Source: Rubrivirga sp. SAORIC476 (GTDB lineage: Bacteria; Bacteroidota; Rhodothermia; Rhodothermales; Rubricoccaceae). From it: 64,000 nt of DNA. This document shows positions 1 through 64,000 of this stretch, one piece after another. The position numbers and the translations under genes were made by a program. Position 1 is the first letter of the stretch. Each line of letters starts with the position of its first letter. The notes below the pieces were generated by a model. It was not told the DNA's origin. It searched no databases and saw nothing but the letters and a program-made list of their open reading frames with translations. The stretch covers positions 310,001 through 374,000 of the forward strand of contig NZ_MVOI01000006.1 of assembly GCF_002283555.1 (NCBI RefSeq), read 5' to 3'.

Positions 1-3000
1 GGAAGAGCCGCCAGAACGTCCGCGGCGCGATCCGGAGCGAACTCTGAACGGAGGCCGAGGCGCCCGCGGAGGCCACCTCCAAGTCGGGCGCCGCCGCACT
101 CGGCTGATCGCGCCACTGGTAGTTGGTGGACACGCTGATCGGCTGGAGCTGCAGCCACGAGAGCCACTTCTGCTTCGCGATGTTGACCCGTAGCGAGGCC
201 GTCGCCTGCTGCGTGTACTGGCGCGTCCGGAGCTGGCCGTTGAACACGTTGCTCAGCGCCTCGCCGAGGGGGAGGATCTGGAGGTCCGAGCCGCCGAGGA
301 TCTCGACGCGGTCGCTCGGGAACGGGTCCCCGTCGTTGAAGCCGTCCAACTCGGCGACGAGGTCGCGGTAGACGATGCTCGTGTCGGAGCGTGCGCCCGC
401 CGGGCTGAGGTCGTAGACGCGGGCGAAGCCGCCGTCGCGCTCGCGGACGAGCACCCGGAACTGCTCGCGCTGGCCTGCCTCACCGAGATCCTGGTCGGTG
501 TCCGACCCGAACGACATCTGGAGGAACGGGAAGGGCGTGTACTGGAGGTTCATCTGGCGGCCGTGCTCGAAGCGCTGCGAGCGCCGCGTGAGGGCCCGGA
601 AGGCGCTGATGGAGTCCGGCTCCGAGAGGAACTCACTGCCGAGGCGCTGCTGCGTCGCCGAGAGGCTCCGCTGGGCGTCGGTCGCCAGCGTCAGGTTGGA
701 CGGCAGCAGGTTCAGCCGCAGCCCGCCGATGGCCCGCCCCAGCAGCGGCACCGACCGCGTGAACCAGAACGGCTTCACCGCCAGCGGGTCCGGCACCGTG
801 ACGCGGTAGTTGAGCGTGCCCGTCCACCCGTCCGACTCGTTGAGGCTGCTCGACGGGTTGGTGCTGCTCTGCATCGAGCGCGAGTAGGACGCCGAGAGGC
901 CGTCGACGGTGTAGCGCAGCCAGGGCGAGCGGCTGCCGTTCTTCGACACCTGCACGCGGACGCTCTGGGACGCCGTTTGGGTGCGCGCCCGCTCCAGGAT
1001 GGCGTCCGCCCGGAGGTCGGGGGGGAGCGCGGTGCTGCCCTCGACCACCTCCGCCTCGCGCGCCTGCTGGACGAGGTCGTCCAGGCGGACGTCGCCGTTG
1101 TCGGGGTCGAAGCGCGGCGTCGAGCCGTTCTGCGTCAGCGAGTACGAGAGCGGGATCGACCACCCGAAGCGCTCCGGCAGCAGCTTGTGGGCGTTGAACG
1201 AGGACGACAGGGTGAAGGCGGTCTGCTGGGCGAAGTTGCGCCCGCCGAGCGCGCCGCCGAGCTCGCCAAAGCCGTCGTCGGTGAAGCTGACCCGTGCGTT
1301 CAGCGACGCCACGTCCGCCAGCGCAACCGTCGCCGTCAGGAAGCCGCTCGCGCCGCCGCCTTCGTCGTAGCCGGTCACTCGGAGCTCGTTGAACCAGATC
1401 GAGACCGTGTCCACGACGGCCGCCCCGCCGGGGCCGTTGCGGACGCCCAGGACCACCGTCCGGATGTCCTGGATCGAGGGCTGGCCGCGCACGGTGATCG
1501 TGGCGCCCGGCGGCGCGCCCTCGGGGTCGCTCAGCGTGAACCGCTCGTCGAGCGGTCGGCCGCTCCGGTCTCGCTCCAGCTTGGCCCGGTTCAGCTCCGA
1601 GAGGACCACGTTGATGGGGTTCAGGTCCACCCGCTCGCCGCCCACCATCACGTTCGTCTGCCAGAGGCTGTCCGACTTGGCGCAGTTGAAGGGCTGGTCG
1701 ATGGGGCAGTCGCCCGGCACCAGCGCGAGGTCCTGCGGGTCGAACGGGTAGACCGGCTGCTCGATCTCGTAGTAGTTCTCCGTCTCGTCGTCGCCGAAGC
1801 GGAGGAAGACGCGCATCGAGTCGCTACGCGCGAAGCCGTCGCCGTGGATGGCCGTGCGCAGGTTGGAGTACTTGGTCAGGTCCAGCGGGCGGGTCGCGTA
1901 GGAGCGCGCCAGCGCGGCGCGGCGGCCGTCGGAGAGGCCCTCGGCGCGGAAGACGAGCGCCTGCTCGCGGGTCGCGCGGATGCTGCCGCTCTGCGTCCGA
2001 GCCGTGTTCTGGATGGTCCCCTTGGGGATGGCGTAGATGGACGCGTTCTCCTCATTGTTGACCGACTCGATGAACAGCATCGGGTCCAGGCCGCCGCTCG
2101 CCGCAGGGTCGTCCTGGGTGCCCTCCTGCACGAAGCCGATCTCCTCGGACTTGAGCCACTGGCTGCCGACGAGCTCGAACGACGCGATCCGGAGCGTCGC
2201 CGGGCGGTCGTGGCCGGTCGTCCAGAGGCGGACGGCCTCGACGCGCGAGAAGTCATCCTCGGCGATGCCGCCGATCTCGGTCTTGTTCTGGGTGCGGACC
2301 GGGATCCGGAGCAGGTACCACGTCTGGGTCTGGTTGAGGCTGTTGGTCGTCGAGAGGGTATTGAGGAAGAATGGGCTGGCGGCGATGCCGGCGGCGTCCA
2401 GCGGAATCTCGTAGCGGTGGAAGGACTCCGCCTGGTCGAGGGTGTTGTTGTTGTTGATGTCCTCGGTGTTGGGCTGCACCGAGACGCCGCGGCCGTCGGC
2501 GAGGAGCCGCTGCTGGGCGACGGCCGAGTTCAGCTCGTAGGCCGGGTAGTAGTGCGCGTACCGCTCCTGGACCGAGGCGCCATTGGTGCCGGGGTAGCGC
2601 AGCTGGTCGTTGAAGCGGTTGTCGGCGAAGTTGTAGTAGTCGTCGGCGGCGGGGTCCTGCGCGGCGCGGCGCTGCTCGGGCGAGTCCACCGCCAGCGCGT
2701 CGAGGAACGGCCGGAACTGGTCCACCTCGGTGATCGCGTAGGGGAAGGTGGGAAACAGCTCATTGGTGGAGGGCAGGCCGTCCAAGCCGAGGTCCTCGGT
2801 GCGCTCGGTCTCGTCGAAGAAGTCGACGAAGCCATTGGTGCGGCCGGTCGGCCGGCGGCTCCACGCGTCGACCTCGCCCGCGACGGGTGCGTCGCCGTTC
2901 TGGAGGCCGTCCTCGGAGTTGAGGAAGCCGTTCGGCAGCACATCCTCGTTGAGGCGCCCGAGGTCGAGGTAGAGGCGCGCGCCCTCGGCGATGGGCTCGG

Positions 3001-6000
3001 TGCCGTTGCGCCCGCCGAGCGGCGACACGAGCAGCTCCACGAACTCGATGTTGTTCTGCCCGTCGAAGTTGGAGTAGGAGCTCTCGATGGAGCGGATGAA
3101 GCCGCCCCACACGTCCTCCGGCTGCTGCACGAACTCGCCGCCGGTGACCGTCCGGTTGAAGTTGTACGGCCCGCGGCGGGTCGGGTCGAAGTAGAGGTCC
3201 AGCAGGTCCAGCGGCAGGTCCTCCTCGCGAGACGAGGTGTAGGGCCGCTCGGGGAAGAGCTCGACGGCCGGGATGGGCTCGGTCGCCGGCGACAGGATCT
3301 GGTTGAAGCCGCGGTACACCGACTCCGTGAGGGTGTACCAGGTGAAGAGGCCGCGCCAGTTGGAGCGGAGGATGGGGTCGGTGACATCGGCCTCCTGGGC
3401 GGCGCCGTCGCGGCTGCCCTCCGGCCCGGCGTCCTCCGGCGGGGCCGCGATGCGCCAGCCGTCGGTGAAGCGGAGCGCCGTGTAGGCGTTCTCCGAGCCC
3501 TCGAAGTCGTCGACGTAGCTGACGCCGGACTGCTCGTCCTCGGCGAAGTCGAGGCCCTGGTCGCGGAGGGCGTCGCGGGTGCGGTCGTAGGCGAACGTCT
3601 GCGGGTGGCCGGGGTTGAGGCGGGCCACCTCGCCGCGGAACTCGAGGCGCGACGGCGCGCGCGTCTGGATGAGCGGCAGCGCGTCGATGGCACGCGTCAG
3701 CCAGCGCGGCTCGGCGCGGAAGGCGCCGTCGAAGCCGACGATCGAGTTGTTGAGCGCCTCCTCGCCGACGCGGAACTTGTCGCCGAGGGGCCGCTCCGAA
3801 AGCCGCATCCAGGTGGCGCCGAGGCCGAAGTCCTCGCTCAGGCGGTAGTCCGCCCGGAGGCCGAGCAGCGTCTTGCTCCCGATCGAGAAGAACTTATTCT
3901 GCTCCACCGAGACGGCCACGCGCTGGCCCTCCAGCAGGTACTGCGGGTTGGTGATCTCGACCGTGCCCGCGGTGTAGTTGACGCGGTAGTCGGTGCCCTC
4001 GACCAGCTCCAGGTCGCCGGAGGTCACGCGCACCGTCCCCTCGACCAGCTGGAAGCCGATGTTGAACACCGACTGGGTGGCGCTCTTGAACTGACCCTCG
4101 ACGCGGTAGTCGGACAGGCGCGGCAGGCGGCGCCGCGCGTTGTCGCTGGTGAGGTCGTAGAGCGACTCGCCCGCCTCGGTGCCGTCGGACAGCGTCGGGA
4201 CGTACTTCGCGACCGCCTGGGCGGGCGTGAGCGACCCGGTGGAGACCACGATGCGGCCGTTGTCGCTCGGCGCGCCGATCGTGCCGACCGTCCAGCCCGT
4301 CTCGATCAGGTTGCGCAGGTAGTCACCGAAGGGCTGGCGGACGGGGAAGATGACGCGCCCATTGTCCGGGTTGACGGTCACGCCCGAGCTGAAGTCGAAG
4401 ACGTCGTCCGGGTTGGCGAGACCTTGCTCGTTGACGCGGTCGAGGCCGAGGACTTCGAGGAACGTCCGCTGCTCGAACGAGAGCTCGGCGGCCGGCGGCG
4501 TGGTGCCCGCGCTGCTGCCGGCAGGCTTGTACGTGATCCCCAGCTCGAACGTGGTCGGGTTGAGGCTCCGTCCGCCGACGCGGTAGATGTTGCGCATCGT
4601 CAGGTCCCAGAGCGGGTCGATGGGCGTGGCGCGGTCCGACCGGATCAGCTTCAGGATGGTGCGCGGGCCGGTCTGCGAGGTCGACTGCGCTGGGCGGCCG
4701 TAGTCGCCGACCGTGACGAGGCGTCCGTCGAGCGTCTCGTACTGGTAGGCGACCGCGATCAGGTCGCTGTCGGTGACCGAGGTCGCGAGCGAGATCCAGC
4801 CCAGCTGTGCGTCGAACGTGTAGTCGATGTTGGCGCGGAGGCGCCGGAAGACGTTGTTGGCGAAGGCGCCAGAGGCGGGCAACGGCCGCTCCAGGCCTGC
4901 GGTGATGGTCTCGACGGTGGCCGTGGCGCCGTTCACGCGGACCCCGTCCAGCACGGCGTCGGGATACTGGTCGAGCGCGGGGTTGGGCAGCGGCGCTGCC
5001 TCGTTGGCGTACTGGCCGGTCACCGGGTCGAACGCGCCCAGGTAGGCCTCGCCGCCGTCGAGCACGCTCGTCGGCTCGCCGAGGTCGGCCAGGGCGACCG
5101 CCCACGTCGTCTCGACGCCCTCCTGGGTCGAGTTGATCAGGCCCGGCTCGTGCTTCCACACCTCGATGCCGACGAACCGGCGGAAGCCGCCCTGGCCGGG
5201 GGCGCCCGGCGGCAGCTGCGGGTTCTGCGGGCGCTCGTGGGCGCGGTCCCACCAGTTGTGGAACGCGTAGCCGAGGAAGAGGTGCGTGTTGTCCTCGTAC
5301 TCGTAGGGCGCCAGCGAGAACGTCTGGGCGTCGGCACCGCCCTCGAAGACGCGGTCGACGGTCTCGGCGTCCTGCTGGCTCGCGACCGCCGTCACGGCGA
5401 GCGGGCCGAACTGGAGGTCTGTCCGCAGGCCGAACAGACGCTGGCCGCCGCGGATGAGCGTCGCGGGCGTCTGGAGGAACACGTTGCCCGCCTCGATCCG
5501 CTGGATGATGTCGTCCTCGTAGCCGGTGTAGACGAGCGAGACCTGGTTCTCGAAGTCGAACTGGCTCTGGGTGTCGTAGTTGACGTTGATGGCCAGCTTG
5601 TCGCCGATGGTGCCCGCCACGTTGAGGTTGAGCTCCTGGCCGAAGTCGGGCGCGAAGGGGCTGCCGCCGCGGGCCAGCGCGTCCTGGAGGTCGTTGCGGT
5701 CGTACCGGACGCCCAGGTTCACGTTGGACGTGCCGTTGACCGTCAGCGCGACCTCGTTCTTGCCGAACAGCGTCCGGAACGCGCTCTGCTCGCCGCCGGG
5801 GATGTCGACGGCGAAGCCGAAGCCACTCCGGCGGGCCTGCTGGCGATCGGAGCGCTGGGCGGCGAGCGTCCGGAACTGATCGCCGAGCGCCTCGGTGCGG
5901 CGCGCGGCCAGGAACTCGGAGAGGGAGACTTCGGCCGGGGCTCGCACCTCGGTGTCGCCTACGCTCTCGCGGACGCGGTACACGTAGGCCGCCGAGTCGA

Positions 6001-6412
6001 GCGTCACGTCCCGCCGCCAGTACGTCCCCAGGCGACCGCGGATGCCGGGCCGGAACGGCGGCACGATGGACACCGACGAGCCGGTCCGGGCCGGCTGCTG
6101 GAAGTACGTGCGGGCCCGCAGCGTCGAGTCCACCTCGGTGGTGTCGGCGGCTAGGCTGTCCACGTCGATGGTGTCCGGCGCGGCCAGCCCGAAGCCGTCC
6201 GCGACGAAGTCCTCGGCCGTCGGGTCGATGAGGTCCGGGACGGCGACCGAGTCGGTGTCGGCGGCGGCGAGCCAGGGCCACGCGGCGGCGCCCGCCGTGG
6301 CCGTCCGGTCGGGCCGGGCGATCAGGACGAGAAGGCCGACGGCAGCGAGCACGCTGAGCGTGGCGGCACGGCGGCGAGAGAAGCGTGTCCGTGGGGACGA
6401 CGGCGCGCGCAA
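1..6412 (-). CDS. sprA: SprA, T9SS outer-membrane translocon (partial, C-terminus off the left edge)
   Basis: This is the N-terminal ~2,137 residues of SprA, the giant outer-membrane barrel through which T9SS cargo leaves the cell; family members are about 2,300-2,500 residues. The reading frame is open from 6412 to the window edge. Family signatures seen include FGKNEVALTVNGTSNVNLG, GYEDDIIQRIEAGNVF and GGQRLFGLRTDLQFGPL, followed by long alternating beta-strand sequence. An in-frame TAG lies 15 nt upstream of 6412, so the TTG at 6412 is the only upstream start. It gives a basic n-region (RTRFSRRR) and a hydrophobic core typical of an exported protein. A GTG about 19 codons inside is the alternative start. 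It fits the T9SS cargo domains seen at 11882 and 15811. Very confident of family, less of the start. Confidence 0.93.
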   Translation of the reverse strand, partial: MRAPSSPRTRFSRRRAATLSVLAAVGLLVLIARPDRTATAGAAAWPWLAAADTDSVAVPDLIDPTAEDFVADGFGLAAPDTIDVDSLAADTTEVDSTLRARTYFQQPARTGSSVSIVPPFRPGIRGRLGTYWRRDVTLDSAAYVYRVRESVGDTEVRAPAEVSLSEFLAARRTEALGDQFRTLAAQRSDRQQARRSGFGFAVDIPGGEQSAFRTLFGKNEVALTVNGTSNVNLGVRYDRNDLQDALARGGSPFAPDFGQELNLNVAGTIGDKLAINVNYDTQSQFDFENQVSLVYTGYEDDIIQRIEAGNVFLQTPATLIRGGQRLFGLRTDLQFGPLAVTAVASQQDAETVDRVFEGGADAQTFSLAPYEYEDNTHLFLGYAFHNWWDRAHERPQNPQLPPGAPGQGGFRRFVGIEVWKHEPGLINSTQEGVETTWAVALADLGEPTSVLDGGEAYLGAFDPVTGQYANEAAPLPNPALDQYPDAVLDGVRVNGATATVETITAGLERPLPASGAFANNVFRRLRANIDYTFDAQLGWISLATSVTDSDLIAVAYQYETLDGRLVTVGDYGRPAQSTSQTGPRTILKLIRSDRATPIDPLWDLTMRNIYRVGGRSLNPTTFELGITYKPAGSSAGTTPPAAELSFEQRTFLEVLGLDRVNEQGLANPDDVFDFSSGVTVNPDNGRVIFPVRQPFGDYLRNLIETGWTVGTIGAPSDNGRIVVSTGSLTPAQAVAKYVPTLSDGTEAGESLYDLTSDNARRRLPRLSDYRVEGQFKSATQSVFNIGFQLVEGTVRVTSGDLELVEGTDYRVNYTAGTVEITNPQYLLEGQRVAVSVEQNKFFSIGSKTLLGLRADYRLSEDFGLGATWMRLSERPLGDKFRVGEEALNNSIVGFDGAFRAEPRWLTRAIDALPLIQTRAPSRLEFRGEVARLNPGHPQTFAYDRTRDALRDQGLDFAEDEQSGVSYVDDFEGSENAYTALRFTDGWRIAAPPEDAGPEGSRDGAAQEADVTDPILRSNWRGLFTWYTLTESVYRGFNQILSPATEPIPAVELFPERPYTSSREEDLPLDLLDLYFDPTRRGPYNFNRTVTGGEFVQQPEDVWGGFIRSIESSYSNFDGQNNIEFVELLVSPLGGRNGTEPIAEGARLYLDLGRLNEDVLPNGFLNSEDGLQNGDAPVAGEVDAWSRRPTGRTNGFVDFFDETERTEDLGLDGLPSTNELFPTFPYAITEVDQFRPFLDALAVDSPEQRRAAQDPAADDYYNFADNRFNDQLRYPGTNGASVQERYAHYYPAYELNSAVAQQRLLADGRGVSVQPNTEDINNNNTLDQAESFHRYEIPLDAAGIAASPFFLNTLSTTNSLNQTQTWYLLRIPVRTQNKTEIGGIAEDDFSRVEAVRLWTTGHDRPATLRIASFELVGSQWLKSEEIGFVQEGTQDDPAASGGLDPMLFIESVNNEENASIYAIPKGTIQNTARTQSGSIRATREQALVFRAEGLSDGRRAALARSYATRPLDLTKYSNLRTAIHGDGFARSDSMRVFLRFGDDETENYYEIEQPVYPFDPQDLALVPGDCPIDQPFNCAKSDSLWQTNVMVGGERVDLNPINVVLSELNRAKLERDRSGRPLDERFTLSDPEGAPPGATITVRGQPSIQDIRTVVLGVRNGPGGAAVVDTVSIWFNELRVTGYDEGGGASGFLTATVALADVASLNARVSFTDDGFGELGGALGGRNFAQQTAFTLSSSFNAHKLLPERFGWSIPLSYSLTQNGSTPRFDPDNGDVRLDDLVQQAREAEVVEGSTALPPDLRADAILERARTQTASQSVRVQVSKNGSRSPWLRYTVDGLSASYSRSMQSSTNPSSSLNESDGWTGTLNYRVTVPDPLAVKPFWFTRSVPLLGRAIGGLRLNLLPSNLTLATDAQRSLSATQQRLGSEFLSEPDSISAFRALTRRSQRFEHGRQMNLQYTPFPFLQMSFGSDTDQDLGEAGQREQFRVLVRERDGGFARVYDLSPAGARSDTSIVYRDLVAELDGFNDGDPFPSDRVEILGGSDLQILPLGEALSNVFNGQLRTRQYTQQATASLRVNIAKQKWLSWLQLQPISVSTNYQWRDQPSAAAPDLEVASAGASASVQSSLRIAPRTFWRLF

Positions 6413-6674
6413 ATCGGGGGCGGGCTACGAGCAGACGCTGGGCGACCGCGGGGTCGCCGTCAGGGCGTCGGGGAAACGAACGGGCGTAGCGAACGCGGCG
6501 ATAGGGCGCGGGCTGAGGCGGACGATAGAAGGGGCGCGCAGACGTGCGGACCGGCGGCCCTCCAGGGATCGCGAAGCTACCGGCGGCGGCGGAGACCGAC
6601 AAGGGAGCTTCTGTGTGCCCGGCCCAACGGTCGCCCTGGCGTGCGTAGTCTGCACGCCCGCTCCGACGCCCCCG

Positions 6675-7160
6675 ATGCCGTTCTCGTCGTTTCGCCACGT
6701 CCTCGCTCTGCTCGCCGTCCTCGCGCTCGCCGGGTGCGCCTCGACGGCTCCCTCCCCATCCGGTGAGGTCGACGCCGCTGCCATCGAGGCGGGCGTCCGG
6801 GCAACACTCGACGCGCAGGTCGAGGCCTGGAACGCGGGCTCGGTGCGAGGCTTCATGGACGGCTACGCGCGGACCGACACGCTCCGCTTCCTCTCCGGCG
6901 GCACCGTCCGCGAGGGATGGGAAGAGGCCCTCTACGGCTACATCCGCAGCTACCCGGACGCCGCGGCGATGGGACAGCTCGCGTTCTCGGACCTCTCCGT
7001 CTCGCCGCTCGCTGCCGACCGCGCCCTCGTGTGGGGCCGCTGGCGCCTCCAGCGCGACGGCGACGCGCCGGGCGCCGGGCCGGGGGGCCTCTTCACGCTG
7101 ATCCTCGCCGAAACACCCGACGGCTGGCGCGTCGTGCACGACCACACGTCGGCCGAGTGA
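6675..7160 (+). CDS. SnoaL/DUF4440-like lipoprotein
   Basis: A 161-residue exported lipoprotein with an NTF2-like fold. The start MPFSSF gives a signal peptide ending in lipobox LAGC (Cys at about residue 20). The mature part, with a long N-terminal helix (ATLDAQVEAWNAGSVRGFMDGYA) split here as helix plus DTLRF strand and ending in DGWRVVHDHTS, matches the DUF4440/SnoaL-like nuclear transport factor 2 superfamily. Such proteins bind small hydrophobic ligands or act as dimerising modules; the specific function is unknown. The frame is open far upstream, but that region is antisense to sprA and lacks coding character. The gene is divergent from sprA. A second, unfused SnoaL-like gene lies at 63548-63946. 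Confidence 0.85.
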   Translation: MPFSSFRHVLALLAVLALAGCASTAPSPSGEVDAAAIEAGVRATLDAQVEAWNAGSVRGFMDGYARTDTLRFLSGGTVREGWEEALYGYIRSYPDAAAMGQLAFSDLSVSPLAADRALVWGRWRLQRDGDAPGAGPGGLFTLILAETPDGWRVVHDHTSAE

Positions 7161-7248
7161 AGGCCGGACGGGTGAAGTTTCCCGTCGCGTCCGCACGGCG
7201 AAGGGAGAGTGGGGGCATCTTTCCGTACCCCCACCCCTGAGTTTCTCC

Positions 7249-7932
7249 ATGTCTGACTCGTCCCTCCCCGACCTCTCCGGCCGCGTCGTCGTGGTGACCG
7301 GCGCCCACGGCCGCCTCGGGCGCGTCGTCGCCCGACACCTCGCCGAGGCGGGCGCTCGCGTGGCGGGCCTCGACCGCGCCCCGCACGACGTGGGCGACCT
7401 CTCGGTCGTGGCCGACGTGACCGACGAGGCCGCCGTCGCCGACGCCTTCGCGCGGGTCGCGTCCGACCTCGGCGAGCCCGACGGGCTCGTCCACACCGTC
7501 GGCATGTGGGCCGGGGCGCCGTTCGCCGAGACCGCCCTCGACGCGTGGCAGACGGTCTTGGACGTCAACCTGACGAGCACGTTTGTGGTCTTCCGGGAGG
7601 CCGTCCGCCGGATGCAGGCGTCGGGGCACACCGGGCGCCTCGTGGCGCTCGCCTCGGGGCAGGGGGCGGACAAGGGCGTCGCCGAGCAGGCGGCCTACTC
7701 GGCCTCGAAGGCGGGCGTGGTGCGACTGGTCGAGTCCGTCGCGGCGGAGTACCGGGCCGACGAGGTCTCGGCGGCGGCGGTCGCGCCCTCCATGATCCTG
7801 TTCGGCGACGAAGAGGAGGGCACGCGCGGCGTCGAGGCGGACGAGGTGGCGCGTCTCTGCGTGACGCTCTGTGGCTCGGCAGGCGGCGTCCACAGCGGCT
7901 CCGTGCTGCGCGCCTACGGCTCGATGCGGTGA
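7249..7932 (+). CDS. SDR family NAD(P)-dependent oxidoreductase
   Basis: A 227-residue classical short-chain dehydrogenase. The Rossmann motif TGAHGRLG is at residues 17-24. The active-site tetrad is N107, S136, Y150 and K154 (YSASK). The expected adenosine-region Asp is present (ADVTD). The length is slightly short for the family (~250), with a clipped substrate loop after residue 185. This suggests a small-molecule oxidoreductase whose substrate cannot be read from sequence. The ATG is preceded by a pyrimidine-rich leader without Shine-Dalgarno sequence. It follows the lipoprotein gene by 88 nt on the same strand and may be co-transcribed. Confidence 0.93.
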   Translation: MSDSSLPDLSGRVVVVTGAHGRLGRVVARHLAEAGARVAGLDRAPHDVGDLSVVADVTDEAAVADAFARVASDLGEPDGLVHTVGMWAGAPFAETALDAWQTVLDVNLTSTFVVFREAVRRMQASGHTGRLVALASGQGADKGVAEQAAYSASKAGVVRLVESVAAEYRADEVSAAAVAPSMILFGDEEEGTRGVEADEVARLCVTLCGSAGGVHSGSVLRAYGSMR

Positions 7933-7987
7933 GGCAGGACGGAGGGCATGGAGCGCAGGGGCGGGGGGGGGCTCGGCGCTCCGGGGT

Positions 7988-9121
7988 CTACACCGCCACC
8001 CAGCGCTCGTGGACGGCGATGCCGCGCTCGGCGAGGCGGTCCATGAACGGCTCGATCGGAAGCACCTGGTCGGCCGGGCCGACGCCGCCGCCGGGCAGCG
8101 CGCGGGCCGCCAGCAGGACGGCCGCCGTCGCGGCGGGGAAGCCGGTGCAGCGCTGCATCGCCGAGAGGCCCGTCTCCGGGTCGCAGCGGTCCGCCATCTC
8201 GTAGACGAGCGTCCCCTCGGCGCCGTCGCGGGTGCCGTCGACCTCGATGCGGAGCAGGACGGCGTCGTCGTAGTCGCCGCCGAGGCGCTTGCGGAGGCGG
8301 CGGACGAGCACGTCGCGGTACGTCAGGTGCGTCCGCACGTCGAGCGACGTCCGCTCGGCGAGGCCGAGGTCGAGCACGAAGCGCATGCGCTCAGCGTGGC
8401 CCGGGTGGCGGATCGTCTTGACGTCGAGGCTGGCGACGCGGCCCTCCAGCGCCTCGGCGAGGCTGCCCAGCCCGGCGCCCGTGTAGAAGGCCTCCATGGT
8501 GCCGAAGCCGTCCACTTCGACGCTCTCGACGCCCGTCATGGGCTCGCGCGTCTCGATCTTCCCGTCCACGAGGACGGGGGCGGGCTCGGTGTAGTCGTCC
8601 AGGAGGCGCTCCGCAGAGTGGGCCAGCCGGTGACGGAACGGCTCGCGCGGCTCCTGCGGCACGTCGCCGACGCGGATGCGCACCGCCCGCGCCTCGTCCA
8701 TCGCGCCGACGGCCCGCATGGCCAGCACGCCGACGAGTCCGGGCGCCAGCCCACAGCCGGTCACCACCCAGCGCTGCCGCCGCTCGGCGTGCTCGGCGAG
8801 GGCGGGGTCAGGCAGTGGGTTGCCGAGGTCGACGAAGTGGGCGCCCAGGTCGAGCGCCAGCCGCGCCAGCCGCGGCGAGTGCTCCGGCCCGACGCACGAC
8901 ACGACGCAGGTGCTCCCGTTCAGGATCGGCTCCAGCGCCTGCGCGTCGCGGGCGTCAGCCTCGTAGGTGCGGAGGCCGGGGTAGGTGTGGGCGGCGCGGA
9001 AGGTGCGGAGGGTGGCGGGCTGGGCCTCGCACACCTGTACGTGCGCGGTCTCGCTGCTGCGGGCGAGGTCGACGGCGACGGCGGTGCCGACAGTTCCGGC
9101 TCCGAGGACGGTGATCTTCAT
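7988..9121 (-). CDS. saccharopine dehydrogenase family protein
   Basis: A 377-residue NAD(P)-binding protein. The N-terminus MKITVLGAGTVGTAVAVDLA is a Rossmann GxGxxG motif, followed by a saccharopine-dehydrogenase NADP domain and the C-terminal Lys9-like domain (GTMEAFYT, LDVKTIRHPGH). It is a likely oxidoreductase of amino-acid metabolism (Lys9/Lys1-like), but the family also includes enzymes with other substrates. I chose the start at 9121 because the upstream extension to 9265 is low-quality and overlaps the open frame of the neighbour on the other strand. A TACCTTG box sits about 10 nt upstream and could be its -10 element. It is convergent with the SDR gene. Confidence 0.9.
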   Translation of the reverse strand: MKITVLGAGTVGTAVAVDLARSSETAHVQVCEAQPATLRTFRAAHTYPGLRTYEADARDAQALEPILNGSTCVVSCVGPEHSPRLARLALDLGAHFVDLGNPLPDPALAEHAERRQRWVVTGCGLAPGLVGVLAMRAVGAMDEARAVRIRVGDVPQEPREPFRHRLAHSAERLLDDYTEPAPVLVDGKIETREPMTGVESVEVDGFGTMEAFYTGAGLGSLAEALEGRVASLDVKTIRHPGHAERMRFVLDLGLAERTSLDVRTHLTYRDVLVRRLRKRLGGDYDDAVLLRIEVDGTRDGAEGTLVYEMADRCDPETGLSAMQRCTGFPAATAAVLLAARALPGGGVGPADQVLPIEPFMDRLAERGIAVHERWVAV

Positions 9122-9325
9122 GCCCCAAGGTAGGACGGCCAGCCGGCGGCGGGAAAACGCTTCCACTCCGGAAAAGCGCTTCCAGACCGCTCGGGCGGAC
9201 CCCATGCATTCGGTGGGCCCCTGTACGAGACTGTCGGGGATGACGAAGTCGGAGACCGAACGCACATCGGCGTCACGGGTGGGACCGTCTCCTTCGAGTA
9301 TGGCGGGGACACCCAGGCCTTTCCG

Positions 9326-10231
9326 GTGTGCTCACCGGACGAGGTGCGGACCGTTCGCGTGTACGCTCTCGCCATGGAAGAGCCATACTTCGATCGCGGC
9401 TACTCTGGTCCAGATGGCGAAGTGAGGGGGCGATTCAATGGGATTTGGGATCATGTCGACTCGAACGGAGATGGGCGAGTGGAGAAGGAAGAGCTGTTCG
9501 AAGAGTACTGGGAAGTGAGTCGGATGGCTGGGTTGTTCGCTGTGCCAGAGTTCATGTCTCCACGCCTGAATGGTATGCCTGCCGGTCAAGTCAGGGGGAG
9601 GGTGGAGTCGCCCAACTATCACGCTGATGTCGTGGACCGCACGCGCCTGTCGTGGGATCAAGCTTGTATTCTGGTCGAGGTCGAGCCCGTGACGGTATAC
9701 GATCCCGGTCCGGACTTCTTTACAGAGACCTATCTGGACGGCGATTTTGATCTCCTCTTGCGGGGTGCAGATGGGAAGGGGTACGAAGAAGGCGACATCA
9801 TTCAGTCCGTCGCCGCTCTCGTTCCAGCCGGATCGGTCGCCGTCGTGTACACGGCGACCATGACCGCCCGGCTTGGCGCAAGCCCCGGTCAGCCGACGGT
9901 AACCGCCTCCGCCTACGGGTTCGCTGCATCGGCTGAGTTGCTGGAGGCCGGGTACCCGGGGTTCCCCGAGATCGAGCCGACGATTGAGTTGGTGGGGGAC
10001 CGCGCCGTCATGTTCGTGAACCCAATTTCGAAAGTGTCCATGCGCGTTCTCGCCCACGAGGTCGGGCACGTTCTGGCCGTGCAAGGCGATCCTTCGGACC
10101 CGAACGAGGGGCGGAGTGAGGGGTATTTCTTCCCTCTCCATGGAGGAGAAGAGGACGATTCCGTCGGCTCCATGCGCCGACTCCCTTCGGAGACTGTCCA
10201 TCGTGCCCGGCAGAGCCCTTTTGTCCACTAA
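9326..10231 (+). CDS. EF-hand/HExxH metalloprotease-like protein, probably 5'-truncated
   Basis: A 301-residue product from a GTG start, with an EF-hand-type loop (DSNGDGRVEKEEL) near residue 45 and a zinc-metalloprotease helix AHEVGHVLAVQGD near residue 240. The wider family (metzincin-like) is a guess, since the third ligand is not clear. Base composition is visibly lower in GC, with many A/T third positions, unlike every neighbour. The frame is open and looks coding upstream of the GTG back to a TAG at 9131 (for example GVTGGTVSFEYGGDTQAF), but there is no ATG or signal peptide. A 5' end lost by deletion or rearrangement is therefore likely. It may be a decayed, transferred gene. Confidence is good for the coding frame and low for the start and function. 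Confidence 0.6.
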   Translation: MCSPDEVRTVRVYALAMEEPYFDRGYSGPDGEVRGRFNGIWDHVDSNGDGRVEKEELFEEYWEVSRMAGLFAVPEFMSPRLNGMPAGQVRGRVESPNYHADVVDRTRLSWDQACILVEVEPVTVYDPGPDFFTETYLDGDFDLLLRGADGKGYEEGDIIQSVAALVPAGSVAVVYTATMTARLGASPGQPTVTASAYGFAASAELLEAGYPGFPEIEPTIELVGDRAVMFVNPISKVSMRVLAHEVGHVLAVQGDPSDPNEGRSEGYFFPLHGGEEDDSVGSMRRLPSETVHRARQSPFVH

Positions 10232-10240
10232 ACGTCTTCA

Positions 10241-12016
10241 ATGTCGATCCGCTCCTTCCAGACTCTCACCTTCCTCGGCGCGCTCCTCGCGGCCTCGGTG
10301 GCCGTCGTAGCGCAGCCCGCACCGGACGCTGTCGCCCGGGACGTGGAGGCGTTGCTGACGCCGTCTCACGGCTCGACCGGCGCGTTCGTGCTCGCCGACG
10401 CCGACCTCGTGCAGCGGATGCGGGAGCACCCGGCTGCCTACCTCCCCATGATCCGCGAGCGGCTCGGCGCGCCCTTCGACACCGTCGCTGTGCCGCTCAT
10501 CGAGGACCTCGCGCAGCGACGGCGCGTACTGGAGTTCGCCTACCTGCTGGACTCCAAGGCGGGCGTGGATCTCGCCCGGTCGCTGGAGATCCAGGTGCGG
10601 CCCATCGTGCAGGAGACCTCAGACGAGCAGATGGCGCTCATCGCGGAGTACTACCGCGCCCGTCGGGCGGGCGATCTCACGTTCGAGATCGACTCGACGG
10701 CCTACCGGCGTGCCGAAGCGCGGGTGCTCGCCGCGGCGGGCGTGTGGTCCCGGGCGCTCGACGTGATCGCGTCGGCGGGCGACATCTCACGCGCGAGCGC
10801 GGCCTACGATCTCATCTGGAACGATGCTACTCCCGGGTGGGGGAGGGACACTTCGACGTTCGCATGGCTGGCCGCTCGGAAGTACCTCCGTGGAGTCGCT
10901 TTCATCCTTCCCCCGGCGACCGACGTGGAGCCCGCGCGGGTGTGTATGGGGCGGGGACCGTCGACAAACGGCGGGCCGGTCGCTCTCTTCGGGGGCCTGA
11001 CTCGGTCCGCCGAGGTCGTCCACCTCCCCGTGGGCCCGGACAACTACTACACGTCCAGCCTGGGCCGGGAGATCGTCCAGCCGCCGCCGATCTTCTACCA
11101 GGAGAAGGTCGCCGAGCGACGCCCGCTCTACCAGTGGGAGCCCGACCGGACGCCGGTGTCGGTGAGCACCGTCGACCTCCAGCCCGGCGAGACAGTCACG
11201 TGGACGCTCCTCGGTCGGCGGGCGGTTGCGGGAGCGGCCTCGCCCCGCTGTGACGGGACGGACCCGCTCGTTTTCGAGGCGCTTCCGGGCGCGGTCGCTC
11301 TTGAGGCCGGGGCGGAGGTCCGCGTCGAGGAAGACCGGTTCGCGATCTCAGGCCGGCCGCATACGCTCCGAGGGACCCCTGAGGGGGGCGACGCCGGCCG
11401 CGCGGCGCTCATCGCAGAGGACGATCCGACCACAGCTGCGGTACTCAGGGCGCTCTCGGATCGGCAGCGCTCTCGCTTCGACGGCGGCATCGAGGTGGGG
11501 CCATTCGAGGTCTCGCCGAGGTCGTGGGCGTCGGTGCTGTCCGCTCGGCCGGACGTGGTGATCGATGGGTCGACGGACCGCCGGATCGGCTCCGCGGACG
11601 CTCCGGTCGTCGCGTACGCACCCGCCGGAGCCCGCTTGGACGGGGTCACGACCGGGTGGGGCGTGCTCGTGGCGGACGGCCCCCTCGTAATCGAGCAAGG
11701 TGCCCGCTGGACGGGCCTCGTGATTGCCCGGGACGGGCTCGACGTGTCCGGCTCGGCAACGGTGGTCGGGGGAGCGGCGGTCCACGGCTCGCTGAGGATG
11801 CAGGGGGGAGGGCAGATCCTGTACAGCCCGTCCGCGCTCGCGCTCGCCCGAGAGGCGGCCCCACACGCCGAATACCGTCCTATGCGCACCGTCCTGCTCC
11901 TCGCCGCCCTCACCCTGCCCGCCTCGGCGCAGGCCCCGGCCCCCACGCCGTGCCGTTCGCCTCGCTCGGCAACGCCCTCGAACTGGCCGTCGCCGGGGAG
12001 GCGGGGGCCGGGCTGA
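10241..12016 (+). CDS. secreted protein of unknown function, reading into the next gene
   Basis: A 591-codon frame opening with a clear signal peptide (MSIRSFQTLTFLGALLAASV, cut near AQPA). The middle has no family I recognise. Residues ~450-540 (PLVIEQGARWTGLVIARDG, VSGSATVVGGAAVHG) resemble the right-handed repeat-like tail of prepilin-associated DUF4900 proteins or bactofilins. The original C-terminus is probably near residue 547. After that, the same frame continues into a second signal peptide at 11882 (MRTVLLLAALTLPASAQA) and then out-of-frame sequence, ending at 12016. Either the stop codon was lost or the two genes fused before the frameshift at 11940. It starts 9 nt after the metalloprotease-like gene. 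Confidence 0.7.
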   Translation: MSIRSFQTLTFLGALLAASVAVVAQPAPDAVARDVEALLTPSHGSTGAFVLADADLVQRMREHPAAYLPMIRERLGAPFDTVAVPLIEDLAQRRRVLEFAYLLDSKAGVDLARSLEIQVRPIVQETSDEQMALIAEYYRARRAGDLTFEIDSTAYRRAEARVLAAAGVWSRALDVIASAGDISRASAAYDLIWNDATPGWGRDTSTFAWLAARKYLRGVAFILPPATDVEPARVCMGRGPSTNGGPVALFGGLTRSAEVVHLPVGPDNYYTSSLGREIVQPPPIFYQEKVAERRPLYQWEPDRTPVSVSTVDLQPGETVTWTLLGRRAVAGAASPRCDGTDPLVFEALPGAVALEAGAEVRVEEDRFAISGRPHTLRGTPEGGDAGRAALIAEDDPTTAAVLRALSDRQRSRFDGGIEVGPFEVSPRSWASVLSARPDVVIDGSTDRRIGSADAPVVAYAPAGARLDGVTTGWGVLVADGPLVIEQGARWTGLVIARDGLDVSGSATVVGGAAVHGSLRMQGGGQILYSPSALALAREAAPHAEYRPMRTVLLLAALTLPASAQAPAPTPCRSPRSATPSNWPSPGRRGPG

Positions 12017-12495
12017 CCGTCGCCGTCGCCGAGGCGCCCGCGTGGCTCACCTTCGCCCAGCCCGTCGCCGAGGCAGTCCGCCTCGACGATGAGCCCGAGC
12101 CCCTCGCCCGGCTCGCCTTCGACGTGGCGCGGACCGCCCCGGTCGGCGAGGTCGCCGAGGTCGTCGTCGAGGTCCGCGACGGGGAGACCGTCGTCGCCAC
12201 GCATACGGTCCGCCTGGAGGTCGCGCCGCCGGAGGCGCTGGCGCTCGACGCGCCATACCCGAACCCGTCGCACGGCACGATCACGGTCCCGTTCGTGGTG
12301 CCCCGGGACGGCCCGGTGCGGCTGGCGGCCTACGACGTGCTGGGCCGCGAGGTGGGCGTGCTGGCCGAGGGCGACACCGAGGCGGGCGCCCACGAGGTCC
12401 GCTGGCCGACGGCGGGGCTGGCGTCGGGCGTGTACCTCGTGCGCGTGGTGGCGGGGGCCGAGGCGCAGGTGCGCCGGGTGACGGTGGTCCGGTAG
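11882..12495 (+). pseudogene. T9SS-targeted secreted protein, frameshifted in a C run
   Basis: This starts with signal peptide MRTVLLLAALTLPASAQAPAP and then leaves frame. Reading continues one base back as HAVPFASLGNALELAVAGE and ends in a textbook T9SS type A sorting domain (PYPNPSHGTITVPF, YDVLGREVGVL, LASGVYLVRVV). One extra C in the five-C run at 11940-11944 would join the two parts into a continuous 205-residue protein. This could be a sequencing undercall, genuine inactivation, or phase variation at the homopolymer. The product would be exported by Sec and then by the SprA-dependent T9SS. Downstream is the heptamer array at 12581. Confidence 0.7.
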
Positions 12496-12580
12496 GCGAG
12501 GAATTAGGGGCCGGGAAACAGGAATCAGCAGAACAGGCAGAGCGAGTGAGCCTGCCTTGGTGCCGAGGTGGGCATCTTCG

Positions 12581-12650
12581 CCCCACGCCCCACGCCCCAC
12601 GCCCCACGCCCCACGCCCCACGCCCCACGCCTCACGCCTCACGCCTGCAC
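12581..12650. repeat. heptanucleotide array, CCCCACG theme
   Basis: There are seven exact tandem copies of CCCCACG from 12581 to 12629, then two CCTCACG copies to 12643 and a degenerate unit. The array lies between the convergent T9SS cargo gene and the ABC permease. The permease stop codon (12639-12641) is inside the last repeats. A weaker 7-nt-phased stretch (GGAAACA, GGAATCA) precedes it at about 12513. It belongs to the same class of arrays as those at 18935, 35678, 36726, 37134, 38861, 38982, 39895, 40022 and 53711. Confidence 0.95.
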
Positions 12651-14288
12651 GCCCTGTCCCCCCAGCCGACGGCTCACGACCACCGCGACCACCACCAGCC
12701 CCATCAGCAGCACGCTGTACGCCGCCGCCTGCCCGAACGCGAAGATGCGGAGCTGGGAGAACACCTCCACTGCGATCGGCCGGTTGGCGTAGACGTAGAG
12801 CATGATCGAGGCCACGAACTCGCCGAGCGCCGTCACGAACGTCAGCAACCCGCCCGCGATCACGCCGGGACCGATGGCGGGCAGCACGACGCGCCGGAAC
12901 GTCGCCCAGCCGCCCGCGCCCAGGTCGGCCGAGGCCTCCGCGAGGCGGTCGTCGAAGCCCTCCAGCGACGCCTGCGCGGCGCGCACCACCAGCGGCAGGT
13001 GGCGGACGAAGTAGGCGAGTGGCAGCAGCCACACGGTCCCGATCAGCACCGCGCCGCCCGCGAGCAGCGTCGGCTCGTCGAACAGGACCAGCAGGCCGAG
13101 CGCCATCACGGTGCCGGGCACGGCGAAGGGCAGCAGCGAGAGCGCCCGCAGCACCCCGCGGCCAGGCACCTTGCCCTTGACGATCACGACCGCCGTCGCC
13201 ACGCCAAAGACCACGTTGGCCGCCGTCGCCAGTGCGGCCATCCACAGGGATGAGGTGATCGGCGCGAGCACGTCGGGCTGGGTGAACAGGGCCGTGTAGT
13301 TGGCGCCCGTGAACGTGTCGGGCAGGATCTGAGTCGTCCACGAGCCCTCCTGCACGAACGACAGCAGGACCACGGTCGCGACGGGCAGCAGCACGACGAG
13401 CAGCGCCACGCCGACGAGGACGCTCGCCACGACGCGCGGCCACCCCCGCAGCGGCCCCGGCCTCCGCCCGACGCCCTTCCCCGCGCCCGCGCCGGTCGCC
13501 CGTCCGCGCGTCTCGGCGCCGACGAGGAAGAGCAGGCAGATCCCGGTCAGCACCACCGACACCGCCGCCGCCCGGTCGAGCGCGCCGTTCGTCTTGAACT
13601 GGTAGATCTGGGTCGTCAGGAACGGCTCGCCCTCGGCGAACAGCAGCGGCGCCGTGAACGAGGCCATCGACAGCATGAACACCAGCAGCGACGCGCCGAC
13701 GAGCGCCGGGCGGAGGAGCGGCATGACGACCCGCCGAAACGTGGTCCACGCCCCCGCGCCGAGGTCCGCCGAGGCATCCAGCAGCGACGCGTCGAGGTCG
13801 CGCAGGGACGCGCTGACGAACAGGTAGAAGTAGACGTAGAACACGTACACGTGCACCGCCAGCACGGCGCCAATGCCGCCGAAGGCGAACGGCACGGTCT
13901 CCAGCCCGAACGCCGCCTGGAGTGCGCGGGGCAGCATCCCCGACTCGCCGTAGAGGAACAGGAACGCCAGCACGCCCACCAGCGGCGGCAGCGCGAGCGG
14001 CAGCGCCGCGACCGCGCCGAGCGTCCGCCGCAGCGGCAGGTCGTAGCGCCACAGCGCCCACGCGAGCGCCGTCCCCACGGCCCCGCCCAGCACCACCGTC
14101 CCCAGCGACACGCCGACGGAGTTGACGAGCGCCCGCACGCCCGCCGCACGCCCGCGCCCGAACAGCTCGCCCAGCAGCTCGCCGTCGAGCCCGAGGCGGA
14201 ACGTCTCTACGTTCGGCCAGAGCACGTAGCCGACCAGCACGACGAAGACGGGCACGGCGAGCGCCCACCCGGCGCGGCGGCTCAGCAT
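12639..14288 (-). CDS. two-domain ABC transporter permease (FbpB/thiamine-type)
   Basis: A 549-residue integral membrane protein with two homologous permease halves of about six segments each. Each carries an EAA-type loop: DASADLGAGAWTTFRRVVMP near residue 185 and a second ASADLGAGGWATFRRVVLP near 455. Fused permeases of this form serve periplasmic-binding-protein transporters for Fe(III), sulfate/thiosulfate or thiamine. No ATPase or binding-protein gene lies in this window, so the substrate is open. The start at 14288 (MLSRRAG) overlaps the end of the LOG gene by 7 nt, indicating translational coupling. A longer frame to 14435 exists but is antisense-like. The C-terminus abuts the heptamer array. 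Confidence 0.9.
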   Translation of the reverse strand: MLSRRAGWALAVPVFVVLVGYVLWPNVETFRLGLDGELLGELFGRGRAAGVRALVNSVGVSLGTVVLGGAVGTALAWALWRYDLPLRRTLGAVAALPLALPPLVGVLAFLFLYGESGMLPRALQAAFGLETVPFAFGGIGAVLAVHVYVFYVYFYLFVSASLRDLDASLLDASADLGAGAWTTFRRVVMPLLRPALVGASLLVFMLSMASFTAPLLFAEGEPFLTTQIYQFKTNGALDRAAAVSVVLTGICLLFLVGAETRGRATGAGAGKGVGRRPGPLRGWPRVVASVLVGVALLVVLLPVATVVLLSFVQEGSWTTQILPDTFTGANYTALFTQPDVLAPITSSLWMAALATAANVVFGVATAVVIVKGKVPGRGVLRALSLLPFAVPGTVMALGLLVLFDEPTLLAGGAVLIGTVWLLPLAYFVRHLPLVVRAAQASLEGFDDRLAEASADLGAGGWATFRRVVLPAIGPGVIAGGLLTFVTALGEFVASIMLYVYANRPIAVEVFSQLRIFAFGQAAAYSVLLMGLVVVAVVVSRRLGGQGVQA

Positions 14289-14836
14289 GCCCGCAGCCGC
14301 TCCACGAGCGCCTCGGGCGTCGCCTCCACGATCACGGCCTCCCGGCGGTCGGCCGTGACGAAGCCCTCCTCGACGGCGTGGTCCAGGAAGCGGACCAGCG
14401 GCGCATAGTAGCCCTCCACGTCCAGAAAGGCGCACGGCTTGGCGTGGATGCCGAGCTGGACCCAGGTCAGCGCCTCGGCGATCTCCTCCAGCGTGCCGAG
14501 CCCGCCGGGCAGCGCCACGAACGCGTCGGCCAGATCTGCCATCATCGCCTTCCGGTGATGCATCGTCTCGACCACGTGCAACTCGGTCAGCCGTGCGAAG
14601 CCGACCTCGCGGTCCATCAGCGCCTGCGGGATCACGCCGACGGCCTCGCCGCCCGCATCCAGCACCGCGCCCGCCACGACGCCCATCAGGCCGACGCGCC
14701 CGCCGCCGGTCACGACGCCCAGGCCCGCCTCGGCGAGGCGCTGGCCGAGATCGCGCGCGGCGTCGGCGTAGGCGGGGCGGAGGCCGGGGCGGGAGCCGCA
14801 GTACACGCAGACGCGGCGGAGGGAGGAGTCATGCAT
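14282..14836 (-). CDS. LOG family (TIGR00730-type Rossmann fold) protein
   Basis: A 184-residue Lonely Guy family protein. The motif PGGLGTLEE at residues 110-118 and the partner MHHRK at 92-96 form the nucleotide 5'-monophosphate phosphoribohydrolase active site. The nucleotide-binding VTGGGRVGLMG is at 42-52. Biochemically characterised members release the base from cytokinin ribotides or generic nucleoside monophosphates; the physiological role in bacteria is mostly unknown. The start at 14836 (MHDSSLRR) matches family N-termini, and a TAGCTTG box lies just upstream. It overlaps the permease gene by 7 nt. Confidence 0.92.
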   Translation of the reverse strand: MHDSSLRRVCVYCGSRPGLRPAYADAARDLGQRLAEAGLGVVTGGGRVGLMGVVAGAVLDAGGEAVGVIPQALMDREVGFARLTELHVVETMHHRKAMMADLADAFVALPGGLGTLEEIAEALTWVQLGIHAKPCAFLDVEGYYAPLVRFLDHAVEEGFVTADRREAVIVEATPEALVERLRAC

Positions 14837-14926
14837 GCTGCAAGCTAGGCCGACCACCAGGGGAGGCGCAGGGAGACGGCGTCGATCTGGGGGCCGTACC
14901 CTCAGGCTCGCTCCCCCTCTCCTCGC

Positions 14927-15664
14927 ATGGCTCTCCGCATCGTCGGCATCGACTGCGCGACGCAACCGAAGAACACCGGCCTCGCCCTCGCGGTGCTGGA
15001 GGGCGACCGCCTCACGGTCCACCACGCCCGCGTCGCCGCACACGCCACCGACGCGGCCGAGACAGCGGCCGACTGGCTGGCGGACGCACCGGACGGCGTC
15101 CTCGCGCTCGACGCGCCCCTCGGCTGGCCCGCCCCGATGGGGAAAGCGCTGGCTTCCCACACCGCAGGCGCCCCGATCTCCACAGAGGCCGACCGAATGT
15201 TTAACCGCGCCACGGACCGCGTCGTCCGCCAGCGGCTGGGCAAGAAGCCCCTCGAAGTCGGCGCCGACCGGATCGCGCGGACGGCCCTGGTCGCGCTCGC
15301 CACCCTCGACGCCGTCCGCCGGCGGGTCCCGGTCGCGATGGGGTGGACGCCGGGCGACGTCTGCGGATACCACGCGCTGGAGGTCTACCCCGCCGCGACG
15401 CTCCTCGCCCGTGGCCTCGACACACGCGGGTACAAAAGGCCCGACGCGTCCGCACGCCGCGCAGCCCTCCTCTCCGCCCTTGACCTCTCCGCCAGCGACC
15501 CGGTCCGCGCCGCCGCCGAGGCGGTCGACCACGCCCTCGATGCGGTCCTCTGCTGCGTCGCCGCGGCCGACTACGCGCGGGGCCGCGCCCTCACGCCCGC
15601 CCAGGCGGGCGTCGACGACGCCCTCGCCCGGCGAGAAGGCTGGATCTGGTTTCCGGCCGACTGA
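14927..15664 (+). CDS. DUF429 domain protein
   Basis: A 245-residue cytoplasmic protein. It opens MALRIVGIDCATQPKNTGLA, with an RNase-H/actin-like strand and Asp, continues with ALDAPLGWP, and ends with AVDHALDAVLCCVAAADYA. This pattern matches DUF429, whose members are predicted nucleases of the RNase H-like fold. No biochemical role is established. The gene is divergent from the LOG gene, with a 90-nt spacer that carries both leaders. The start is supported by a pyrimidine-rich leader and by alignment of the first strand. Confidence 0.88.
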   Translation: MALRIVGIDCATQPKNTGLALAVLEGDRLTVHHARVAAHATDAAETAADWLADAPDGVLALDAPLGWPAPMGKALASHTAGAPISTEADRMFNRATDRVVRQRLGKKPLEVGADRIARTALVALATLDAVRRRVPVAMGWTPGDVCGYHALEVYPAATLLARGLDTRGYKRPDASARRAALLSALDLSASDPVRAAAEAVDHALDAVLCCVAAADYARGRALTPAQAGVDDALARREGWIWFPAD

Positions 15665-15810
15665 CGTGCCGCCTCGGGCGGCGGTGGCCGGGGGACGCCA
15701 GCACGAGGAGAAACCCGGAGGCGCCCGGGGGGAAGCCCTGATTCCGAGACTCGGACGAGACCGGCCGGCCGGCCGCCCGGTACGGGAACCAGTCTCATAC
15801 TCCATCTCGC

Positions 15811-17775
15811 ATGTCTGTTCGGTTACTCCCCGTCGCGTTTCTGCTGCTCGCACTCGCCATCCCGGCCTCGGCTCAGGCCTCGTTCACCGGACTGTACGTC
15901 CAGAGCTTCGACGACATCGGCGGGGCGCCGAACGCGGAGCTCCCTGAGGGCTGGCGTGTCCAGACGCTCCCCGGCATCCGCGCCCTCGGCGACTTCGCCG
16001 ACGCGAGCACCACGACGGACGCACACGGCGGCAACCTGTTCGGGCAGAGCGCGCCGACCGGCGCCATCAACTTCGGCTCGGGTCCGGAAGCGACCGCCAC
16101 GGAGCGCGCCATCGGCTTCGCGTCCAACGGCGACATCGGGACCGGTCTCCTCTACTTCCACTTCCGGGTAGACGTGTTCGGGTCCTTCGACGAGATCTGG
16201 TACGCGAAATCCGAGGAGACGTACCGCGGCGGCCAGGATGAGGCAGAGTCCCAGACGGAGGCGTTCTATTCGTACGACGGCAGCACGTGGTACGCCCTGT
16301 TCGGGCAGGGCCGGACGTCCGGAGGCGACCGGGATGGCTACGAGGACGCACCGGCGGCCGGGGGAAGCTCGGGCGCCGGCCGGGTCGACCTTCCGACGCC
16401 TCTCCAGCAGGGAGACGAACTCTATCTGGCCTTCCGCTACTCCGCCGCACCAGGGTGGAGCACGGCACAGGTCCCGGCCGAGGCCTTCGACGACTTCGTG
16501 ATCGGGACCTCGTTCTCGAGTCTGCGGCACATCTTCGTCGGCCGCGGCGAGCGCGTCTTTGGCGACGTGCCCGTCGGCGAGACGGCGGGGCCGCTGACCG
16601 TCGATTACAACCCCGTGGGATACTCCGGTGAAGACCCCGTCGTCGAGATCACCGGCCCGGCCGCCGCCGACTTCAGCGTGGAACTGAACGCCCCCTTCAA
16701 CAGGGCTGAGGTCTTCTTTACGCCGAGCGAGCCGGGCCTCCGTGAGGCCTCGCTTCGGTTCCGCATCGGGTCGATGGTCAGCCGTGAGGTGGCGCTCCGA
16801 GGAGGCAGCGGCGAGCCTGCCGGCGAGATCGTGGCGTCGGTCGAGCGCGTCGGGGACGACGCGCCCATTCCCGCGGGCGGCGGGCGGTACCGGTACCGCG
16901 TCCTCGCCGACATCGACGGCCCGGACGCCCGCGAGGTCGACTTCTGGTCAGACCTGCTCTTCCCCGATGGACGCGTCGTCGAGTTGCGCGAGCCAGAGAC
17001 CGTCACGCTCACGCCGGGCGAGACCCGGAGCGTCGCGGCGTCGCGGCTCATCCGTGCGCAGTGGCCGACCGGGACGTACACCCAGCGCTTCTACTGGGGC
17101 GCCTACCCCGACGGAGCTGAGGCGGAGGCGTCGCTGTCTATCGAGAAGGTGACCGGCGGCGAGATCGATGTGGCGGTCGAGCGCGTCGGAGACGACGTGC
17201 CGATTCCTGCGGAGGGTGGGCGGTACCGGTACCGCGTCCTCGCCAGCGTCGACGGCCCGGACGCCCGCGACGTCGACTTCTGGTCAGACCTTCTCCTCCC
17301 CGACGGCAGCGTCGTCACGCTGCGCGAGCCGGAGGCCGTTACGCTCGCGCCGGGCGAGACCTGGCGCGTCGGGGCGTCTCGCCTGATCCGGGGAGCGTGG
17401 CCGACCGGGACGTACACGCAGCGCTTCTACCTGGGCGCGTTCCCCGACGGGGTCGAGGCGCAGACGTCCCTGACGGTCGAGAAGGCGGGCGGCGCGCTGG
17501 CCGCGCGTGCGGCCTCCATCGGTGAGACCGAGGGGCCGAACCCGTTCCGGGACCGGACCGTCGTTCGCTTCGAAGAGGGGAGTGGCGGATTCGTCCGCGC
17601 CGAGCTGTTCGACACGGTCGGCCGCCGCATTCGGGTGCTGTACGAAGGTGCCGCGCCGGAGGGACGCCCGCTCGTCGTCACGGTCGACGGGAGCGACCTG
17701 CCCGCCGGCGTCTACATCGTCCGTCTCATCGGAGAGAGCGGCGTCGAGACACGGACCGTCGTCCGGGCGCGGTAG
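15811..17775 (+). CDS. secreted T9SS type A sorting-domain protein with two 112-residue repeats
   Basis: A 654-residue protein with a signal peptide (MSVRLLPVAFLLLALAIPAS). Residues ~30-230 form a jelly-roll-like region (YVQSFDDIGGAPNAELPEGW) similar to the start of many T9SS cargo proteins. A beta-rich choice-of-anchor-like stretch follows, then two adjacent 112-residue repeats (338-449 and 450-561, each beginning GEI and containing GGRYRYRVLA and WPTGTYTQRFY). The C-terminal ~80 residues are a sorting domain (GPNPFRDRTVVRF, LFDTVGRRIRVL, LPAGVYIVRLI). It is predicted to be exported by SecYEG and then SprA and anchored at or released from the surface. Ligand and activity are unknown. Confidence 0.9.
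   Translation: MSVRLLPVAFLLLALAIPASAQASFTGLYVQSFDDIGGAPNAELPEGWRVQTLPGIRALGDFADASTTTDAHGGNLFGQSAPTGAINFGSGPEATATERAIGFASNGDIGTGLLYFHFRVDVFGSFDEIWYAKSEETYRGGQDEAESQTEAFYSYDGSTWYALFGQGRTSGGDRDGYEDAPAAGGSSGAGRVDLPTPLQQGDELYLAFRYSAAPGWSTAQVPAEAFDDFVIGTSFSSLRHIFVGRGERVFGDVPVGETAGPLTVDYNPVGYSGEDPVVEITGPAAADFSVELNAPFNRAEVFFTPSEPGLREASLRFRIGSMVSREVALRGGSGEPAGEIVASVERVGDDAPIPAGGGRYRYRVLADIDGPDAREVDFWSDLLFPDGRVVELREPETVTLTPGETRSVAASRLIRAQWPTGTYTQRFYWGAYPDGAEAEASLSIEKVTGGEIDVAVERVGDDVPIPAEGGRYRYRVLASVDGPDARDVDFWSDLLLPDGSVVTLREPEAVTLAPGETWRVGASRLIRGAWPTGTYTQRFYLGAFPDGVEAQTSLTVEKAGGALAARAASIGETEGPNPFRDRTVVRFEEGSGGFVRAELFDTVGRRIRVLYEGAAPEGRPLVVTVDGSDLPAGVYIVRLIGESGVETRTVVRAR
16822..17493 (+). repeat. tandem 336-bp coding duplication
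   Basis: Two in-frame copies of 336 bp (16822-17157 and 17158-17493) encode the two 112-residue beta-domains of the T9SS cargo protein. Identity is high but not complete, so the duplication is recent or still exchanging. Confidence 0.85.
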
Positions 17776-17806
17776 TCGGGGTCGCTGGCCCACGGCCGTC
17801 CGGGGC

Positions 17807-18481
17807 TCACATCCCGGCGCGGCCTTCGAGCGCGCGGCTCAGGGTTGCCTCGTCGGCGAACTCCAGGTCTCCGCCGATGGGGAGGCCGCGCGCGATGCGG
17901 GAGACCGTCACGCCGAACGGCGCCAGCATCTGGCCGACGTAGTAGGCCGTCGTGTCGCCCTCCACGTTGGGGTTCATGGCCAGGATGACCTCGGTCACCG
18001 CGACCGGCGCGTCCGCCTCGGCGCCGTCGTCGTAGCCCTCGGGCGTCTCCGCGACGGCCGGGCGAGCCATCGAGGCGGGCTGGGCCACGCGGCCGATCAA
18101 CTCCGAGATGTGGAGGTCGTCCGGCCCGATGCCGTCGAGCGGCGAGATGACGCCGCCGAGCACGTGGTAGAGGCCCCGGAACTCGCCCGTCCGCTCCAGC
18201 GCCAGCACGTCCGAGGGTTCCTCGACCACGCAGATCACGCTCCGGTCGCGCTTGGCCGACTGGCACACCGGGCAGGGGTCCACGTCGGTCACGTTGAAGC
18301 ACACCGAGCACGTCTTGACCCGGTCCTTGGCCGCCACCATCGCCTTGGCGATCTCGACCACCTCCTCGCGCGGCATCTTCAGGATGAACGCCGCCAGCCG
18401 CTGCGCGGTCTTGCGCCCGACGGTCGGCAGCCGCGAGAGCTGGTCCACCAGCGCGTCGACGGTCTCTGAGGTCAGATGCAT
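17807..18481 (-). CDS. recR: recombination protein RecR
   Basis: A 224-residue RecR. The N-terminal helix-hairpin-helix [16 protein letters not shown] is near residue 15, the zinc-binding [16 protein letters not shown] near 58, and the Toprim acidic residues in [15 protein letters not shown]. The C-terminal Walker-B-like region is [14 protein letters not shown] (RIARGLP). Between residues 140 and 165 there is an acidic insertion ([13 protein letters not shown]) that is not in short RecR proteins. RecR loads RecA at gaps with RecO and RecF. It is last in the classic dnaX-ybaB-recR order. Confidence 0.97.
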
Positions 18482-18582
18482 GGAGTCGGGGGACAGTCGG
18501 GGACGCGGATCGAGCGAGACAGGGTCAGCCAGCCGGGCGACAGCGGTAGGTCACACGGCATCCGCCTCACCCCTCGAGGTCT

Positions 18583-18930
18583 CTAAAACTTGGGCAGGTC
18601 CATGCCGCCGAGGTCGAGGCCGGGAGGCAGCATCGAGGAAGCCGCCTCCTGCATCTTGCTGTTGCGGATGCTCTCGGCCTCCGTGATGGCTTTGTTGACG
18701 CCCGCGACCACGAGGTCCTCCAGCAACTCCAGGTCGTCCGGGTCGACGGCGGCGGGCTCGATCTTGATCGAAACGACGCGGCCGGTACCGTCGGCCACGA
18801 CGGTCACCATGCCGCCGCCCGCTTCCGCGGTCACGCGTTCCTCGGCCAGCTTCGCCTGCGTGTCGGCGACGCGCTGCTGCATGTCGGCCATCTTGCCGAA
18901 GAGATCGGCCATGTTGGGGGTTCCGTCCAT
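18583..18930 (-). CDS. YbaB/EbfC nucleoid-associated protein
   Basis: A 115-residue small dimeric DNA-binding protein of the YbaB/EbfC family. The coiled N-terminal helix (FGKMADMQQRVADTQAKLAE) is followed by the beta-sheet (GMVTVVADGTGRVVSIKIEP) and a C-terminal helix ending MLPPGLDLGGMD. The start is either ATG 18930 (MDGTPN) or ATG 18912 (MADLFG); the latter aligns better with the family N-terminus. The gene lies between dnaX and recR, 74 nt after dnaX. The gap is filled by a heptamer array. Confidence 0.93.
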   Translation of the reverse strand: MDGTPNMADLFGKMADMQQRVADTQAKLAEERVTAEAGGGMVTVVADGTGRVVSIKIEPAAVDPDDLELLEDLVVAGVNKAITEAESIRNSKMQEAASSMLPPGLDLGGMDLPKF

Positions 18931-18934
18931 CGAA

Positions 18935-19002
18935 GTGCGGGGTGCGAGGTACAGGGTATGGAGTACGGGAGGGCGTACCTCGTACCGAGTACCCCGTACC
19001 GC
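18935..19002. repeat. inverted heptanucleotide array, GTAC theme
   Basis: Five consecutive 7-mers from 18935 to 18969 (such as GTGCGAG and GTACGGG) are followed by a 5-nt centre and four 7-mers from 18975 to 19002 (such as GTACCTC and GTACCCC). The left half is G-rich and the right half C-rich, so the whole can fold as an imperfect hairpin between dnaX and ybaB. Confidence 0.9.
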
Positions 19003-19004
19003 TG

Positions 19005-21326
19005 CTAGTTCCAGACGATCTCTGCGCCGAACTGGTCGAAGAGGGCGCGCACGACCGGGTGGTCCTGGCGCATTTGCTTGAGCGTCTCGAACGGGTCGTC
19101 CGCGCGGACGGTTTCGGGCGTGTCGCGCGCCGACTCGACCCATCGCAGCGGCGGCACCTCGCTCCGCAGCACGTCCGACAGGACGTCCAGCAGCGCCGCC
19201 TCGTTGTTCGTCGCCACGGTCACCCCGAACGCGTCGTCCATGCCGATCTCGACCGCCCCGCGGGCCACGCGCACCGGCGCGCTGGACTGCAGGATGGCCC
19301 CCACGCGGACGCCCACGCGTTCGCGGACGGCGGCGATGACCCGCGGCCATGCCTCAGTGAGGCGAGCCAGTGCCGGCCCCAGCGGGTCGGCCGGGGCGCC
19401 AGGTGCCGGTCCCGACTGCCCGTCGCCCTGTGCAGGACTTTCGGTGCGTCCCAGCGCCGCCGGACCCGAGGCGCCGTCGCCGCCCGTCGGGCGCTTGAGC
19501 GCGGGGCCGCTGAAGACCGGTCGCCGCGGCCGCGGGGTCGCCGGGGCGGGCGCCGAGGCGGGCGGGGTCGGGGCCGGGCGGCGGGGGGCCGTCGGCTCGG
19601 GCAGCCCCCCGTCGTCCTCAGGTCCGAAGCGGGGCGGCGACGGAGCGTCGGAGTCGGGCGGGGGCGGCTGAGGCCGCGGGTCGCCGAGTGGCAGAGGCTC
19701 CGGGCGGCGGGGCGGCGGGGCGTACACCGCGGCTGGCTCGGCCGCCTGCGACGACGCCCGCGGATCCGGCGAGGTCGTGCGCGGCGCAGCCCTCCCCGCC
19801 TCGGGCGCGGGCTCGCCCCCCGGAGAGGCAATCGGCGTCGGCACCGGATCGACGGGCCCACGCACCGGATCGACGGGCCCACGCACCGGATCGACGGGCC
19901 CACGCACCGGATCGACGGAGCCGCGCACCGGATCGACGGGGTCGCGCACCTGATCAACGGGGCCGCGCACCTGATCAACGGGGCCGCGCACCTGATCCGA
20001 CGGCGTGGGGGCCGGTTCACTCGGCGTCCGCGGCTGTTCAACTGGCTCGGGAGCCGGCTCCGTCGGCTTGGGGAGGGCTGCAACCGGGTTTGGAGCCGGC
20101 AGCGTCGCCGTCGTGAGCGGCCCCTCCGGCAGCGTGCCGCCGCGCGCTGCCCGTTCCAGCGCGCCGAGGCGGTCCAGCAGGCGCCCGAGGTCGGCGGCGC
20201 GCTCCAGGCTCGCCATCTTGAGCAGCGCCAGCTCCAGCGTCAGGCGCGGCTGGCGGCTCTCGCGGAGGTCCGTGGCCGCGCCCTCGGCCAGCATGAGCAG
20301 GTGCAGCAGGTCGGTCTCGGCGTACGGCGCCGCGGCCTGGAGGTAGCGCTCCCGCGTCGCCTCGGTGCCCTCGATCAGGTCACCCGTGCCCGTCGAGCGC
20401 GCCACGAGCAGGTTGCGGAGGTGGTCCGCCAGCCCCAGCACGAACTCGTTCAGGTCGTGCCCGCTGCGGACGACGTGGTCCACCAGCGACAGCAGCGCGG
20501 CGCGGTCGGCCCGTTGCGCGCGGGCCGTGGTCTCGAAGTAGATGTCGGCGTCGACCACCCCGAGTGCTTCGCGGAGCGGCCCGATCTGCAGGTCGGCGCC
20601 GCAGAGGGAGACCGCCTGGTCGAACAGCGAGAGCGCGTCGCGGAGCGCGCCGTCGCCCTTGCGCGCGATCAGCACGAGGCTCTCGTCGTCGGCCGCGATG
20701 CCCTCGGCCGTGCAGATCTCCCGGAGGCGGTCCACGATCTCCGGCACCGCGATGCGCCGGAAGTCGAAGCGCTGCGTCCGGGACAGGATGGTGGGGAGCA
20801 CCTTGTGCGGCTCCGTGGTCGCGAAGATGAACAGCGCGTAGTCCGGCGGCTCCTCCAGCGTCTTCAGGAGCGCGTTGAACGCGCTCGCCGAGAGCATGTG
20901 GACCTCGTCGAGGATGTAGACCTTCTTCCGCGCCCCCTGCGGCGGCACGCGCACCGTGTCGCGCAACTCGCGGATGTCCTCGACCCGGTTGTTGGACGCC
21001 GCGTCGATCTCGATGATGTTGAGCGAACGGCCCTCCTCGAAGGCCGCGCACGAGTCGCACGTCCGGCACGGCTCGGCGGTCGGCCGCTCGCTCAGCGGCG
21101 TCTGACAGTTGACCGCCTTCGCGAGGATGCGCGCCGCCGTCGTCTTGCCGACGCCGCGCGGCCCGCTGAACAGGTACGCGTGGGCGAGCCGGTCCCGCGT
21201 GATCGCGTTGCGGAGCGTCTCGGCGACGTGCTCCTGCGCGACGAGGTCGTCGAAGGTCTGCGGCCGGTACTTCCGGGCGGTGACGGTAAAGCGGGCGCCC
21301 TGGGAGGGGCTGGTCGTGTCGGCCAT
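19005..21326 (-). CDS. dnaX: DNA polymerase III subunit gamma/tau
   Basis: A 773-residue clamp-loader ATPase. Walker A GPRGVGKT is at residues 55-62. The zinc cluster has C74, C87, C90 and C93. The Walker-B region VYILDEVHML and sensor FIFATTEPHKV are present. A helical domain III follows to about 370, then a Pro/Asp-rich linker and a C-terminal tau-like domain ending DQFGAEIVWN. Linker residues ~443-494 are eight copies of a seven-residue unit (DPVRGPV or close) encoded by 21-bp tandem repeats. No A-rich slippery site for gamma production is visible. A TATGTTG box at 21389-21395 may be the promoter -10. It is first in dnaX-ybaB-recR. Confidence 0.97.
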   Translation of the reverse strand: MADTTSPSQGARFTVTARKYRPQTFDDLVAQEHVAETLRNAITRDRLAHAYLFSGPRGVGKTTAARILAKAVNCQTPLSERPTAEPCRTCDSCAAFEEGRSLNIIEIDAASNNRVEDIRELRDTVRVPPQGARKKVYILDEVHMLSASAFNALLKTLEEPPDYALFIFATTEPHKVLPTILSRTQRFDFRRIAVPEIVDRLREICTAEGIAADDESLVLIARKGDGALRDALSLFDQAVSLCGADLQIGPLREALGVVDADIYFETTARAQRADRAALLSLVDHVVRSGHDLNEFVLGLADHLRNLLVARSTGTGDLIEGTEATRERYLQAAAPYAETDLLHLLMLAEGAATDLRESRQPRLTLELALLKMASLERAADLGRLLDRLGALERAARGGTLPEGPLTTATLPAPNPVAALPKPTEPAPEPVEQPRTPSEPAPTPSDQVRGPVDQVRGPVDQVRDPVDPVRGSVDPVRGPVDPVRGPVDPVRGPVDPVPTPIASPGGEPAPEAGRAAPRTTSPDPRASSQAAEPAAVYAPPPRRPEPLPLGDPRPQPPPPDSDAPSPPRFGPEDDGGLPEPTAPRRPAPTPPASAPAPATPRPRRPVFSGPALKRPTGGDGASGPAALGRTESPAQGDGQSGPAPGAPADPLGPALARLTEAWPRVIAAVRERVGVRVGAILQSSAPVRVARGAVEIGMDDAFGVTVATNNEAALLDVLSDVLRSEVPPLRWVESARDTPETVRADDPFETLKQMRQDHPVVRALFDQFGAEIVWN
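19842..19997. repeat. 21-bp tandem repeat inside dnaX
   Basis: There are eight near-identical 21-bp units (starts at 19842, 19863, 19884, 19905, 19926, 19947, 19968, 19989). The core reads CACCGGATCGACGGGCC on the plus strand, drifting to CACCTGATCAACGGGGC in the last units. It encodes eight DPVRGPV-type heptapeptides in the tau linker. Copy number is likely to vary between strains. Confidence 0.95.
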
Positions 21327-21388
21327 CGAGGTCGCGGGTCCGGGGGTGCCGGGGGAAGGGGGCCCTCCACGGTCCGCCCCGGCAGGGT

Positions 21389-21395
21389 CAACATA
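21389..21395 (-). promoter_or_regulatory. candidate -10/-7 box for dnaX
   Basis: TATGTTG on the minus strand, 63 nt upstream of the dnaX ATG, fits the TAnnTTTG-like box of Bacteroidota sigma-A promoters. No good upstream element is visible at the right distance. Confidence 0.35.
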
Positions 21396-21484
21396 GCGTC
21401 ACCGGTCCCGCCTCGCGGGCCGTGTGGACAAGCTTCGCAGGGGAGGCGTGGGGCGCAGAGGTCCCACAGACGGCGCCCGGTGCG

Positions 21485-21973
21485 TCAGTGCCTCGCCTCG
21501 ATCACGCGCGTCTTCGCCCAGCGGTCCCCGAGGCGCCGCGCGGCCGGGTCGATGGCCACCAGCACCGCCTCGAACAGGATCACGATCCCGGCGGCGCCGA
21601 GCACGAACTCGCCGAACGGGATGCCCTTGTACCCGCCGATCAGGTAGAGCACCGCCCAGACCGTCGCGGCGCCCGCCACGGTCGCGTTGCGGCGCATCGA
21701 GAGGCGCCACGTCAGCGGCTCGCCGGAGACGGCGTACGGCCGGATTCCGATCCAGCGCTTGCCCAGCGACCGCGCCCCCCACTCGGCGTAGGGGATGGCG
21801 TCGCGGAGGAGCAGGTATGCGGCCCCCAGCAGCAGCCCGAGGCCGAACATGCGGCCCTTCAGCACGCCTGGCACCAGGGCCGCGGGCGCCAGCGCGAGCA
21901 GGAGCGTGATCGTGGCGTCGAGCAGACCGGCCGCGAAGCGGCGGACGCGGACCGGGCGGGGAGAGCGAGACAT
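21485..21973 (-). CDS. RDD family membrane protein
   Basis: A 162-residue protein with three to four predicted membrane segments (FAAGLLDATITLLLALAPAALV, LGLLLGAAYLLL, a third near 105, IVILFEAVLVAI). The RDD-family arginine and aspartates are present: R-F-A-A-G-L-L-D near residue 12 and GARSLGKRWIGIR near 60. Members are thought to be transporters, some Na+/H+-antiporter-like; the substrate is unknown. The start MSRSPRP at 21973 gives the basic N-terminus expected; the longer frame to 22090 adds non-family sequence. It lies upstream of dnaX on the same strand. Confidence 0.85.
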   Translation of the reverse strand: MSRSPRPVRVRRFAAGLLDATITLLLALAPAALVPGVLKGRMFGLGLLLGAAYLLLRDAIPYAEWGARSLGKRWIGIRPYAVSGEPLTWRLSMRRNATVAGAATVWAVLYLIGGYKGIPFGEFVLGAAGIVILFEAVLVAIDPAARRLGDRWAKTRVIEARH

Positions 21974-22125
21974 GGCAGAGCGAGAGTCCGTCCCGACGAT
22001 ACCGAGCGCTGCGGCTTCGGACACGGGAAGCTCTGCGAAACCGATCCCTCTCCGATGCCCGGTCGCCCCGGCGACACATGGTTCGTTCACGCGCGCGCGT
22101 TCCCGGTGGCGTACGTTGATTCCCG

Positions 22126-22515
22126 ATGTCCCCTCTCCACTCTGTCGCTCGGTTCGCCGTGGTGCTCGCGCTCGTCGCGAGCACGCAGGGGCTTCTGCTG
22201 GCGCAGTCGGCCTGGCTCGTCAACCAGGAGTGGATCGCCGAGACGCTTTGCGTCAACCCCGGCACCGACTGCGACGGCAAGTGCCAGCTGGCCGATCGGA
22301 TGGAGCACATGGGCCACGGGGAGCACTCGCACGACGACCCGGCAGCGCTGCTGGAGCTCGCGCTCTCGGTGCGCGCCCAGGTCGCCGAGGCGGTCGGGGT
22401 GCCGCTGCCAGATGCCGTCGACGCAGCCGACCTGGTCGCCCGGGACATCGCAGACACGGGGAGGGAGGCCTCCCAGGGCGTGTTCCATCCGCCGCGGGAG
22501 GCGGCCCACGCATAG
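22126..22515 (+). CDS. small exported Cys/His-rich protein at the head of the copper locus
   Basis: A 129-residue protein with a signal-type N-terminal helix (VARFAVVLALVASTQGLLLA) and the segment CVNPGTDCDGKCQLADRM, followed at once by HMGHGEHSHDD. This is a compact run of three Cys, several Met and four His that would suit soft-metal binding. I do not recognise a named family, although Bacteroidota genomes carry similar small proteins with a C..C.GKC pattern next to metal-transport genes. A TACGTTG box lies 17 nt upstream. It precedes MbnP by 246 nt. A metal-chaperone role is inferred from composition and location only. Confidence 0.75.
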   Translation: MSPLHSVARFAVVLALVASTQGLLLAQSAWLVNQEWIAETLCVNPGTDCDGKCQLADRMEHMGHGEHSHDDPAALLELALSVRAQVAEAVGVPLPDAVDAADLVARDIADTGREASQGVFHPPREAAHA

Positions 22516-22516
22516 C

Positions 22517-22683
22517 GACCGTCCTCGCGGACGGTCCCGGGGCGCTGCCTTCTAGCAGGCGGCACCCCTTCGTCTTCGTCGCGCACTGACGCTCGACGCC
22601 CGTGGTCCATGCTCTCCTCAGCCGGAGTCCGCGTGCGCAGGCCGTCCGCGCCGACGCGTCCCTCCGGTCTCGCACGAGACCGG
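22517..22683 (+). promoter_or_regulatory. structured leader with two perfect tetraloop hairpins upstream of MbnP
   Basis: Just after the upstream stop codon there is a perfect 8-bp stem with loop TCGC (22517-22536, arms GACCGTCC and GGACGGTC). A second perfect 8-bp stem with loop GCAC lies at 22664-22683 (arms CCGGTCTC and GAGACCGG), ~80 nt before the MbnP ATG. A weaker stem lies at about 22545. Neither is followed by a T-run, so a simple terminator is unlikely. An attenuator or RNA-processing element is possible. Confidence 0.45.
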
Positions 22684-22761
22684 CCGTCTCCCCGCAGGCC
22701 GCGACCGTGGCCTGTGCTGCATCCGCAGGCGCCCCGCGCCGCGGACCCTCCCGCAGTCCCC

Positions 22762-23634
22762 ATGACCTTCCGTTCCCTCGCGCCTACCGGCGCGCTCCTC
22801 GTCGCCCTGCTGGGCGCCCCCCTCACCGGCTGTGACTCCGGCGGCTCCTCGTCCGACCCGGCGATGCTCCGCCTCGACGTTGAGGCGATGGCGGGCGCCG
22901 ACGCCTTCCAGGCCGGGCAGCCCTTCACCGTCAACGGCACCACGGGCCAGCTCGACATCGCGCAGCTGTACCTCTCCGGGATCACGCTCCTCCACGAGGA
23001 CGGCCGCGAGATCTCGATCCTGGCCGACGAGCCGGTCACCGTTCGCGCCCAGGACGAGAACCAGACCGAGATCCAGCACTCCGTCTCCGAGCGCTACGTC
23101 CTGGTCGACGCCGACGCGGGCAGGACCGTGGCGACGCTCGGCGAGGTGCCCGCGGGCCGGTACACCGGCGTCCGCTTCCTGCTCGGCGTGGATGGGCTCG
23201 ACAACCGCGCCGCGATGGAGGACTTCCCGGCGGGCCACCCGCTCGCAGCCCAGGCTTCGTCCATGCACTGGAACTGGAACGCGGGCTACGTCTTCCTCCG
23301 CCTCGACGGCCTCCTCGACGTCGACGGCGACGGCGTGGTCGATCCCGCGACCGGCACCCCCGGCGACGCCGCCTCGGGCCAGTGGCGGCTCCACGTCGGC
23401 GGCTCGCCGAACGCACAGACCGTCACGCTCGACCAGGACTTCGAACTGATGGGCGGCGAGATGCAGGACCTCCACGTCCAACTCGATCTCGCCCGCCTCG
23501 TGCAGGGCATCGACTACACGGCCCCGGCCAACCGCTTCTGCATGACGGGCGGTTGCCAGGCCGTCGTGGATCAGGCCAAGGCCAACACGCAGGCCGCGTT
23601 CACGCTCCACGGCGTCCACGGCCACGACATGTAG
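22762..23634 (+). CDS. MbnP family copper-binding lipoprotein
   Basis: A 290-residue lipoprotein (lipobox LTGC, Cys24). It has the MbnP family core: an N-terminal DIAQLYLSGITLL strand, GRYTGVRFLLGVDG, and the hallmark SSMHWNWNAGYVFLRLDG with W170 and W172. It ends in a Cys pair (C260, C265) and a His-rich tail HGVHGHDM. In characterised MbnP proteins a tryptophan in this region is oxidised to kynurenine by MbnH, creating a copper site in the periplasm. Here the MbnH homologue starts 4 nt after the stop, strongly supporting a working pair. ATG 22762 is chosen because it starts the signal peptide; the upstream frame is not protein-like. Confidence 0.9.
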   Translation: MTFRSLAPTGALLVALLGAPLTGCDSGGSSSDPAMLRLDVEAMAGADAFQAGQPFTVNGTTGQLDIAQLYLSGITLLHEDGREISILADEPVTVRAQDENQTEIQHSVSERYVLVDADAGRTVATLGEVPAGRYTGVRFLLGVDGLDNRAAMEDFPAGHPLAAQASSMHWNWNAGYVFLRLDGLLDVDGDGVVDPATGTPGDAASGQWRLHVGGSPNAQTVTLDQDFELMGGEMQDLHVQLDLARLVQGIDYTAPANRFCMTGGCQAVVDQAKANTQAAFTLHGVHGHDM

Positions 23635-23638
23635 CCCG

Positions 23639-24652
23639 GTGCTCCGGCGCCGACTCGCTGCTCGTTTTCTGCTGGCGGCCGCGTTCGTCGTGACCGCCAG
23701 CGGGTGCGATACGTCCGGCCCCGAGGGACCGGCGACGGTCGAGGTGCGCGTGCCCGCGACGTTCGCGCCGCTTCCGGTGCCGCCGCAGAACCCGCTCCGC
23801 GCCGACCGTGTGGCGCTGGGCGAGCGGCTGTTCTTCGATCCCATCCTCTCGCGCGACCGCTCGGTCTCGTGCGGCTCGTGCCACTTCCCGGACCTCGCCT
23901 TCTCGGACGGTCGGACCCGGAGCGTCGGCGTCGAGGGGCGGACGGGGCCTCGGAATGCGCCGTCGCTGCTGAACGTGGCGTACCGCAAGAGCCTGTTCTG
24001 GGACGGCGGCGCGCTCTTCCTGGAGAGCCAGGCGCTCGTCCCGCTGGAGGACCCGCACGAGATGGATCTCGCACCCGAGGACGCGCTCGACCGGCTCCGA
24101 CGGCATCCCGACTACCCGGCCCTCTTCGCCGACGCCTTCGATGGCGAGGGGCCGAGCATCCAGACGCTGACCTACGCGCTCGCGGCGTACCAGCGCACGC
24201 TCGTCTCGGCGCCGACGGCCTTCGACCGTCACCTCGCGGGCGACACCACGGCGCTGGCGGCCGAGGCCCGGGCCGGGCTCGCGCTCTTCCAGACGCACTG
24301 CGCCTCGTGCCACGTCGGCGCGCACCTCACCTCGGACAGCTTCGAGAACAACGGGGCCGCCGTCACCGACGCCGATCCCGGTCGCGAGCGCATCACGTTC
24401 TCCGACGCCGACCGCGGCACGTTCCGCGTCCCGAGCCTCCGCGCCGTCGCGCGGACGGCGCCCTACTTCCACGATGGCCGCTTCCAGACGCTGGAGGCCG
24501 TCGTGGCCCATTACGACCGCGGCGGCGACGCCACGCCGGGCCAGAGCCCGCGCGTCCGTCCGCTCCGCCTCGCCCCGGCCGAGCGCGACGCCCTCGTCGC
24601 CTTCCTCCGCACGCTCGACGACGCACCGGCCCCGGTCGACCGCTCCTTCTGA
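23639..24652 (+). CDS. MbnH-like diheme cytochrome c peroxidase family protein
   Basis: A 337-residue exported protein from a GTG start 4 nt after the MbnP stop. The signal peptide ends in SGC (Cys23), so it is probably a lipoprotein. Two c-type heme motifs, CGSCH (78-82) and CASCH (221-225), sit in the MauG/bacterial CCP fold. Other family motifs are GERLFFDPILS, GPRNAPSLLNVAY, WDGGA and FRVPSLRAVA. MbnH enzymes use a bis-Fe(IV) state to turn a tryptophan of MbnP into kynurenine; a plain peroxidase role is the alternative, but operon linkage to MbnP favours MbnH. Cytochrome c maturation genes must be elsewhere. Confidence 0.9.
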   Translation: MLRRRLAARFLLAAAFVVTASGCDTSGPEGPATVEVRVPATFAPLPVPPQNPLRADRVALGERLFFDPILSRDRSVSCGSCHFPDLAFSDGRTRSVGVEGRTGPRNAPSLLNVAYRKSLFWDGGALFLESQALVPLEDPHEMDLAPEDALDRLRRHPDYPALFADAFDGEGPSIQTLTYALAAYQRTLVSAPTAFDRHLAGDTTALAAEARAGLALFQTHCASCHVGAHLTSDSFENNGAAVTDADPGRERITFSDADRGTFRVPSLRAVARTAPYFHDGRFQTLEAVVAHYDRGGDATPGQSPRVRPLRLAPAERDALVAFLRTLDDAPAPVDRSF

Positions 24653-24665
24653 TCGAACTGAACTC

Positions 24666-25487
24666 ATGAACCGACTCTTCCTCTTCGTCGCCCTGGTGGG
24701 GCTCGCCGGGTGCGTGCCCGACGGGCTCACCGACTTCGACTTCCAGGGACTCCAGCCCGACCCCCCCGCCGACGAACTGACCGGCGAGGTCGTCGTCGGG
24801 ACGGCCCGCGACGCCGGGTTGACGGTCGAGTTGACCGCGATGCGCGGCGGCCCGCACCTCGGCTACGTCCGCCTCGGGCTGGCCGTCACGCGGGGCGGCA
24901 CAGCTGTGACCGACGCGACCGTCTCGCTCTCCGCGACGGCCGACGGTGGCCCCGCGGCGGGCGTCGCGCTCCCGGTCGAGGACCCCGCGCGCGACGCGGA
25001 CGGGGTCTACCGCGGCGCCGCATTCCTGCTGGCGCCCGACACCACGGCCCGGCAGTTCACGCTCACGGCCACCATCGCGTCGGGCGGGACGACCGCCGAG
25101 GTCGCGTTCCCCATTGAGGCGCGCAACGACCTGTGGATGCAGGCCGCTGGCGTGGACGTGCTGGTCTCGTGGGTCGATCCGCTCCGGCCGGTCGTGGGCG
25201 AGAACCGCTACGTGGTGGCGGCGCACCGATGGACCGGGACCGCGTTCGAGCCCGTCGACGGCGCGACCGTCCGGCTCTATCCGTACATGGACATGGGCGG
25301 CGGCGACGGCCACTCGACCCCGCACGGCGCCCCGGAGGCGCTCGGCGACGGGCGCTACGGCTGGGACGTGGACTTCATCATGTCGGGCGGGTGGGAGATG
25401 ACGGTCACGCTCGCGCCTCCGGGTGAGGCCGACCGCACCGCCGCGTTCGTCGGCTACACCGTGTACGAGCCCGAGGTGGAGGCATGA
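24666..25487 (+). CDS. lipoprotein with YtkA/FixH-like domain
   Basis: A 273-residue lipoprotein (MNRLFLFVALVGLAGC). The C-terminal ~110 residues carry a YtkA/FixH-like immunoglobulin fold: VRLYPYMDMGGGDGHSTPHG followed by GDGRYGWDVDFIMSGGWEM. The Met/His cluster sits where this family keeps its PxMPxMxH-type metal site. The N-terminal half is a second beta-domain of similar character. It is 13 nt downstream of the MbnH gene and overlaps the receptor gene by ATGA. A periplasmic or outer-membrane copper relay between MbnP/MbnH and the receptor is inferred from location and residues. Confidence 0.8.
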   Translation: MNRLFLFVALVGLAGCVPDGLTDFDFQGLQPDPPADELTGEVVVGTARDAGLTVELTAMRGGPHLGYVRLGLAVTRGGTAVTDATVSLSATADGGPAAGVALPVEDPARDADGVYRGAAFLLAPDTTARQFTLTATIASGGTTAEVAFPIEARNDLWMQAAGVDVLVSWVDPLRPVVGENRYVVAAHRWTGTAFEPVDGATVRLYPYMDMGGGDGHSTPHGAPEALGDGRYGWDVDFIMSGGWEMTVTLAPPGEADRTAAFVGYTVYEPEVEA

Positions 25488-27712
25488 ACCGACTTCTCTC
25501 TACTCTCCTCATCGTGCTGCTGGCGGCGACCGCCGCCAGCGCCCAGGGCGCCATCGAGGGCGTCGTGCTCGACGCCGAGACCGAGGCGCCCGTCGTCGGC
25601 GCGACCGTCCGCGTGGACGGGACCGGGCGCGGCGTCGCGGCCGACCTCGACGGCCAGTTCTCGATCGCGCTCCAGGGCGGCGACCACTGGCTCGTCGTCT
25701 CGGCGGTCGGCTACGCTCCCGTGCGGCTCCACGCCCACGACGGGCATCGCCTGACGGTCCGCCTGCGTCCCGCGGCGACGGCGTTCGACGCCGTGACCGT
25801 CGAGGGCGAGCGGGCCGTCGCGGGCGCGCCCTCCGCCCCGACCAAGACGCCCGCCACGACCGAGGATCTGCTCGCGCGCCTGCCGGGCGTGCGGATGATC
25901 CAGCGGGCCAACTTCGCCGCCGAGCCTGTCGTGCGCGGCTACCAGGGCGGCCAGATCTCGCTGACCATCGACGGGATGCCGGTCTATGGTGCGTGCGTCG
26001 ACAAGATGGATCCGGCGTCGAGCTACGTCGAGCCCGAGAACCTGGCGGCCGTCGAGGTCTCGAAGGGCGCCTCCGACCTGGGCCGCGGCTCCCAGATCGG
26101 CGGGGCCGTGGATCTCGTGACGGAGCGGCCCCGGTTCGGCGTGCCGCTCGCCGCTGAGGCCGAGGTGGGCGTCGAGTCGAACGGCCTCGCGCGCCGCGTC
26201 CGGGGCGCCGCGAACTGGAGTGCCGGCCGACTGGCGGCCCGCGTGAGCGGGTCGTACCGCGGCTCCGGCGACTACGCGCCCGGCGGCGGGGACGCCATCG
26301 AGACCTCGGGCTACGAGAAGCGCAACCTCGCCGCCGCCGCGACGCTGCGGTTGGCCGAGGGCCACGAACTGACGGCGCAACTCGTCACCGACGACGCGTG
26401 GCTGATCGGCTACCCGGCGCTCCTCATGGATGCGGTGCTCGCGCAGGCGCGCATCGGCAGCCTCGCCTACGAGGGGGACGCGCCCGGCCTGGACCGCCTC
26501 GACGCCCGCCTCTATCGCAACCGCGTCGACCACACCATGGACGACCGGTACCGCAACGTGCTCGCGCGTGAGGTCATGCGGGGCATGTTCATGCCGATGG
26601 GCGGGTACTCCGACGTGCTCGGCGGCCGCGTCGAGGCGGGGCGGACCGTCGCGGGCACCGGGCTCGCGCTCTCGGCCGACGTGCACCGGCTCCGCCAGTT
26701 CGGCGACATGACGATGTACAGCCTCTTCCCCGGCATCCGCGACATGGTGCTGCTCAACGTGGGCGACGTGGAGGCGCTCAACGCCGGGCTCACGCTGGAG
26801 GCGCGCCGGCCGCTGACGGACCGGCTCACGGTCTCCGCCTCGGGCCGCCTCGATGCGACCTCCCGCGACGTGGGACGCGAGGCGATGCGCCAGCTGTTCG
26901 AGCGTCGCACGGGCGACCCGGACGTGAGCCGCCGGATGCTCATCCCGAGCGTCAACGCGACGGCCAGCTACGCGCTCTCGCCCCGGACGCACCTCCGCCT
27001 CACCCTCGCCGACGCGGGCCGTCTGCCGACCGTCGTCGAGCAGTACGGCCACTACGTCTACAACTACGTCGACGGCTACTTCTACACCGGCGACCCGGAC
27101 CTGAAGCCCGAGCGGAGCCGTCAGGTCGAACTCGGCGTGGCGCACGCGGGCGGGCGCGTGGCCGTCGAGGCCGCGGTCTATGCCCACCAGCTCTCCGACC
27201 TCGTCATCGGGCTGGCCGACAACGAGGTCGTCGGTGGGCTGGCGGGCTCGACGTATCGCTTCCGGCTTTACGACAACGCGGATCGCGGCTGGATGGCGGG
27301 CGGCGAGGTCAGCGCGCTCGCTCGCCTCGGTGCCGGACTGGAGGCCGTCGCGAGCGTGTCGGCGGCCTACGGCCAGAACCTGACGTTCGACGAGCCGCTC
27401 CCGATGATCCCGCCGGTCGGCGGCGTCGCCGCGCTGCGGTACGACCGCGGCGGGGTGTTCGGGGAGGTCGAAAGCCGGTGGGCGCTCGCGCAGGACCGCG
27501 TGGCCCGCTTCACCTACGCCGAGCGGCCGACGGACGGCTTCGCCGTGTTCGCCGTCCGCGGCGGCTGGCGTCCCGACGGAGTCGCCTCCGGACTTCGTCT
27601 CCAGGCCGGTGTCGAGAACGTGCTCGACACGTTCTACCAGGAGCACCTCGCCATCTCCGACCTCGCCGCGCGCGGCCGGAGCGTCTACCTCTCGGTCGGC
27701 TTCGACCTGTGA
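25484..27712 (+). CDS. TonB-dependent receptor with OprC/NosA-type copper site
   Basis: A 742-residue outer-membrane receptor with a signal peptide, a carboxypeptidase-regulatory-like domain (residues ~23-100), a plug (~120-215; RGYQGGQISLTIDGMPVYGA) and a 22-strand-type barrel ending in the aromatic C-terminal strand VYLSVGFDL. The plug has CVDKM (C171, M175) and the barrel has HTM (H350, M352). These are the CxxxM and HxM pairs that bind copper in Pseudomonas OprC, and the 179-residue spacing is close to that in OprC. Met-rich loops (EVMRGMFMPMGG, GDMTMYSLF) add soft ligands. It is translationally coupled (ATGA) to the preceding lipoprotein. TonB-energised copper import is the likely job. 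Confidence 0.93.
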   Translation: MNRLLSTLLIVLLAATAASAQGAIEGVVLDAETEAPVVGATVRVDGTGRGVAADLDGQFSIALQGGDHWLVVSAVGYAPVRLHAHDGHRLTVRLRPAATAFDAVTVEGERAVAGAPSAPTKTPATTEDLLARLPGVRMIQRANFAAEPVVRGYQGGQISLTIDGMPVYGACVDKMDPASSYVEPENLAAVEVSKGASDLGRGSQIGGAVDLVTERPRFGVPLAAEAEVGVESNGLARRVRGAANWSAGRLAARVSGSYRGSGDYAPGGGDAIETSGYEKRNLAAAATLRLAEGHELTAQLVTDDAWLIGYPALLMDAVLAQARIGSLAYEGDAPGLDRLDARLYRNRVDHTMDDRYRNVLAREVMRGMFMPMGGYSDVLGGRVEAGRTVAGTGLALSADVHRLRQFGDMTMYSLFPGIRDMVLLNVGDVEALNAGLTLEARRPLTDRLTVSASGRLDATSRDVGREAMRQLFERRTGDPDVSRRMLIPSVNATASYALSPRTHLRLTLADAGRLPTVVEQYGHYVYNYVDGYFYTGDPDLKPERSRQVELGVAHAGGRVAVEAAVYAHQLSDLVIGLADNEVVGGLAGSTYRFRLYDNADRGWMAGGEVSALARLGAGLEAVASVSAAYGQNLTFDEPLPMIPPVGGVAALRYDRGGVFGEVESRWALAQDRVARFTYAERPTDGFAVFAVRGGWRPDGVASGLRLQAGVENVLDTFYQEHLAISDLAARGRSVYLSVGFDL

Positions 27713-27723
27713 CCCCTCCCGCC

Positions 27724-28317
27724 ATGCCCCGACTCCTCGGTCTTCTCCTCGTGACGCTCGCCGCCAGCGGCGTGTCGGCCCAGCACGTCCACGACGCCCC
27801 ACCGGCCGACTCCGTGTCGACCTACCTCGCGACGGGCCTCCGCGTCGACGAGGCGGCCCCGCCGCCGGGCAGCGCGCTCGGTCGGGCCGGGCTCCGCTAC
27901 GGCGACGGCGGCTACGTGTCGGTCGTCTACGGGCGGCCGTTCGTGCGCGGGCGCCAGGTGCTCGGCGGGCTCGTCGGGTACGGCATGGTCTGGGCCGCGG
28001 GCGCGCACCGGGCGACCGAGCTCTGGACGACGGTCCCGCTCGTGATCGGCGGGACGCGCGTCGAGCCGGGCGCCTACAGCCTGTTCGCCACGCCGCGGCC
28101 CGACCGCTGGACGCTCCACGTCAACCGCCGCCTCGGCATGCACCTCGCCGACGAGTACGACCCGGCCGACGACCTCGTCACGGTCGACGTATCGCCGGAG
28201 GCGCTCGACACCCCGGTCGAGGGCCTCACGTGGGCCTTCGCCACCGACGGCTCGGCGCTCACGCTCGCCTGGGACCGCGTCCGCGTCTCTCTGCCTCTCG
28301 CCCGCGCCGACCGGTAG
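27724..28317 (+). CDS. DUF2911 exported protein
   Basis: A 197-residue protein with a signal peptide (MPRLLGLLLVTLAASGVSAQ) followed by HVHD. The body has the DUF2911 core: VSVVYGRPFVRGRQVLGGL, VWAAGAHRATELWT and VEPGAYSLFATP, ending TLAWDRVRVSLPL. DUF2911 proteins are periplasmic beta-sandwich proteins of unknown function, common in Bacteroidota. It is 11 nt after the receptor gene, closing the copper locus, so a role linked to metal handling is possible. Confidence 0.88.
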   Translation: MPRLLGLLLVTLAASGVSAQHVHDAPPADSVSTYLATGLRVDEAAPPPGSALGRAGLRYGDGGYVSVVYGRPFVRGRQVLGGLVGYGMVWAAGAHRATELWTTVPLVIGGTRVEPGAYSLFATPRPDRWTLHVNRRLGMHLADEYDPADDLVTVDVSPEALDTPVEGLTWAFATDGSALTLAWDRVRVSLPLARADR

Positions 28318-28470
28318 CCGGCTCTCGTCGGCCTCCGAGGTCACGGCAGGAGACGACGCAGGCGGAGGCCGGATGCCAGCAGAGGACGGTCTGTGGCGGC
28401 ATTTCGTGGAATGCCACGAGCGTGCGTCCGCCCCGGTCGAGGTATCCACAGGTACCTCCTGCCTGTGCTC

Positions 28471-29571
28471 ATGCCGACGCCCGTCTCCACGGACTGCCTC
28501 CTCGCCTTCGCCTCGGAACTCGCCTACCGGATCGAGCCCAACCCGGACCACCCGCGGGCAGCGCCCCACATCCCGCACTCGGCGCCCCACTACGACGACG
28601 TGATCGTCGGCGAGCCGACCTGCTTCCTGCGGGGCGAGGACAAGATCGACGCCGCTTTCGTGGCTGAGATGCCAGACGACACCGTGGTGGTCTCCTTCCG
28701 CGGCACGCTGCCGCCGTTCGGCGCCCCCTTCTGGTCCTGGGTCGAGGACTGGCTGGAGGATTTCGACATCGACCCGGTGCCGTGGACTGTCGCCGGGCAA
28801 CCGTACGGAAGGGTGGAGCACGGCTTCGACCGGGCGGTGCTGGAGCTGTGGAACGACATCCAGGGCGTCGGGCCGCTCACCACGGACGACTCGGCGTTTG
28901 CCGAAGGTGAGGAGGAACTGACCCTCGGCGACGAGCGCCGCACCCTCCGCGGCGGCATCCGCCACGCACTGCTCCACGGGGGGATCGACTGGTCCACGAA
29001 GACGGGCATCCTGGTGACGGGCCACTCGAAGGGCGCCGCAGCCACCTACCTCGCCGCCTCGCTCATCCGCGGCGAGCCCGACCTGGCAGACGTGCCCGTG
29101 CGCGTGGCCTGCTTCGCGTCGCCCTACACCTGCGACGCCGCTTTCCTCCAGGCCTACACCGAGGCGGGCCTGGAGGACGCGACCGTCCGCTACCAGAACG
29201 TGGACGACCTCGTGCCGTTCGTGCCCAACTACCTGATCTCGCTGCCCCTCCGGCTGGCCCGGTGGCTGGACCCCACGTCGACCGCCTCCACGAAGGCCAC
29301 CTGGACGTGGCGATACGTGACCATCGGGCACCTGCGCGTCATCACGCGGGCGTGCGACATCCGGGAGGGCACCGGGGCCTACTGGCGGGCGCTGCTCCGG
29401 ATCGTGGCCGACCTGCTCACGCTCCAGGTCGGCCGCATCGCCGACGCGCACAGCCTCGTCCACGACCCCGACGCGTCCCACCCGACGGGCCGGTACACAA
29501 CGGCCGTCTGCCGCGCGTCCGCTCCGGAGCCCGTCCGCCTCGGCGTCGAGGCGGAGGTGGTCAGCCGCTGA
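28471..29571 (+). CDS. class 3 lipase-like alpha/beta hydrolase
   Basis: A 366-residue protein of the fungal lipase-like (class 3) family. The oxyanion strand VVVSFRGT is near residue 75. The nucleophile elbow GHSKGAA is near residue 190. The catalytic acid is probably in YQNVDDLVPF near 250, and a His in DAHSLVHD near 330. No signal peptide is seen from ATG 28471, and an in-frame extension to 28393 adds nothing recognisable. It is a likely esterase or lipase of unknown substrate. The 153-nt gap upstream contains a 9-bp stem (CGGCCTCCG/CGGAGGCCG), possibly the end of the copper transcript. Confidence 0.88.
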   Translation: MPTPVSTDCLLAFASELAYRIEPNPDHPRAAPHIPHSAPHYDDVIVGEPTCFLRGEDKIDAAFVAEMPDDTVVVSFRGTLPPFGAPFWSWVEDWLEDFDIDPVPWTVAGQPYGRVEHGFDRAVLELWNDIQGVGPLTTDDSAFAEGEEELTLGDERRTLRGGIRHALLHGGIDWSTKTGILVTGHSKGAAATYLAASLIRGEPDLADVPVRVACFASPYTCDAAFLQAYTEAGLEDATVRYQNVDDLVPFVPNYLISLPLRLARWLDPTSTASTKATWTWRYVTIGHLRVITRACDIREGTGAYWRALLRIVADLLTLQVGRIADAHSLVHDPDASHPTGRYTTAVCRASAPEPVRLGVEAEVVSR

Positions 29572-30064
29572 GGCGGGCCTTGAAGAAGGCGTAGGCCTCG
29601 TTGATGGCCTTCGTCTCCTCCTCCGCGAGCCGCTGCAGCTTGGGCCCCAGGCCGACCACGCGGTCGGGATGGTAGGCGACCACGAGAAGCCGGTACTGGC
29701 GCCGAAGCGTGTCCGCCTCGACGGGACCCGTGGGGAGGTCGAGCACGGCGCGGTGCAGTTCCTCAGGCGTCGGCGGACGCGCTGCGGGGCGATCCGGCTC
29801 CGGGGTGCCTGCCGTCGCGGTGGGCGCCTTGGGGCCGCGGGCGCGCTCTCGGCGCATCCGCTCCCGGCGGATGCGCTCCTTCATGGCCTCGGCGCGGTCC
29901 GAGCGCGACGTGTAGAAGGCCCGCCCGTCCGCCTCCGCTGCCGCCCGGCTCTCGCGCGCCGACACCGCACCGCCCGCCCGCTTCAGGTCCGCGATCCACC
30001 CCAGCATCACCGACGCGACGAGCATCACGACGGTGAAAGCGGTGGCGATGGCGACGAGCGACAT
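29561..30064 (-). CDS. membrane-anchored J-domain protein
   Basis: A 167-residue protein with one N-terminal membrane segment (MSLVAIATAFTVVMLVASVM), a basic helical linker (MKERIRRERMRRERAR) and a C-terminal J domain. The domain has the HPD motif in LRRQYRLLVVAYHPDR followed by the helix TKAINEAYAFFKARL. It would present a DnaK-stimulating J domain at the cytoplasmic face of the inner membrane, like DjlA-type cochaperones but much smaller. It starts 3 nt after the tdk stop, so the two are co-transcribed. It overlaps the end of the convergent lipase gene by 11 nt. Confidence 0.87.
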   Translation of the reverse strand: MSLVAIATAFTVVMLVASVMLGWIADLKRAGGAVSARESRAAAEADGRAFYTSRSDRAEAMKERIRRERMRRERARGPKAPTATAGTPEPDRPAARPPTPEELHRAVLDLPTGPVEADTLRRQYRLLVVAYHPDRVVGLGPKLQRLAEEETKAINEAYAFFKARLSG

Positions 30065-30067
30065 GGA

Positions 30068-30715
30068 TCAGAGGGCCAGCGTGGGGTCGATGGGCTGGGG
30101 CGTGGGCTGCGAGATCGGCGGAAGCGGGGGCGCCGTGACGGCCTCGGCCTTGAAGCAGCGGCGGCACCGGGGCTCGTACGCTTCGGCCTCGCCCACCAGG
30201 ACGCGCGCGCCGTCGGCCACGATCCGCTGAGAGTGGTTCGCAGGCGCGCCGCAGCGAACGCACACAGCGTGCAGCTTCGTCACGTGCTCGGCGACGGCCA
30301 TCAGCTGAGGCACCGGCTCGAAGGGGCGGCCGAGGTAGTCCTGGTCGAGCCCCGCCACGATCACGCGGCGCCCCTCGCGGGCGAGGTGCTCGACCACGTC
30401 CACCAGCTCGACGCCGAAGAACTGCGCCTCGTCGATGCCGACCACGTCGGCGTCGCCGGCGAGCAGCAGCATCGGGTCGGCGGAGTGGACGACCTCGGAC
30501 GGCATCGCCGTCGCGTCGTGGCTGACGACCTCGGTGTCGTGGTAGCGGGTGTCGAGGGCCGGCTTGAACAGCGCGACGCGCTGGCGGGCGATGCGGGCTC
30601 GCTTGAGGCGGCGCAGCAGCTCCTCGGTCTTGCCGGAGAACATGCTCCCGCAGACGACCTCGACCCAGCCGCGCCGCTGGCCGTCCTCGGTTCGGGTGTA
30701 GACGTGGGGTTCCAT
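30068..30715 (-). CDS. tdk: thymidine kinase
   Basis: A 215-residue type II thymidine kinase. The P-loop GSMFSGKT is at residues 23-30, DEAQFFGVELVDVVEHLA carries the Walker-B/lid region, and the C-terminal structural zinc is bound by CVRCG and CRRCF. It phosphorylates thymidine in pyrimidine salvage. The start MEPHVY is chosen over the longer frame to 30760 because the P-loop then sits at the usual depth. A TACCTTC box with a CTGGAC element 17 nt upstream lies just before the ATG and is a plausible promoter. A ~20-residue proline-rich tail is unusual for the family. Confidence 0.95.
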   Translation of the reverse strand: MEPHVYTRTEDGQRRGWVEVVCGSMFSGKTEELLRRLKRARIARQRVALFKPALDTRYHDTEVVSHDATAMPSEVVHSADPMLLLAGDADVVGIDEAQFFGVELVDVVEHLAREGRRVIVAGLDQDYLGRPFEPVPQLMAVAEHVTKLHAVCVRCGAPANHSQRIVADGARVLVGEAEAYEPRCRRCFKAEAVTAPPLPPISQPTPQPIDPTLAL

Positions 30716-30793
30716 GCCGGGAAGGTAACGGGCCGGGCGCTGCTGTCCAGACACGGACAACGTGGAGAGGTCGCCGGTGGTGCTGAGAACGCG

Positions 30794-31498
30794 CTAGATC
30801 CGCGCCACCGCATCGGCCCGCACCCAGCCCTCGGCGCGGCCCACGGTGACGGGCCGCCAGCCGTCCACCGCTTCGCCCGCCTCGACGGTCTCCCCGGCCC
30901 GGAGGCGTGCGACGCCCGGCGCGCTCGGCGACGGCGTCTCCACGACCGGCGCCTCGTCCACCAGCACGACGGCGAGTGGCCGCGCGACTTCCATCACGGC
31001 GAGCGTCGCGACGGACACCGCGGCGACGGCCAGCACGCCGAGTCCGGCCGCCCAGCGGCGGCGCCCGGCTATCCCCAGCCCGAGCGCGCCGAAGGCGACG
31101 GCCAGCGCCAGCGCCACTAGCCCGAGCGGCGTCAGCACGCCGACGACGGCGGCGAAGGCACGTTGGGCGGAGGAGGGGGGACGCTCGCCGGCGCGCTCGC
31201 GGGCTAAGCGCAGGTTCTGCGCGATGGCGGCGTCCAGCGGGTCCAGGCGCGCGGCGCGCTCTAGGTGGAGCCGCGCCTGCGGCACGTCGCCGCGGGCCAG
31301 CGCGACCGTGCCGAGGTTGTGCTCGGCCGCGGCCGAGGTCCAGCCCGTCGCCACGGCACCCTCCCAGGCGGCGACGGCGCCCGTCGTGTCGCCCTCGGCG
31401 ACGAGCTGCTGGCCGAGCGCGAACAGGCGGTCCGCCTCGGTGCGCGCGTCGGAGGGACTGGCTTGGAGGAGGGCCAGCGCGAGGAGGAGGCCGATCAT
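30794..31498 (-). CDS. BatE: TPR and SH3-like membrane protein
   Basis: A 234-residue protein with a signal-type N-terminus (MIGLLLALALLQAS) and two to three TPR units (residues ~25-95, with AAEHNLGTVALARGDVPQARL). Two membrane segments follow (near 110-155), then a C-terminal bacterial SH3 domain (VARLRAGETVEAGEAVDGW). This is the layout of BatE, the last gene of Bacteroides-type aerotolerance operons. The start overlaps the batD stop by ATGA. The exact role of Bat proteins is unsettled; they act in the envelope with VWA proteins and a MoxR ATPase. Confidence 0.87.
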   Translation of the reverse strand: MIGLLLALALLQASPSDARTEADRLFALGQQLVAEGDTTGAVAAWEGAVATGWTSAAAEHNLGTVALARGDVPQARLHLERAARLDPLDAAIAQNLRLARERAGERPPSSAQRAFAAVVGVLTPLGLVALALAVAFGALGLGIAGRRRWAAGLGVLAVAAVSVATLAVMEVARPLAVVLVDEAPVVETPSPSAPGVARLRAGETVEAGEAVDGWRPVTVGRAEGWVRADAVARI

Positions 31499-33354
31499 GC
31501 GGTCACCGGCTCGCGGCGTCGGCGCCGACGGGCACGCGCGACGTCCGGCGCGACCGCGTCGAGGGCGCCGAGCGTCGCCTCGGCCTCGTCGGCCACCACG
31601 CCCGGCGGGTCGCCGAGGCCGGGGGCGAACTGGCCGCGCGCGCAGGCCGCGAGCACGGCGCGCGTCCGGTCGCGGAGCACCTCGGGGACGGCGGGGGCGA
31701 GGGCCGCGTCGACCTCGTCCACCGAGGCGCGCGTGGACACGCCGAAGCGCTCGGCCAGGAGGGTGCGGACGGCCCGCTCGATCTCGACGAAGGCGGGCGC
31801 GCCGGTCAGCGCGCGGGACGACGCCAGCCGGTCGCGGACGTCGGCGGCGGCGCGGCGGCTCCGCTTCTGGGGCGTGTCGGCGGCGAGGCGGCGGCGCCCG
31901 GCGCGCGCGGCGAGGAACAGGCCTGCGCCCAGGGCCGGAAGCGCGAGGCCGCCTCCGAGCAGACCCCACAGCCACACCGGGCGGCCCGGTGCACGGCGCC
32001 AGTCGGCGGCCGTGAGGAGCGCGGCGGGCGCGTCGGGGCCGTCCGCGGGCGCGGCATCGGCGAGCGCCGGGCCCTCCGCCACGACCTCGACCGGGTCCGT
32101 GCGGAGTGTCTTGTAGCGCCCGTCGGTCGGGTCGAAGTACGTCCACGGCGCCGCGGGCACGTCGAAGGTGCCGCCGCCCTGCGGGACGAGCGTGTACGTG
32201 AACACCTTGCTGCCGCGCATCGCGGTGCCGGTACGGATCAGGTCGCGCTCCTCGCGCGGGTCGTAGGCGTCCAGGCCTGCGGGGACCTCCAGCGTCGGCG
32301 CCTCCAGCGTGGCCATGTTGCCGTCGCCCGAGATCGACACCTGCACGCGGACGGGGTCGCCGGACTGCACCCGCCGCTGGTCCACGGTGGTCCTCATCTC
32401 GAACTGCCCGACGGCCCCGGCGAACGACGGCGGCGCGCCGTCCGGCAGTGGCTCCACGTCGATCGTGACCGATGGCGCGGTCACTTCGCGATCCTCGAAG
32501 CGCTGCGCGAAGGGGGAGAAAAACGGCGCGAACGGGTCGTTGGAGAAACTCCGGTCTGTGCGGATCAGGTCGACGGTGAACTCCATCGGCGCCAGCTCCA
32601 GGGCACCGGAGCGGGTCGGGAAGAGGGCGATGCGGCGGATGGTGACGGCCTCGTAAGGCGTGCCGCCGAGCGTCGTCTGGCGGGGGTACGCCGAGGCGAT
32701 CTCCATCTCCTCGCGCCACGCGCCCGCCGCGTCCCACGTGCCGATGGGCGCCGTCTGGCGCGGCTGGATCTGGGGCTCGAAGTAGAGCACGAAGTCGACC
32801 ACGATCTGCTGCCCGACGACGGCCGTCCGGCGGCTCGGCTCGGCGCGGACGAACAGCTCGCGCCCGCCGCCCGACGGTGGGGCGCTCCCCCCCTGCGACG
32901 GGGCTGCGGTCGCGCCGCGCTGGATCGACACCGTGACGGCGTCCACCACGAGCGCCTGCCCGTTGATCTCGGTCCGGAACTGCCCGATGCGCCCGGTGCC
33001 GGGGCGGACGGCCTCATAGACCCACGCCACGCGCCGCTCGGTCCGCCCGTTGATCGTCGTCGTGGCGTCGAGCGACGGCATCTGGGAGACGAGTCGGAGG
33101 CCACCCGTCGCCAGCGGGGCACCGACGTTGCGGCCACGCCCGCCGTTCAGGGTGACGGTGTACACCACCGTGTCGCCCATGCGGACCTGCTGCGCCGAGA
33201 CGGACGCAGAGACCGACTGGGCCGCAGCGCCGCCCGCAATGGCGAGCCCGACGATCAGCAGGGCGAGCAGGTGCCCGGCCGCCCACCCGGCCCACCTCGG
33301 GCCCGAGGCGGAGAGGGGGGGACTCTCAGAGCCCGGAACGTGAGGGGGGCGCAT
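31495..33354 (-). CDS. BatD (oxygen-tolerance) family protein
   Basis: A 619-residue BatD. A signal anchor (GWAAGHLLALLIVGLAIAGG) leads into repeated Ig-like beta-domains (VSASVSAQQVRMGDTVVYTV, FEMRTTVDQRRVQSGDPVRV as FEMRTTVDQRR). One membrane segment follows near residue 440 (LWGLLGGGLALPALGAGLFL), then a cytoplasmic helical tail. The start is ATG 33354 in the TGATG overlap with the preceding stop; a GTG one codon upstream is possible. It is predicted to be a periplasmic scaffold in the Bat complex. Confidence 0.9.
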   Translation of the reverse strand: MRPPHVPGSESPPLSASGPRWAGWAAGHLLALLIVGLAIAGGAAAQSVSASVSAQQVRMGDTVVYTVTLNGGRGRNVGAPLATGGLRLVSQMPSLDATTTINGRTERRVAWVYEAVRPGTGRIGQFRTEINGQALVVDAVTVSIQRGATAAPSQGGSAPPSGGGRELFVRAEPSRRTAVVGQQIVVDFVLYFEPQIQPRQTAPIGTWDAAGAWREEMEIASAYPRQTTLGGTPYEAVTIRRIALFPTRSGALELAPMEFTVDLIRTDRSFSNDPFAPFFSPFAQRFEDREVTAPSVTIDVEPLPDGAPPSFAGAVGQFEMRTTVDQRRVQSGDPVRVQVSISGDGNMATLEAPTLEVPAGLDAYDPREERDLIRTGTAMRGSKVFTYTLVPQGGGTFDVPAAPWTYFDPTDGRYKTLRTDPVEVVAEGPALADAAPADGPDAPAALLTAADWRRAPGRPVWLWGLLGGGLALPALGAGLFLAARAGRRRLAADTPQKRSRRAAADVRDRLASSRALTGAPAFVEIERAVRTLLAERFGVSTRASVDEVDAALAPAVPEVLRDRTRAVLAACARGQFAPGLGDPPGVVADEAEATLGALDAVAPDVARARRRRRREPVTA

Positions 33355-33923
33355 CACCAGTCCTTGTCGGAGCGACGGCGCTGGGTGGGCGCGCGGCGGA
33401 TCTCGCGGAGGAGAAGCCGTTCTTCTCCGCCGACGGCGTCCAGGATGCGGTCCGCCTGGGCGGCCGTCATCTCGTCCGGCTCGCCCATCTGGGGCTGGGG
33501 CGGCGCCTCGCCCGAGGTGGGGTCGGTCGGCGGCTGGGTGCCCGTCTGGTCCGCCTCGGCCTCCGGGCCGTCCTGCTCGTCGGGCTGGTCCGGCGGCGGC
33601 TGGTCGCCATTCTCCCCCTGATCGCCCTCATCCCCCTGGTCAGCGGCGTCCGAGTTGTCCGCCTGCTGGTTCTGCTGGCCGCCGTCCTGGTTGTCCTGCT
33701 CGTCCTGCTGCTGCTGGATGAGGTCGCGAAGCGCCTGGAGGCGCGCGTCGTCCGGGGCCACGGCGAGCCCGGCGTTGACCGCAGACAGGGCGCGTGCGTT
33801 GTCGCCGTCGATGTAAGCCTGCGCGCCGGTGTGGTACTGCGCCGCGGGCGAGGCGCCCGGGCGGGGCGTCTGCGCCTGCGCGAGGAGCGCGACGGCGGCG
33901 AAGAGTAGAGCGATGCGGGTCAT
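33354..33923 (-). CDS. short TPR/low-complexity exported protein of the Bat operon
   Basis: A 189-residue product with a signal peptide (MTRIALLFAAVALLAQAQTP) and a single TPR-like helical pair (YHTGAQAYIDGDNARALSAV). A long Gln/Asp/Pro/Glu-rich linker follows, with runs such as QQQQDEQDNQD, and then a basic C-terminal segment (LREIRRAPTQRRRSDKDW). It sits where BatC normally lies, but is too short to carry the usual TPR array, which here is fused to BatB. It overlaps its neighbours by 4 nt (upstream) and 1 nt (downstream). The role is inferred only from location. Confidence 0.82.
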   Translation of the reverse strand: MTRIALLFAAVALLAQAQTPRPGASPAAQYHTGAQAYIDGDNARALSAVNAGLAVAPDDARLQALRDLIQQQQDEQDNQDGGQQNQQADNSDAADQGDEGDQGENGDQPPPDQPDEQDGPEAEADQTGTQPPTDPTSGEAPPQPQMGEPDEMTAAQADRILDAVGGEERLLLREIRRAPTQRRRSDKDW

Positions 33924-35671
33924 GGAGCGTTGTCGGGGACCGAGTCTTCGATCTGGACGACCCCACCCAGGCGCTGGGTGAAGTCGGCGTAGGCGGCGAC
34001 GGAGGAATCTCGCGCCAGTCCATCCTCCATGACGTTCAGCGCCTCCCGGTATTGCCGCTGGGCGACGAGCGCGTCGGCGCGGGCCTTGACCTGTTCGGCG
34101 AAGTCGGACGGCTCGGGGGGCTCCGGCGGGTCCTGGAGGAGGCGCCGGGCGATCTCCTGGTTGCGGCGCGCGTCGGCTGAGGTCGGGTCGAGGAGAAGGG
34201 CGATGCGGAGGAGCGAGTCGGCGCGGGCGGGGTCGTCGGCGCGGAGGGCGGCGGTGCCGGCATCGTAGGCGTAGCGGGCGCGCTGCCGGGGATCGTCGGC
34301 GAAGGGGAGGGCCTCGGCGAAGGCACTGTCGGCCCCGGCGAACCGCTCCTGGGCGGCGCGCGCCACGCCGAGCCCGTGCCACAGGCGAGCGCGGATCGTG
34401 CGCGGCACCTCGGGCTGGGCGAGCCCGGCCATGAACTGCGCCTCGGCCCCGACGGCGTCGTCCGCCTCCAGCAGCGCGACGCCCGCGCGGCCCTGGCGGG
34501 CGCCGGGGTCGAGCGCGTCCAGCGGGTTGGAGCAGCCGCCGAGCAGGAGCAAGGCCATCACGGCGACCGGGACGGTCGACAGGGTCGGGGATCCCGCGTG
34601 TGGGGCGGCCTCGGCCGGGTCGCGGTCGGGCTCGTCCGAGGCCTCATCGGCGCGGCTCCGCTCCTCGCCGTGAGGAGGCGGGCGCGAGGCGAGGACGCGC
34701 TCCAGAACCAGCAGCAGCAGCGCCAGGGCGAGCGGCCACTGGAAGCGCTCGGCCGACGCCGCGAACTCGTCCTGGGCCACCACGGCGCGGTCCAGCCCGG
34801 CGAGCGCGTCGTTGACGGCCCCGGCCGCGGGCGTCCGCCCGACGCGGAACAGGCCGGACCGACCGGCGAGGTCGCGTAGCGCGCCCGGCTCGAACCGGGT
34901 CATCACCGACTGGCCCGTCTGGCGGTCCCGTCGCACGCCCACCACCTTGCCTCGGCGGACGTCCGGCACGGCGGCGCCCTCGTCCGTCCCGACGCCCAGC
35001 GCCAGGATCTCGACTCCGTCCTCACGGAGCGCGTCCGCGGCGTCGGCCAGCCCGCCCTCGTGGTCCTCGCCGTCCGACACGACGAGCAGCGCGCGGGGGC
35101 GGGTCTGGTCGTCGTCACCCGCCTTGAAGGCGGCGTCGGCGACGGCGAGGGCGCGGGCGAAGTCGGTGCCCTGCACCGAGATCTGCTCCGGGTCGGCGGC
35201 GTCGAGGAAGAGGCGCAGCGCGCCGCGGTCGGTGGTCAGTGGGCACTGGAGGAACGCGTCGCCCGCGAACACCACCAGCCCTACGCGGTCGCCCCGGCGG
35301 GCCTCGACGACCCGTTCGATCTCCAGCTTGGCCCGCTCCAGGCGGCTCGGCGCCACGTCCTCGGCCAGCATCGAGGCCGACACGTCGAGCGCGATGAGCA
35401 GGTCGAGGCTCTCCTGGCGGCTCTCCTGGAGCGCCGTCCCGATCCGCGGCCCGGCCAGGGCCACGGCCACCAGCGCGACGGCGCCGACGAGCAGCGCCGC
35501 GCGGATGCGGCGTCGCCGGACGAGCGGCCCGGTCGTCATCGTTCCGGCACGGGCGCCGAGGAAGAGCGTCAGTGCCTCGGTCCGCCGCCGCGCCGCGTAC
35601 GCAAACGCCGCCCATGCCACCGGTACGAGCACGGCGGCGAGGAGGAGGACGAAGGGCGAGCGGAAGGACAC
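33920..35671 (-). CDS. BatB VWA protein fused to a lipobox-bearing TPR domain (BatC-like)
   Basis: A 583-residue single frame. Residues 1-340 are BatB: membrane segments near 10-28 and 58-75, a VWA domain with MIDAS motif DVSAS (D96, S98, S100), and another membrane segment (WPLALALLLLVLERVLA). After a charged linker comes AVMALLLLGGCSNP, a perfect lipobox (Cys380), then four to five TPR units (for example YAYDAGTAALRADDPARADSL). This looks like a BatB gene joined in frame to a BatC lipoprotein gene. An independent start at ATG 34558 or GTG 34561 would give a very short signal peptide. The GTG start at 35671 is the best N-terminus. The upstream spacer is a heptamer array. Confidence 0.83.
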   Translation of the reverse strand: MSFRSPFVLLLAAVLVPVAWAAFAYAARRRTEALTLFLGARAGTMTTGPLVRRRRIRAALLVGAVALVAVALAGPRIGTALQESRQESLDLLIALDVSASMLAEDVAPSRLERAKLEIERVVEARRGDRVGLVVFAGDAFLQCPLTTDRGALRLFLDAADPEQISVQGTDFARALAVADAAFKAGDDDQTRPRALLVVSDGEDHEGGLADAADALREDGVEILALGVGTDEGAAVPDVRRGKVVGVRRDRQTGQSVMTRFEPGALRDLAGRSGLFRVGRTPAAGAVNDALAGLDRAVVAQDEFAASAERFQWPLALALLLLVLERVLASRPPPHGEERSRADEASDEPDRDPAEAAPHAGSPTLSTVPVAVMALLLLGGCSNPLDALDPGARQGRAGVALLEADDAVGAEAQFMAGLAQPEVPRTIRARLWHGLGVARAAQERFAGADSAFAEALPFADDPRQRARYAYDAGTAALRADDPARADSLLRIALLLDPTSADARRNQEIARRLLQDPPEPPEPSDFAEQVKARADALVAQRQYREALNVMEDGLARDSSVAAYADFTQRLGGVVQIEDSVPDNAP

Positions 35672-35677
35672 GGAGGA

Positions 35678-35747
35678 GAGTTCGGGGGTCGGAGTTCGAG
35701 CGTCAGGGGGCTGGAATCGGAAACTCCGACCTCTGAGCTGCGAACTC
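35678..35747. repeat. heptanucleotide array of ten units between BatA and BatB genes
   Basis: Ten uninterrupted 7-mers run from 35678 to 35747. The first ones resemble GAGTTCG and GGGGTCG; the last ones are their complements, CGACCTC and CGAACTC. The phase of seven is kept through the inversion point. The array fills almost all of the 77-nt spacer. Confidence 0.9.
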
Positions 35748-35748
35748 G

Positions 35749-36717
35749 CTACGGCACCTGGCGGAGGCGGGTGGTGGAGAGGCCGACGGCGAGCAGGAGG
35801 CAGGCGAGCGCGGGCCAGAGGAAGAGCGGGTAGCGCTCCTCGACATCCAGCAGGACGGTCTCCTCGATCTCGGTCCGCTCCAACTCCGAGATCGAGTCGT
35901 AGATCTGACGGAGCGCCTGCGCGTCGGTGGCGCGGAAGTAGCGCCCGCCGGTCGTCTCGGCGACCTGCCGGAGCGCGCCCTCGTCCACCTCGGGCGCTGG
36001 TCCGAGGCCGCCGAAGGGGCCGTTCCGCGACGCGAGCCCGTCGCCCCCCACGCCGACCGCGTAGACCTTGACGCCGAGCGCCGCGGCGGCCTCGGCCGCC
36101 GTCTGGGGGTCCACCTGGCCGCGGTTGTTCTGGCCGTCGGTGAGCAGGATGACCACCTTGGAGGCGGCCTCGGAGTCGCGGAGCCGGGCCGTCGCCGTCG
36201 CGAGCGCGGTCCCGATGGCGGTCCCGTCCTCGATCAGCCCCATCCGTACCTCCTGGAGCATCGTCAGCAGGAACGGGTAGTCGAGCGTCAGCGGCGCCTG
36301 GGTGTAGGCCTGGGCGGCGAACACGACCAGCCCGATCCGGTCCGACTCGCGCCCGCGCACGAACTCGGCGGCGACGGCCTTGGCGGCCTCGAACCGGTTC
36401 GGCACGAAGTCCTCGGCGGTCATCGAGGTGGACACGTCGAGCGCGAGCACGATGTCGATGCCCTCGGTGGACCGCTCGATGGAGGCGTCGCGCTCCTGGG
36501 GCCGCGCCAGCCCGAGCAGCCCGAGCGCGAGGGCGGCCAGCAGGAGGCCGTCCGGGAGCTTGCGGAGCCGCGCCCAGCCGGTCGTCCCGAGCGCCGCCGC
36601 GTCGCCGCCGAGCGAGTACCGCACGCCCGGCGCCTCCCGCCGCGGACGCCACAGCGCCCACGCCAGCGCGGGCACGGCGAGCAGGCCGAGGAGCCAGAGG
36701 GGGGAGGCGAACTGCAC
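35749..36717 (-). CDS. BatA VWA-domain membrane protein
   Basis: A 322-residue BatA. The N-terminal membrane segment (FASPLWLLGLLAVPALAWAL) is followed by a second near residue 60. The VWA domain has MIDAS DVSTSM (near residue 92), with downstream Thr and Asp in GTAIGT and LLTDGQNN. A C-terminal membrane segment (LFLWPALACLLLAVGLS) completes it. BatA and BatB are paired VWA proteins thought to assemble in the inner membrane with their MIDAS domain in the periplasm. The upstream neighbour on this strand is the frameshifted four-helix-bundle gene, not the DUF4381 gene expected from related operons. Confidence 0.93.
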   Translation of the reverse strand: MQFASPLWLLGLLAVPALAWALWRPRREAPGVRYSLGGDAAALGTTGWARLRKLPDGLLLAALALGLLGLARPQERDASIERSTEGIDIVLALDVSTSMTAEDFVPNRFEAAKAVAAEFVRGRESDRIGLVVFAAQAYTQAPLTLDYPFLLTMLQEVRMGLIEDGTAIGTALATATARLRDSEAASKVVILLTDGQNNRGQVDPQTAAEAAAALGVKVYAVGVGGDGLASRNGPFGGLGPAPEVDEGALRQVAETTGGRYFRATDAQALRQIYDSISELERTEIEETVLLDVEERYPLFLWPALACLLLAVGLSTTRLRQVP

Positions 36718-36725
36718 GGTGTGCG

Positions 36726-36760
36726 AGGAGTCAGGAAAGAGGAGTCAGGAATCAGTGGGC
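36726..36760. repeat. heptanucleotide array, AGGAGTC theme (left arm)
   Basis: Five 7-mers in phase (such as AGGAGTC and AGGAATC) run from 36726 to about 36760, covering the spacer after the BatA start and the stop of the four-helix-bundle frame. The array is inverted relative to the one at 37134-37161. Confidence 0.9.
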
Positions 36761-37119
36761 CTGGAGCGACTTCATCAGGCCTGAGAGCATTTTGCTGATC
36801 TGAACGGTTGTGTCCAGGAGCGCTCGAACGGTCTCCGCATCGACATAGTCGCGTCGTTCCGCGATGCGAAGCTGGGTCTCGACCTCATAGAGCGAGCCGC
36901 GCGAGTAACGGAGGAGCTGGAGGTATTCGCCGCTGCGCCCTCGCCGATGTTGGAGGGAGTGGAGACCGAGGTACGCCGGATCTGGGAGGTCAGGCCGAAC
37001 GCCTCGTGCTTGGGAAAGGTGTCGGATGCCGAGTAGATCGCATCGGTGGAGTCCATGGCAGCCTGCCAGACGGTGGGGTCCGTACAGCGCTTGACCGGCC
37101 GAGCGTGCTCGTTAGCCAC
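36752..37119 (-). pseudogene. four-helix-bundle (S23-type) protein, frameshifted
   Basis: This begins from GTG 37119 and matches the four-helix-bundle/S23 family up to HEAFGLTSQIRRTSVSTPSN-IGEG. Reading then fails, but the next frame restores the family pattern (SGEYLQLLRYSRGSLYEVE, QLRIAERRDYVD, ISKMLSGLMKSLQAH) and ends at 36752. One missing base (expected G) at about 36927-36937 explains the break; the unshifted frame ends at 36775. Relatives occur as intervening sequences in 23S rRNA genes and as Avd accessory proteins of diversity-generating retroelements, but no such element is visible here. It is flanked by inverted heptamer arrays and overlaps the sirtuin gene by 8 nt. Confidence 0.8.
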
Positions 37120-37915
37120 GTTCGTCTTCCCTTGACTCCTGACTCCTGATTCCTGATTCCCCTCGAAGCGAAGCGACGAGGAGGGGCAGCACCTCCCCCG
37201 CCTTCCCCTGGACGACCTCGTTCAGAAGCGGTGCGATGTCGCTCGGGGTCGGGTTGATCTCGGCGACGTAGGCGCCCACCTGGCGCGCCAGTTGCGGCAG
37301 CCCGGCCGCCGGGTAGACGACCGCGCTCGTGCCGACCGACAGGTACACGTCGGCCATCGCCGCCGCCTGTTCGGCCTCGCCGAAGGCGTCCTCCGGGAGC
37401 ATCTCGCCGAACCACACCACGTCGGGGCGGACGAGCCCGCCGCAGGCCTCGCACGTGAGTGGGCCGTGGCCATCGGCGGTGTCGCTCGCCTCGGTGCCGC
37501 AGTCGATGCAGTGGGAGCGGAGCAGCGAGCCATGCAGTTCGACGAGGTGCTCGCTGCCCGCGCGGGCGTGGAGGCCGTCCACGTTCTGCGTCGCCAGGAG
37601 GAAGTCGCCGCCGCGGGCCGTCACCCAGCGCTCCAGCGCGGCGAGGGCGCGGTGCCCGGCGTTGGGCTGCACTTCCTCCACGACGGCGCGGCGGTGCGCG
37701 TACCAGCCCTGCACCAGTTCGGGGTTGGCGAGGAACGCCTCCACGTTGGCCAGCTCCTGCGGGCTGAACCGCTGCCACAGACCCTCCGGGTCCCGGAACG
37801 TCGGGACGCCGCTCTCGGCCGAGATCCCGGCGCCCGTCAGTACCGCCACGCGCCGCGCGTCGCGGAGGCGGCGGACGAGCGTGTCGGAGAACGGGGGGCC
37901 GACGAGCTGATGCAC
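37112..37915 (-). CDS. Sir2 family NAD-dependent deacylase (CobB-like)
   Basis: A 267-residue class III-type sirtuin. NAD-binding GAGIS is at residues 28-32 and TQNVDGLH at 109-116. The catalytic His is H128. Zinc is bound by C136, C139, C155 and C158. WYAHRR (Y72, R75) is the Y-x-x-R pair that lets CobB/SIRT5-like enzymes remove succinyl and malonyl groups as well as acetyl groups. The last ~17 residues (SGIRSQESREDERG) are encoded by a heptamer repeat array and are not family sequence, so the natural C-terminus was probably extended by repeats. It lies inside the Bat operon between the DUF4381 gene and BatA. Confidence 0.94.
   Translation of the reverse strand: MHQLVGPPFSDTLVRRLRDARRVAVLTGAGISAESGVPTFRDPEGLWQRFSPQELANVEAFLANPELVQGWYAHRRAVVEEVQPNAGHRALAALERWVTARGGDFLLATQNVDGLHARAGSEHLVELHGSLLRSHCIDCGTEASDTADGHGPLTCEACGGLVRPDVVWFGEMLPEDAFGEAEQAAAMADVYLSVGTSAVVYPAAGLPQLARQVGAYVAEINPTPSDIAPLLNEVVQGKAGEVLPLLVASLRGESGIRSQESREDERG
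37134..37161. repeat. heptanucleotide array, GACTCCT theme (right arm)
   Basis: Four 7-mers in phase (GACTCCT twice, then GATTCCT and GATTCCC) lie at 37134-37161. This is the inverse of the AGGAGTC array at 36726. The array is inside the 3' end of the sirtuin gene and encodes its odd tail. Confidence 0.9.
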
Positions 37916-37921
37916 CGGGGT

Positions 37922-39010
37922 TTAGGGCTGTGAGGGAGTGGAGGGCGTCGTCTCGGTGCCGGGCTGGGCGGCCTCGGTGTCTCGACGCCGGACGCCGGAC
38001 TCCACCTGCTCCACGGCCTGTCGTGTCGCATCGCGGAGGCGGCCGACGGCGTCGGGCGCGGGGCGGACGCGCGCGAACGCGACCAGGTCGGTCGGCCGCA
38101 GCGCCTTGCGGACGGCCTCGACGGCGACGGCCGGCACGCGCGCGTCGTTCGCCAGGTGGCGGACGATCTCGGTGCTCGTGGCCTCCTGCGCGGGCACGCC
38201 GAGGCGGGCGGCGAGGTAGATGCGCAGCGCGTCGCGGACCGCGACGACGTGCGTCTCGATGGCTCCGGGCGTGGCGTCGGCGGAGGGCGCGTCGAGCGCG
38301 AGCGCGTCCAGGCGGGCCACCGCGGCGGCATACGGCGTGACGGTCTGCCCCGCCTCGGGCCGACGGCGGAGCGCGCGACCCACGCCCCAGACCGCGCCTC
38401 CCACGATGAGCAGCGCCAGCAGGCCCAGCCCGATCCACAGCGGGACGGCGCTGGGGAACGCTTCCGCCGGGCCGATGGGCGCGGGCTCGTAGGGCGCCGC
38501 CTCGCCCGTCAGCACCGAGCGGACCGGGACGAGGGCGCTTCCCGTGGCGACGGTGTCGCCGGGCGCGAGCAGCACCTCCGCCGGACCTACGCGCGCGGAG
38601 TCGGCCGTGAACACGACCACGCGGTACACGGCGCTGTCCACCCGGACGCGACCGCGGGCGGTGGGAGGGAGGCGACGCACCGACAGCGCCTCGGCGTCGC
38701 CCAGCGCCAGCACGCCCGCCTCGGGCGCCCCGGCGGGGACCGGCGGGAACGTGACCTGCCGACCGGGTCCGTGCGTGACGGCGACCGCCACCTCGAACGG
38801 CATTCCCGCCGAGACCGAGTCCGCCAGCACCGTCAGTCGCGCCGACTGGGCAACAGAAGCATGAGGCACGAGGAACGGGGCAAGGGCGAACACGAGGCGA
38901 CAGACCCCGCGGGCTGCCCAGGCTCGGCGGTTCGACGCCGCACGCAGAGCCCCCGGTCTCCGCCGGAGCCGCGTCGCCAGTCCTCGTTCCCCGTTCCTCG
39001 TTCCCGTCAC
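37922..39010 (-). CDS. DUF4381/BatD-like membrane protein of the Bat operon
   Basis: A 362-residue product from GTG 39010, overlapping the preceding stop (GTGA). A signal-type helix (CRLVFALAPFLVPHASVAQS) leads to a beta-domain (ADSVSAGMPFEVAVAVTHGP), a membrane segment near residue 190 (VPLWIGLGLLALLIVGGAVW) and a helical cytoplasmic tail. Proteins of this form sit between DUF58 and BatA in related operons. The first ~50 residues before the signal helix are atypical and are partly encoded by heptamer arrays (38982-39009 and 38861-38888). A start at GTG 38893 would avoid them but removes the basic n-region. The function is unknown. Confidence 0.85.
   Translation of the reverse strand: MTGTRNGERGLATRLRRRPGALRAASNRRAWAARGVCRLVFALAPFLVPHASVAQSARLTVLADSVSAGMPFEVAVAVTHGPGRQVTFPPVPAGAPEAGVLALGDAEALSVRRLPPTARGRVRVDSAVYRVVVFTADSARVGPAEVLLAPGDTVATGSALVPVRSVLTGEAAPYEPAPIGPAEAFPSAVPLWIGLGLLALLIVGGAVWGVGRALRRRPEAGQTVTPYAAAVARLDALALDAPSADATPGAIETHVVAVRDALRIYLAARLGVPAQEATSTEIVRHLANDARVPAVAVEAVRKALRPTDLVAFARVRPAPDAVGRLRDATRQAVEQVESGVRRRDTEAAQPGTETTPSTPSQP
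38861..38888. repeat. heptanucleotide array, ACGAGGA theme (left arm)
   Basis: Four 7-mers in phase (such as ACGAGGA and ACGGGGC) lie inside the 5' part of the DUF4381 gene, facing an inverted array 94 nt away at 38982. Confidence 0.7.
38982..39009. repeat. heptanucleotide array, CCTCGTT theme (right arm)
   Basis: Four 7-mers in phase (CCTCGTT, CCCCGTT, CCTCGTT, then a degenerate unit) lie at the DUF58-DUF4381 junction. They include the DUF58 stop and encode the first residues of the DUF4381 product. Confidence 0.85.
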
Positions 39011-39891
39011 CGCTTCGACCGGTGGCGGAAGAAGGACGAGAGCGGCTCGACGTAGTCCTCGTCGGTCCGCAGCGTGACGTGGTCCACGCGGGCGCGCTTG
39101 AGGGTGTGCTCGGCGCGGGCGGCGCGGTGCGCGGCGCGGTCGGCGAAGGCCTCGCGGACCGCCGCGCTCGACGTGTCGACCAGCGCCTCCTGGCCCGTCT
39201 CGGCGTCCACGACGCGCAGCAGGCCGACGGACGGCAGCGTCTCCTCGCGCGGGTCCACCAGGCGAACGGCCACCAGATCGTGCTTGCGCGACACCACGCG
39301 GAGCGACTTCGCGAGTGCCTCGTGGCTGGCCGTCGGGACCAGGAAGTCGCTCACCAGAATCACGATCGCGCGGCGGCGCTGGACGCGCAGCACGTGGTCG
39401 AGCGCGACGCCGAGGTCGGTGCCGGTCGCGACAGGCTCGTGGGCGTAGAGGTCGCGCAGCATCCGCAGCACGTGCCGCTTGCCCTTCTTGGGCTTGACGA
39501 ACCGCTCGACGCGGTCGGTGAACAGCACGAGGCCGACCTTGTCGCTGTTGCGCAGTGCCGAGAAGCCGAGCACGGCACACACCTCGGCGGCGAGGTCGCG
39601 CTTGGCGCGCGCGCTGCCGAAGTCCTCCGAGCCGGACACGTCCACCACCAGCAGCAGCGTCTGCTCGCGCTCCTCCTCGAACAGCTTGACGTAGGCCTCG
39701 CCCGTCCGCGCGGACACGTTCCAGTCGATCGTCCGCACGTCGTCGCCGATCTGGTACGGGCGGACCTCGGCGAACTCGATGCCGCGGCCCTTGAACGCCG
39801 AGTGGTACTCGCCGCCGAACACGTCGTCCACCAGCCCGCGCGTGCGGACCTCGACGTGGCGGATCTTGCGGAACAGCTCGCGGGGGATCAC
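39007..39891 (-). CDS. DUF58 domain protein
   Basis: A 294-residue protein with the DUF58 core: RTRGLVDDVFGGEYHSAFKG and RPYQIGDDVRTIDWNVSART, then a VWA-like fold whose MIDAS-type strand reads LLLVVDVSGSEDFG. It is the usual partner of a MoxR ATPase and Bat proteins. No moxR gene lies next to it: upstream are heptamer arrays and the divergent purQ. GTG 39891 (MIPRELFRKI) is the natural family start; the longer frame to 40050 runs through repeat sequence. Confidence 0.92.
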   Translation of the reverse strand: MIPRELFRKIRHVEVRTRGLVDDVFGGEYHSAFKGRGIEFAEVRPYQIGDDVRTIDWNVSARTGEAYVKLFEEEREQTLLLVVDVSGSEDFGSARAKRDLAAEVCAVLGFSALRNSDKVGLVLFTDRVERFVKPKKGKRHVLRMLRDLYAHEPVATGTDLGVALDHVLRVQRRRAIVILVSDFLVPTASHEALAKSLRVVSRKHDLVAVRLVDPREETLPSVGLLRVVDAETGQEALVDTSSAAVREAFADRAAHRAARAEHTLKRARVDHVTLRTDEDYVEPLSSFFRHRSKR

Positions 39892-39894
39892 GAC

Positions 39895-39929
39895 GGGTGA
39901 AGGGGGAGAAGTGAAGGGCGAAGGGACCT
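39895..39929. repeat. heptanucleotide array, GGGTGAA theme (left arm)
   Basis: Five 7-mers in phase (such as GGGTGAA and GGGCGAA) begin 4 nt upstream of the DUF58 start codon. The array is inverted with respect to the C-rich array before purQ at 40022. Confidence 0.85.
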
Positions 39930-40021
39930 TCGGGGCCGCGCCGTCAACGGGACGGGACGCCGGTAGATTACCCCGGTGCGCGAAGAGGCGTGGGTGGAGA
40001 CTGGCGCGAGACTTCCTGGAT

Positions 40022-40063
40022 CCCCTACCCATCCCCCCCTTACTCCTCACTCATCACTCCAAT
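40022..40063. repeat. heptanucleotide array, CTCATCA theme (right arm)
   Basis: Six 7-mers in phase, the clearest being CTCCTCA and CTCATCA, end at the purQ ATG. This array and the one at 39895 bound the 170-nt divergent spacer, which otherwise holds a TAGATTAC box at about 39964. Confidence 0.8.
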
Positions 40064-40772
40064 GGCCCGCATCGCCGTCCTCGTTTTCCCCGGGTCCAAC
40101 TGCGACCACGACGTGTACCACGCCACGAAGCACGTGCTCGGGCAGGACGCCCGGTTCGTGTGGCACAAGGAGGGCTCCGTCGGCGACGCCGACCTGGTCG
40201 TCGTGCCGGGCGGGTTCTCGTACGGCGACTACCTCCGGGCGGGCGCCATCGCGCGGTTCTCGCCCGTGATGAAGGACGTGGTGCGGTTCGCCGAAGGCGG
40301 CGGGCTGGTGCTGGGTGTCTGCAACGGCTTCCAGGTGCTCTGCGAGGCCGGGCTGCTGCCGGGCGCGCTGCTCCGCAACGCGAGCCTGCGGTTCGCCTGC
40401 CGCGACGCCCGCCTGCGGGTCGAGTCGACGGCGACGCCGTTCACCTCGGCGCTGGCGGAGGGCGAGGTGCTCACGGTCCCGGTGGCGCACGGCGAGGGCA
40501 ACTACACGGCCTCCGAGGAGACGCTCGACATGCTGGAGGCCGAGGACCGGGTCGTGTTCCGCTACGTCGACGCGAGCGGCCAGCCGGGCGACAGCCCCAA
40601 CGGCTCGGCGCGCGACATCGCGGGCATCCGCAACGCGGCGGGCAACGTGATGGGGATGATGCCGCATCCCGAGCGCTGCGTCGAGTCGGTGCTCGGCACC
40701 GCCGACGGCGCGCGGATCTTCCGCTCGGCGCTCGCCCACCTCGGCGCCGAGGTGGACGGGGTGGCCGCGTAG
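40062..40772 (+). CDS. purQ: phosphoribosylformylglycinamidine synthase subunit PurQ
   Basis: A 236-residue class I glutamine amidotransferase subunit of FGAM synthase in purine synthesis. [14 protein letters not shown] and [19 protein letters not shown] are PurQ-specific. The nucleophile is C87 in GVCNGFQVL, and His-Glu come from MMPHPERC. The product supplies ammonia to PurL, with PurS; neither gene is in the window. The start at 40062 abuts the heptamer array. Confidence 0.97.
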
Positions 40773-40819
40773 CCCTTCTTCCTTCCCGCCCGGCGTCGCC
40801 CGGCTCGCCCGACGCCGTC

Positions 40820-41284
40820 ATGGTCGAATCCTCCACCCGCGTCGAGCGGACCCTCCGCCTGGACGCGCCGCTGGCTGAGGCCTGGGAGATGCTGCTCGAC
40901 GTGCCCCGCTGGGGCATGCTCTTCCCGCACGTCGACACCATCGAGCCGATGGGGGAGGGGCAGTACCTCTGGCGGATGGAGCCGCTCGGCCCGCCCGGCC
41001 GCAAGGTCCGCGTGGTGTACGCCTGCCGGTACGATTCCGACGAGGCCACGCGGACGCTCACCTGGACGCCGGTAGAGGGTGTCGGCAATGCGGCGTTCGC
41101 GGGCGCCTGCGCCATCGAGCCCGACGGCGCCGCGGCGACGGTCGGACACCTGCAACTGGACGCGACGCTCCAGATCCCGGTGCCGGGGTTCCTGTCGGCC
41201 ATCGTGCACCCGGCCGTCGACCTGGAGATGACGCGGCTGACGGCGATCTTCGCCGAGCGCCTGACGGACCTGATGGGCGCGTAG
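40820..41284 (+). CDS. SRPBCC (START-like) family protein
   Basis: A 154-residue single-domain protein. It opens STRVERTLRLDAPLAEAWEM, has the family strand-helix pattern (DVPRWGMLFPHVDTIEP, ATRTLTWTPVEGVGNAAFAG), and ends with the long C-terminal helix (LEMTRLTAIFAERLTDLM). It resembles coenzyme Q-binding/polyketide cyclase-like ligand-binding proteins. The ligand is unknown. It follows purQ by 47 nt and may share its transcript. Confidence 0.87.
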   Translation: MVESSTRVERTLRLDAPLAEAWEMLLDVPRWGMLFPHVDTIEPMGEGQYLWRMEPLGPPGRKVRVVYACRYDSDEATRTLTWTPVEGVGNAAFAGACAIEPDGAAATVGHLQLDATLQIPVPGFLSAIVHPAVDLEMTRLTAIFAERLTDLMGA

Positions 41285-41471
41285 GAAAAACTCCTATCTC
41301 GGTGTCCGCCGGTCACGGTCGCGGGCGCCCAACGCGTTGCCGGGCAGAGAGATAAGCAAAATGGCAGGGGCGGTGAAGGCGGCAGGGAGCGAACGAAAGG
41401 AGGATCTGGAGGGTTAGGATTGGCCTCGCCAGCACTGGGCTGGCTTCGGATCCCACCACCTTCCGTTCCCC

Positions 41472-42719
41472 ATGACACGCTTTCCCTCCTCCTTCGTGCG
41501 AGCGACGCTCGCCGCCGCCGTCCTCGTCGTCTCTGGTTGCGACGGGTCGGACTCGTCCGCCGACGCAGATGCCACCTACCAGGGCCGCGTGACCAACGAC
41601 GCCGCCACCGCGCGCCTCGCCTCCGCCGACGTGGAGGGCGCGACCGTGACCGCCGCCTCGATCTCCGCCTCGGGCCAGTCGCGGATGCTGTCGGGCTCCG
41701 CCACGACCTCCGCCAGCGGTCAGTTCTCGCTCCAGTCCGAGGGCACCACCGAGGCTGCCGTCCTGATGGCCGAGGGCACGGGCGACTTCGCCTCGTCCGT
41801 GCTGGTCGAAGCCGGAGGCGCCGCCCGCGGCACCGTCCAGACGGCCCCGATGACGGCCGAGACCGACACCGAGGCCGACGTGTTCATCGCGGCACGCCAG
41901 CGTGGCAGCCGCGCCCGCGTCGCCGACGCGGTCCTGTTCGTGACCGCTGACGTGACCACCGACGTCCGCGCGGGCCAGACGACGACCGCCCAGGTCGCCG
42001 CAGCCCTCGACGCGGCCATCGCTGCCGAGCGCCGCGCCGCCCGCGACGAGGGCGCCTCCGACGACGAGGTCGAGGAGGCGGCCGACGAGCGCGACGACGC
42101 GCATGCCGCTTTCCGCACGTCCCTCTCGGCTTCCGTCTCGGCGGAGGTCGCCACGCAGACGTTCGAGGACGCCTATGTGAACGCGTACTCCCGCGCGGGG
42201 CTCACCGCCCGGACCTCGGCACGGGCGGCTCGCGCCCGCGTGCTCGCCTCCGAGCGGTTCGCCGGCTCCCTGTCCAACCGCGCCTCCGCGTCGATCCGCG
42301 CCCAGGCACGGCTGTTCGCTGCCGTCGCCACGGCGCTGGCGGTCGAGGCTGAGTTCGAAGCCCGCGGAGCCGCCTCGGCCCGTCTGGCGACGCTCCGCGC
42401 CGCCCGCACCACGCTGGTGGCGTCGCTCCGCGCGGCCACGACCAACGTGCAGCGGAACGCGGCCGAGGCTCAGTACGCGAGCACGGTCGAGGCCGAGCTG
42501 AGCGCCGAGTCGGGCGTCAGCATGGGCCAGCTGAACTCCGCGATGTCGGCCACGACGGCAGCCAGCGCGGCGCTCACGGCGTCCGTCAACACGGCCGCTT
42601 CGGGTGAGGCGGTGGCCACGGCCGTCGCGACCTACTACACGGCCGCCCGGTCGTCGGTCGCGGCTGTCGTCTCGGCCGACCTCGCCGTCGACGTGCTGGT
42701 GCTGCTGACCGCCTTCTAG
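41472..42719 (+). CDS. Ala-rich helical lipoprotein of unknown function
   Basis: A 415-residue lipoprotein (LVVSGCDGSD, Cys near residue 24). The N-terminal ~110 residues look like a small beta-domain (GQSRMLSGSATTSASGQFSL). The rest is a very long, low-complexity helix rich in Ala, Thr, Arg and Glu (RLATLRAARTTLVASLRAAT) without Pro or Gly, suggesting a coiled coil. I recognise no family. It is followed by a good terminator, so it is monocistronic or the end of a transcript. It could be a periplasmic spacer or adhesin-like rod. Confidence 0.8.
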   Translation: MTRFPSSFVRATLAAAVLVVSGCDGSDSSADADATYQGRVTNDAATARLASADVEGATVTAASISASGQSRMLSGSATTSASGQFSLQSEGTTEAAVLMAEGTGDFASSVLVEAGGAARGTVQTAPMTAETDTEADVFIAARQRGSRARVADAVLFVTADVTTDVRAGQTTTAQVAAALDAAIAAERRAARDEGASDDEVEEAADERDDAHAAFRTSLSASVSAEVATQTFEDAYVNAYSRAGLTARTSARAARARVLASERFAGSLSNRASASIRAQARLFAAVATALAVEAEFEARGAASARLATLRAARTTLVASLRAATTNVQRNAAEAQYASTVEAELSAESGVSMGQLNSAMSATTAASAALTASVNTAASGEAVATAVATYYTAARSSVAAVVSADLAVDVLVLLTAF

Positions 42720-42786
42720 GGACCCATGTGGCCGCATCGGCCACCGAGTTCGGGCGCCCGCCTTGCCAGGGAAGCGGTGCCCGACC

Positions 42787-42827
42787 CCGCCGCTCTGAGA
42801 CTCGATCTCGGGGCGGCGGATTTTTTT
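42787..42827 (+). terminator. Rho-independent terminator
   Basis: A stem of CCGCCGC (42787-42793) pairs with GCGGCGG (42813-42819), followed by seven T residues at 42821-42827. It ends the Ala-rich lipoprotein transcript. Confidence 0.75.
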
Positions 42828-42882
42828 GTGCCCGCCTTGGAGAGGGAGCGCGAGCTTTCCGTCTCCCCCCTTTCCCCTGTTC

Positions 42883-43866
42883 ATGTCGCTCCGCATCGTC
42901 CAGTTTGGTCTCGGCCCCATCGGCCAGGCCAGCGCCCGTCTCGCCCTCGATCACGGCCACGTCCTCGTTGGCGCCCTCGACCTCGACCCCGAGCGCGTCG
43001 GGCGCGACCTCGGCGAGGTCCTGGGCCGAGACCCACTCGGCGTCCCCGTCTCCGATGACATGGCTGCCCTGGCCGACTGGGCGCCCGACGTGGTCCTCCA
43101 CACGACGGCCTCGTTCCTCGACCGCATCGAGGGGCAGCTGATGGCCTGCATCGGTGTCGGCGCGCATGTGGTGTCGTCCTCGGAGGAGCTGTTCTGGCCG
43201 TTCGACCGCGACCCCGGCTTTTCGGATCGCATCGACGCTGCGGCCCGTGAGGCGGGCGTGGTGGTCGTGGGCACGGGCGTCAACCCGGGCTTCGTGATGG
43301 ACCTGTTCCCGGTGGTGCTGGCGGGCGTCGTGGCGCGCGTGGATCGCGTGGACGTGTCGCGCTCCGTCGACGCCGGGCGGCGGCGCGGGCCGCTGCAGAA
43401 GAAGGTCGGCGCCGGGCTCACCGAGGCGGCCTTCCGCGAGCGCGAGGCCGCGGGCGGCTTCGGCCACATCGGCATGGTCGAGTCGGCGAAGGCGCTCGCC
43501 GTCGGCATGGGCTGGCATGATGCCGAGGTGACCGAGACGTTCGGCCCGCACCTCGCCACGGCCGACCACCAGACGCCCCACGCGACCGTCGCCGCGGGCG
43601 ACGTGGCGGGCATCCACCAGACGGCCACGGTCGTGGTGGACGGCGAGACCCGGGCCACGCTCACCCTCACGATGGCCGTCGGTGCGCCCGACGAGGACCG
43701 CGTCGTGATCGCGGGCGACCCGCCGATGACGGTCGTGGTCGAGGGCGGCACGTTCGGCGACACCGCGACGGTCGCGGCGGTCGTCAACACGGCGCGGCGC
43801 GTCGGTGAGTCCCGGCCCGGCCTCCGCACCATGCTGGAGATTCCCGCTGCGGCCACCGGGCGTTAG
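42883..43866 (+). CDS. DapB-like NAD(P)-binding dehydrogenase
   Basis: A 327-residue protein beginning RIVQFGLGPIGQASARLA, a Rossmann motif close to 2,4-diaminopentanoate dehydrogenase and the N-terminal domain of dihydrodipicolinate reductase. Middle signatures include VVGTGVNPGFVMDLFPVVLA and RSVDAGRRRGPLQKKVGAGL, seen in the same amine-dehydrogenase-like group. It is probably an amino-acid oxidoreductase; the substrate is uncertain. It is separated from the upstream gene by a terminator and starts after a pyrimidine-rich leader. Confidence 0.88.
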   Translation: MSLRIVQFGLGPIGQASARLALDHGHVLVGALDLDPERVGRDLGEVLGRDPLGVPVSDDMAALADWAPDVVLHTTASFLDRIEGQLMACIGVGAHVVSSSEELFWPFDRDPGFSDRIDAAAREAGVVVVGTGVNPGFVMDLFPVVLAGVVARVDRVDVSRSVDAGRRRGPLQKKVGAGLTEAAFREREAAGGFGHIGMVESAKALAVGMGWHDAEVTETFGPHLATADHQTPHATVAAGDVAGIHQTATVVVDGETRATLTLTMAVGAPDEDRVVIAGDPPMTVVVEGGTFGDTATVAAVVNTARRVGESRPGLRTMLEIPAAATGR

Positions 43867-43869
43867 AAA

Positions 43870-43884
43870 CGGCCCTGTGGGCCG
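43870..43884 (+). terminator. possible hairpin at gene end
   Basis: A perfect 6-bp stem CGGCCC/GGGCCG with a 3-nt loop begins 4 nt after the dehydrogenase stop. There is no T-run, so termination is uncertain. Confidence 0.3.
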
Positions 43885-44007
43885 ATATGGCAGGGCCGGA
43901 GCGGTCGTGTAGAGGTGCTTTGGGCGCCCCTGCACAGATTCTGGGAGCCGATGAGGGGCCGGGGCGGACTTCGCCGCCTCGGCTCACGGACCCTCTCCCT
44001 CCCTGCC

Positions 44008-44880
44008 ATGCGCACCGCTCTCAAGTGGGCCGGCCTCGTGGTCGCCGCCCTCATCATCGTCGTCGTCGTCGCCGGATTCGTCGCCTCCCGGGTAGGGGCC
44101 GCCAACATCGCCGCGGCCCACGCCGTCGAGGTCGAGCCGGTGGACATCCCGACCGACTCGGCCTCGGTGGCGCGCGGGGCGCACCTGGCGGGCATCTACG
44201 GGTGCCAGGACTGCCACGGGGCGGATCTCTCCGGGCAGGTCATGAGCGAGGAGGGACCGTTCCGGCTCACCGCGCCCAACCTCACCCCGGCGGGCGTCGG
44301 CGGGCAGTACGACGCCGAGACGTGGGATCGCGCCATCCGCCACGGCGTCGGGGCCGACGGGACGGCGCTGTTCGTGATGCCGTCCGGCGCCTACCACGGC
44401 ATGAGCGACGCCGAGGCGGCGGCCCTCATCGCATACCTGCAGACCGTCGACCCGGTCGCCAACGACCTGCCGCCGATGGAGTACCGCTTCATGGGGCGCG
44501 TACTGGCGGCAGGGCCCCTGGGCCTGGAGAAGGGGGTCCGCACCGAGCCGACCACGGCGTCCTCGCCCGAGCCGGGCGCGACGGTCGAGTACGGGGCGTA
44601 CGTCGGCGAGATGATGTGCGCGTACTGCCACGGCGAGGGGCTCGTCGGCGCCGAGGCCGATCAGCCCGGCGCGCCCTACGTCCCCGACCTCGCGCCTGCG
44701 GGCCAGTGGACGCCCGAGCAGTTCCACACCGCGCTGACGACGGGCGTCACCCCACGGGGCCACGAGATGGACCCGCAGGTGATGCCGTGGACATCGACGG
44801 CGCGCATGACGTACGAGGAGCGAGAGGGCCTCCGCCTCTACCTCGCCACGTTGGCCGACATGCGGGCCGCTAGGAGCTGA
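44008..44880 (+). CDS. diheme c-type cytochrome, membrane-anchored
   Basis: A 290-residue protein with one N-terminal membrane anchor (AGLVVAALIIVVVVAGFVAS) and two cytochrome c domains. The heme motifs are CQDCH (66-70) and CAYCH (204-208). Likely Met ligands are in LFVMPSGAYHGMSD and QVMPWTSTARMT. The layout fits periplasmic electron-carrier subunits attached to oxidases or dehydrogenases, but no partner gene is adjacent. ATG 44008 is preferred because it places the anchor at the N-terminus. Confidence 0.9.
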   Translation: MRTALKWAGLVVAALIIVVVVAGFVASRVGAANIAAAHAVEVEPVDIPTDSASVARGAHLAGIYGCQDCHGADLSGQVMSEEGPFRLTAPNLTPAGVGGQYDAETWDRAIRHGVGADGTALFVMPSGAYHGMSDAEAAALIAYLQTVDPVANDLPPMEYRFMGRVLAAGPLGLEKGVRTEPTTASSPEPGATVEYGAYVGEMMCAYCHGEGLVGAEADQPGAPYVPDLAPAGQWTPEQFHTALTTGVTPRGHEMDPQVMPWTSTARMTYEEREGLRLYLATLADMRAARS

Positions 44881-45051
44881 AAAGGGAGGAGAGGAGAGGG
44901 GCGGAGGCCAGAGCCATCCCGGCGGCGAGCCCCCGTCCGGTCTTCATCGGGTCTCGGGAGCGCTTCCCGGGGAAGGGACGTAGACGCCGGACTATCTTCC
45001 CCGGACGGTCCCGCCGCCCCTCTTCTAGCCGCGCTCCCCGCGCTCCTTTCC

Positions 45052-46923
45052 ATGGCCCGAGTCGATGTTGTGATGCCCAAGATGGGCGAGAGTGTGATGG
45101 AAGGAACGGTCCTCGAATGGAAGAAGGCCGTCGGCGACACCATCGAGCAGGACGAGACGCTGCTGGAGATCTCGACCGACAAGGTCGACTCCGAGGTGCC
45201 CAGCCCCGAGGCGGGGCGCATCGTCGAGATCCTCGTCGAGGAGAACGACACCGTCGACGTAGGCACGCCCATCGCGGTCATCGAGACCGACGTGACGGCC
45301 GAGACCGCCCCGACGCCCGCGACTGCACCGCCGGCCGCCGCCGCCGAGCCGGCCTCTGAACCCGTCGCCGAGGTGACGCCTGAGGCCGAGCCCGCGGCCA
45401 AGCCTGCCGCGCCGCCCATCGAGCCCGCACCGACCTCGCAGGCGGCCTCCCCGGCCTCGAGTGGCGCTCGCACCGAGGTGGTGATGCCCAAGATGGGCGA
45501 GAGCGTGATGGAAGGAACGGTCCTCGAATGGAAGAAGGCCGTCGGCGACACCATCGAGCAGGACGAGACGCTGCTGGAGATCTCGACCGACAAGGTCGAC
45601 TCCGAGGTGCCCAGCCCCGAGGCGGGGACGCTGCTGGAGATCCTCGTCGAGGAGGGTGACACGGTGGACGTGGGCACGCCCATCGCCATCATCGGCGCCG
45701 CCGGTGCCGTCGCCGAGGCGCCCGCCTCCCCGAGTGGAGACGGTGCGTCGGCTCCCGAGCCGTACGAGAAGAGCTACTCGGCCGAAGTGGGCGACACGGC
45801 TGCCGCCGCGCCCGCCGTCCAGGAGGCGGCTGGTGCCGAAGCCGCTGCCGCCGTGGTCGCCAGCCAGGACGGGCCGTCCGGTCCGATTCCGAGCCGCGAC
45901 GAGGCGGGCAACGTCTACTCGCCCCTGGTCCGCTCCATCGCCGACGCCGAGGGCGTGTCGCTCGCCGAGCTGCAGTCGATCTCCGGCTCCGGCGCGGGCG
46001 GACGTGTCAACAAGGACGACGTGATGGCCTACCTGGAGACCCGTGGCCGTGCGTCGGCTCCCGCCGCTTCGCCGACTCCGGCTCCTGCCGCTGCCCCGGC
46101 CACCCCGGCGCCTGCCGCCCCGGCTCCGGCCGCTCCCGTGGCCCGTCAGGCACCCGCCGCTCCCAAGCCTGCCCCGACGCCCGCGCCCGCCTCGTCCGAC
46201 TCGGCCGGGGAGCGCGTCGAGGTGGTCGAGATGGATCGCATGCGCCAGCTCATCGCCGAGCACATGCGCCGGTCGAAGGACACGAGCGCCCACGTCACCA
46301 GCTTCGCCGAGGTAGACGTGTCGGGCCTGGTCCGCCACCGCGAGGCCCACAAGGCCGACTTCCAGAAGCGCGAGGGCGTCAAGCTGACCTACACGCCGTA
46401 CTTCATCGAGGCGGCCATTGAGCCGCTCCGCGACCACCCGCTGCTGAACGCCTCCGTCGAGGGCAAGCGCGTGCTCCTGAAGAAGGACTACCACATCGGC
46501 ATCGCCGTCGCGCTCGGCACGAAGGGCCTGCTGGTGCCGGTCGTCCGCAACGCGGGCCAGCAGAACCTGACCGGTCTCGCCCACACCGTCGCCGACCTCG
46601 CGGTGCGGACGCGGTCCAAGAAGCTCCAGCCGGACGAACTGCAGGGTGGCACGTTCACGATCACCAACGTGGGCAGCCTCGGCAGCCTCATGGGCACGCC
46701 CATCATCAACCAGCCGCAGACGGCGATCCTGTCGCCGGGTGCCATCGTGAAGCGGCCGGTCGTGGTGGAGACCGAGGCGGGCGACGTGATCGCGATCCGC
46801 CACATGATGTACGTCTCGCTGAGCTACGACCACCGCGTCATCGACGGCTCGATGGCGGCCAGCTTCCTCGCGGCCTACCGCGAGCAGTTGGAGGCCTACA
46901 CCGTCGACACCCCCCTCGCGTAG
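45052..46923 (+). CDS. 2-oxoacid dehydrogenase E2 (dihydrolipoyl acyltransferase) with two lipoyl domains
   Basis: A 623-residue E2 subunit. Lipoyl domains 1 and 2 (residues ~2-78 and ~140-215) carry the lipoylated lysines K44 and K181 in STDKVDSEVPSP. After an Ala/Pro linker comes the E3-binding domain (YSPLVRSIADAEGVSLAEL, near 285-325), another Ala/Pro linker, and the catalytic core ending in YDHRVIDG (H594, D598). Stand-alone location leaves the substrate (2-oxoglutarate, pyruvate or branched chain) open. The two lipoyl domains are nearly identical at DNA level. The leader has a palindrome (CTTCCCGGGGAAG) at about 44963 and a TATCTT box at 44993. Confidence 0.96.
   Translation: MARVDVVMPKMGESVMEGTVLEWKKAVGDTIEQDETLLEISTDKVDSEVPSPEAGRIVEILVEENDTVDVGTPIAVIETDVTAETAPTPATAPPAAAAEPASEPVAEVTPEAEPAAKPAAPPIEPAPTSQAASPASSGARTEVVMPKMGESVMEGTVLEWKKAVGDTIEQDETLLEISTDKVDSEVPSPEAGTLLEILVEEGDTVDVGTPIAIIGAAGAVAEAPASPSGDGASAPEPYEKSYSAEVGDTAAAAPAVQEAAGAEAAAAVVASQDGPSGPIPSRDEAGNVYSPLVRSIADAEGVSLAELQSISGSGAGGRVNKDDVMAYLETRGRASAPAASPTPAPAAAPATPAPAAPAPAAPVARQAPAAPKPAPTPAPASSDSAGERVEVVEMDRMRQLIAEHMRRSKDTSAHVTSFAEVDVSGLVRHREAHKADFQKREGVKLTYTPYFIEAAIEPLRDHPLLNASVEGKRVLLKKDYHIGIAVALGTKGLLVPVVRNAGQQNLTGLAHTVADLAVRTRSKKLQPDELQGGTFTITNVGSLGSLMGTPIINQPQTAILSPGAIVKRPVVVETEAGDVIAIRHMMYVSLSYDHRVIDGSMAASFLAAYREQLEAYTVDTPLA
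45070..45627 (+). repeat. near-identical lipoyl-domain duplication
   Basis: 45070-45216 and 45481-45627 (147 bp each, 411 bp apart) differ at one visible base. The flanking linker is unrelated. Such identity over synonymous sites points to recent duplication or gene conversion. Confidence 0.9.
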
Positions 46924-46967
46924 GCACCTCGCGCACGGAGCGTAGCTTGGGGGGATCCCCGCGACCC

Positions 46968-48269
46968 ATGTCTGCGCCCGACCCGCGCCCGTCCGAACCC
47001 GCCATCCAGACCGCCGCGCGCCTCCTCGCCGAGGGGCGCCCGGAGGAGGCGGCGGCACGCCTCGCTGCCCTCGTGGCCGAGGCGCCGACGTACGCGGCGG
47101 CCCACGTCCTCCGCGCGACCGCCCTGGAGGCGGCCGGCCACATCGACGACGCACTCGTGTCGTGGGGCCGTGCGGCGGCTCTCGTCCCGCGCAGCCCGCT
47201 CGTCCACCGCGAGCGCGAGCGTCTGCTGGCTACCCACGTCGCGGGCGAAGTACCCGTCGACCTCCCGCCGCCGGTCCCCGCCGAGCCTGCGGCCCCGGAG
47301 GCGGAAGGGCCGCAGGCGGCAGCCCTGGATCCCGTCGATCTGGAGCCCGACTTCGGCATGTTCGAGGAACGGGAGGCGCTGCCCGAGACGCCCCTCCTCG
47401 ACGAGGACGAGGCGGACGACCTGCCGCTTCCTCAAGAGGCCGAGGACGAGGGGGACGACGGCCCGCTGCTCGACTTCGGCGCACCGCGTGCCTCTGCCGC
47501 TCACCCGCTGGTCGATGCCGAGGCGCCGCAGGCCCTCGACGCGTCCGACCTGCTGTTCGTCGATGGCCCCGTCGTGCCGCCTCCGGCCGAGGCGCAGCCG
47601 GACCCGGAGCCGCCTGCCTCGGCGCCCGACCCGTTCGAGGGAGCTGCGCTCCACGACGAAGACGAACCGGAGGCCGCCGAGCCCCCGCTCTCGCCGCTGA
47701 GCCCCATCGCGGCCGACTGGGGCGCCGACGAGACCGACCTGGCGCCGGTGGTTCCGCCGGAAGGGGACTTGGCCCCGCTGCCTCCGCGTGCCGAGGCGCC
47801 CCCAGGCCCGGTCGCCGGGTGGGACATCCTTTCCGAGGCGGACATCCCGACGCCGCCGCCGGACCCCTTCGCCGAGCCTGACATCATCGCGCCGGAGGAG
47901 CGTGAGGAACCGGCAGAGGTCTCGGACCCCTTCGGGGACATCGATGCCATCATCGACGAGTTCGGTGCGCCGCCGTCCGCCGAGGCCCCGGCCAGCGACC
48001 TCTCCGTGGCCGACGAACTGGACGCGCTGATCGCGCAGCTCGAAGTCGCACCCCGCATCCGCCCCGACCCCGAGTACCGCGGCCCCGAGGTGTCGCTCGA
48101 CGCAGGCGACGTGGACGACATGGTCTCGGAGACGCTCGCCAAGATCTACGCCGCCCAGCACCAGTACGTCGAGGCGGCGCTCGTCTACGAGAAGCTGGCC
48201 GCTCGCCAGCCCGAGGACGCCGCTGCACTGCTCGAACGGGCGGCCGAGCTCCGCCAGCGCGGCGCATGA
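46968..48269 (+). CDS. acidic TPR protein with long disordered centre
   Basis: A 433-residue cytoplasmic protein. Residues ~10-85 are two TPR-like repeats (AARLLAEGRPEEAAARLAAL). Residues ~95-360 are a strongly acidic, Pro/Ala-rich disordered stretch with DPFxxx-type motifs. Residues ~375-430 form a final TPR (DDMVSETLAKIYAAQHQYVE). I recognise no named family for the whole, although the C-terminal module occurs in Bacteroidota TPR proteins. A TAGCTTG box lies 25 nt upstream of the start. It overlaps anmK by ATGA and may be translationally coupled to it. Confidence 0.85.
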   Translation: MSAPDPRPSEPAIQTAARLLAEGRPEEAAARLAALVAEAPTYAAAHVLRATALEAAGHIDDALVSWGRAAALVPRSPLVHRERERLLATHVAGEVPVDLPPPVPAEPAAPEAEGPQAAALDPVDLEPDFGMFEEREALPETPLLDEDEADDLPLPQEAEDEGDDGPLLDFGAPRASAAHPLVDAEAPQALDASDLLFVDGPVVPPPAEAQPDPEPPASAPDPFEGAALHDEDEPEAAEPPLSPLSPIAADWGADETDLAPVVPPEGDLAPLPPRAEAPPGPVAGWDILSEADIPTPPPDPFAEPDIIAPEEREEPAEVSDPFGDIDAIIDEFGAPPSAEAPASDLSVADELDALIAQLEVAPRIRPDPEYRGPEVSLDAGDVDDMVSETLAKIYAAQHQYVEAALVYEKLAARQPEDAAALLERAAELRQRGA

Positions 48270-49435
48270 GCAGTCTGCTCGCGCGCCTGCTCCGCCCCGG
48301 CCCGCGCCTCGTCGCCGGCCTGATGAGTGGCACCTCGCTCGATGGCGTCGACGCGGCCATCGTGCGCCTCGACGGCACTGGCACCGGCGTCCGGATCGAG
48401 ACGCTCGGCTTCGTCAGCCGAGCGTACGACGCCGAGCTTCGGGCCGCGCTGGCCGCCTGTGCGGAGGTCACGACTTCCAACGTGCGTCTCGTAAGCCAGC
48501 TCCACGCCCGCCTTGGGGACGTGTTCGCCGAGGTCGCGGAGGCGGCGCTCGCGGAGGCCGGGCTCACGGCCGATGCGCTCGACCTCGTCGGGAGCCACGG
48601 CCAGACGGTCCAGCACGTGCCCGAGGCCGAGGAGGTCGCGGGCGTGCCGGTCCGCTCGACCCTCCAGATCGGGTGCCCGGCCGTCCTCGCGACCCGCCTC
48701 GGCACGCCCGTCGTCGCAGACTTTCGGGCAGGCGACGTGGCGCTCGGCGGCCAGGGCGCACCGCTCGCGCCGACCCTCGACGGGGCGCTCTTCGCCCACC
48801 CGGACGAGGCGCGGGTCCTGCTCAACCTCGGCGGCATCGCCAACCTGACCGTCCTCCCGCCCGGCGGACCGCCGCGCGCGGCCTTCGACACGGGCCCGGC
48901 CAACATGGTCCTGGACGCCCTCGCGCTCCGCCTCACCGGCACGCCCTACGACGCCGACGGCGCGCTGGCAGCCCAGGGCACCCCCGACGACGCGCTGGTC
49001 GCGGACGTGCTCGCAGCCCCCTTCTTCGCCGCCGCGCCGCCCAAGTCCACCGGACGAGAGGATTTCGGGGCGCCCTTCGTGGACTGGCTCATCGGGCGCG
49101 GCCCGAGCGCCCCGGCCGACCTGATGGCGACGGCGACGGCCGTCACGGCGCGCTCGGTCGCCGAGGCGGTCCACCGGTTCGTGGACCCGTTGCCGACGCG
49201 CGTGATCGCCAGCGGCGGCGGCGTCCACAACCCGACCCTGATGCGGATGCTGGCCGACGCACTCGGCCCGATCCCTCTGGACACGACGGCGGCCTACGGC
49301 CTCGACCCCGACGCCAAGGAGGCCGTGCTGTTCGCGCTGCTGGCCCACGAATGGGCGAACGGCGTCCGCACCGGGCTGCCCGCCGTGACGGGCGCCTCCC
49401 GCCCTGCTTTCCAGGGCTCGCTGACGCTCCCGTAG
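48266..49435 (+). CDS. anmK: anhydro-N-acetylmuramic acid kinase
   Basis: A 389-residue kinase of the peptidoglycan recycling pathway, converting 1,6-anhydroMurNAc to MurNAc-6-phosphate. Family motifs are LMSGTSLDGVDAAIV near residue 18, GSHGQTVQH near 110, TLQIGCPAVLA, VADFRAGDVALGGQGAPLAP, LLNLGGIANLT, FDTGPANMVLD and ASGGGVHNPTLM. The start overlaps the previous gene by 4 nt (ATGA). Confidence 0.97.
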   Translation: MSSLLARLLRPGPRLVAGLMSGTSLDGVDAAIVRLDGTGTGVRIETLGFVSRAYDAELRAALAACAEVTTSNVRLVSQLHARLGDVFAEVAEAALAEAGLTADALDLVGSHGQTVQHVPEAEEVAGVPVRSTLQIGCPAVLATRLGTPVVADFRAGDVALGGQGAPLAPTLDGALFAHPDEARVLLNLGGIANLTVLPPGGPPRAAFDTGPANMVLDALALRLTGTPYDADGALAAQGTPDDALVADVLAAPFFAAAPPKSTGREDFGAPFVDWLIGRGPSAPADLMATATAVTARSVAEAVHRFVDPLPTRVIASGGGVHNPTLMRMLADALGPIPLDTTAAYGLDPDAKEAVLFALLAHEWANGVRTGLPAVTGASRPAFQGSLTLP

Positions 49436-49522
49436 GGTGGGGTCCGGACGTCTGAGGGTGTCGGTCGCCGTGTTCTATCATGGCGGGATACCGGTTCGCT
49501 TCCAGACCTCTCCGCTTTCCCC

Positions 49523-49792
49523 ATGCCCATCGAGATCCCCAAGCGGTCGCGCGCCGACCTGATCGAGTCGATCCAGGACTACATCCACGAGCACCTCGAC
49601 GTGGAACTGGGCGTGATCGCCGCCGAGGGGATCCTCGACTACGTGCTCGCGGAGATCGGCCCCGCCGCCTACAACAAAGGGGTCCGCGACGCGCAGAGCC
49701 GGATGAACACCATCGTGGGCGACCTGGACCTGGATCTGCGCGAGCAAGAGATGGGCTACTCGCTGCGGCGCCGGGCCGAGGGGCGGGCCTGA
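49523..49792 (+). CDS. DUF2164 family protein
   Basis: An 89-residue helical protein with the DUF2164 pattern: IESIQDYIHEHLDVELGVIA, then GILDYVLAEIGPAAYNKGV and a C-terminal helix. The function is unknown. The ATG follows a pyrimidine-rich leader (TTTCCCC), and a TATCATGG-like box lies near 49475. Confidence 0.88.
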   Translation: MPIEIPKRSRADLIESIQDYIHEHLDVELGVIAAEGILDYVLAEIGPAAYNKGVRDAQSRMNTIVGDLDLDLREQEMGYSLRRRAEGRA

Positions 49793-49868
49793 AGGACCGC
49801 CCGGGGTGGGCGCGTGTGACATGTCAGGGGGCGGCGGCGGCCTATCGGGCACACACGCGCCCGTTGCC

Positions 49869-50237
49869 ATGATCGCTCGCTCCCCCTTCGTCCTGCTGGC
49901 CTGCCTCCTCGCCGGATGCGGCGGCGGCTACCAGACCACGCTGCTGCCCACCGCAGAGCCCAACGAACTCGCCTACCAGTACCGCGTCGAGATCCCCGAC
50001 GGCTACGAGGTCCGGTCGGTCGACTACGACGCTGCGCTGGTGGGCCTCGCCTCCGGCGACTCATCGGGCACGTCCACCTCGGTTTCCGGCCGGAGCGTGC
50101 TGTCGGTCTACGCCGTCGAGCGAGAGACCGGGGACGAAGTCGTGTTCGTCTACGACGACATCCTGGCCCGCCGGACCCCGACCGCGCTCATCTTGCTCGA
50201 ACGAGCTGCCCCGGAGGCGCGGGCGGAGAGGCGCTGA
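49869..50237 (+). CDS. small lipoprotein, unknown function
   Basis: A 122-residue lipoprotein (MIARSPFVLLACLLAGCGGG, Cys17). The mature part is beta-rich (YRVEIPDGYEVRSVDYDAAL, DEVVFVYDDI), with no family I recognise. The start at 49869 is fixed by the signal peptide; the in-frame upstream extension to 49806 is Gly-rich noise. It lies between the DUF2164 gene and thiL. Confidence 0.75.
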   Translation: MIARSPFVLLACLLAGCGGGYQTTLLPTAEPNELAYQYRVEIPDGYEVRSVDYDAALVGLASGDSSGTSTSVSGRSVLSVYAVERETGDEVVFVYDDILARRTPTALILLERAAPEARAERR

Positions 50238-50304
50238 AGACGGCGCGGAGGCGGCACAGCAGGCCGACGGGTACGTTCAGAGACGCCCACGACCGACGCT
50301 CCGC

Positions 50305-51411
50305 ATGTCCGACGCTCCCGATCTCTCGCCCGACGACGCCTCCGGCGCCGCCCCCTTCACGCCCGTCTCCGAGGTCGGCGAGTTCGGCCTGATCGACCGG
50401 ATGCACGCCGTCCTCGGCGACGCCGCCAGCGCGCGCGACCTGATCGCGGGCATCGGCGACGACGCCGCCGTCTACCGCGTCGGTAGCGCCGGGTCCGAGG
50501 GCCCGCGCCGCGTCCACGTGGTGACCACCGACGCGATGGTCGAGGGCGTCCACTTCGACCGGACGTACGTGCCGCTCCGCGCGCTCGGGTGGAAGGCCAT
50601 CGCGACCAACGTGAGCGACGTGGCGGCGATGAACGCGCGGCCCCGCTTCGCGACGGTCGCGCTCGGACTGCCCAACAACCTGTCCGTCGAGGGCGCCGAG
50701 GCGCTCTACACCGGCATCGGGCAGGCGTGCGAGCGCTATGGCCTCGCCATCGTCGGCGGCGACGTGACGGCGTCGGCCCGGCTGACCATCACGGTGACCG
50801 TCATCGGCGAGGCCGACGAGGAGGCCGTCGTGTACCGGCGCGGCGCGCAGCCCGGCGACCTGCTCTGCGTCACCGGCGACCTCGGCAGCGCCGCGGCCGG
50901 TCTTCAGGTCCTCCTCCAGGGCAAGGAAGCGATGAAGGAGAGCACCGAGGGCGACGGCGCGGCGGCGTCGCAGCCCGATCTCGTCGAGTTCGCCTACGTC
51001 GTCGAGCGCCAGCTGATGCCACAGGCCCGGATGGACCGCGTCGAGGCATGGGCCGAGGCGGGCGTCCGCCCCACGTCGCTGATCGACGTGTCGGACGGGC
51101 TGGCCTCCGAGGTCCACCACCTCAGTCAGGCCGGGACGGTGGGCGCGGTGATCGACGGCGGGCTGCTGCCGGTTCACGTCCAGACGGCGCTCACGGCGCA
51201 GCGCTACGACCAGCGCCCGGAGGCGTTCGTGCTCTACGGTGGCGAGGACTACGAGCTGCTGTTCACGATCCCCCAGGAGGAGGCCTCCAAACTGACGGCC
51301 GATACGTACGCGGTCGTCGGGCAGGTCGTGGAGCCGGACGAGGGCGTCGTACTGCGCCTGCCGGACGGCAACCGGGTGCCGCTGCGGGCGGGCGGCTACA
51401 AGCACTACTAG
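50305..51411 (+). CDS. thiL: thiamine-phosphate kinase
   Basis: A 368-residue ThiL, which phosphorylates thiamine monophosphate to the diphosphate cofactor. It shows GEFGLIDR, GIGDDAAV near residue 50, TTDAMVEGVHFD, the Mg-binding WKAIATNVSDVAAMNARP, GGDVTASARLTITVT and DVSDGLASEVHHL with GGEDYELLFT. A TACGTTC box lies 30 nt upstream. Confidence 0.97.
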   Translation: MSDAPDLSPDDASGAAPFTPVSEVGEFGLIDRMHAVLGDAASARDLIAGIGDDAAVYRVGSAGSEGPRRVHVVTTDAMVEGVHFDRTYVPLRALGWKAIATNVSDVAAMNARPRFATVALGLPNNLSVEGAEALYTGIGQACERYGLAIVGGDVTASARLTITVTVIGEADEEAVVYRRGAQPGDLLCVTGDLGSAAAGLQVLLQGKEAMKESTEGDGAAASQPDLVEFAYVVERQLMPQARMDRVEAWAEAGVRPTSLIDVSDGLASEVHHLSQAGTVGAVIDGGLLPVHVQTALTAQRYDQRPEAFVLYGGEDYELLFTIPQEEASKLTADTYAVVGQVVEPDEGVVLRLPDGNRVPLRAGGYKHY

Positions 51412-51461
51412 GAGGGGGACCGGGTCGGGCTCACGCCACCCGACGCACGCACCTGCTTTCC

Positions 51462-53709
<2,248 letters not shown>

Positions 53710-53710
53710 A

Positions 53711-53738
53711 GGGATGAGAGGGGGGTGGGCCCCGGGGG
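53711..53738. repeat. G-rich heptanucleotide-phased stretch after atpD
   Basis: 7-mers such as GGGATGA and GAGGGGG follow the atpD stop. They are inverted relative to the stronger C-rich array at 53753. Confidence 0.55.
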
Positions 53739-53752
53739 GATTCGGTCCCTCT

Positions 53753-53794
53753 GCCCATCCCTCCGTCCCGCATCCCCCATCCCTCTCTCCCCAT
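53753..53794. repeat. heptanucleotide array ending in the atpC start codon
   Basis: Six 7-mers in phase, several ending CAT (such as CCCGCAT and CCCCCAT), run to 53794. The final CAT supplies the first two bases of the atpC ATG at 53793. Confidence 0.8.
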
Positions 53795-54203
53795 GGCTGA
53801 CTCCCTGCTCGTCGAGATCGTCTCCCCGGACCGCGCGGCCTACCGCGGCGAGGCCCGTGCCTTCCGCGCCCCCGGCGTCGAGGGTTCCTTCGAGGTCCTC
53901 CGCGGCCACGCGCCGATGCTCGCTGCCACCCAGGTGGGCACGGTCACCGTGACCACCCTCGCGGGCGAGCGCGTCTCGTTCGCGACCTCTGGCGGATTCG
54001 TCGAGGTGCTCGACAACCACGTCATCATGCTCGCCGAGACGGCCGAGCCCGCGGGCGACATCGACATCGAGCGGGCGAAGGCCGCCGAGGAGCGGGCCGC
54101 CGAGCGTCTCGCCGCGGCGCAGACGCCCGAGGAGCGCGCCGCGATGGAAGCTGAGCGTGACCGCGCCCGCAACCGCCTGCGGACCGCGATGGGCCAGGTC
54201 TAA
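53793..54203 (+). CDS. atpC: F1Fo ATP synthase subunit epsilon
   Basis: A 136-residue epsilon subunit. The N-terminal beta-sandwich (LVEIVSPDRAAYRGEARAFR, GSFEVLRGHAPMLA) is followed by a two-helix C-terminal domain (IERAKAAEERAAERL). It couples and can inhibit the F1 rotor. It is 83 nt downstream of atpD; the gap is a hairpin-forming pair of heptamer arrays. Confidence 0.95.
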   Translation: MADSLLVEIVSPDRAAYRGEARAFRAPGVEGSFEVLRGHAPMLAATQVGTVTVTTLAGERVSFATSGGFVEVLDNHVIMLAETAEPAGDIDIERAKAAEERAAERLAAAQTPEERAAMEAERDRARNRLRTAMGQV

Positions 54204-54230
54204 CGGCCGCCTGGCATTCGCGCAACGTTC

Positions 54231-54259
54231 TTGACCGCCTCTGAGGCGGTGGGTACCTT
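54231..54259 (+). promoter_or_regulatory. promoter with a dyad in its spacer
   Basis: TTGACC (54231-54236) and TACCTT (54254-54259) are separated by 17 nt. The spacer holds a perfect 6-bp dyad (ACCGCC/GGCGGT, 54234-54250) that could be an operator. It points at the candidate small RNA, as no plus-strand gene follows before the terminator. Confidence 0.55.
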
Positions 54260-54265
54260 GCGGAC

Positions 54266-54352
54266 ATCGGGTTGAGCACGCCCAGCCCCGCCCTCCAGGG
54301 CGAGCTCCCCGACCTGAGCGTCCGACGGTTTTCCGTCGGGCGCTCTCTTTTT
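54266..54352 (+). ncRNA. candidate small RNA after atpC
   Basis: An ~87-nt predicted transcript lies between the promoter at 54231 and a strong terminator. It has an internal hairpin CGCCCT/AGGGCG (54289-54302) and the terminator stem. No reading frame of note is present and the downstream gene is convergent, so the promoter would make only this RNA. No known family is recognised; SRP RNA and 6S features are absent. Confidence 0.4.
54316..54352 (+). terminator. strong Rho-independent terminator
   Basis: A 13-bp stem (GAGCGTCCGACGG with its complement, one G-T wobble) and loop TTTT are followed by TCTTTTT. It ends the atpDC transcript and/or the small RNA. Confidence 0.9.
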
Positions 54353-54439
54353 GTGCTTCTGCCCTGGGGGTGCCCTGGTCCTACTTGGCGCCTCCGACAC
54401 CCGACCGAGGTCGTGTCCCCCGCTCAGAGCGGGGGCGGG

Positions 54440-54922
54440 TCAGCGTTCGAAGGTCAGCCGCGTGCCAGGGGACAGCGTGGGAAAGCCGAGAGGCACCGAG
54501 CCGCCGCCGCTGAAGATGAGCTCGGCGTCGGGGCGGATCACGATGTACACCATCCGGTCTCCGTCAAGGCTCTCGACACGGCCCGCGAGGTCCATGTAGA
54601 CCGTGCCCTGGGCGACCGACATCGACCAGAAGATCAGGTCGAAGCCCTGGGGGCGGTCCTCGTTGAGCGAGTAGTTGCTCTCGAACGGCCCTCGCATGCG
54701 GGGGAACTGCTCATTGCCCGTCGGCAGGTCACCGTAGCCGCTGCGGTCGACGAAGCCCTCGGCGATCTCCCATCGGCCGGTCGCCGTCGCGCCGTCGATG
54801 GAGACCAGCTGCCAGTCGCCCGGCAGGTCGCAGCCGACCTCGTCGTAGAGGCAGCCTTCGCCGAACAGGTCGCAGCTGCCCAGCAGGATGGCGAGCGCCA
54901 GAAGAAGGGAGGTGCGGATCAT
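54440..54922 (-). CDS. lipocalin-like small lipoprotein
   Basis: A 160-residue lipoprotein (LLLALAILLGSC, Cys17). The mature protein has DLPGDWQLVSIDGATATGRW, a pattern of lipocalin-like (META/DUF-type) beta-barrels in Bacteroidota, with two extra Cys near the N-terminus (C24, C31). Ligand unknown. Its ATG overlaps the stop of the preceding gene (ATGA), so it is coupled to it. Confidence 0.78.
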   Translation of the reverse strand: MIRTSLLLALAILLGSCDLFGEGCLYDEVGCDLPGDWQLVSIDGATATGRWEIAEGFVDRSGYGDLPTGNEQFPRMRGPFESNYSLNEDRPQGFDLIFWSMSVAQGTVYMDLAGRVESLDGDRMVYIVIRPDAELIFSGGGSVPLGFPTLSPGTRLTFER

Positions 54923-55401
54923 CGGGTCAGGGTCCAGAGGGTGCGGACGGCCTCGGCGCCGTCGAAGCGGTAGAAGGACCAGACCTGCCGCGAGGCGCTG
55001 TCCTCGACGATCGTCGCCACCACGTCGTCGATGATGTTGCCTCCCGCGCCGATGAAGATGAGGCGGCTGGCGGTGCCGTCGGACGTGATGACGGAGCAGT
55101 CGCGGAAGCCGCGCGGGGCGGCCGGGTCGTAGGAGACCGCGATGCGGTCGTCCTCGCCCGCGTTTTGGAGGGTGGTCCGGTTGCACTCGATCACGCGGCC
55201 CACCTCGAAGGCGTCGACCTCGGGCGTGCCCTCAGGCGTGACCGAGCCGTCCGAGCGGATCCGTTCCATCGTGATGGTGCGCGTCCAGGTGCCGTCGAGG
55301 CGCGACATCAGCTCGGCGCCGCCGGAGCCCGTCGTCGAGAGCGTGTCGCACCCGGCGAGGAGCAGCAGGGCGAGAGGGAGGAAGAGGCATCGCATGGGCA
55401 T
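54919..55401 (-). CDS. small lipoprotein, unknown function
   Basis: A 160-residue lipoprotein (LPLALLLLAGCDTL, Cys18). The mature domain is beta-rich with LDGTWTRTITMERI and a final strand VWSFYRFDGAEAVRTLWTL, reminiscent of lipocalin-like proteins. It is coupled at both ends: 1-nt TGATG overlap with the upstream membrane-barrel gene and ATGA overlap downstream. It is the middle of a three-gene envelope operon. Confidence 0.75.
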   Translation of the reverse strand: MPMRCLFLPLALLLLAGCDTLSTTGSGGAELMSRLDGTWTRTITMERIRSDGSVTPEGTPEVDAFEVGRVIECNRTTLQNAGEDDRIAVSYDPAAPRGFRDCSVITSDGTASRLIFIGAGGNIIDDVVATIVEDSASRQVWSFYRFDGAEAVRTLWTLTR

Positions 55402-56180
55402 CAGAAAAGGCGGAGTTCGACGCCGACCTGCAGGCGCGGGCCGACGTAGTCGCGATCCGAGACGGCGGCCCCGTCGTCGACCCCGCTCGGGTCGGCGACC
55501 CAGCGGTCGAAGTCGCGGGGGAGGTAGTTCTTGCCGTTGCGGCTGGCGTCGTAGTCGGTGACCGGCAGCCGGGTGTCGGAGATCTCCAGCGGGAACAGCA
55601 CCCGGACCGGGATGAACAGGCGGTCGCCGAGGGCGAGCCCGCCCAGCGCGCCGACCTCGAAGTAGGGCGACGAGGCGGTGTAGACGCCGTTGAAGGCGAA
55701 CTCAGAACCGAGGCTCTCCGAGCCGTCCGGGTACGTCGTGGCGACCTCGACGCGCACGCCTCGGAACATGCCACCCGCCGACGCGCCCACGACGACGGGG
55801 CCGAACTGGCCCGTCAGGTCCATCGTCACGACGTGGTCCAGCGTCCGCGACTGGACGCGGTTGCCGCGACCGTTCTCGAACGTCGACGCGACATCCGAGG
55901 TGGCCCGGCCGAGCTGGTACGTGAGGCCGAACCCGATGGAGCCGGAGGAGAGACGGCCCGTCACGCCGAGGGCAGGCGTCATCTGCTCGCCGGGGAGGAA
56001 GTCTACCGGGGCGTCCAGCGACTCGGCGAAGTAGCTGCTGTACGTCGTGCCGAGCTGGCCGAGGCGGTCGGCGTCGTAGCGGGCCTGCGAGTACGCGCCG
56101 GTCACGTACACCCCCGACGGCTGGGCGCGGGCGCCCATCGCGACGAGGAGGCCTGCGGCGAGGAGGAGGGGGAGGCGCAT
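55401..56180 (-). CDS. outer-membrane beta-barrel-like protein
   Basis: A 259-residue protein with a signal peptide (MRLPLLLAAGLLVAMGARAQ) and alternating amphipathic strands (GSIGFGLTYQLGRA, YFEVGALGGLALGDRLFIPV). It ends in RLQVGVELRLF, whose terminal Phe fits the BAM recognition signal of outer-membrane barrels. No family is recognised. It leads the operon with the two lipoproteins and is divergent from ftsX. Confidence 0.75.
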   Translation of the reverse strand: MRLPLLLAAGLLVAMGARAQPSGVYVTGAYSQARYDADRLGQLGTTYSSYFAESLDAPVDFLPGEQMTPALGVTGRLSSGSIGFGLTYQLGRATSDVASTFENGRGNRVQSRTLDHVVTMDLTGQFGPVVVGASAGGMFRGVRVEVATTYPDGSESLGSEFAFNGVYTASSPYFEVGALGGLALGDRLFIPVRVLFPLEISDTRLPVTDYDASRNGKNYLPRDFDRWVADPSGVDDGAAVSDRDYVGPRLQVGVELRLF

Positions 56181-56279
56181 GGAGGAAGAGGCAGGTCTCG
56201 GAAGGTCACGCGCCGATCCGCCCCGCGCGTCCCCTCTGCCGGGGAGGCCGCGGGGTGGGAGGGCGCCTCGAAGCGCGCT

Positions 56280-57209
56280 ATGTTCTGGCGTCTCCCCCCG
56301 ACACCGCCTGTGGCCCTCTCCTACTCCGTCCGCGAAGGGCTCGCCGGGTTCCGGCGGGCCAAGCTGGCCGCCGCGACGAGCGTCGTGGCACTTGCCATCG
56401 CCCTGGTGCTCATCGGCATCTTCGCCCTGCTCGGGTGGCAGGGCCAGAACGTGGCCGAGGTGCTCCGTCAGCGCGCCTCCGAGGTCGAGATCTTCCTCGA
56501 CGACGGCGCCTCGCCCGAGGTCGCCGCGCGCGTGGGCGACCGCCTGCGGAGCGTCGCCGGGGTGGACTCGGTGCGCTACGTGTCCCACGAGGAGGCGGCC
56601 GAGATCTTCAGCGAGGCCTTCGGCGAGGAGGCGGATCTGTACGACGACGCCCAGTTCCTGCCCGCCAGCTACCGCGTCCGCCTCGGGGGCGCCGCGGCCA
56701 GCCCCGACTCGCTCGCCGCGTTCGCGGAGGTGGTGGACGGGTGGACGGCGGTGGAGGAGGTGGCCTACGACCGGGCCTCGGTGGAGGCCGTCGAGCGCAA
56801 CCTGCGCGTGTTCTCGGGCGTCGGGCTGGCGGTCGCGTTGCTGGTGGTGGTGGCCGCGTTGCTGCTGGTCGGCAACACGGTGCGGCTGTCGATCTACGCG
56901 CGCCGCATGCTGATCCGGACGATGAAGCTGGTGGGTGCCACGAACGCGTTCATCCGGCGGCCCTTCCTGGTGGAGGGCGTGATGCAGGGGCTCGCCGCGG
57001 GGGTGGTCGCCGGGGTCGTGCTGTGGGGGCTGTATGGTCTCTTCCTCAGCTTCATCCGCTCCGCCGACGCGGGGGCGGACGCGGTCGGCTGGCCGGGCGG
57101 GACGCCGCTGCTGGCCATCGCGGTGCTGATCGGGCTGGGCCTGCTGCTGGGCTTCGTGGCGTCCAGCATCGCGGTGCGACGTTTCATCCGGCAGGTCAAC
57201 CTGAGCTGA
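56280..57209 (+). CDS. ftsX: cell division protein FtsX
   Basis: A 309-residue permease-like FtsX. The first membrane segment (near residues 30-52, ATSVVALAIALVLIGIFALL) is followed by the extracellular domain (ASEVEIFLDDGASPEVAARV). Three membrane segments follow, with the FtsX domain signature RMLIRTMKLVGATNAFIRRP and VEGVMQG. It partners FtsE to activate peptidoglycan hydrolases during division; no ftsE is adjacent. ATG 56280 is chosen. Confidence 0.94.
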   Translation: MFWRLPPTPPVALSYSVREGLAGFRRAKLAAATSVVALAIALVLIGIFALLGWQGQNVAEVLRQRASEVEIFLDDGASPEVAARVGDRLRSVAGVDSVRYVSHEEAAEIFSEAFGEEADLYDDAQFLPASYRVRLGGAAASPDSLAAFAEVVDGWTAVEEVAYDRASVEAVERNLRVFSGVGLAVALLVVVAALLLVGNTVRLSIYARRMLIRTMKLVGATNAFIRRPFLVEGVMQGLAAGVVAGVVLWGLYGLFLSFIRSADAGADAVGWPGGTPLLAIAVLIGLGLLLGFVASSIAVRRFIRQVNLS

Positions 57210-57367
57210 GCGCGGGGCGCTCCGGCGTGCCCGGTGTGACGCGGCGGGCGACGGGTGCGGCTATGGGGTGTCTCCGAGGGACCGGCACCGCGTGTGCACG
57301 GCATCGGCCCTGCCTTGCGGCAAGGTCCAGATTCCCCCGACGTTCCGTCTCGCTCGCCCCCAGGCCC

Positions 57368-59389
57368 ATGCTGATCCGTCTCGCCGCGCTGGCGCTCCTC
57401 GCCGTCGCCCCCGCGCTCGCCGCCCCCGTTCCCGTCGCGCCCGGCACCGGCGGCCTCGCGGGCCTCGTCACCGACGCCGACACGGGCGATCCGCTCATCG
57501 GGGCCAACATCTACATCCCTGCGGAGCAGCGCGGCGCGGCGACAGACATCCACGGCCGGTACCTGATCCTCGGCCTTCCGGCGGGGCGCTACGAGGTGCA
57601 GGTCTCGTACACCGGCTACGCGTTCCAGACCTACACCGAGGTGGAGGTCGTCAGCGGGCAGCGCACGACGCTGGATGCCCAACTCAGCGGCGAGTCGTTG
57701 GGCGAGGTCGTCGTGGAGTACGAGCGGCCGATGATCCAGCGGGACGCCATCGGGGCGCCGCGCGTCATGTCGGGTGCCGAGATGCGGGGCCGCCGGACGC
57801 CGGGGATCGCCGCCCAGCGGTCCGCCGCGCCCATGTCCGCGCCCGCTGCCGTGGGCGGCGTGATGCGCCAGCAGACGACGCGCCCCGGCGGGCTCTATCC
57901 GCCGCCGACCGACCGGGAGGGCTACGCCACCATTGAGGAGGCGGGCTTCAAGCGCGTCACCGATTCGCCGCTGTCGACGTTCTCCATCGACGTGGACCGT
58001 GCCAGCTACTCCAACGTCCGCCGCTTCCTGACCGATGGGCGGCTGCCGGTAGTGGACGCTGTCCGCGTGGAGGAGATGGTGAACGCGTTCGACTACGGCC
58101 TGGAAGGGCCAGGGCGCCGCGACCAGCACCCGTTCGCGGTCTCGGCGGAGATCACCGACGCACCGTGGGCGCCGCAGCACCGGCTCGCGCGGATCAGCCT
58201 CCAGGGGCGCCGCATCGACACCGAGGACCTGCCGCCGGCCAACCTCGTCTTCCTGATCGACGTGTCGGGCTCGATGAGCGCGCCGGACAAGCTGCCGCTC
58301 TTGCAGCGCGCGTTCCGCCTGCTCGTCCGCGAGATGCGGCCGCAGGACCGGATGGCGCTCGTCGTCTACGCTGGGGCGTCCGGCCTCGTGCTGCCGCCGA
58401 CCGACGGGACGGAGAAGGCGCGCATCCTGGAGGCCATCGACAACCTGCGCGCGGGCGGCTCGACGGCGGGCGCGGCCGGGCTCCGGCTGGCCTACCAGAC
58501 GGCGCGCGAGCACTTCGACCCGCACGCCACCAACCGGGTCATCCTCGCCACCGACGGCGATTTCAACGTGGGCGTCTCGTCGGACGCCGAGATGCAGCGG
58601 CTGGTGGAGGAGGAGCGCGAGTCGGGCGTCTTCCTGAGCGTGCTCGGCTTCGGAACGGGCAACGTGCAGGACGCCAAGATGGAGACCCTCGCCGACCACG
58701 GCAACGGCAACTACGCCTACATCGACGGCATCCGGGAGGCCGAGCGCGTGTTCGTCCGCGAGTTCGGCGGGACGCTGTTCGCCATCGCCAAGGACGTCAA
58801 GATCCAGGTCGAGTTCAACCCGGCGCAGGTGGCGGGCTACCGGCTGATCGGCTACGAGAACCGCGCGCTCGCCAACGAGGACTTCGCCGACGACCAGAAG
58901 GACGCGGGTGAGTTGGGTGCGGGCCACACGGTCACGGCGCTCTACGAGATCGTGCCGCGCGGCGTCGAGGTCCCGACGGCGGGCGTCGACGGCCTGCGGT
59001 ACCAGACGACGCCCGACCTCACCGAGGCGGCCGAGAGCGGTGAGTGGCTGGCCGTCCGCCTGCGCTACAAGCCCGCCACGGGGGCGGGCACGTTCGCCGA
59101 CGAGTCGGTCCGCCTCGACGTGCCGGTGGCCGGGCGCGCGGTGCCGCTGGCGCGGGCCTCCGAGGCGACGCGCTGGGCCGTGGCGGTGACGGAGGCGTCG
59201 CTGCTGCTGCGCGAGAGCGAGTACGCGCCGGGCGCCACCTGGGACGACGCGCTCGCGCTCGCTCGCGGCGCCCGCGGCGCCGACGCCCACGGGGACCGCG
59301 CCGAGTTCGTGCGCCTGATCGAAACGGCGGCGGCGCTGGCGGCGACCGAGGCGGACCGCCGCGACCGCCCGGTGGCGCTGGGAGACTGA
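57368..59389 (+). CDS. VWA protein with carboxypeptidase-like N-terminal domain (YfbK-like)
   Basis: A 673-residue exported protein. The signal peptide (MLIRLAALALLAVAPALA) leads to a CarboxypepD-reg-like domain (AGLVTDADTGDPLIGANIYI, residues ~28-110), as found on SusC-type receptors but here without a barrel. A Gln/Pro linker is followed by the YfbK N-terminal region (LSTFSIDVDRASYSNVRRFL) and a VWA domain with MIDAS DVSGSMS near 300. The DUF3520 C-terminal domain (VKIQVEFNPAQVAGYRLIGY) completes it. Periplasmic or cell-surface protein of unknown role. Confidence 0.92.
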   Translation: MLIRLAALALLAVAPALAAPVPVAPGTGGLAGLVTDADTGDPLIGANIYIPAEQRGAATDIHGRYLILGLPAGRYEVQVSYTGYAFQTYTEVEVVSGQRTTLDAQLSGESLGEVVVEYERPMIQRDAIGAPRVMSGAEMRGRRTPGIAAQRSAAPMSAPAAVGGVMRQQTTRPGGLYPPPTDREGYATIEEAGFKRVTDSPLSTFSIDVDRASYSNVRRFLTDGRLPVVDAVRVEEMVNAFDYGLEGPGRRDQHPFAVSAEITDAPWAPQHRLARISLQGRRIDTEDLPPANLVFLIDVSGSMSAPDKLPLLQRAFRLLVREMRPQDRMALVVYAGASGLVLPPTDGTEKARILEAIDNLRAGGSTAGAAGLRLAYQTAREHFDPHATNRVILATDGDFNVGVSSDAEMQRLVEEERESGVFLSVLGFGTGNVQDAKMETLADHGNGNYAYIDGIREAERVFVREFGGTLFAIAKDVKIQVEFNPAQVAGYRLIGYENRALANEDFADDQKDAGELGAGHTVTALYEIVPRGVEVPTAGVDGLRYQTTPDLTEAAESGEWLAVRLRYKPATGAGTFADESVRLDVPVAGRAVPLARASEATRWAVAVTEASLLLRESEYAPGATWDDALALARGARGADAHGDRAEFVRLIETAAALAATEADRRDRPVALGD

Positions 59390-59536
59390 GGCCCGGAGGA
59401 CGGGGTCTGAGAGGGGAGGAGAGCGCACACCTCTCCCTCTCGCCCCACCCTCGCACACACCGCTCCGTCGGAATGTCCGTGTGACGCCCGGGGTAGACTG
59501 ATGTGTCGGTGGCACGGGTTTGGATCTGGTACGTTC

Positions 59537-62029
59537 ATGCCGACGCCTCCTCGTCCCCCCGTTCCGCTGGACCTCCGCCCCACCATCGCCCGCCCGGCCC
59601 CCGAGCGCCGCTCGCCGCCCGTCGTGGCGCCGACGCGCAACCCGTTCAAGCGCTACTGGCGGGCCGTCAGCGACGCCGATGAGTCGTGGGGGCAGCGGAT
59701 CTTCGTGGCCGTCGGCGTGCCGCTGGCACTCGGCCTCGGCGCCGCCGGGCTCGCGGTGGGGGCATTTCTGATCTACGCGTGGTCCCTTCTGCCCGAGACG
59801 CCGGACGCTTATGCGTTGGCCCGTGCCACGCGGTCGCAGCCGACCATCGTCTACGACGTGCGCGGTGAGCGGCTGACCCAGTTCGAGCCCGCCTTTCGCG
59901 AGTGGGTGCCGCTGGACTCGATCCCGGTCCATCTCGTCGACGCGCTCATCGCGACCGAGGACCGGGCGTTCTACGACCACAGCGGCGTGGACCTCCGGCG
60001 GACCGTCGGCGCCATCTGGAACACCGTCCGGGGGCGGCGCGAGGGCGGTTCGACCATCACGCAGCAACTCGCGCGCAACCTCTTTCCGGAGGAGATCGGC
60101 AACGCGGGCACCGTCGAGCGGAAGACGAAGGAGGCGATGGCCGCCCGGGCCATCGAGCGCGAGAACACGAAGCGCGAGATCCTGGAGGCCTACCTCAACA
60201 CCGTCCCGTTCCTCTACAACGCGCACGGCGTCGAGATGGCCGCGCGAACGTACTTCGGCACCCACGCGCCCGACCTGACGGTGACGCAGTCGGCGATGCT
60301 GGTGGCGATGCTGAAGGGGCCGAACCTGTACAACCCGGTCCGCCACCCCGAGGCGGCGACAGCCCGCCGTGACCTCGTGCTCCGGCTGATGGCGGCTCAG
60401 GGCAAGATCGACCCGGTCGCTGCCGACTCGTTCCGCGCCGAGCCGCTGGGCGTCGACCTCCAGCCGCAGCCGTCGACGTACAGCGCCGCGCCGCACTTCA
60501 CCGCCGCCGTCCGCCGCGAGTTGGACGAATGGGCGACGGCACGCGGCTACGACGTCGACCGCGACGGGCTGGTCGTCCGCACGACGCTCGACCTGACCAT
60601 GCAGCGCGCCGCCGAGGCGGCCGTGGCCGAGCGCGCCACCCGCCTCCAGCGCACCGCCGACGCCCAGTGGGGCCGAGGCGTCCCGCGTCGGGCCCTCGAC
60701 GCGGCCCTCCGCACGACCACCGCCTACGCCCGCGCCCGCGACGCCGGGGCGGACGCCGAGGCCGCCCTCGCCACCGTGCGCGACGACGCGGCGCTGGTGG
60801 ACTCCACGATCGGGGTCGTCCGTCGGGTCGAGGCTGCGCTCGTGGCCATCCAGCCTGAAACCGGTGCCGTGCGTGCCTACGTCGGCTCGCGCGACTTCGG
60901 GGTCGACGAGTACGACCACGCGGGCGTGGCGCTGCGCCAGCCGGGCTCCACGTTCAAGGCGTTCGTCTACGCGGGCGCCCTCCAGCGTGGCTACGCGCCC
61001 GAGGACACGCTGGGCGGCGGCTCCGCCGAGGTGGAACTGGACGACGGCACCACGTGGCGTCCGGCCGGTGGCTCGACGCGCGGCACCCTCGCCGACGCCC
61101 TCGCCTTCTCCAAGAACGCCGCCACGGCCCGGCTGACGCAGGAGGTGGGCGCGCACCGCGTCGCCCTCGTGGCCCGGCGCATGGGCGTCACGAGCGACCT
61201 CGACGTGGTCCCCTCCATCGGCCTCGGCACGAGCCCGGTGACCCTGCTGGAGATGGTCTCGGCCTACGGCACCATCGCCAACGACGGGCTGCGCCGCGAG
61301 CCGCGCCTCATCACGCGCATCGAGACCGCCTCGGGGACCGTGCTGGACTCGTTCGGCGGGACCGGCAACCAGGCGCTCACCCGGCGCGACGCGCGCAACC
61401 TGCTCGACATGTTGCGCGGCGTCGTCGAGCGCGGCACCGGGCGCCCGCTCCGCGAGATGGGGGCCACCGGCGACCTCGCGGGCAAGACCGGCACCACCCA
61501 GGACTACGCCGACGGCTGGTTCATCGCCATGCGGCCCGGGCTGGCCGTCGGCGCGTGGGTCGGCTTCAACGACCAGCGCGTGACCTTCCGCTCGAAGCAG
61601 ACCGGCGAGGGCTCGCGGACCGCGCTGCCGGTCGTGGGCGACTTCCTGCTCCGCGTCCAGGACCGCCTGCCGGATGTGTCCTTCCCGCCGCCGCCCGGCC
61701 GCTACCAGGCTCTCGACATCGACCCCGACGGCGACTCGCTCCTGGTCGACGAGCCCAGCGTCGCGGACGTGACGCCGGACGACTACGAGTGGGCCTTCGG
61801 CGAGGACCCCTCCGACCCGGCGCCCATCGACGCGCCCGAGGTCGTCCGCCCGGTCGAGGAGAAGCCGGACCTTCGCCAGCTGCCGCCGTCGAGCCGCCGC
61901 ATCGGTTGGGGCGGCGACGGCCAGCGCGCCGACCCGCCGACGGAGGCTCCCGCACCGACGCGCAACCCGAACAACCGGGGCGGGATGACGGCTGAGGAGA
62001 TGATCGAGCGGGCCAAGGAGGACGGCTAG
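59537..62029 (+). CDS. penicillin-binding protein 1A (transglycosylase/transpeptidase)
   Basis: An 830-residue class A PBP. One membrane anchor near residue 60-85 (GVPLALGLGAAGLAVGAFLI) precedes the glycosyltransferase domain (ATEDRAFYDHSGVDLRR, GGSTITQQLARNLF). The transpeptidase has S471-T-F-K474, S525-K-N527 and K650-T-G. It polymerises and cross-links peptidoglycan. A cytoplasmic proline-rich N-terminus (about 55 residues) and a disordered periplasmic C-terminus are present. A TACGTTC box touches the start codon, so either the start is internal or the mRNA is leaderless. Confidence 0.96.
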   Translation: MPTPPRPPVPLDLRPTIARPAPERRSPPVVAPTRNPFKRYWRAVSDADESWGQRIFVAVGVPLALGLGAAGLAVGAFLIYAWSLLPETPDAYALARATRSQPTIVYDVRGERLTQFEPAFREWVPLDSIPVHLVDALIATEDRAFYDHSGVDLRRTVGAIWNTVRGRREGGSTITQQLARNLFPEEIGNAGTVERKTKEAMAARAIERENTKREILEAYLNTVPFLYNAHGVEMAARTYFGTHAPDLTVTQSAMLVAMLKGPNLYNPVRHPEAATARRDLVLRLMAAQGKIDPVAADSFRAEPLGVDLQPQPSTYSAAPHFTAAVRRELDEWATARGYDVDRDGLVVRTTLDLTMQRAAEAAVAERATRLQRTADAQWGRGVPRRALDAALRTTTAYARARDAGADAEAALATVRDDAALVDSTIGVVRRVEAALVAIQPETGAVRAYVGSRDFGVDEYDHAGVALRQPGSTFKAFVYAGALQRGYAPEDTLGGGSAEVELDDGTTWRPAGGSTRGTLADALAFSKNAATARLTQEVGAHRVALVARRMGVTSDLDVVPSIGLGTSPVTLLEMVSAYGTIANDGLRREPRLITRIETASGTVLDSFGGTGNQALTRRDARNLLDMLRGVVERGTGRPLREMGATGDLAGKTGTTQDYADGWFIAMRPGLAVGAWVGFNDQRVTFRSKQTGEGSRTALPVVGDFLLRVQDRLPDVSFPPPPGRYQALDIDPDGDSLLVDEPSVADVTPDDYEWAFGEDPSDPAPIDAPEVVRPVEEKPDLRQLPPSSRRIGWGGDGQRADPPTEAPAPTRNPNNRGGMTAEEMIERAKEDG

Positions 62030-62097
62030 ACGGGCGGGACCTTTAGCGGCGCCTCTGAGCGCCGATACCCCACCCGTCTCACTCGCCCGGTGCCGTC

Positions 62098-62418
62098 GTG
62101 TCGCGCTCGATCCTCCTGCCGCTCCTCGCCCTCGGCGGCATCATCCTGTACGGGACCACGCGCGCGGCAGGGCCTGCGCCCGACTTCGGCCCCGCAGAGG
62201 AGCCCTCGGCCGTGGACGGACTCGTGGTCCTCGACGAGGACCCGCCGCTGACGCGCCTGGACCCGCACCGCGACTCTCGGCAGTCCACGGCGCCCCCTCC
62301 GGCACCGCGCCTCCGGTCGGACCTCGTCGCGGAGGAGGAAACGCCGGCGTCCGTCGACAGCGCTCAGGCCGAGGCGCCCGAGACCCTCGACGAGGACCGC
62401 GAGGCCGACACCCCCTGA
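62098..62418 (+). CDS. small membrane-anchored protein, unknown
   Basis: A 106-residue product from GTG 62098 with one N-terminal membrane segment (ILLPLLALGGIILYGTTRAA) and an acidic Pro/Ala-rich tail. No family is recognised. It follows PBP1A by 68 nt; a 6-bp stem (CGGCGC/GCGCCG, 62047-62064) lies in the gap. Confidence 0.6.
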   Translation: MSRSILLPLLALGGIILYGTTRAAGPAPDFGPAEEPSAVDGLVVLDEDPPLTRLDPHRDSRQSTAPPPAPRLRSDLVAEEETPASVDSAQAEAPETLDEDREADTP

Positions 62419-62428
62419 CTGGGTCGCG

Positions 62429-62863
62429 TCAGTCGCCGAACACGCCGATGCCGTAGGCGCAGGGCTCGACGGCGCATGCGGCCATCCGCACGCGGAGCGA
62501 GAACGTGCCCGACCAGCGCGGCGTCACGCGTACCACCGGGACCGCATCGGTGCCCGTGTCGGAGTCGATCAGGTTGTCGTTCTCGTCGTAGAGCCAGAAG
62601 TCCAGGTCGGCGCAGTCCGTGTCGCAGGCGCCGACGATGGCGTACGAGCGGGTGGCGGTGAGGCCCACCGAGACCGTGTCCTCTCCCTCCTCGCGGAGGC
62701 GGTCGAGCCGGTAGCTGTGGGAAGGACGGAGTCCCTGGTCTCGGAGTGCGTCCCTGGCGGTGTCGAGCTGGTTGCGGACCTGAGAGGCAGGCGCCTGCGC
62801 GGCGACGGGCGAGGCGAAGAACAGGAGAGCGACCGTCAGGAGGCCGGGCAGGCGCCGGGGCAT
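62429..62863 (-). CDS. exported protein, unknown function
   Basis: A 144-residue protein with a signal peptide (MPRRLPGLLTVALLFFASPV) and a beta-rich mature domain: YAIVGACDTDCADLDFWLYD and RWSGTFSLRVRMAACAVEPC. The two Cys pairs may form disulfides. The pattern recalls C-terminal PPC-like domains of secreted proteins (DLDFWLYDENDNLI). It is convergent with the small protein at 62098. Confidence 0.78.
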   Translation of the reverse strand: MPRRLPGLLTVALLFFASPVAAQAPASQVRNQLDTARDALRDQGLRPSHSYRLDRLREEGEDTVSVGLTATRSYAIVGACDTDCADLDFWLYDENDNLIDSDTGTDAVPVVRVTPRWSGTFSLRVRMAACAVEPCAYGIGVFGD

Positions 62864-62916
62864 GGCATGCAGAGGAGCATCGGCATGCAGGGTAGCGCGG
62901 CCGGTACGCCGGTCCT

Positions 62917-63525
62917 CTACCCGATCGGGGGGAGGCCGAGGTCTCGGGCGAGGGCGTCCGCCTCGGCGTGGAGGGCGGCCAGGTCCCCGGTGTTGTCCAC
63001 CACGCGGTCGGCGCGGGCGCGGGCCACGGCGGGGTCGGCCTGGTGGCGGACGCGGGCCAGGATGGCTGCCTCTGGGACCCCGTCTCGCGCCGCCGCACGC
63101 GCCACGCGGACCTCGACGGGGGCGTCCACGACCACCACGAGGTCGACGACCGACTCGCCGCCGGTCTCGACCAGCAGGGCCGCCTCGTAGACCAGCACGC
63201 GGACGCCGTCGGCACGGGCCTGCTCGACGGCCTCGGTCAGTGCCTGCCGCACGGCCGGGTGGACGATGCCGTTGAGCGCGGCCAGCTCGTCGGCGTCGGC
63301 GAACACGCGGGCGCCCAGCCCGGCACGGTTCAGCGCCCCTTCGGCGTCGAACGTCTCCGGCCCGAACCGCTCCACGAGCCGCTGGCGGACGGCCTCGTCC
63401 TCGGCCATGAGTTGCTTCGCGAGGGCGTCGGCCAGGACCACACGCGTGCCCTCGTGCGCTCCCAGCCGCGCCACGAAGGCCGACTTCCCGCTCCCGATCC
63501 CCCCGGTGACGCCGACGGTGGTCAT
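62917..63525 (-). CDS. coaE: dephospho-CoA kinase
   Basis: A 202-residue CoaE, last enzyme of coenzyme A synthesis. The P-loop GGIGSGKS is at residues 8-15. VVLADALAKQLM, NGIVHPAVRQAL and LVYEAALLVETG are family motifs, and VVVVDAPVEVRVARAAARDG follows. ATG 63525 is the natural start; the longer frame to 63750 is antisense-like sequence over the next gene. Confidence 0.96.
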   Translation of the reverse strand: MTTVGVTGGIGSGKSAFVARLGAHEGTRVVLADALAKQLMAEDEAVRQRLVERFGPETFDAEGALNRAGLGARVFADADELAALNGIVHPAVRQALTEAVEQARADGVRVLVYEAALLVETGGESVVDLVVVVDAPVEVRVARAAARDGVPEAAILARVRHQADPAVARARADRVVDNTGDLAALHAEADALARDLGLPPIG

Positions 63526-63547
63526 GGATTCGGGTTCCGCTCCACCG

Positions 63548-63946
63548 TCAAAACGGCGCGTCGTGCGTGACGGCGACCGCGATGCGCCAGTCGTCGTCAG
63601 ACGGGACGAGGGTGTAGGTGGTCGCGTAGGTCCAGCGCATGCGGCTGCCGCGCCGGCCGAGCGCCCAGTCGACGCGGGCCAGCGTGTGGGTGGGGCCGTG
63701 CTGCAGGAGCGTGATCTCGGCCACGCGGACCTTCTGCACGTCCCACGCACGGTGGAGGGCCAGCAGCGCCTCGGCGCTCCCCGCGACGGTCTCCGGCGTC
63801 AGGGCGGCCTCGGTGACGCCCTCGCGCACGAACAGGCACGGCGTGACGAAGTGCCCGGCGATGGCGGGGGCGTCGAACGCCTCGAAGGCCTCCGCGTAGC
63901 GGGCGAAGAACGGCGCGAGCATCTCAGCCTCCGTGACCTGCGCCAT
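63548..63946 (-). CDS. SnoaL-like/DUF4440 family protein
   Basis: A 132-residue cytoplasmic NTF2-like protein (MLAPFFARYAEAFEAFDAPA, GPTHTLARVDWALGRRGSRM, DDDWRIAVAVTHD). Members include hydrolases, isomerases and ligand-binding proteins; the function is unassigned. Its ATG directly follows the TAG of the RidA-like gene (no gap), so the two are co-translated. Confidence 0.87.
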   Translation of the reverse strand: MAQVTEAEMLAPFFARYAEAFEAFDAPAIAGHFVTPCLFVREGVTEAALTPETVAGSAEALLALHRAWDVQKVRVAEITLLQHGPTHTLARVDWALGRRGSRMRWTYATTYTLVPSDDDWRIAVAVTHDAPF

Positions 63947-64000
63947 CTACCCGACCTCGGCGATCACCTCGATCTCGACGAGCGCGCCGACCGGGAGCGC
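63947..64000 (-). CDS. RidA family protein, C-terminal fragment at window edge
   Basis: The last 17 residues (ALPVGALVEIEVIAEVG) match the conserved C-terminus of RidA/YjgF enamine deaminases, which clear 2-aminoacrylate. The rest lies past the window edge. Only 54 nt are visible, so the family call rests on a short but characteristic motif. Confidence 0.7.
   Translation of the reverse strand, partial: ALPVGALVEIEVIAEVG

Follow-up and report, generated by a model that had tools for sequence, protein, structure and literature searches.

To our knowledge, the passage of copper across the Gram-negative outer membrane is poorly known beyond a few Proteobacteria. Characterised MbnP reportedly (in a 2021 PNAS paper) holds Cu(I) through one His, one Met and a neighbouring kynurenine, into which MbnH has converted the first Trp. 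Isolated MbnP-MbnH pairs are conserved far beyond the methanobactin producers, some of them beside TonB or MbnT-like receptors (Kenney 2013, PMC3621798). Two further copper proteins with kynurenine, CorA and MopE, also have di-heme partners and occur in methanotrophs in which no methanobactin operon was detected (PMC3912023). In CorA/CorB and MopE/SACCP, the kynurenine copper protein is cotranscribed with a di-heme peroxidase-like protein, again with no methanobactin operon detected (PMC3912023, PMC3621798), but the copper of CorA and MopE is held by two His and Kyn, whereas that of MbnP is held by His and Met. At the outer membrane, the copper ligands of OprC are Cys143, Met147, His323 and Met325 (PMC8610252). 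A CxxxM-HxM site has also been noted in an OprC-like receptor of Bizionia argentinensis (Flavobacteriia), for which copper uptake was proposed (PMC11213822); the site is the same as the one described here, whereas neither MbnP nor YtkA is named in that paper and no cassette of this kind was noticed in it. In Bacillus, YtkA/CtaK domains have been implicated in CuA assembly together with Sco (PMC13344008).

We analysed a 64,000-nucleotide stretch of the Rubrivirga sp. SAORIC476 genome (the window), in which a sequence-only reading had proposed six same-strand genes of these types at 22126-28317, forming a copper-acquisition locus built on MbnP-MbnH and an OprC-like receptor. All six plus-strand genes were found there, and Pfam recognised families in five of them and none in gene 1 (Table 1). 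The start of MbnP was refined to 22762 and that of the YtkA lipoprotein to the ATG at 24666, and a lipobox Cys was predicted in MbnP, MbnH and the YtkA protein. Genes 2-6 are separated by gaps of 4-13 bases, with one overlap of 4 bases. Between gene 1 and MbnP lie 246 bases containing a strong hairpin (-37.2 kcal/mol over 60 bases), which is absent from the terminator scan because it has no T-run. Given this gap and the hairpin, co-transcription of gene 1 is not assured, and it may lie outside the cotranscribed unit. The flanks are ordinary: dnaX and the gene of an RDD protein precede the cluster, and genes for a class 3 lipase and thymidine kinase follow it. The cluster stands isolated; among the flanking neighbours examined, no other copper genes were recognised. 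The DUF2911 protein scored 120 bits in Pfam. In a homologue search with the trimmed protein (its open frame overlaps the receptor gene), a DUF2911 gene at this position was found only in close relatives.

Table 1. Genes of the proposed Rubrivirga copper cluster, with coordinates in the window
Feature	Coordinates	Strand	Basis
Small membrane-anchored Cys3/His/Met protein, 129 aa	22126..22515	+	No Pfam, NCBIfam or PDB match
MbnP, predicted lipoprotein (C24), 290 aa; Met168, Trp170, Trp172, His211	22762..23634	+	PF20243, predicted fold
MbnH, MauG-like di-heme enzyme, predicted lipoprotein (C23), 337 aa	23639..24652	+	CCP_MauG; TIGR04039 below cut-off
Predicted lipoprotein (C17) with C-terminal YtkA (CtaK-type) domain	24666..25487	+	PF13115
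OprC-like TonB-dependent receptor with CxxxM-HxM site and N-terminal carboxypeptidase-regulatory-like domain	25484..27712	+	Best PDB relatives are OprC
Secreted DUF2911 protein, lineage-specific cluster member	27724..28317	+	PF11138

The receptor matched the Pfam TonB plug and barrel domains, and its best PDB relatives were all OprC (E 1.2e-31 over residues 92-728, with the ligands aligned). The four OprC ligands align with C171, M175, H350 and M352 of the receptor, and all four are kept. They were also conserved in 79 of 80 related receptor loci, the remaining one being truncated; these loci come, among others, from Rhodothermales, Balneolaceae, Pontibacter, Chitinophagaceae, Flavobacteriales, Bacteroidales and a few neighbouring phyla. 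Judged from the alignments, this conservation is the strongest single argument for copper. The nearest named relative is a protein from a Rubrivirga MAG (82% identity). With OprC/NosA, the TonB-dependent ionic copper receptors of Proteobacteria, the Rubrivirga receptor shares the CxxxM-HxM site and sequence similarity along most of its length. Unlike OprC/NosA, the Rubrivirga receptor has the extra N-terminal domain, scores below the cut-off of the copper receptor equivalog TIGR01778 (154 of 472 bits), and has two companions, a small Cys3 protein and the lipoprotein with the YtkA domain.

The substrate of such a receptor might be chelated copper, drawn from the chalkophore of other organisms or from a simple organic complex, as opposed to ionic copper. 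Chelated Cu(II) is the substrate of the TonB receptor CrtA (PMC12914433), and isolated MbnP-MbnH pairs elsewhere adjoin MbnT-like receptors (PMC3621798); however, the four ionic-copper ligands of OprC are kept in every complete relative and the nearest solved relative is OprC, which makes a chelated substrate improbable here. Ionic copper is the substrate that we consider probable for this receptor.

MbnP matched PF20243 with 107 bits (cut-off 27), and the MHWNWN motif that had been read from the sequence was located at residues 168-173 (W170, W172). The MbnP model (mean pLDDT 88) matched Methylosinus MbnP (7l6g) with a Z of 17.7 over 220 residues at 3.2 A, while the next match reached 5.2. 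Among 81 MbnP homologues, the first Trp of WxW (Trp170) was present in 80 and the downstream His (His211) in all 80 that were scored; the Met two residues before the Trp was found in 63, about a fifth being without it. The MbnP of the window carries Trp170, His211 and Met168 together. MbnH, whose gene adjoins that of MbnP at a distance of 4 bases, matched CCP_MauG with 186 bits and contains the two CxxCH motifs reported before (residues 78 and 221), Trp121, and a Tyr (Y292) that aligns with the axial Tyr294 of MauG. Because the site residues of MbnP are kept and MbnH has both CxxCH motifs and the MauG-type Tyr292, kynurenine formation at Trp170 of MbnP is likely.

Adjacency, the MbnP fold, WxW, the aligned Met and His, and a MauG-type di-heme enzyme are common to the Rubrivirga pair and to MbnP-MbnH of Methylosinus trichosporium. 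The Rubrivirga MbnP differs from 7l6g in having about 20-24% identity and in lacking the four-Cys pattern, with just C260 and C265 present besides the lipobox Cys. The Rubrivirga system also differs in that the partner receptor is OprC-like, that no MbnB was found, and that both MbnP and MbnH are predicted lipoproteins. MbnP scored 64.9 of 140 bits against the equivalog TIGR04052 (four-Cys, WxW), and MbnH scored 232 of 363 bits against TIGR04039. Since MbnP, MbnH and the receptor all fall below the NCBI equivalog cut-offs, they represent divergent members. Neither CorA nor MopE was among the matches listed in the MbnP sequence search (E 0.1) or in the fold searches, an absence that does not amount to exclusion. 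The genome (97.5% complete) gave no match to the MbnB profile TIGR04159, and the absence of methanobactin is read from MbnB alone. The proposal of copper acquisition without methanobactin thus stands in part: a copper-uptake role is well supported, because the ligands are conserved and the gene linkage is repeated, and MbnB was not found, but a methanobactin-free pair is unsurprising in kind, since such pairs have been known since at least 2013 (PMC3621798) and CorA/MopE offer a further case (PMC3912023).

We then surveyed the gene neighbourhoods in Bacteroidota. PF20243 was present in 78 of 296 sampled genomes, and 81 MbnP loci were mapped. MbnH lay alongside in 80 of these loci and the small protein in 36. 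A CxxxM receptor was found near MbnP in 15 loci, from Rhodothermia as well as other Bacteroidota; in each case it shares the strand and lies behind a YtkA gene. When 80 receptor loci were taken as the starting point, 78 contained a YtkA gene, usually directly upstream of the receptor, 54 contained the small protein, and 10 contained MbnP with MbnH (six of these contigs are also in the MbnP-locus set). MbnP was counted in receptor loci only where MbnH was present, because some of the MbnP labels without MbnH in these loci are probably chance frames. From these frequencies, the conserved core, as far as neighbourhoods reveal it, is the small protein, the YtkA lipoprotein and the CxxxM-HxM receptor, with MbnP-MbnH as a repeated add-on in some lineages. 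The pair is thus dispensable for the receptor, and the idea of a locus built on MbnP-MbnH was not upheld.

In Rhodothermia the order that recurs is small-MbnP-MbnH-YtkA-receptor; other Bacteroidota show small-YtkA-receptor-(small)-MbnP-MbnH. The exact six-gene order including DUF2911, for which a neighbourhood search had been suggested, did recur, but only in close relatives among Rubricoccaceae (L089, and L090 up to the contig end). Fisher tests of co-occurrence gave p values of 4e-12 for MbnP and the small protein, 2e-6 for MbnP and YtkA, and 0.08 for the small protein and YtkA, with kinship ignored and several genera over-represented; the adjacency counts weigh more than these tests. It could be argued that MbnP-MbnH and the receptor cassette handle copper independently of each other and are clustered only through a shared copper response, with MbnP-MbnH serving storage, protection or oxidative chemistry and no relay between them. 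The CxxxM receptor was absent within about 8 kb in 66 of the 81 MbnP loci (some contigs end early), and 70 of the 80 receptor loci were without MbnP and MbnH, both of which speak for such independence. Against it, the two sets of genes interleave on one strand in several families, in both recurring orders, and among the 23 genomes with both MbnP and a YtkA lipoprotein, 14 hold them within 5 kb. We regard independence as unlikely, though a serious contender, and favour a joint copper-acquisition system.

The small protein consists of an N-terminal helix, the pattern C42-x6-C49-x-G-x-C53, a His/Met-rich stretch at residues 59-69 and a C-terminal FHPP motif. In its structure model, helix 3-32 was confident (a membrane helix) and the rest had low confidence. 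An alignment of 39 members revealed that C42, C49, G51 and C53 are invariant and that P122 and P123 are nearly so. The protein was found in 121 of the 296 sampled Bacteroidota genomes. In genomes without MbnP, it was followed by a large same-strand TonB-receptor-type gene in 20 of 20 sampled loci; the OprC ligands were present in 13 of the 19 alignable receptors and absent in 6, most of which share another plug motif and represent a second TonB receptor type. By this linkage, the small protein is a companion of TonB receptors, mostly of the putative copper type, and probably acts as a metal relay. It may not be copper-specific, because 6 of 19 precede a receptor type without the OprC ligands. 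We suggest, tentatively and with rather less than even confidence, that the C-x6-C-x-G-x-C/HPP protein is a new metal relay family dedicated to the TonB copper receptors of Bacteroidota, and that with the YtkA lipoprotein it would make up a copper uptake machine of the outer membrane that has yet to be described and that gains a kynurenine-based copper site in some lineages.

The YtkA lipoprotein matched PF13115 with 43.5 bits (cut-off 25.9), and M209, H217, M240 and W244 were invariant in its family. The profile of the YtkA domain matched 9ll2, the solved structure of a copper resistance protein (E 7e-5). As in the YtkA/CtaK assembly proteins, the domain is carried on a lipoprotein, but the cassette protein is larger (about 260-310 aa) and is linked, in Gram-negative bacteria, to a receptor of the outer membrane. 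A SCO1 gene lies directly 3' of the cluster in two relatives from the Rubricoccaceae, which suggests delivery to cytochrome oxidase. COX2 and a SCO gene stand side by side elsewhere in the SAORIC476 genome, and genes for NosD/ABC-type proteins, COX1/FixO, cupredoxins and SCO1 lie near the receptor cassette in other loci. The cluster most likely serves to supply respiratory copper enzymes. The receptor's score against the heme/hemoglobin receptor profile TIGR01785 (135 bits) is close to its score against the copper profile, and would fit a receptor that imports heme or another metal, beside a MauG-like enzyme that modifies a protein unrelated to copper. This is very unlikely: copper is indicated by the four ligands of the receptor, by the YtkA domain, by neighbours of the SCO1 and Nos/cbb3 types and by the fold of MbnP.

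Acidic residues after the lipobox Cys serve as a lipoprotein export signal (PMC5080379). Some MbnP and YtkA proteins have sequences that hint at such a signal (e.g. CSSDDD). MbnH was similarly acidic after its lipobox Cys, and the proteins of the window (CDSGGSSS, CVPDGLTD) gave no clear match to the export signal, so no surface exposure is assigned to these lipoproteins.

We propose that the cluster is an outer-membrane copper-acquisition system that would relay copper most likely to the CuA centre of cytochrome c oxidase, a reading to which we assign a probability of about 0.7. The TonB receptor, which has the four conserved OprC ligands, would bind ionic copper at CxxxM-HxM and import it. 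Next to the receptor, two proteins with invariant residues and fixed linkage, the YtkA lipoprotein and the membrane-anchored Cys3/His/Met protein, would bind the copper by way of conserved Met/His and Cys residues and pass it onward. By homology to the characterised pair, MbnH would oxidise Trp170 of MbnP to kynurenine, which together with Met168 and His211 would form a Cu(I) site that captures or buffers copper. The roles of YtkA and Sco in Bacillus, SCO1 in the two relatives and the COX2-SCO pair in the genome all point to CuA as the likely endpoint. The homology to characterised MbnP/MbnH and to OprC is distant, below the equivalog cut-offs, and speaks against this pathway. So do the scarcity of MbnP with MbnH in receptor loci (10 of 80), the missing Met in about a fifth of the MbnP proteins, the second receptor type behind the small protein (6 of 19) and the doubtful co-transcription of gene 1.

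These results define a recurrent and testable copper cassette over much of Bacteroidota, including cultured strains, and assign to it a family of small proteins that had no annotation. They would also link kynurenine-copper chemistry to an OprC-type receptor.

Behind the small Cys3 protein, a second TonB receptor subfamily was also found at five small-protein loci (L212, L213, L214, L219 and L222), where its plug carried the motif DG[IL]P[IL]R...G.[FY]NHN and the ligands of the OprC-type CxxxM-HxM copper site were absent. The small Cys3 protein itself was present twice at L063, L070, L071 and L072, with the copies lying within ~2-4 kb of each other; at two of these loci, one copy preceded the YtkA-receptor genes and the other preceded MbnP-MbnH.

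The hairpin behind the small-protein gene was not followed by a T-run. Elsewhere in the window, the array within dnaX was translated into repeats of the DPVRGPV type, placed in what is predicted to be the linker of tau, and the two 336-base copies appeared to be an internal duplication.

Positions of the hairpin and tandem repeats in the window
Feature	Position	Description	Location
Hairpin	22517-22536	perfect, 8-bp, GC-rich; GACCGTCC-TCGC-GGACGGTC	immediately 3' of the stop codon of the small Cys3 protein gene
21-base tandem array	19841-20003	7.7 copies	within dnaX
336-base tandem repeat	16821-17485	two copies, 84% matching	

In MbnP of L013, L020, L026, L028, L030 and L032, the second Trp of WxW was substituted (e.g. 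MEWPM), while the first was retained. The second Trp therefore seems to be dispensable.
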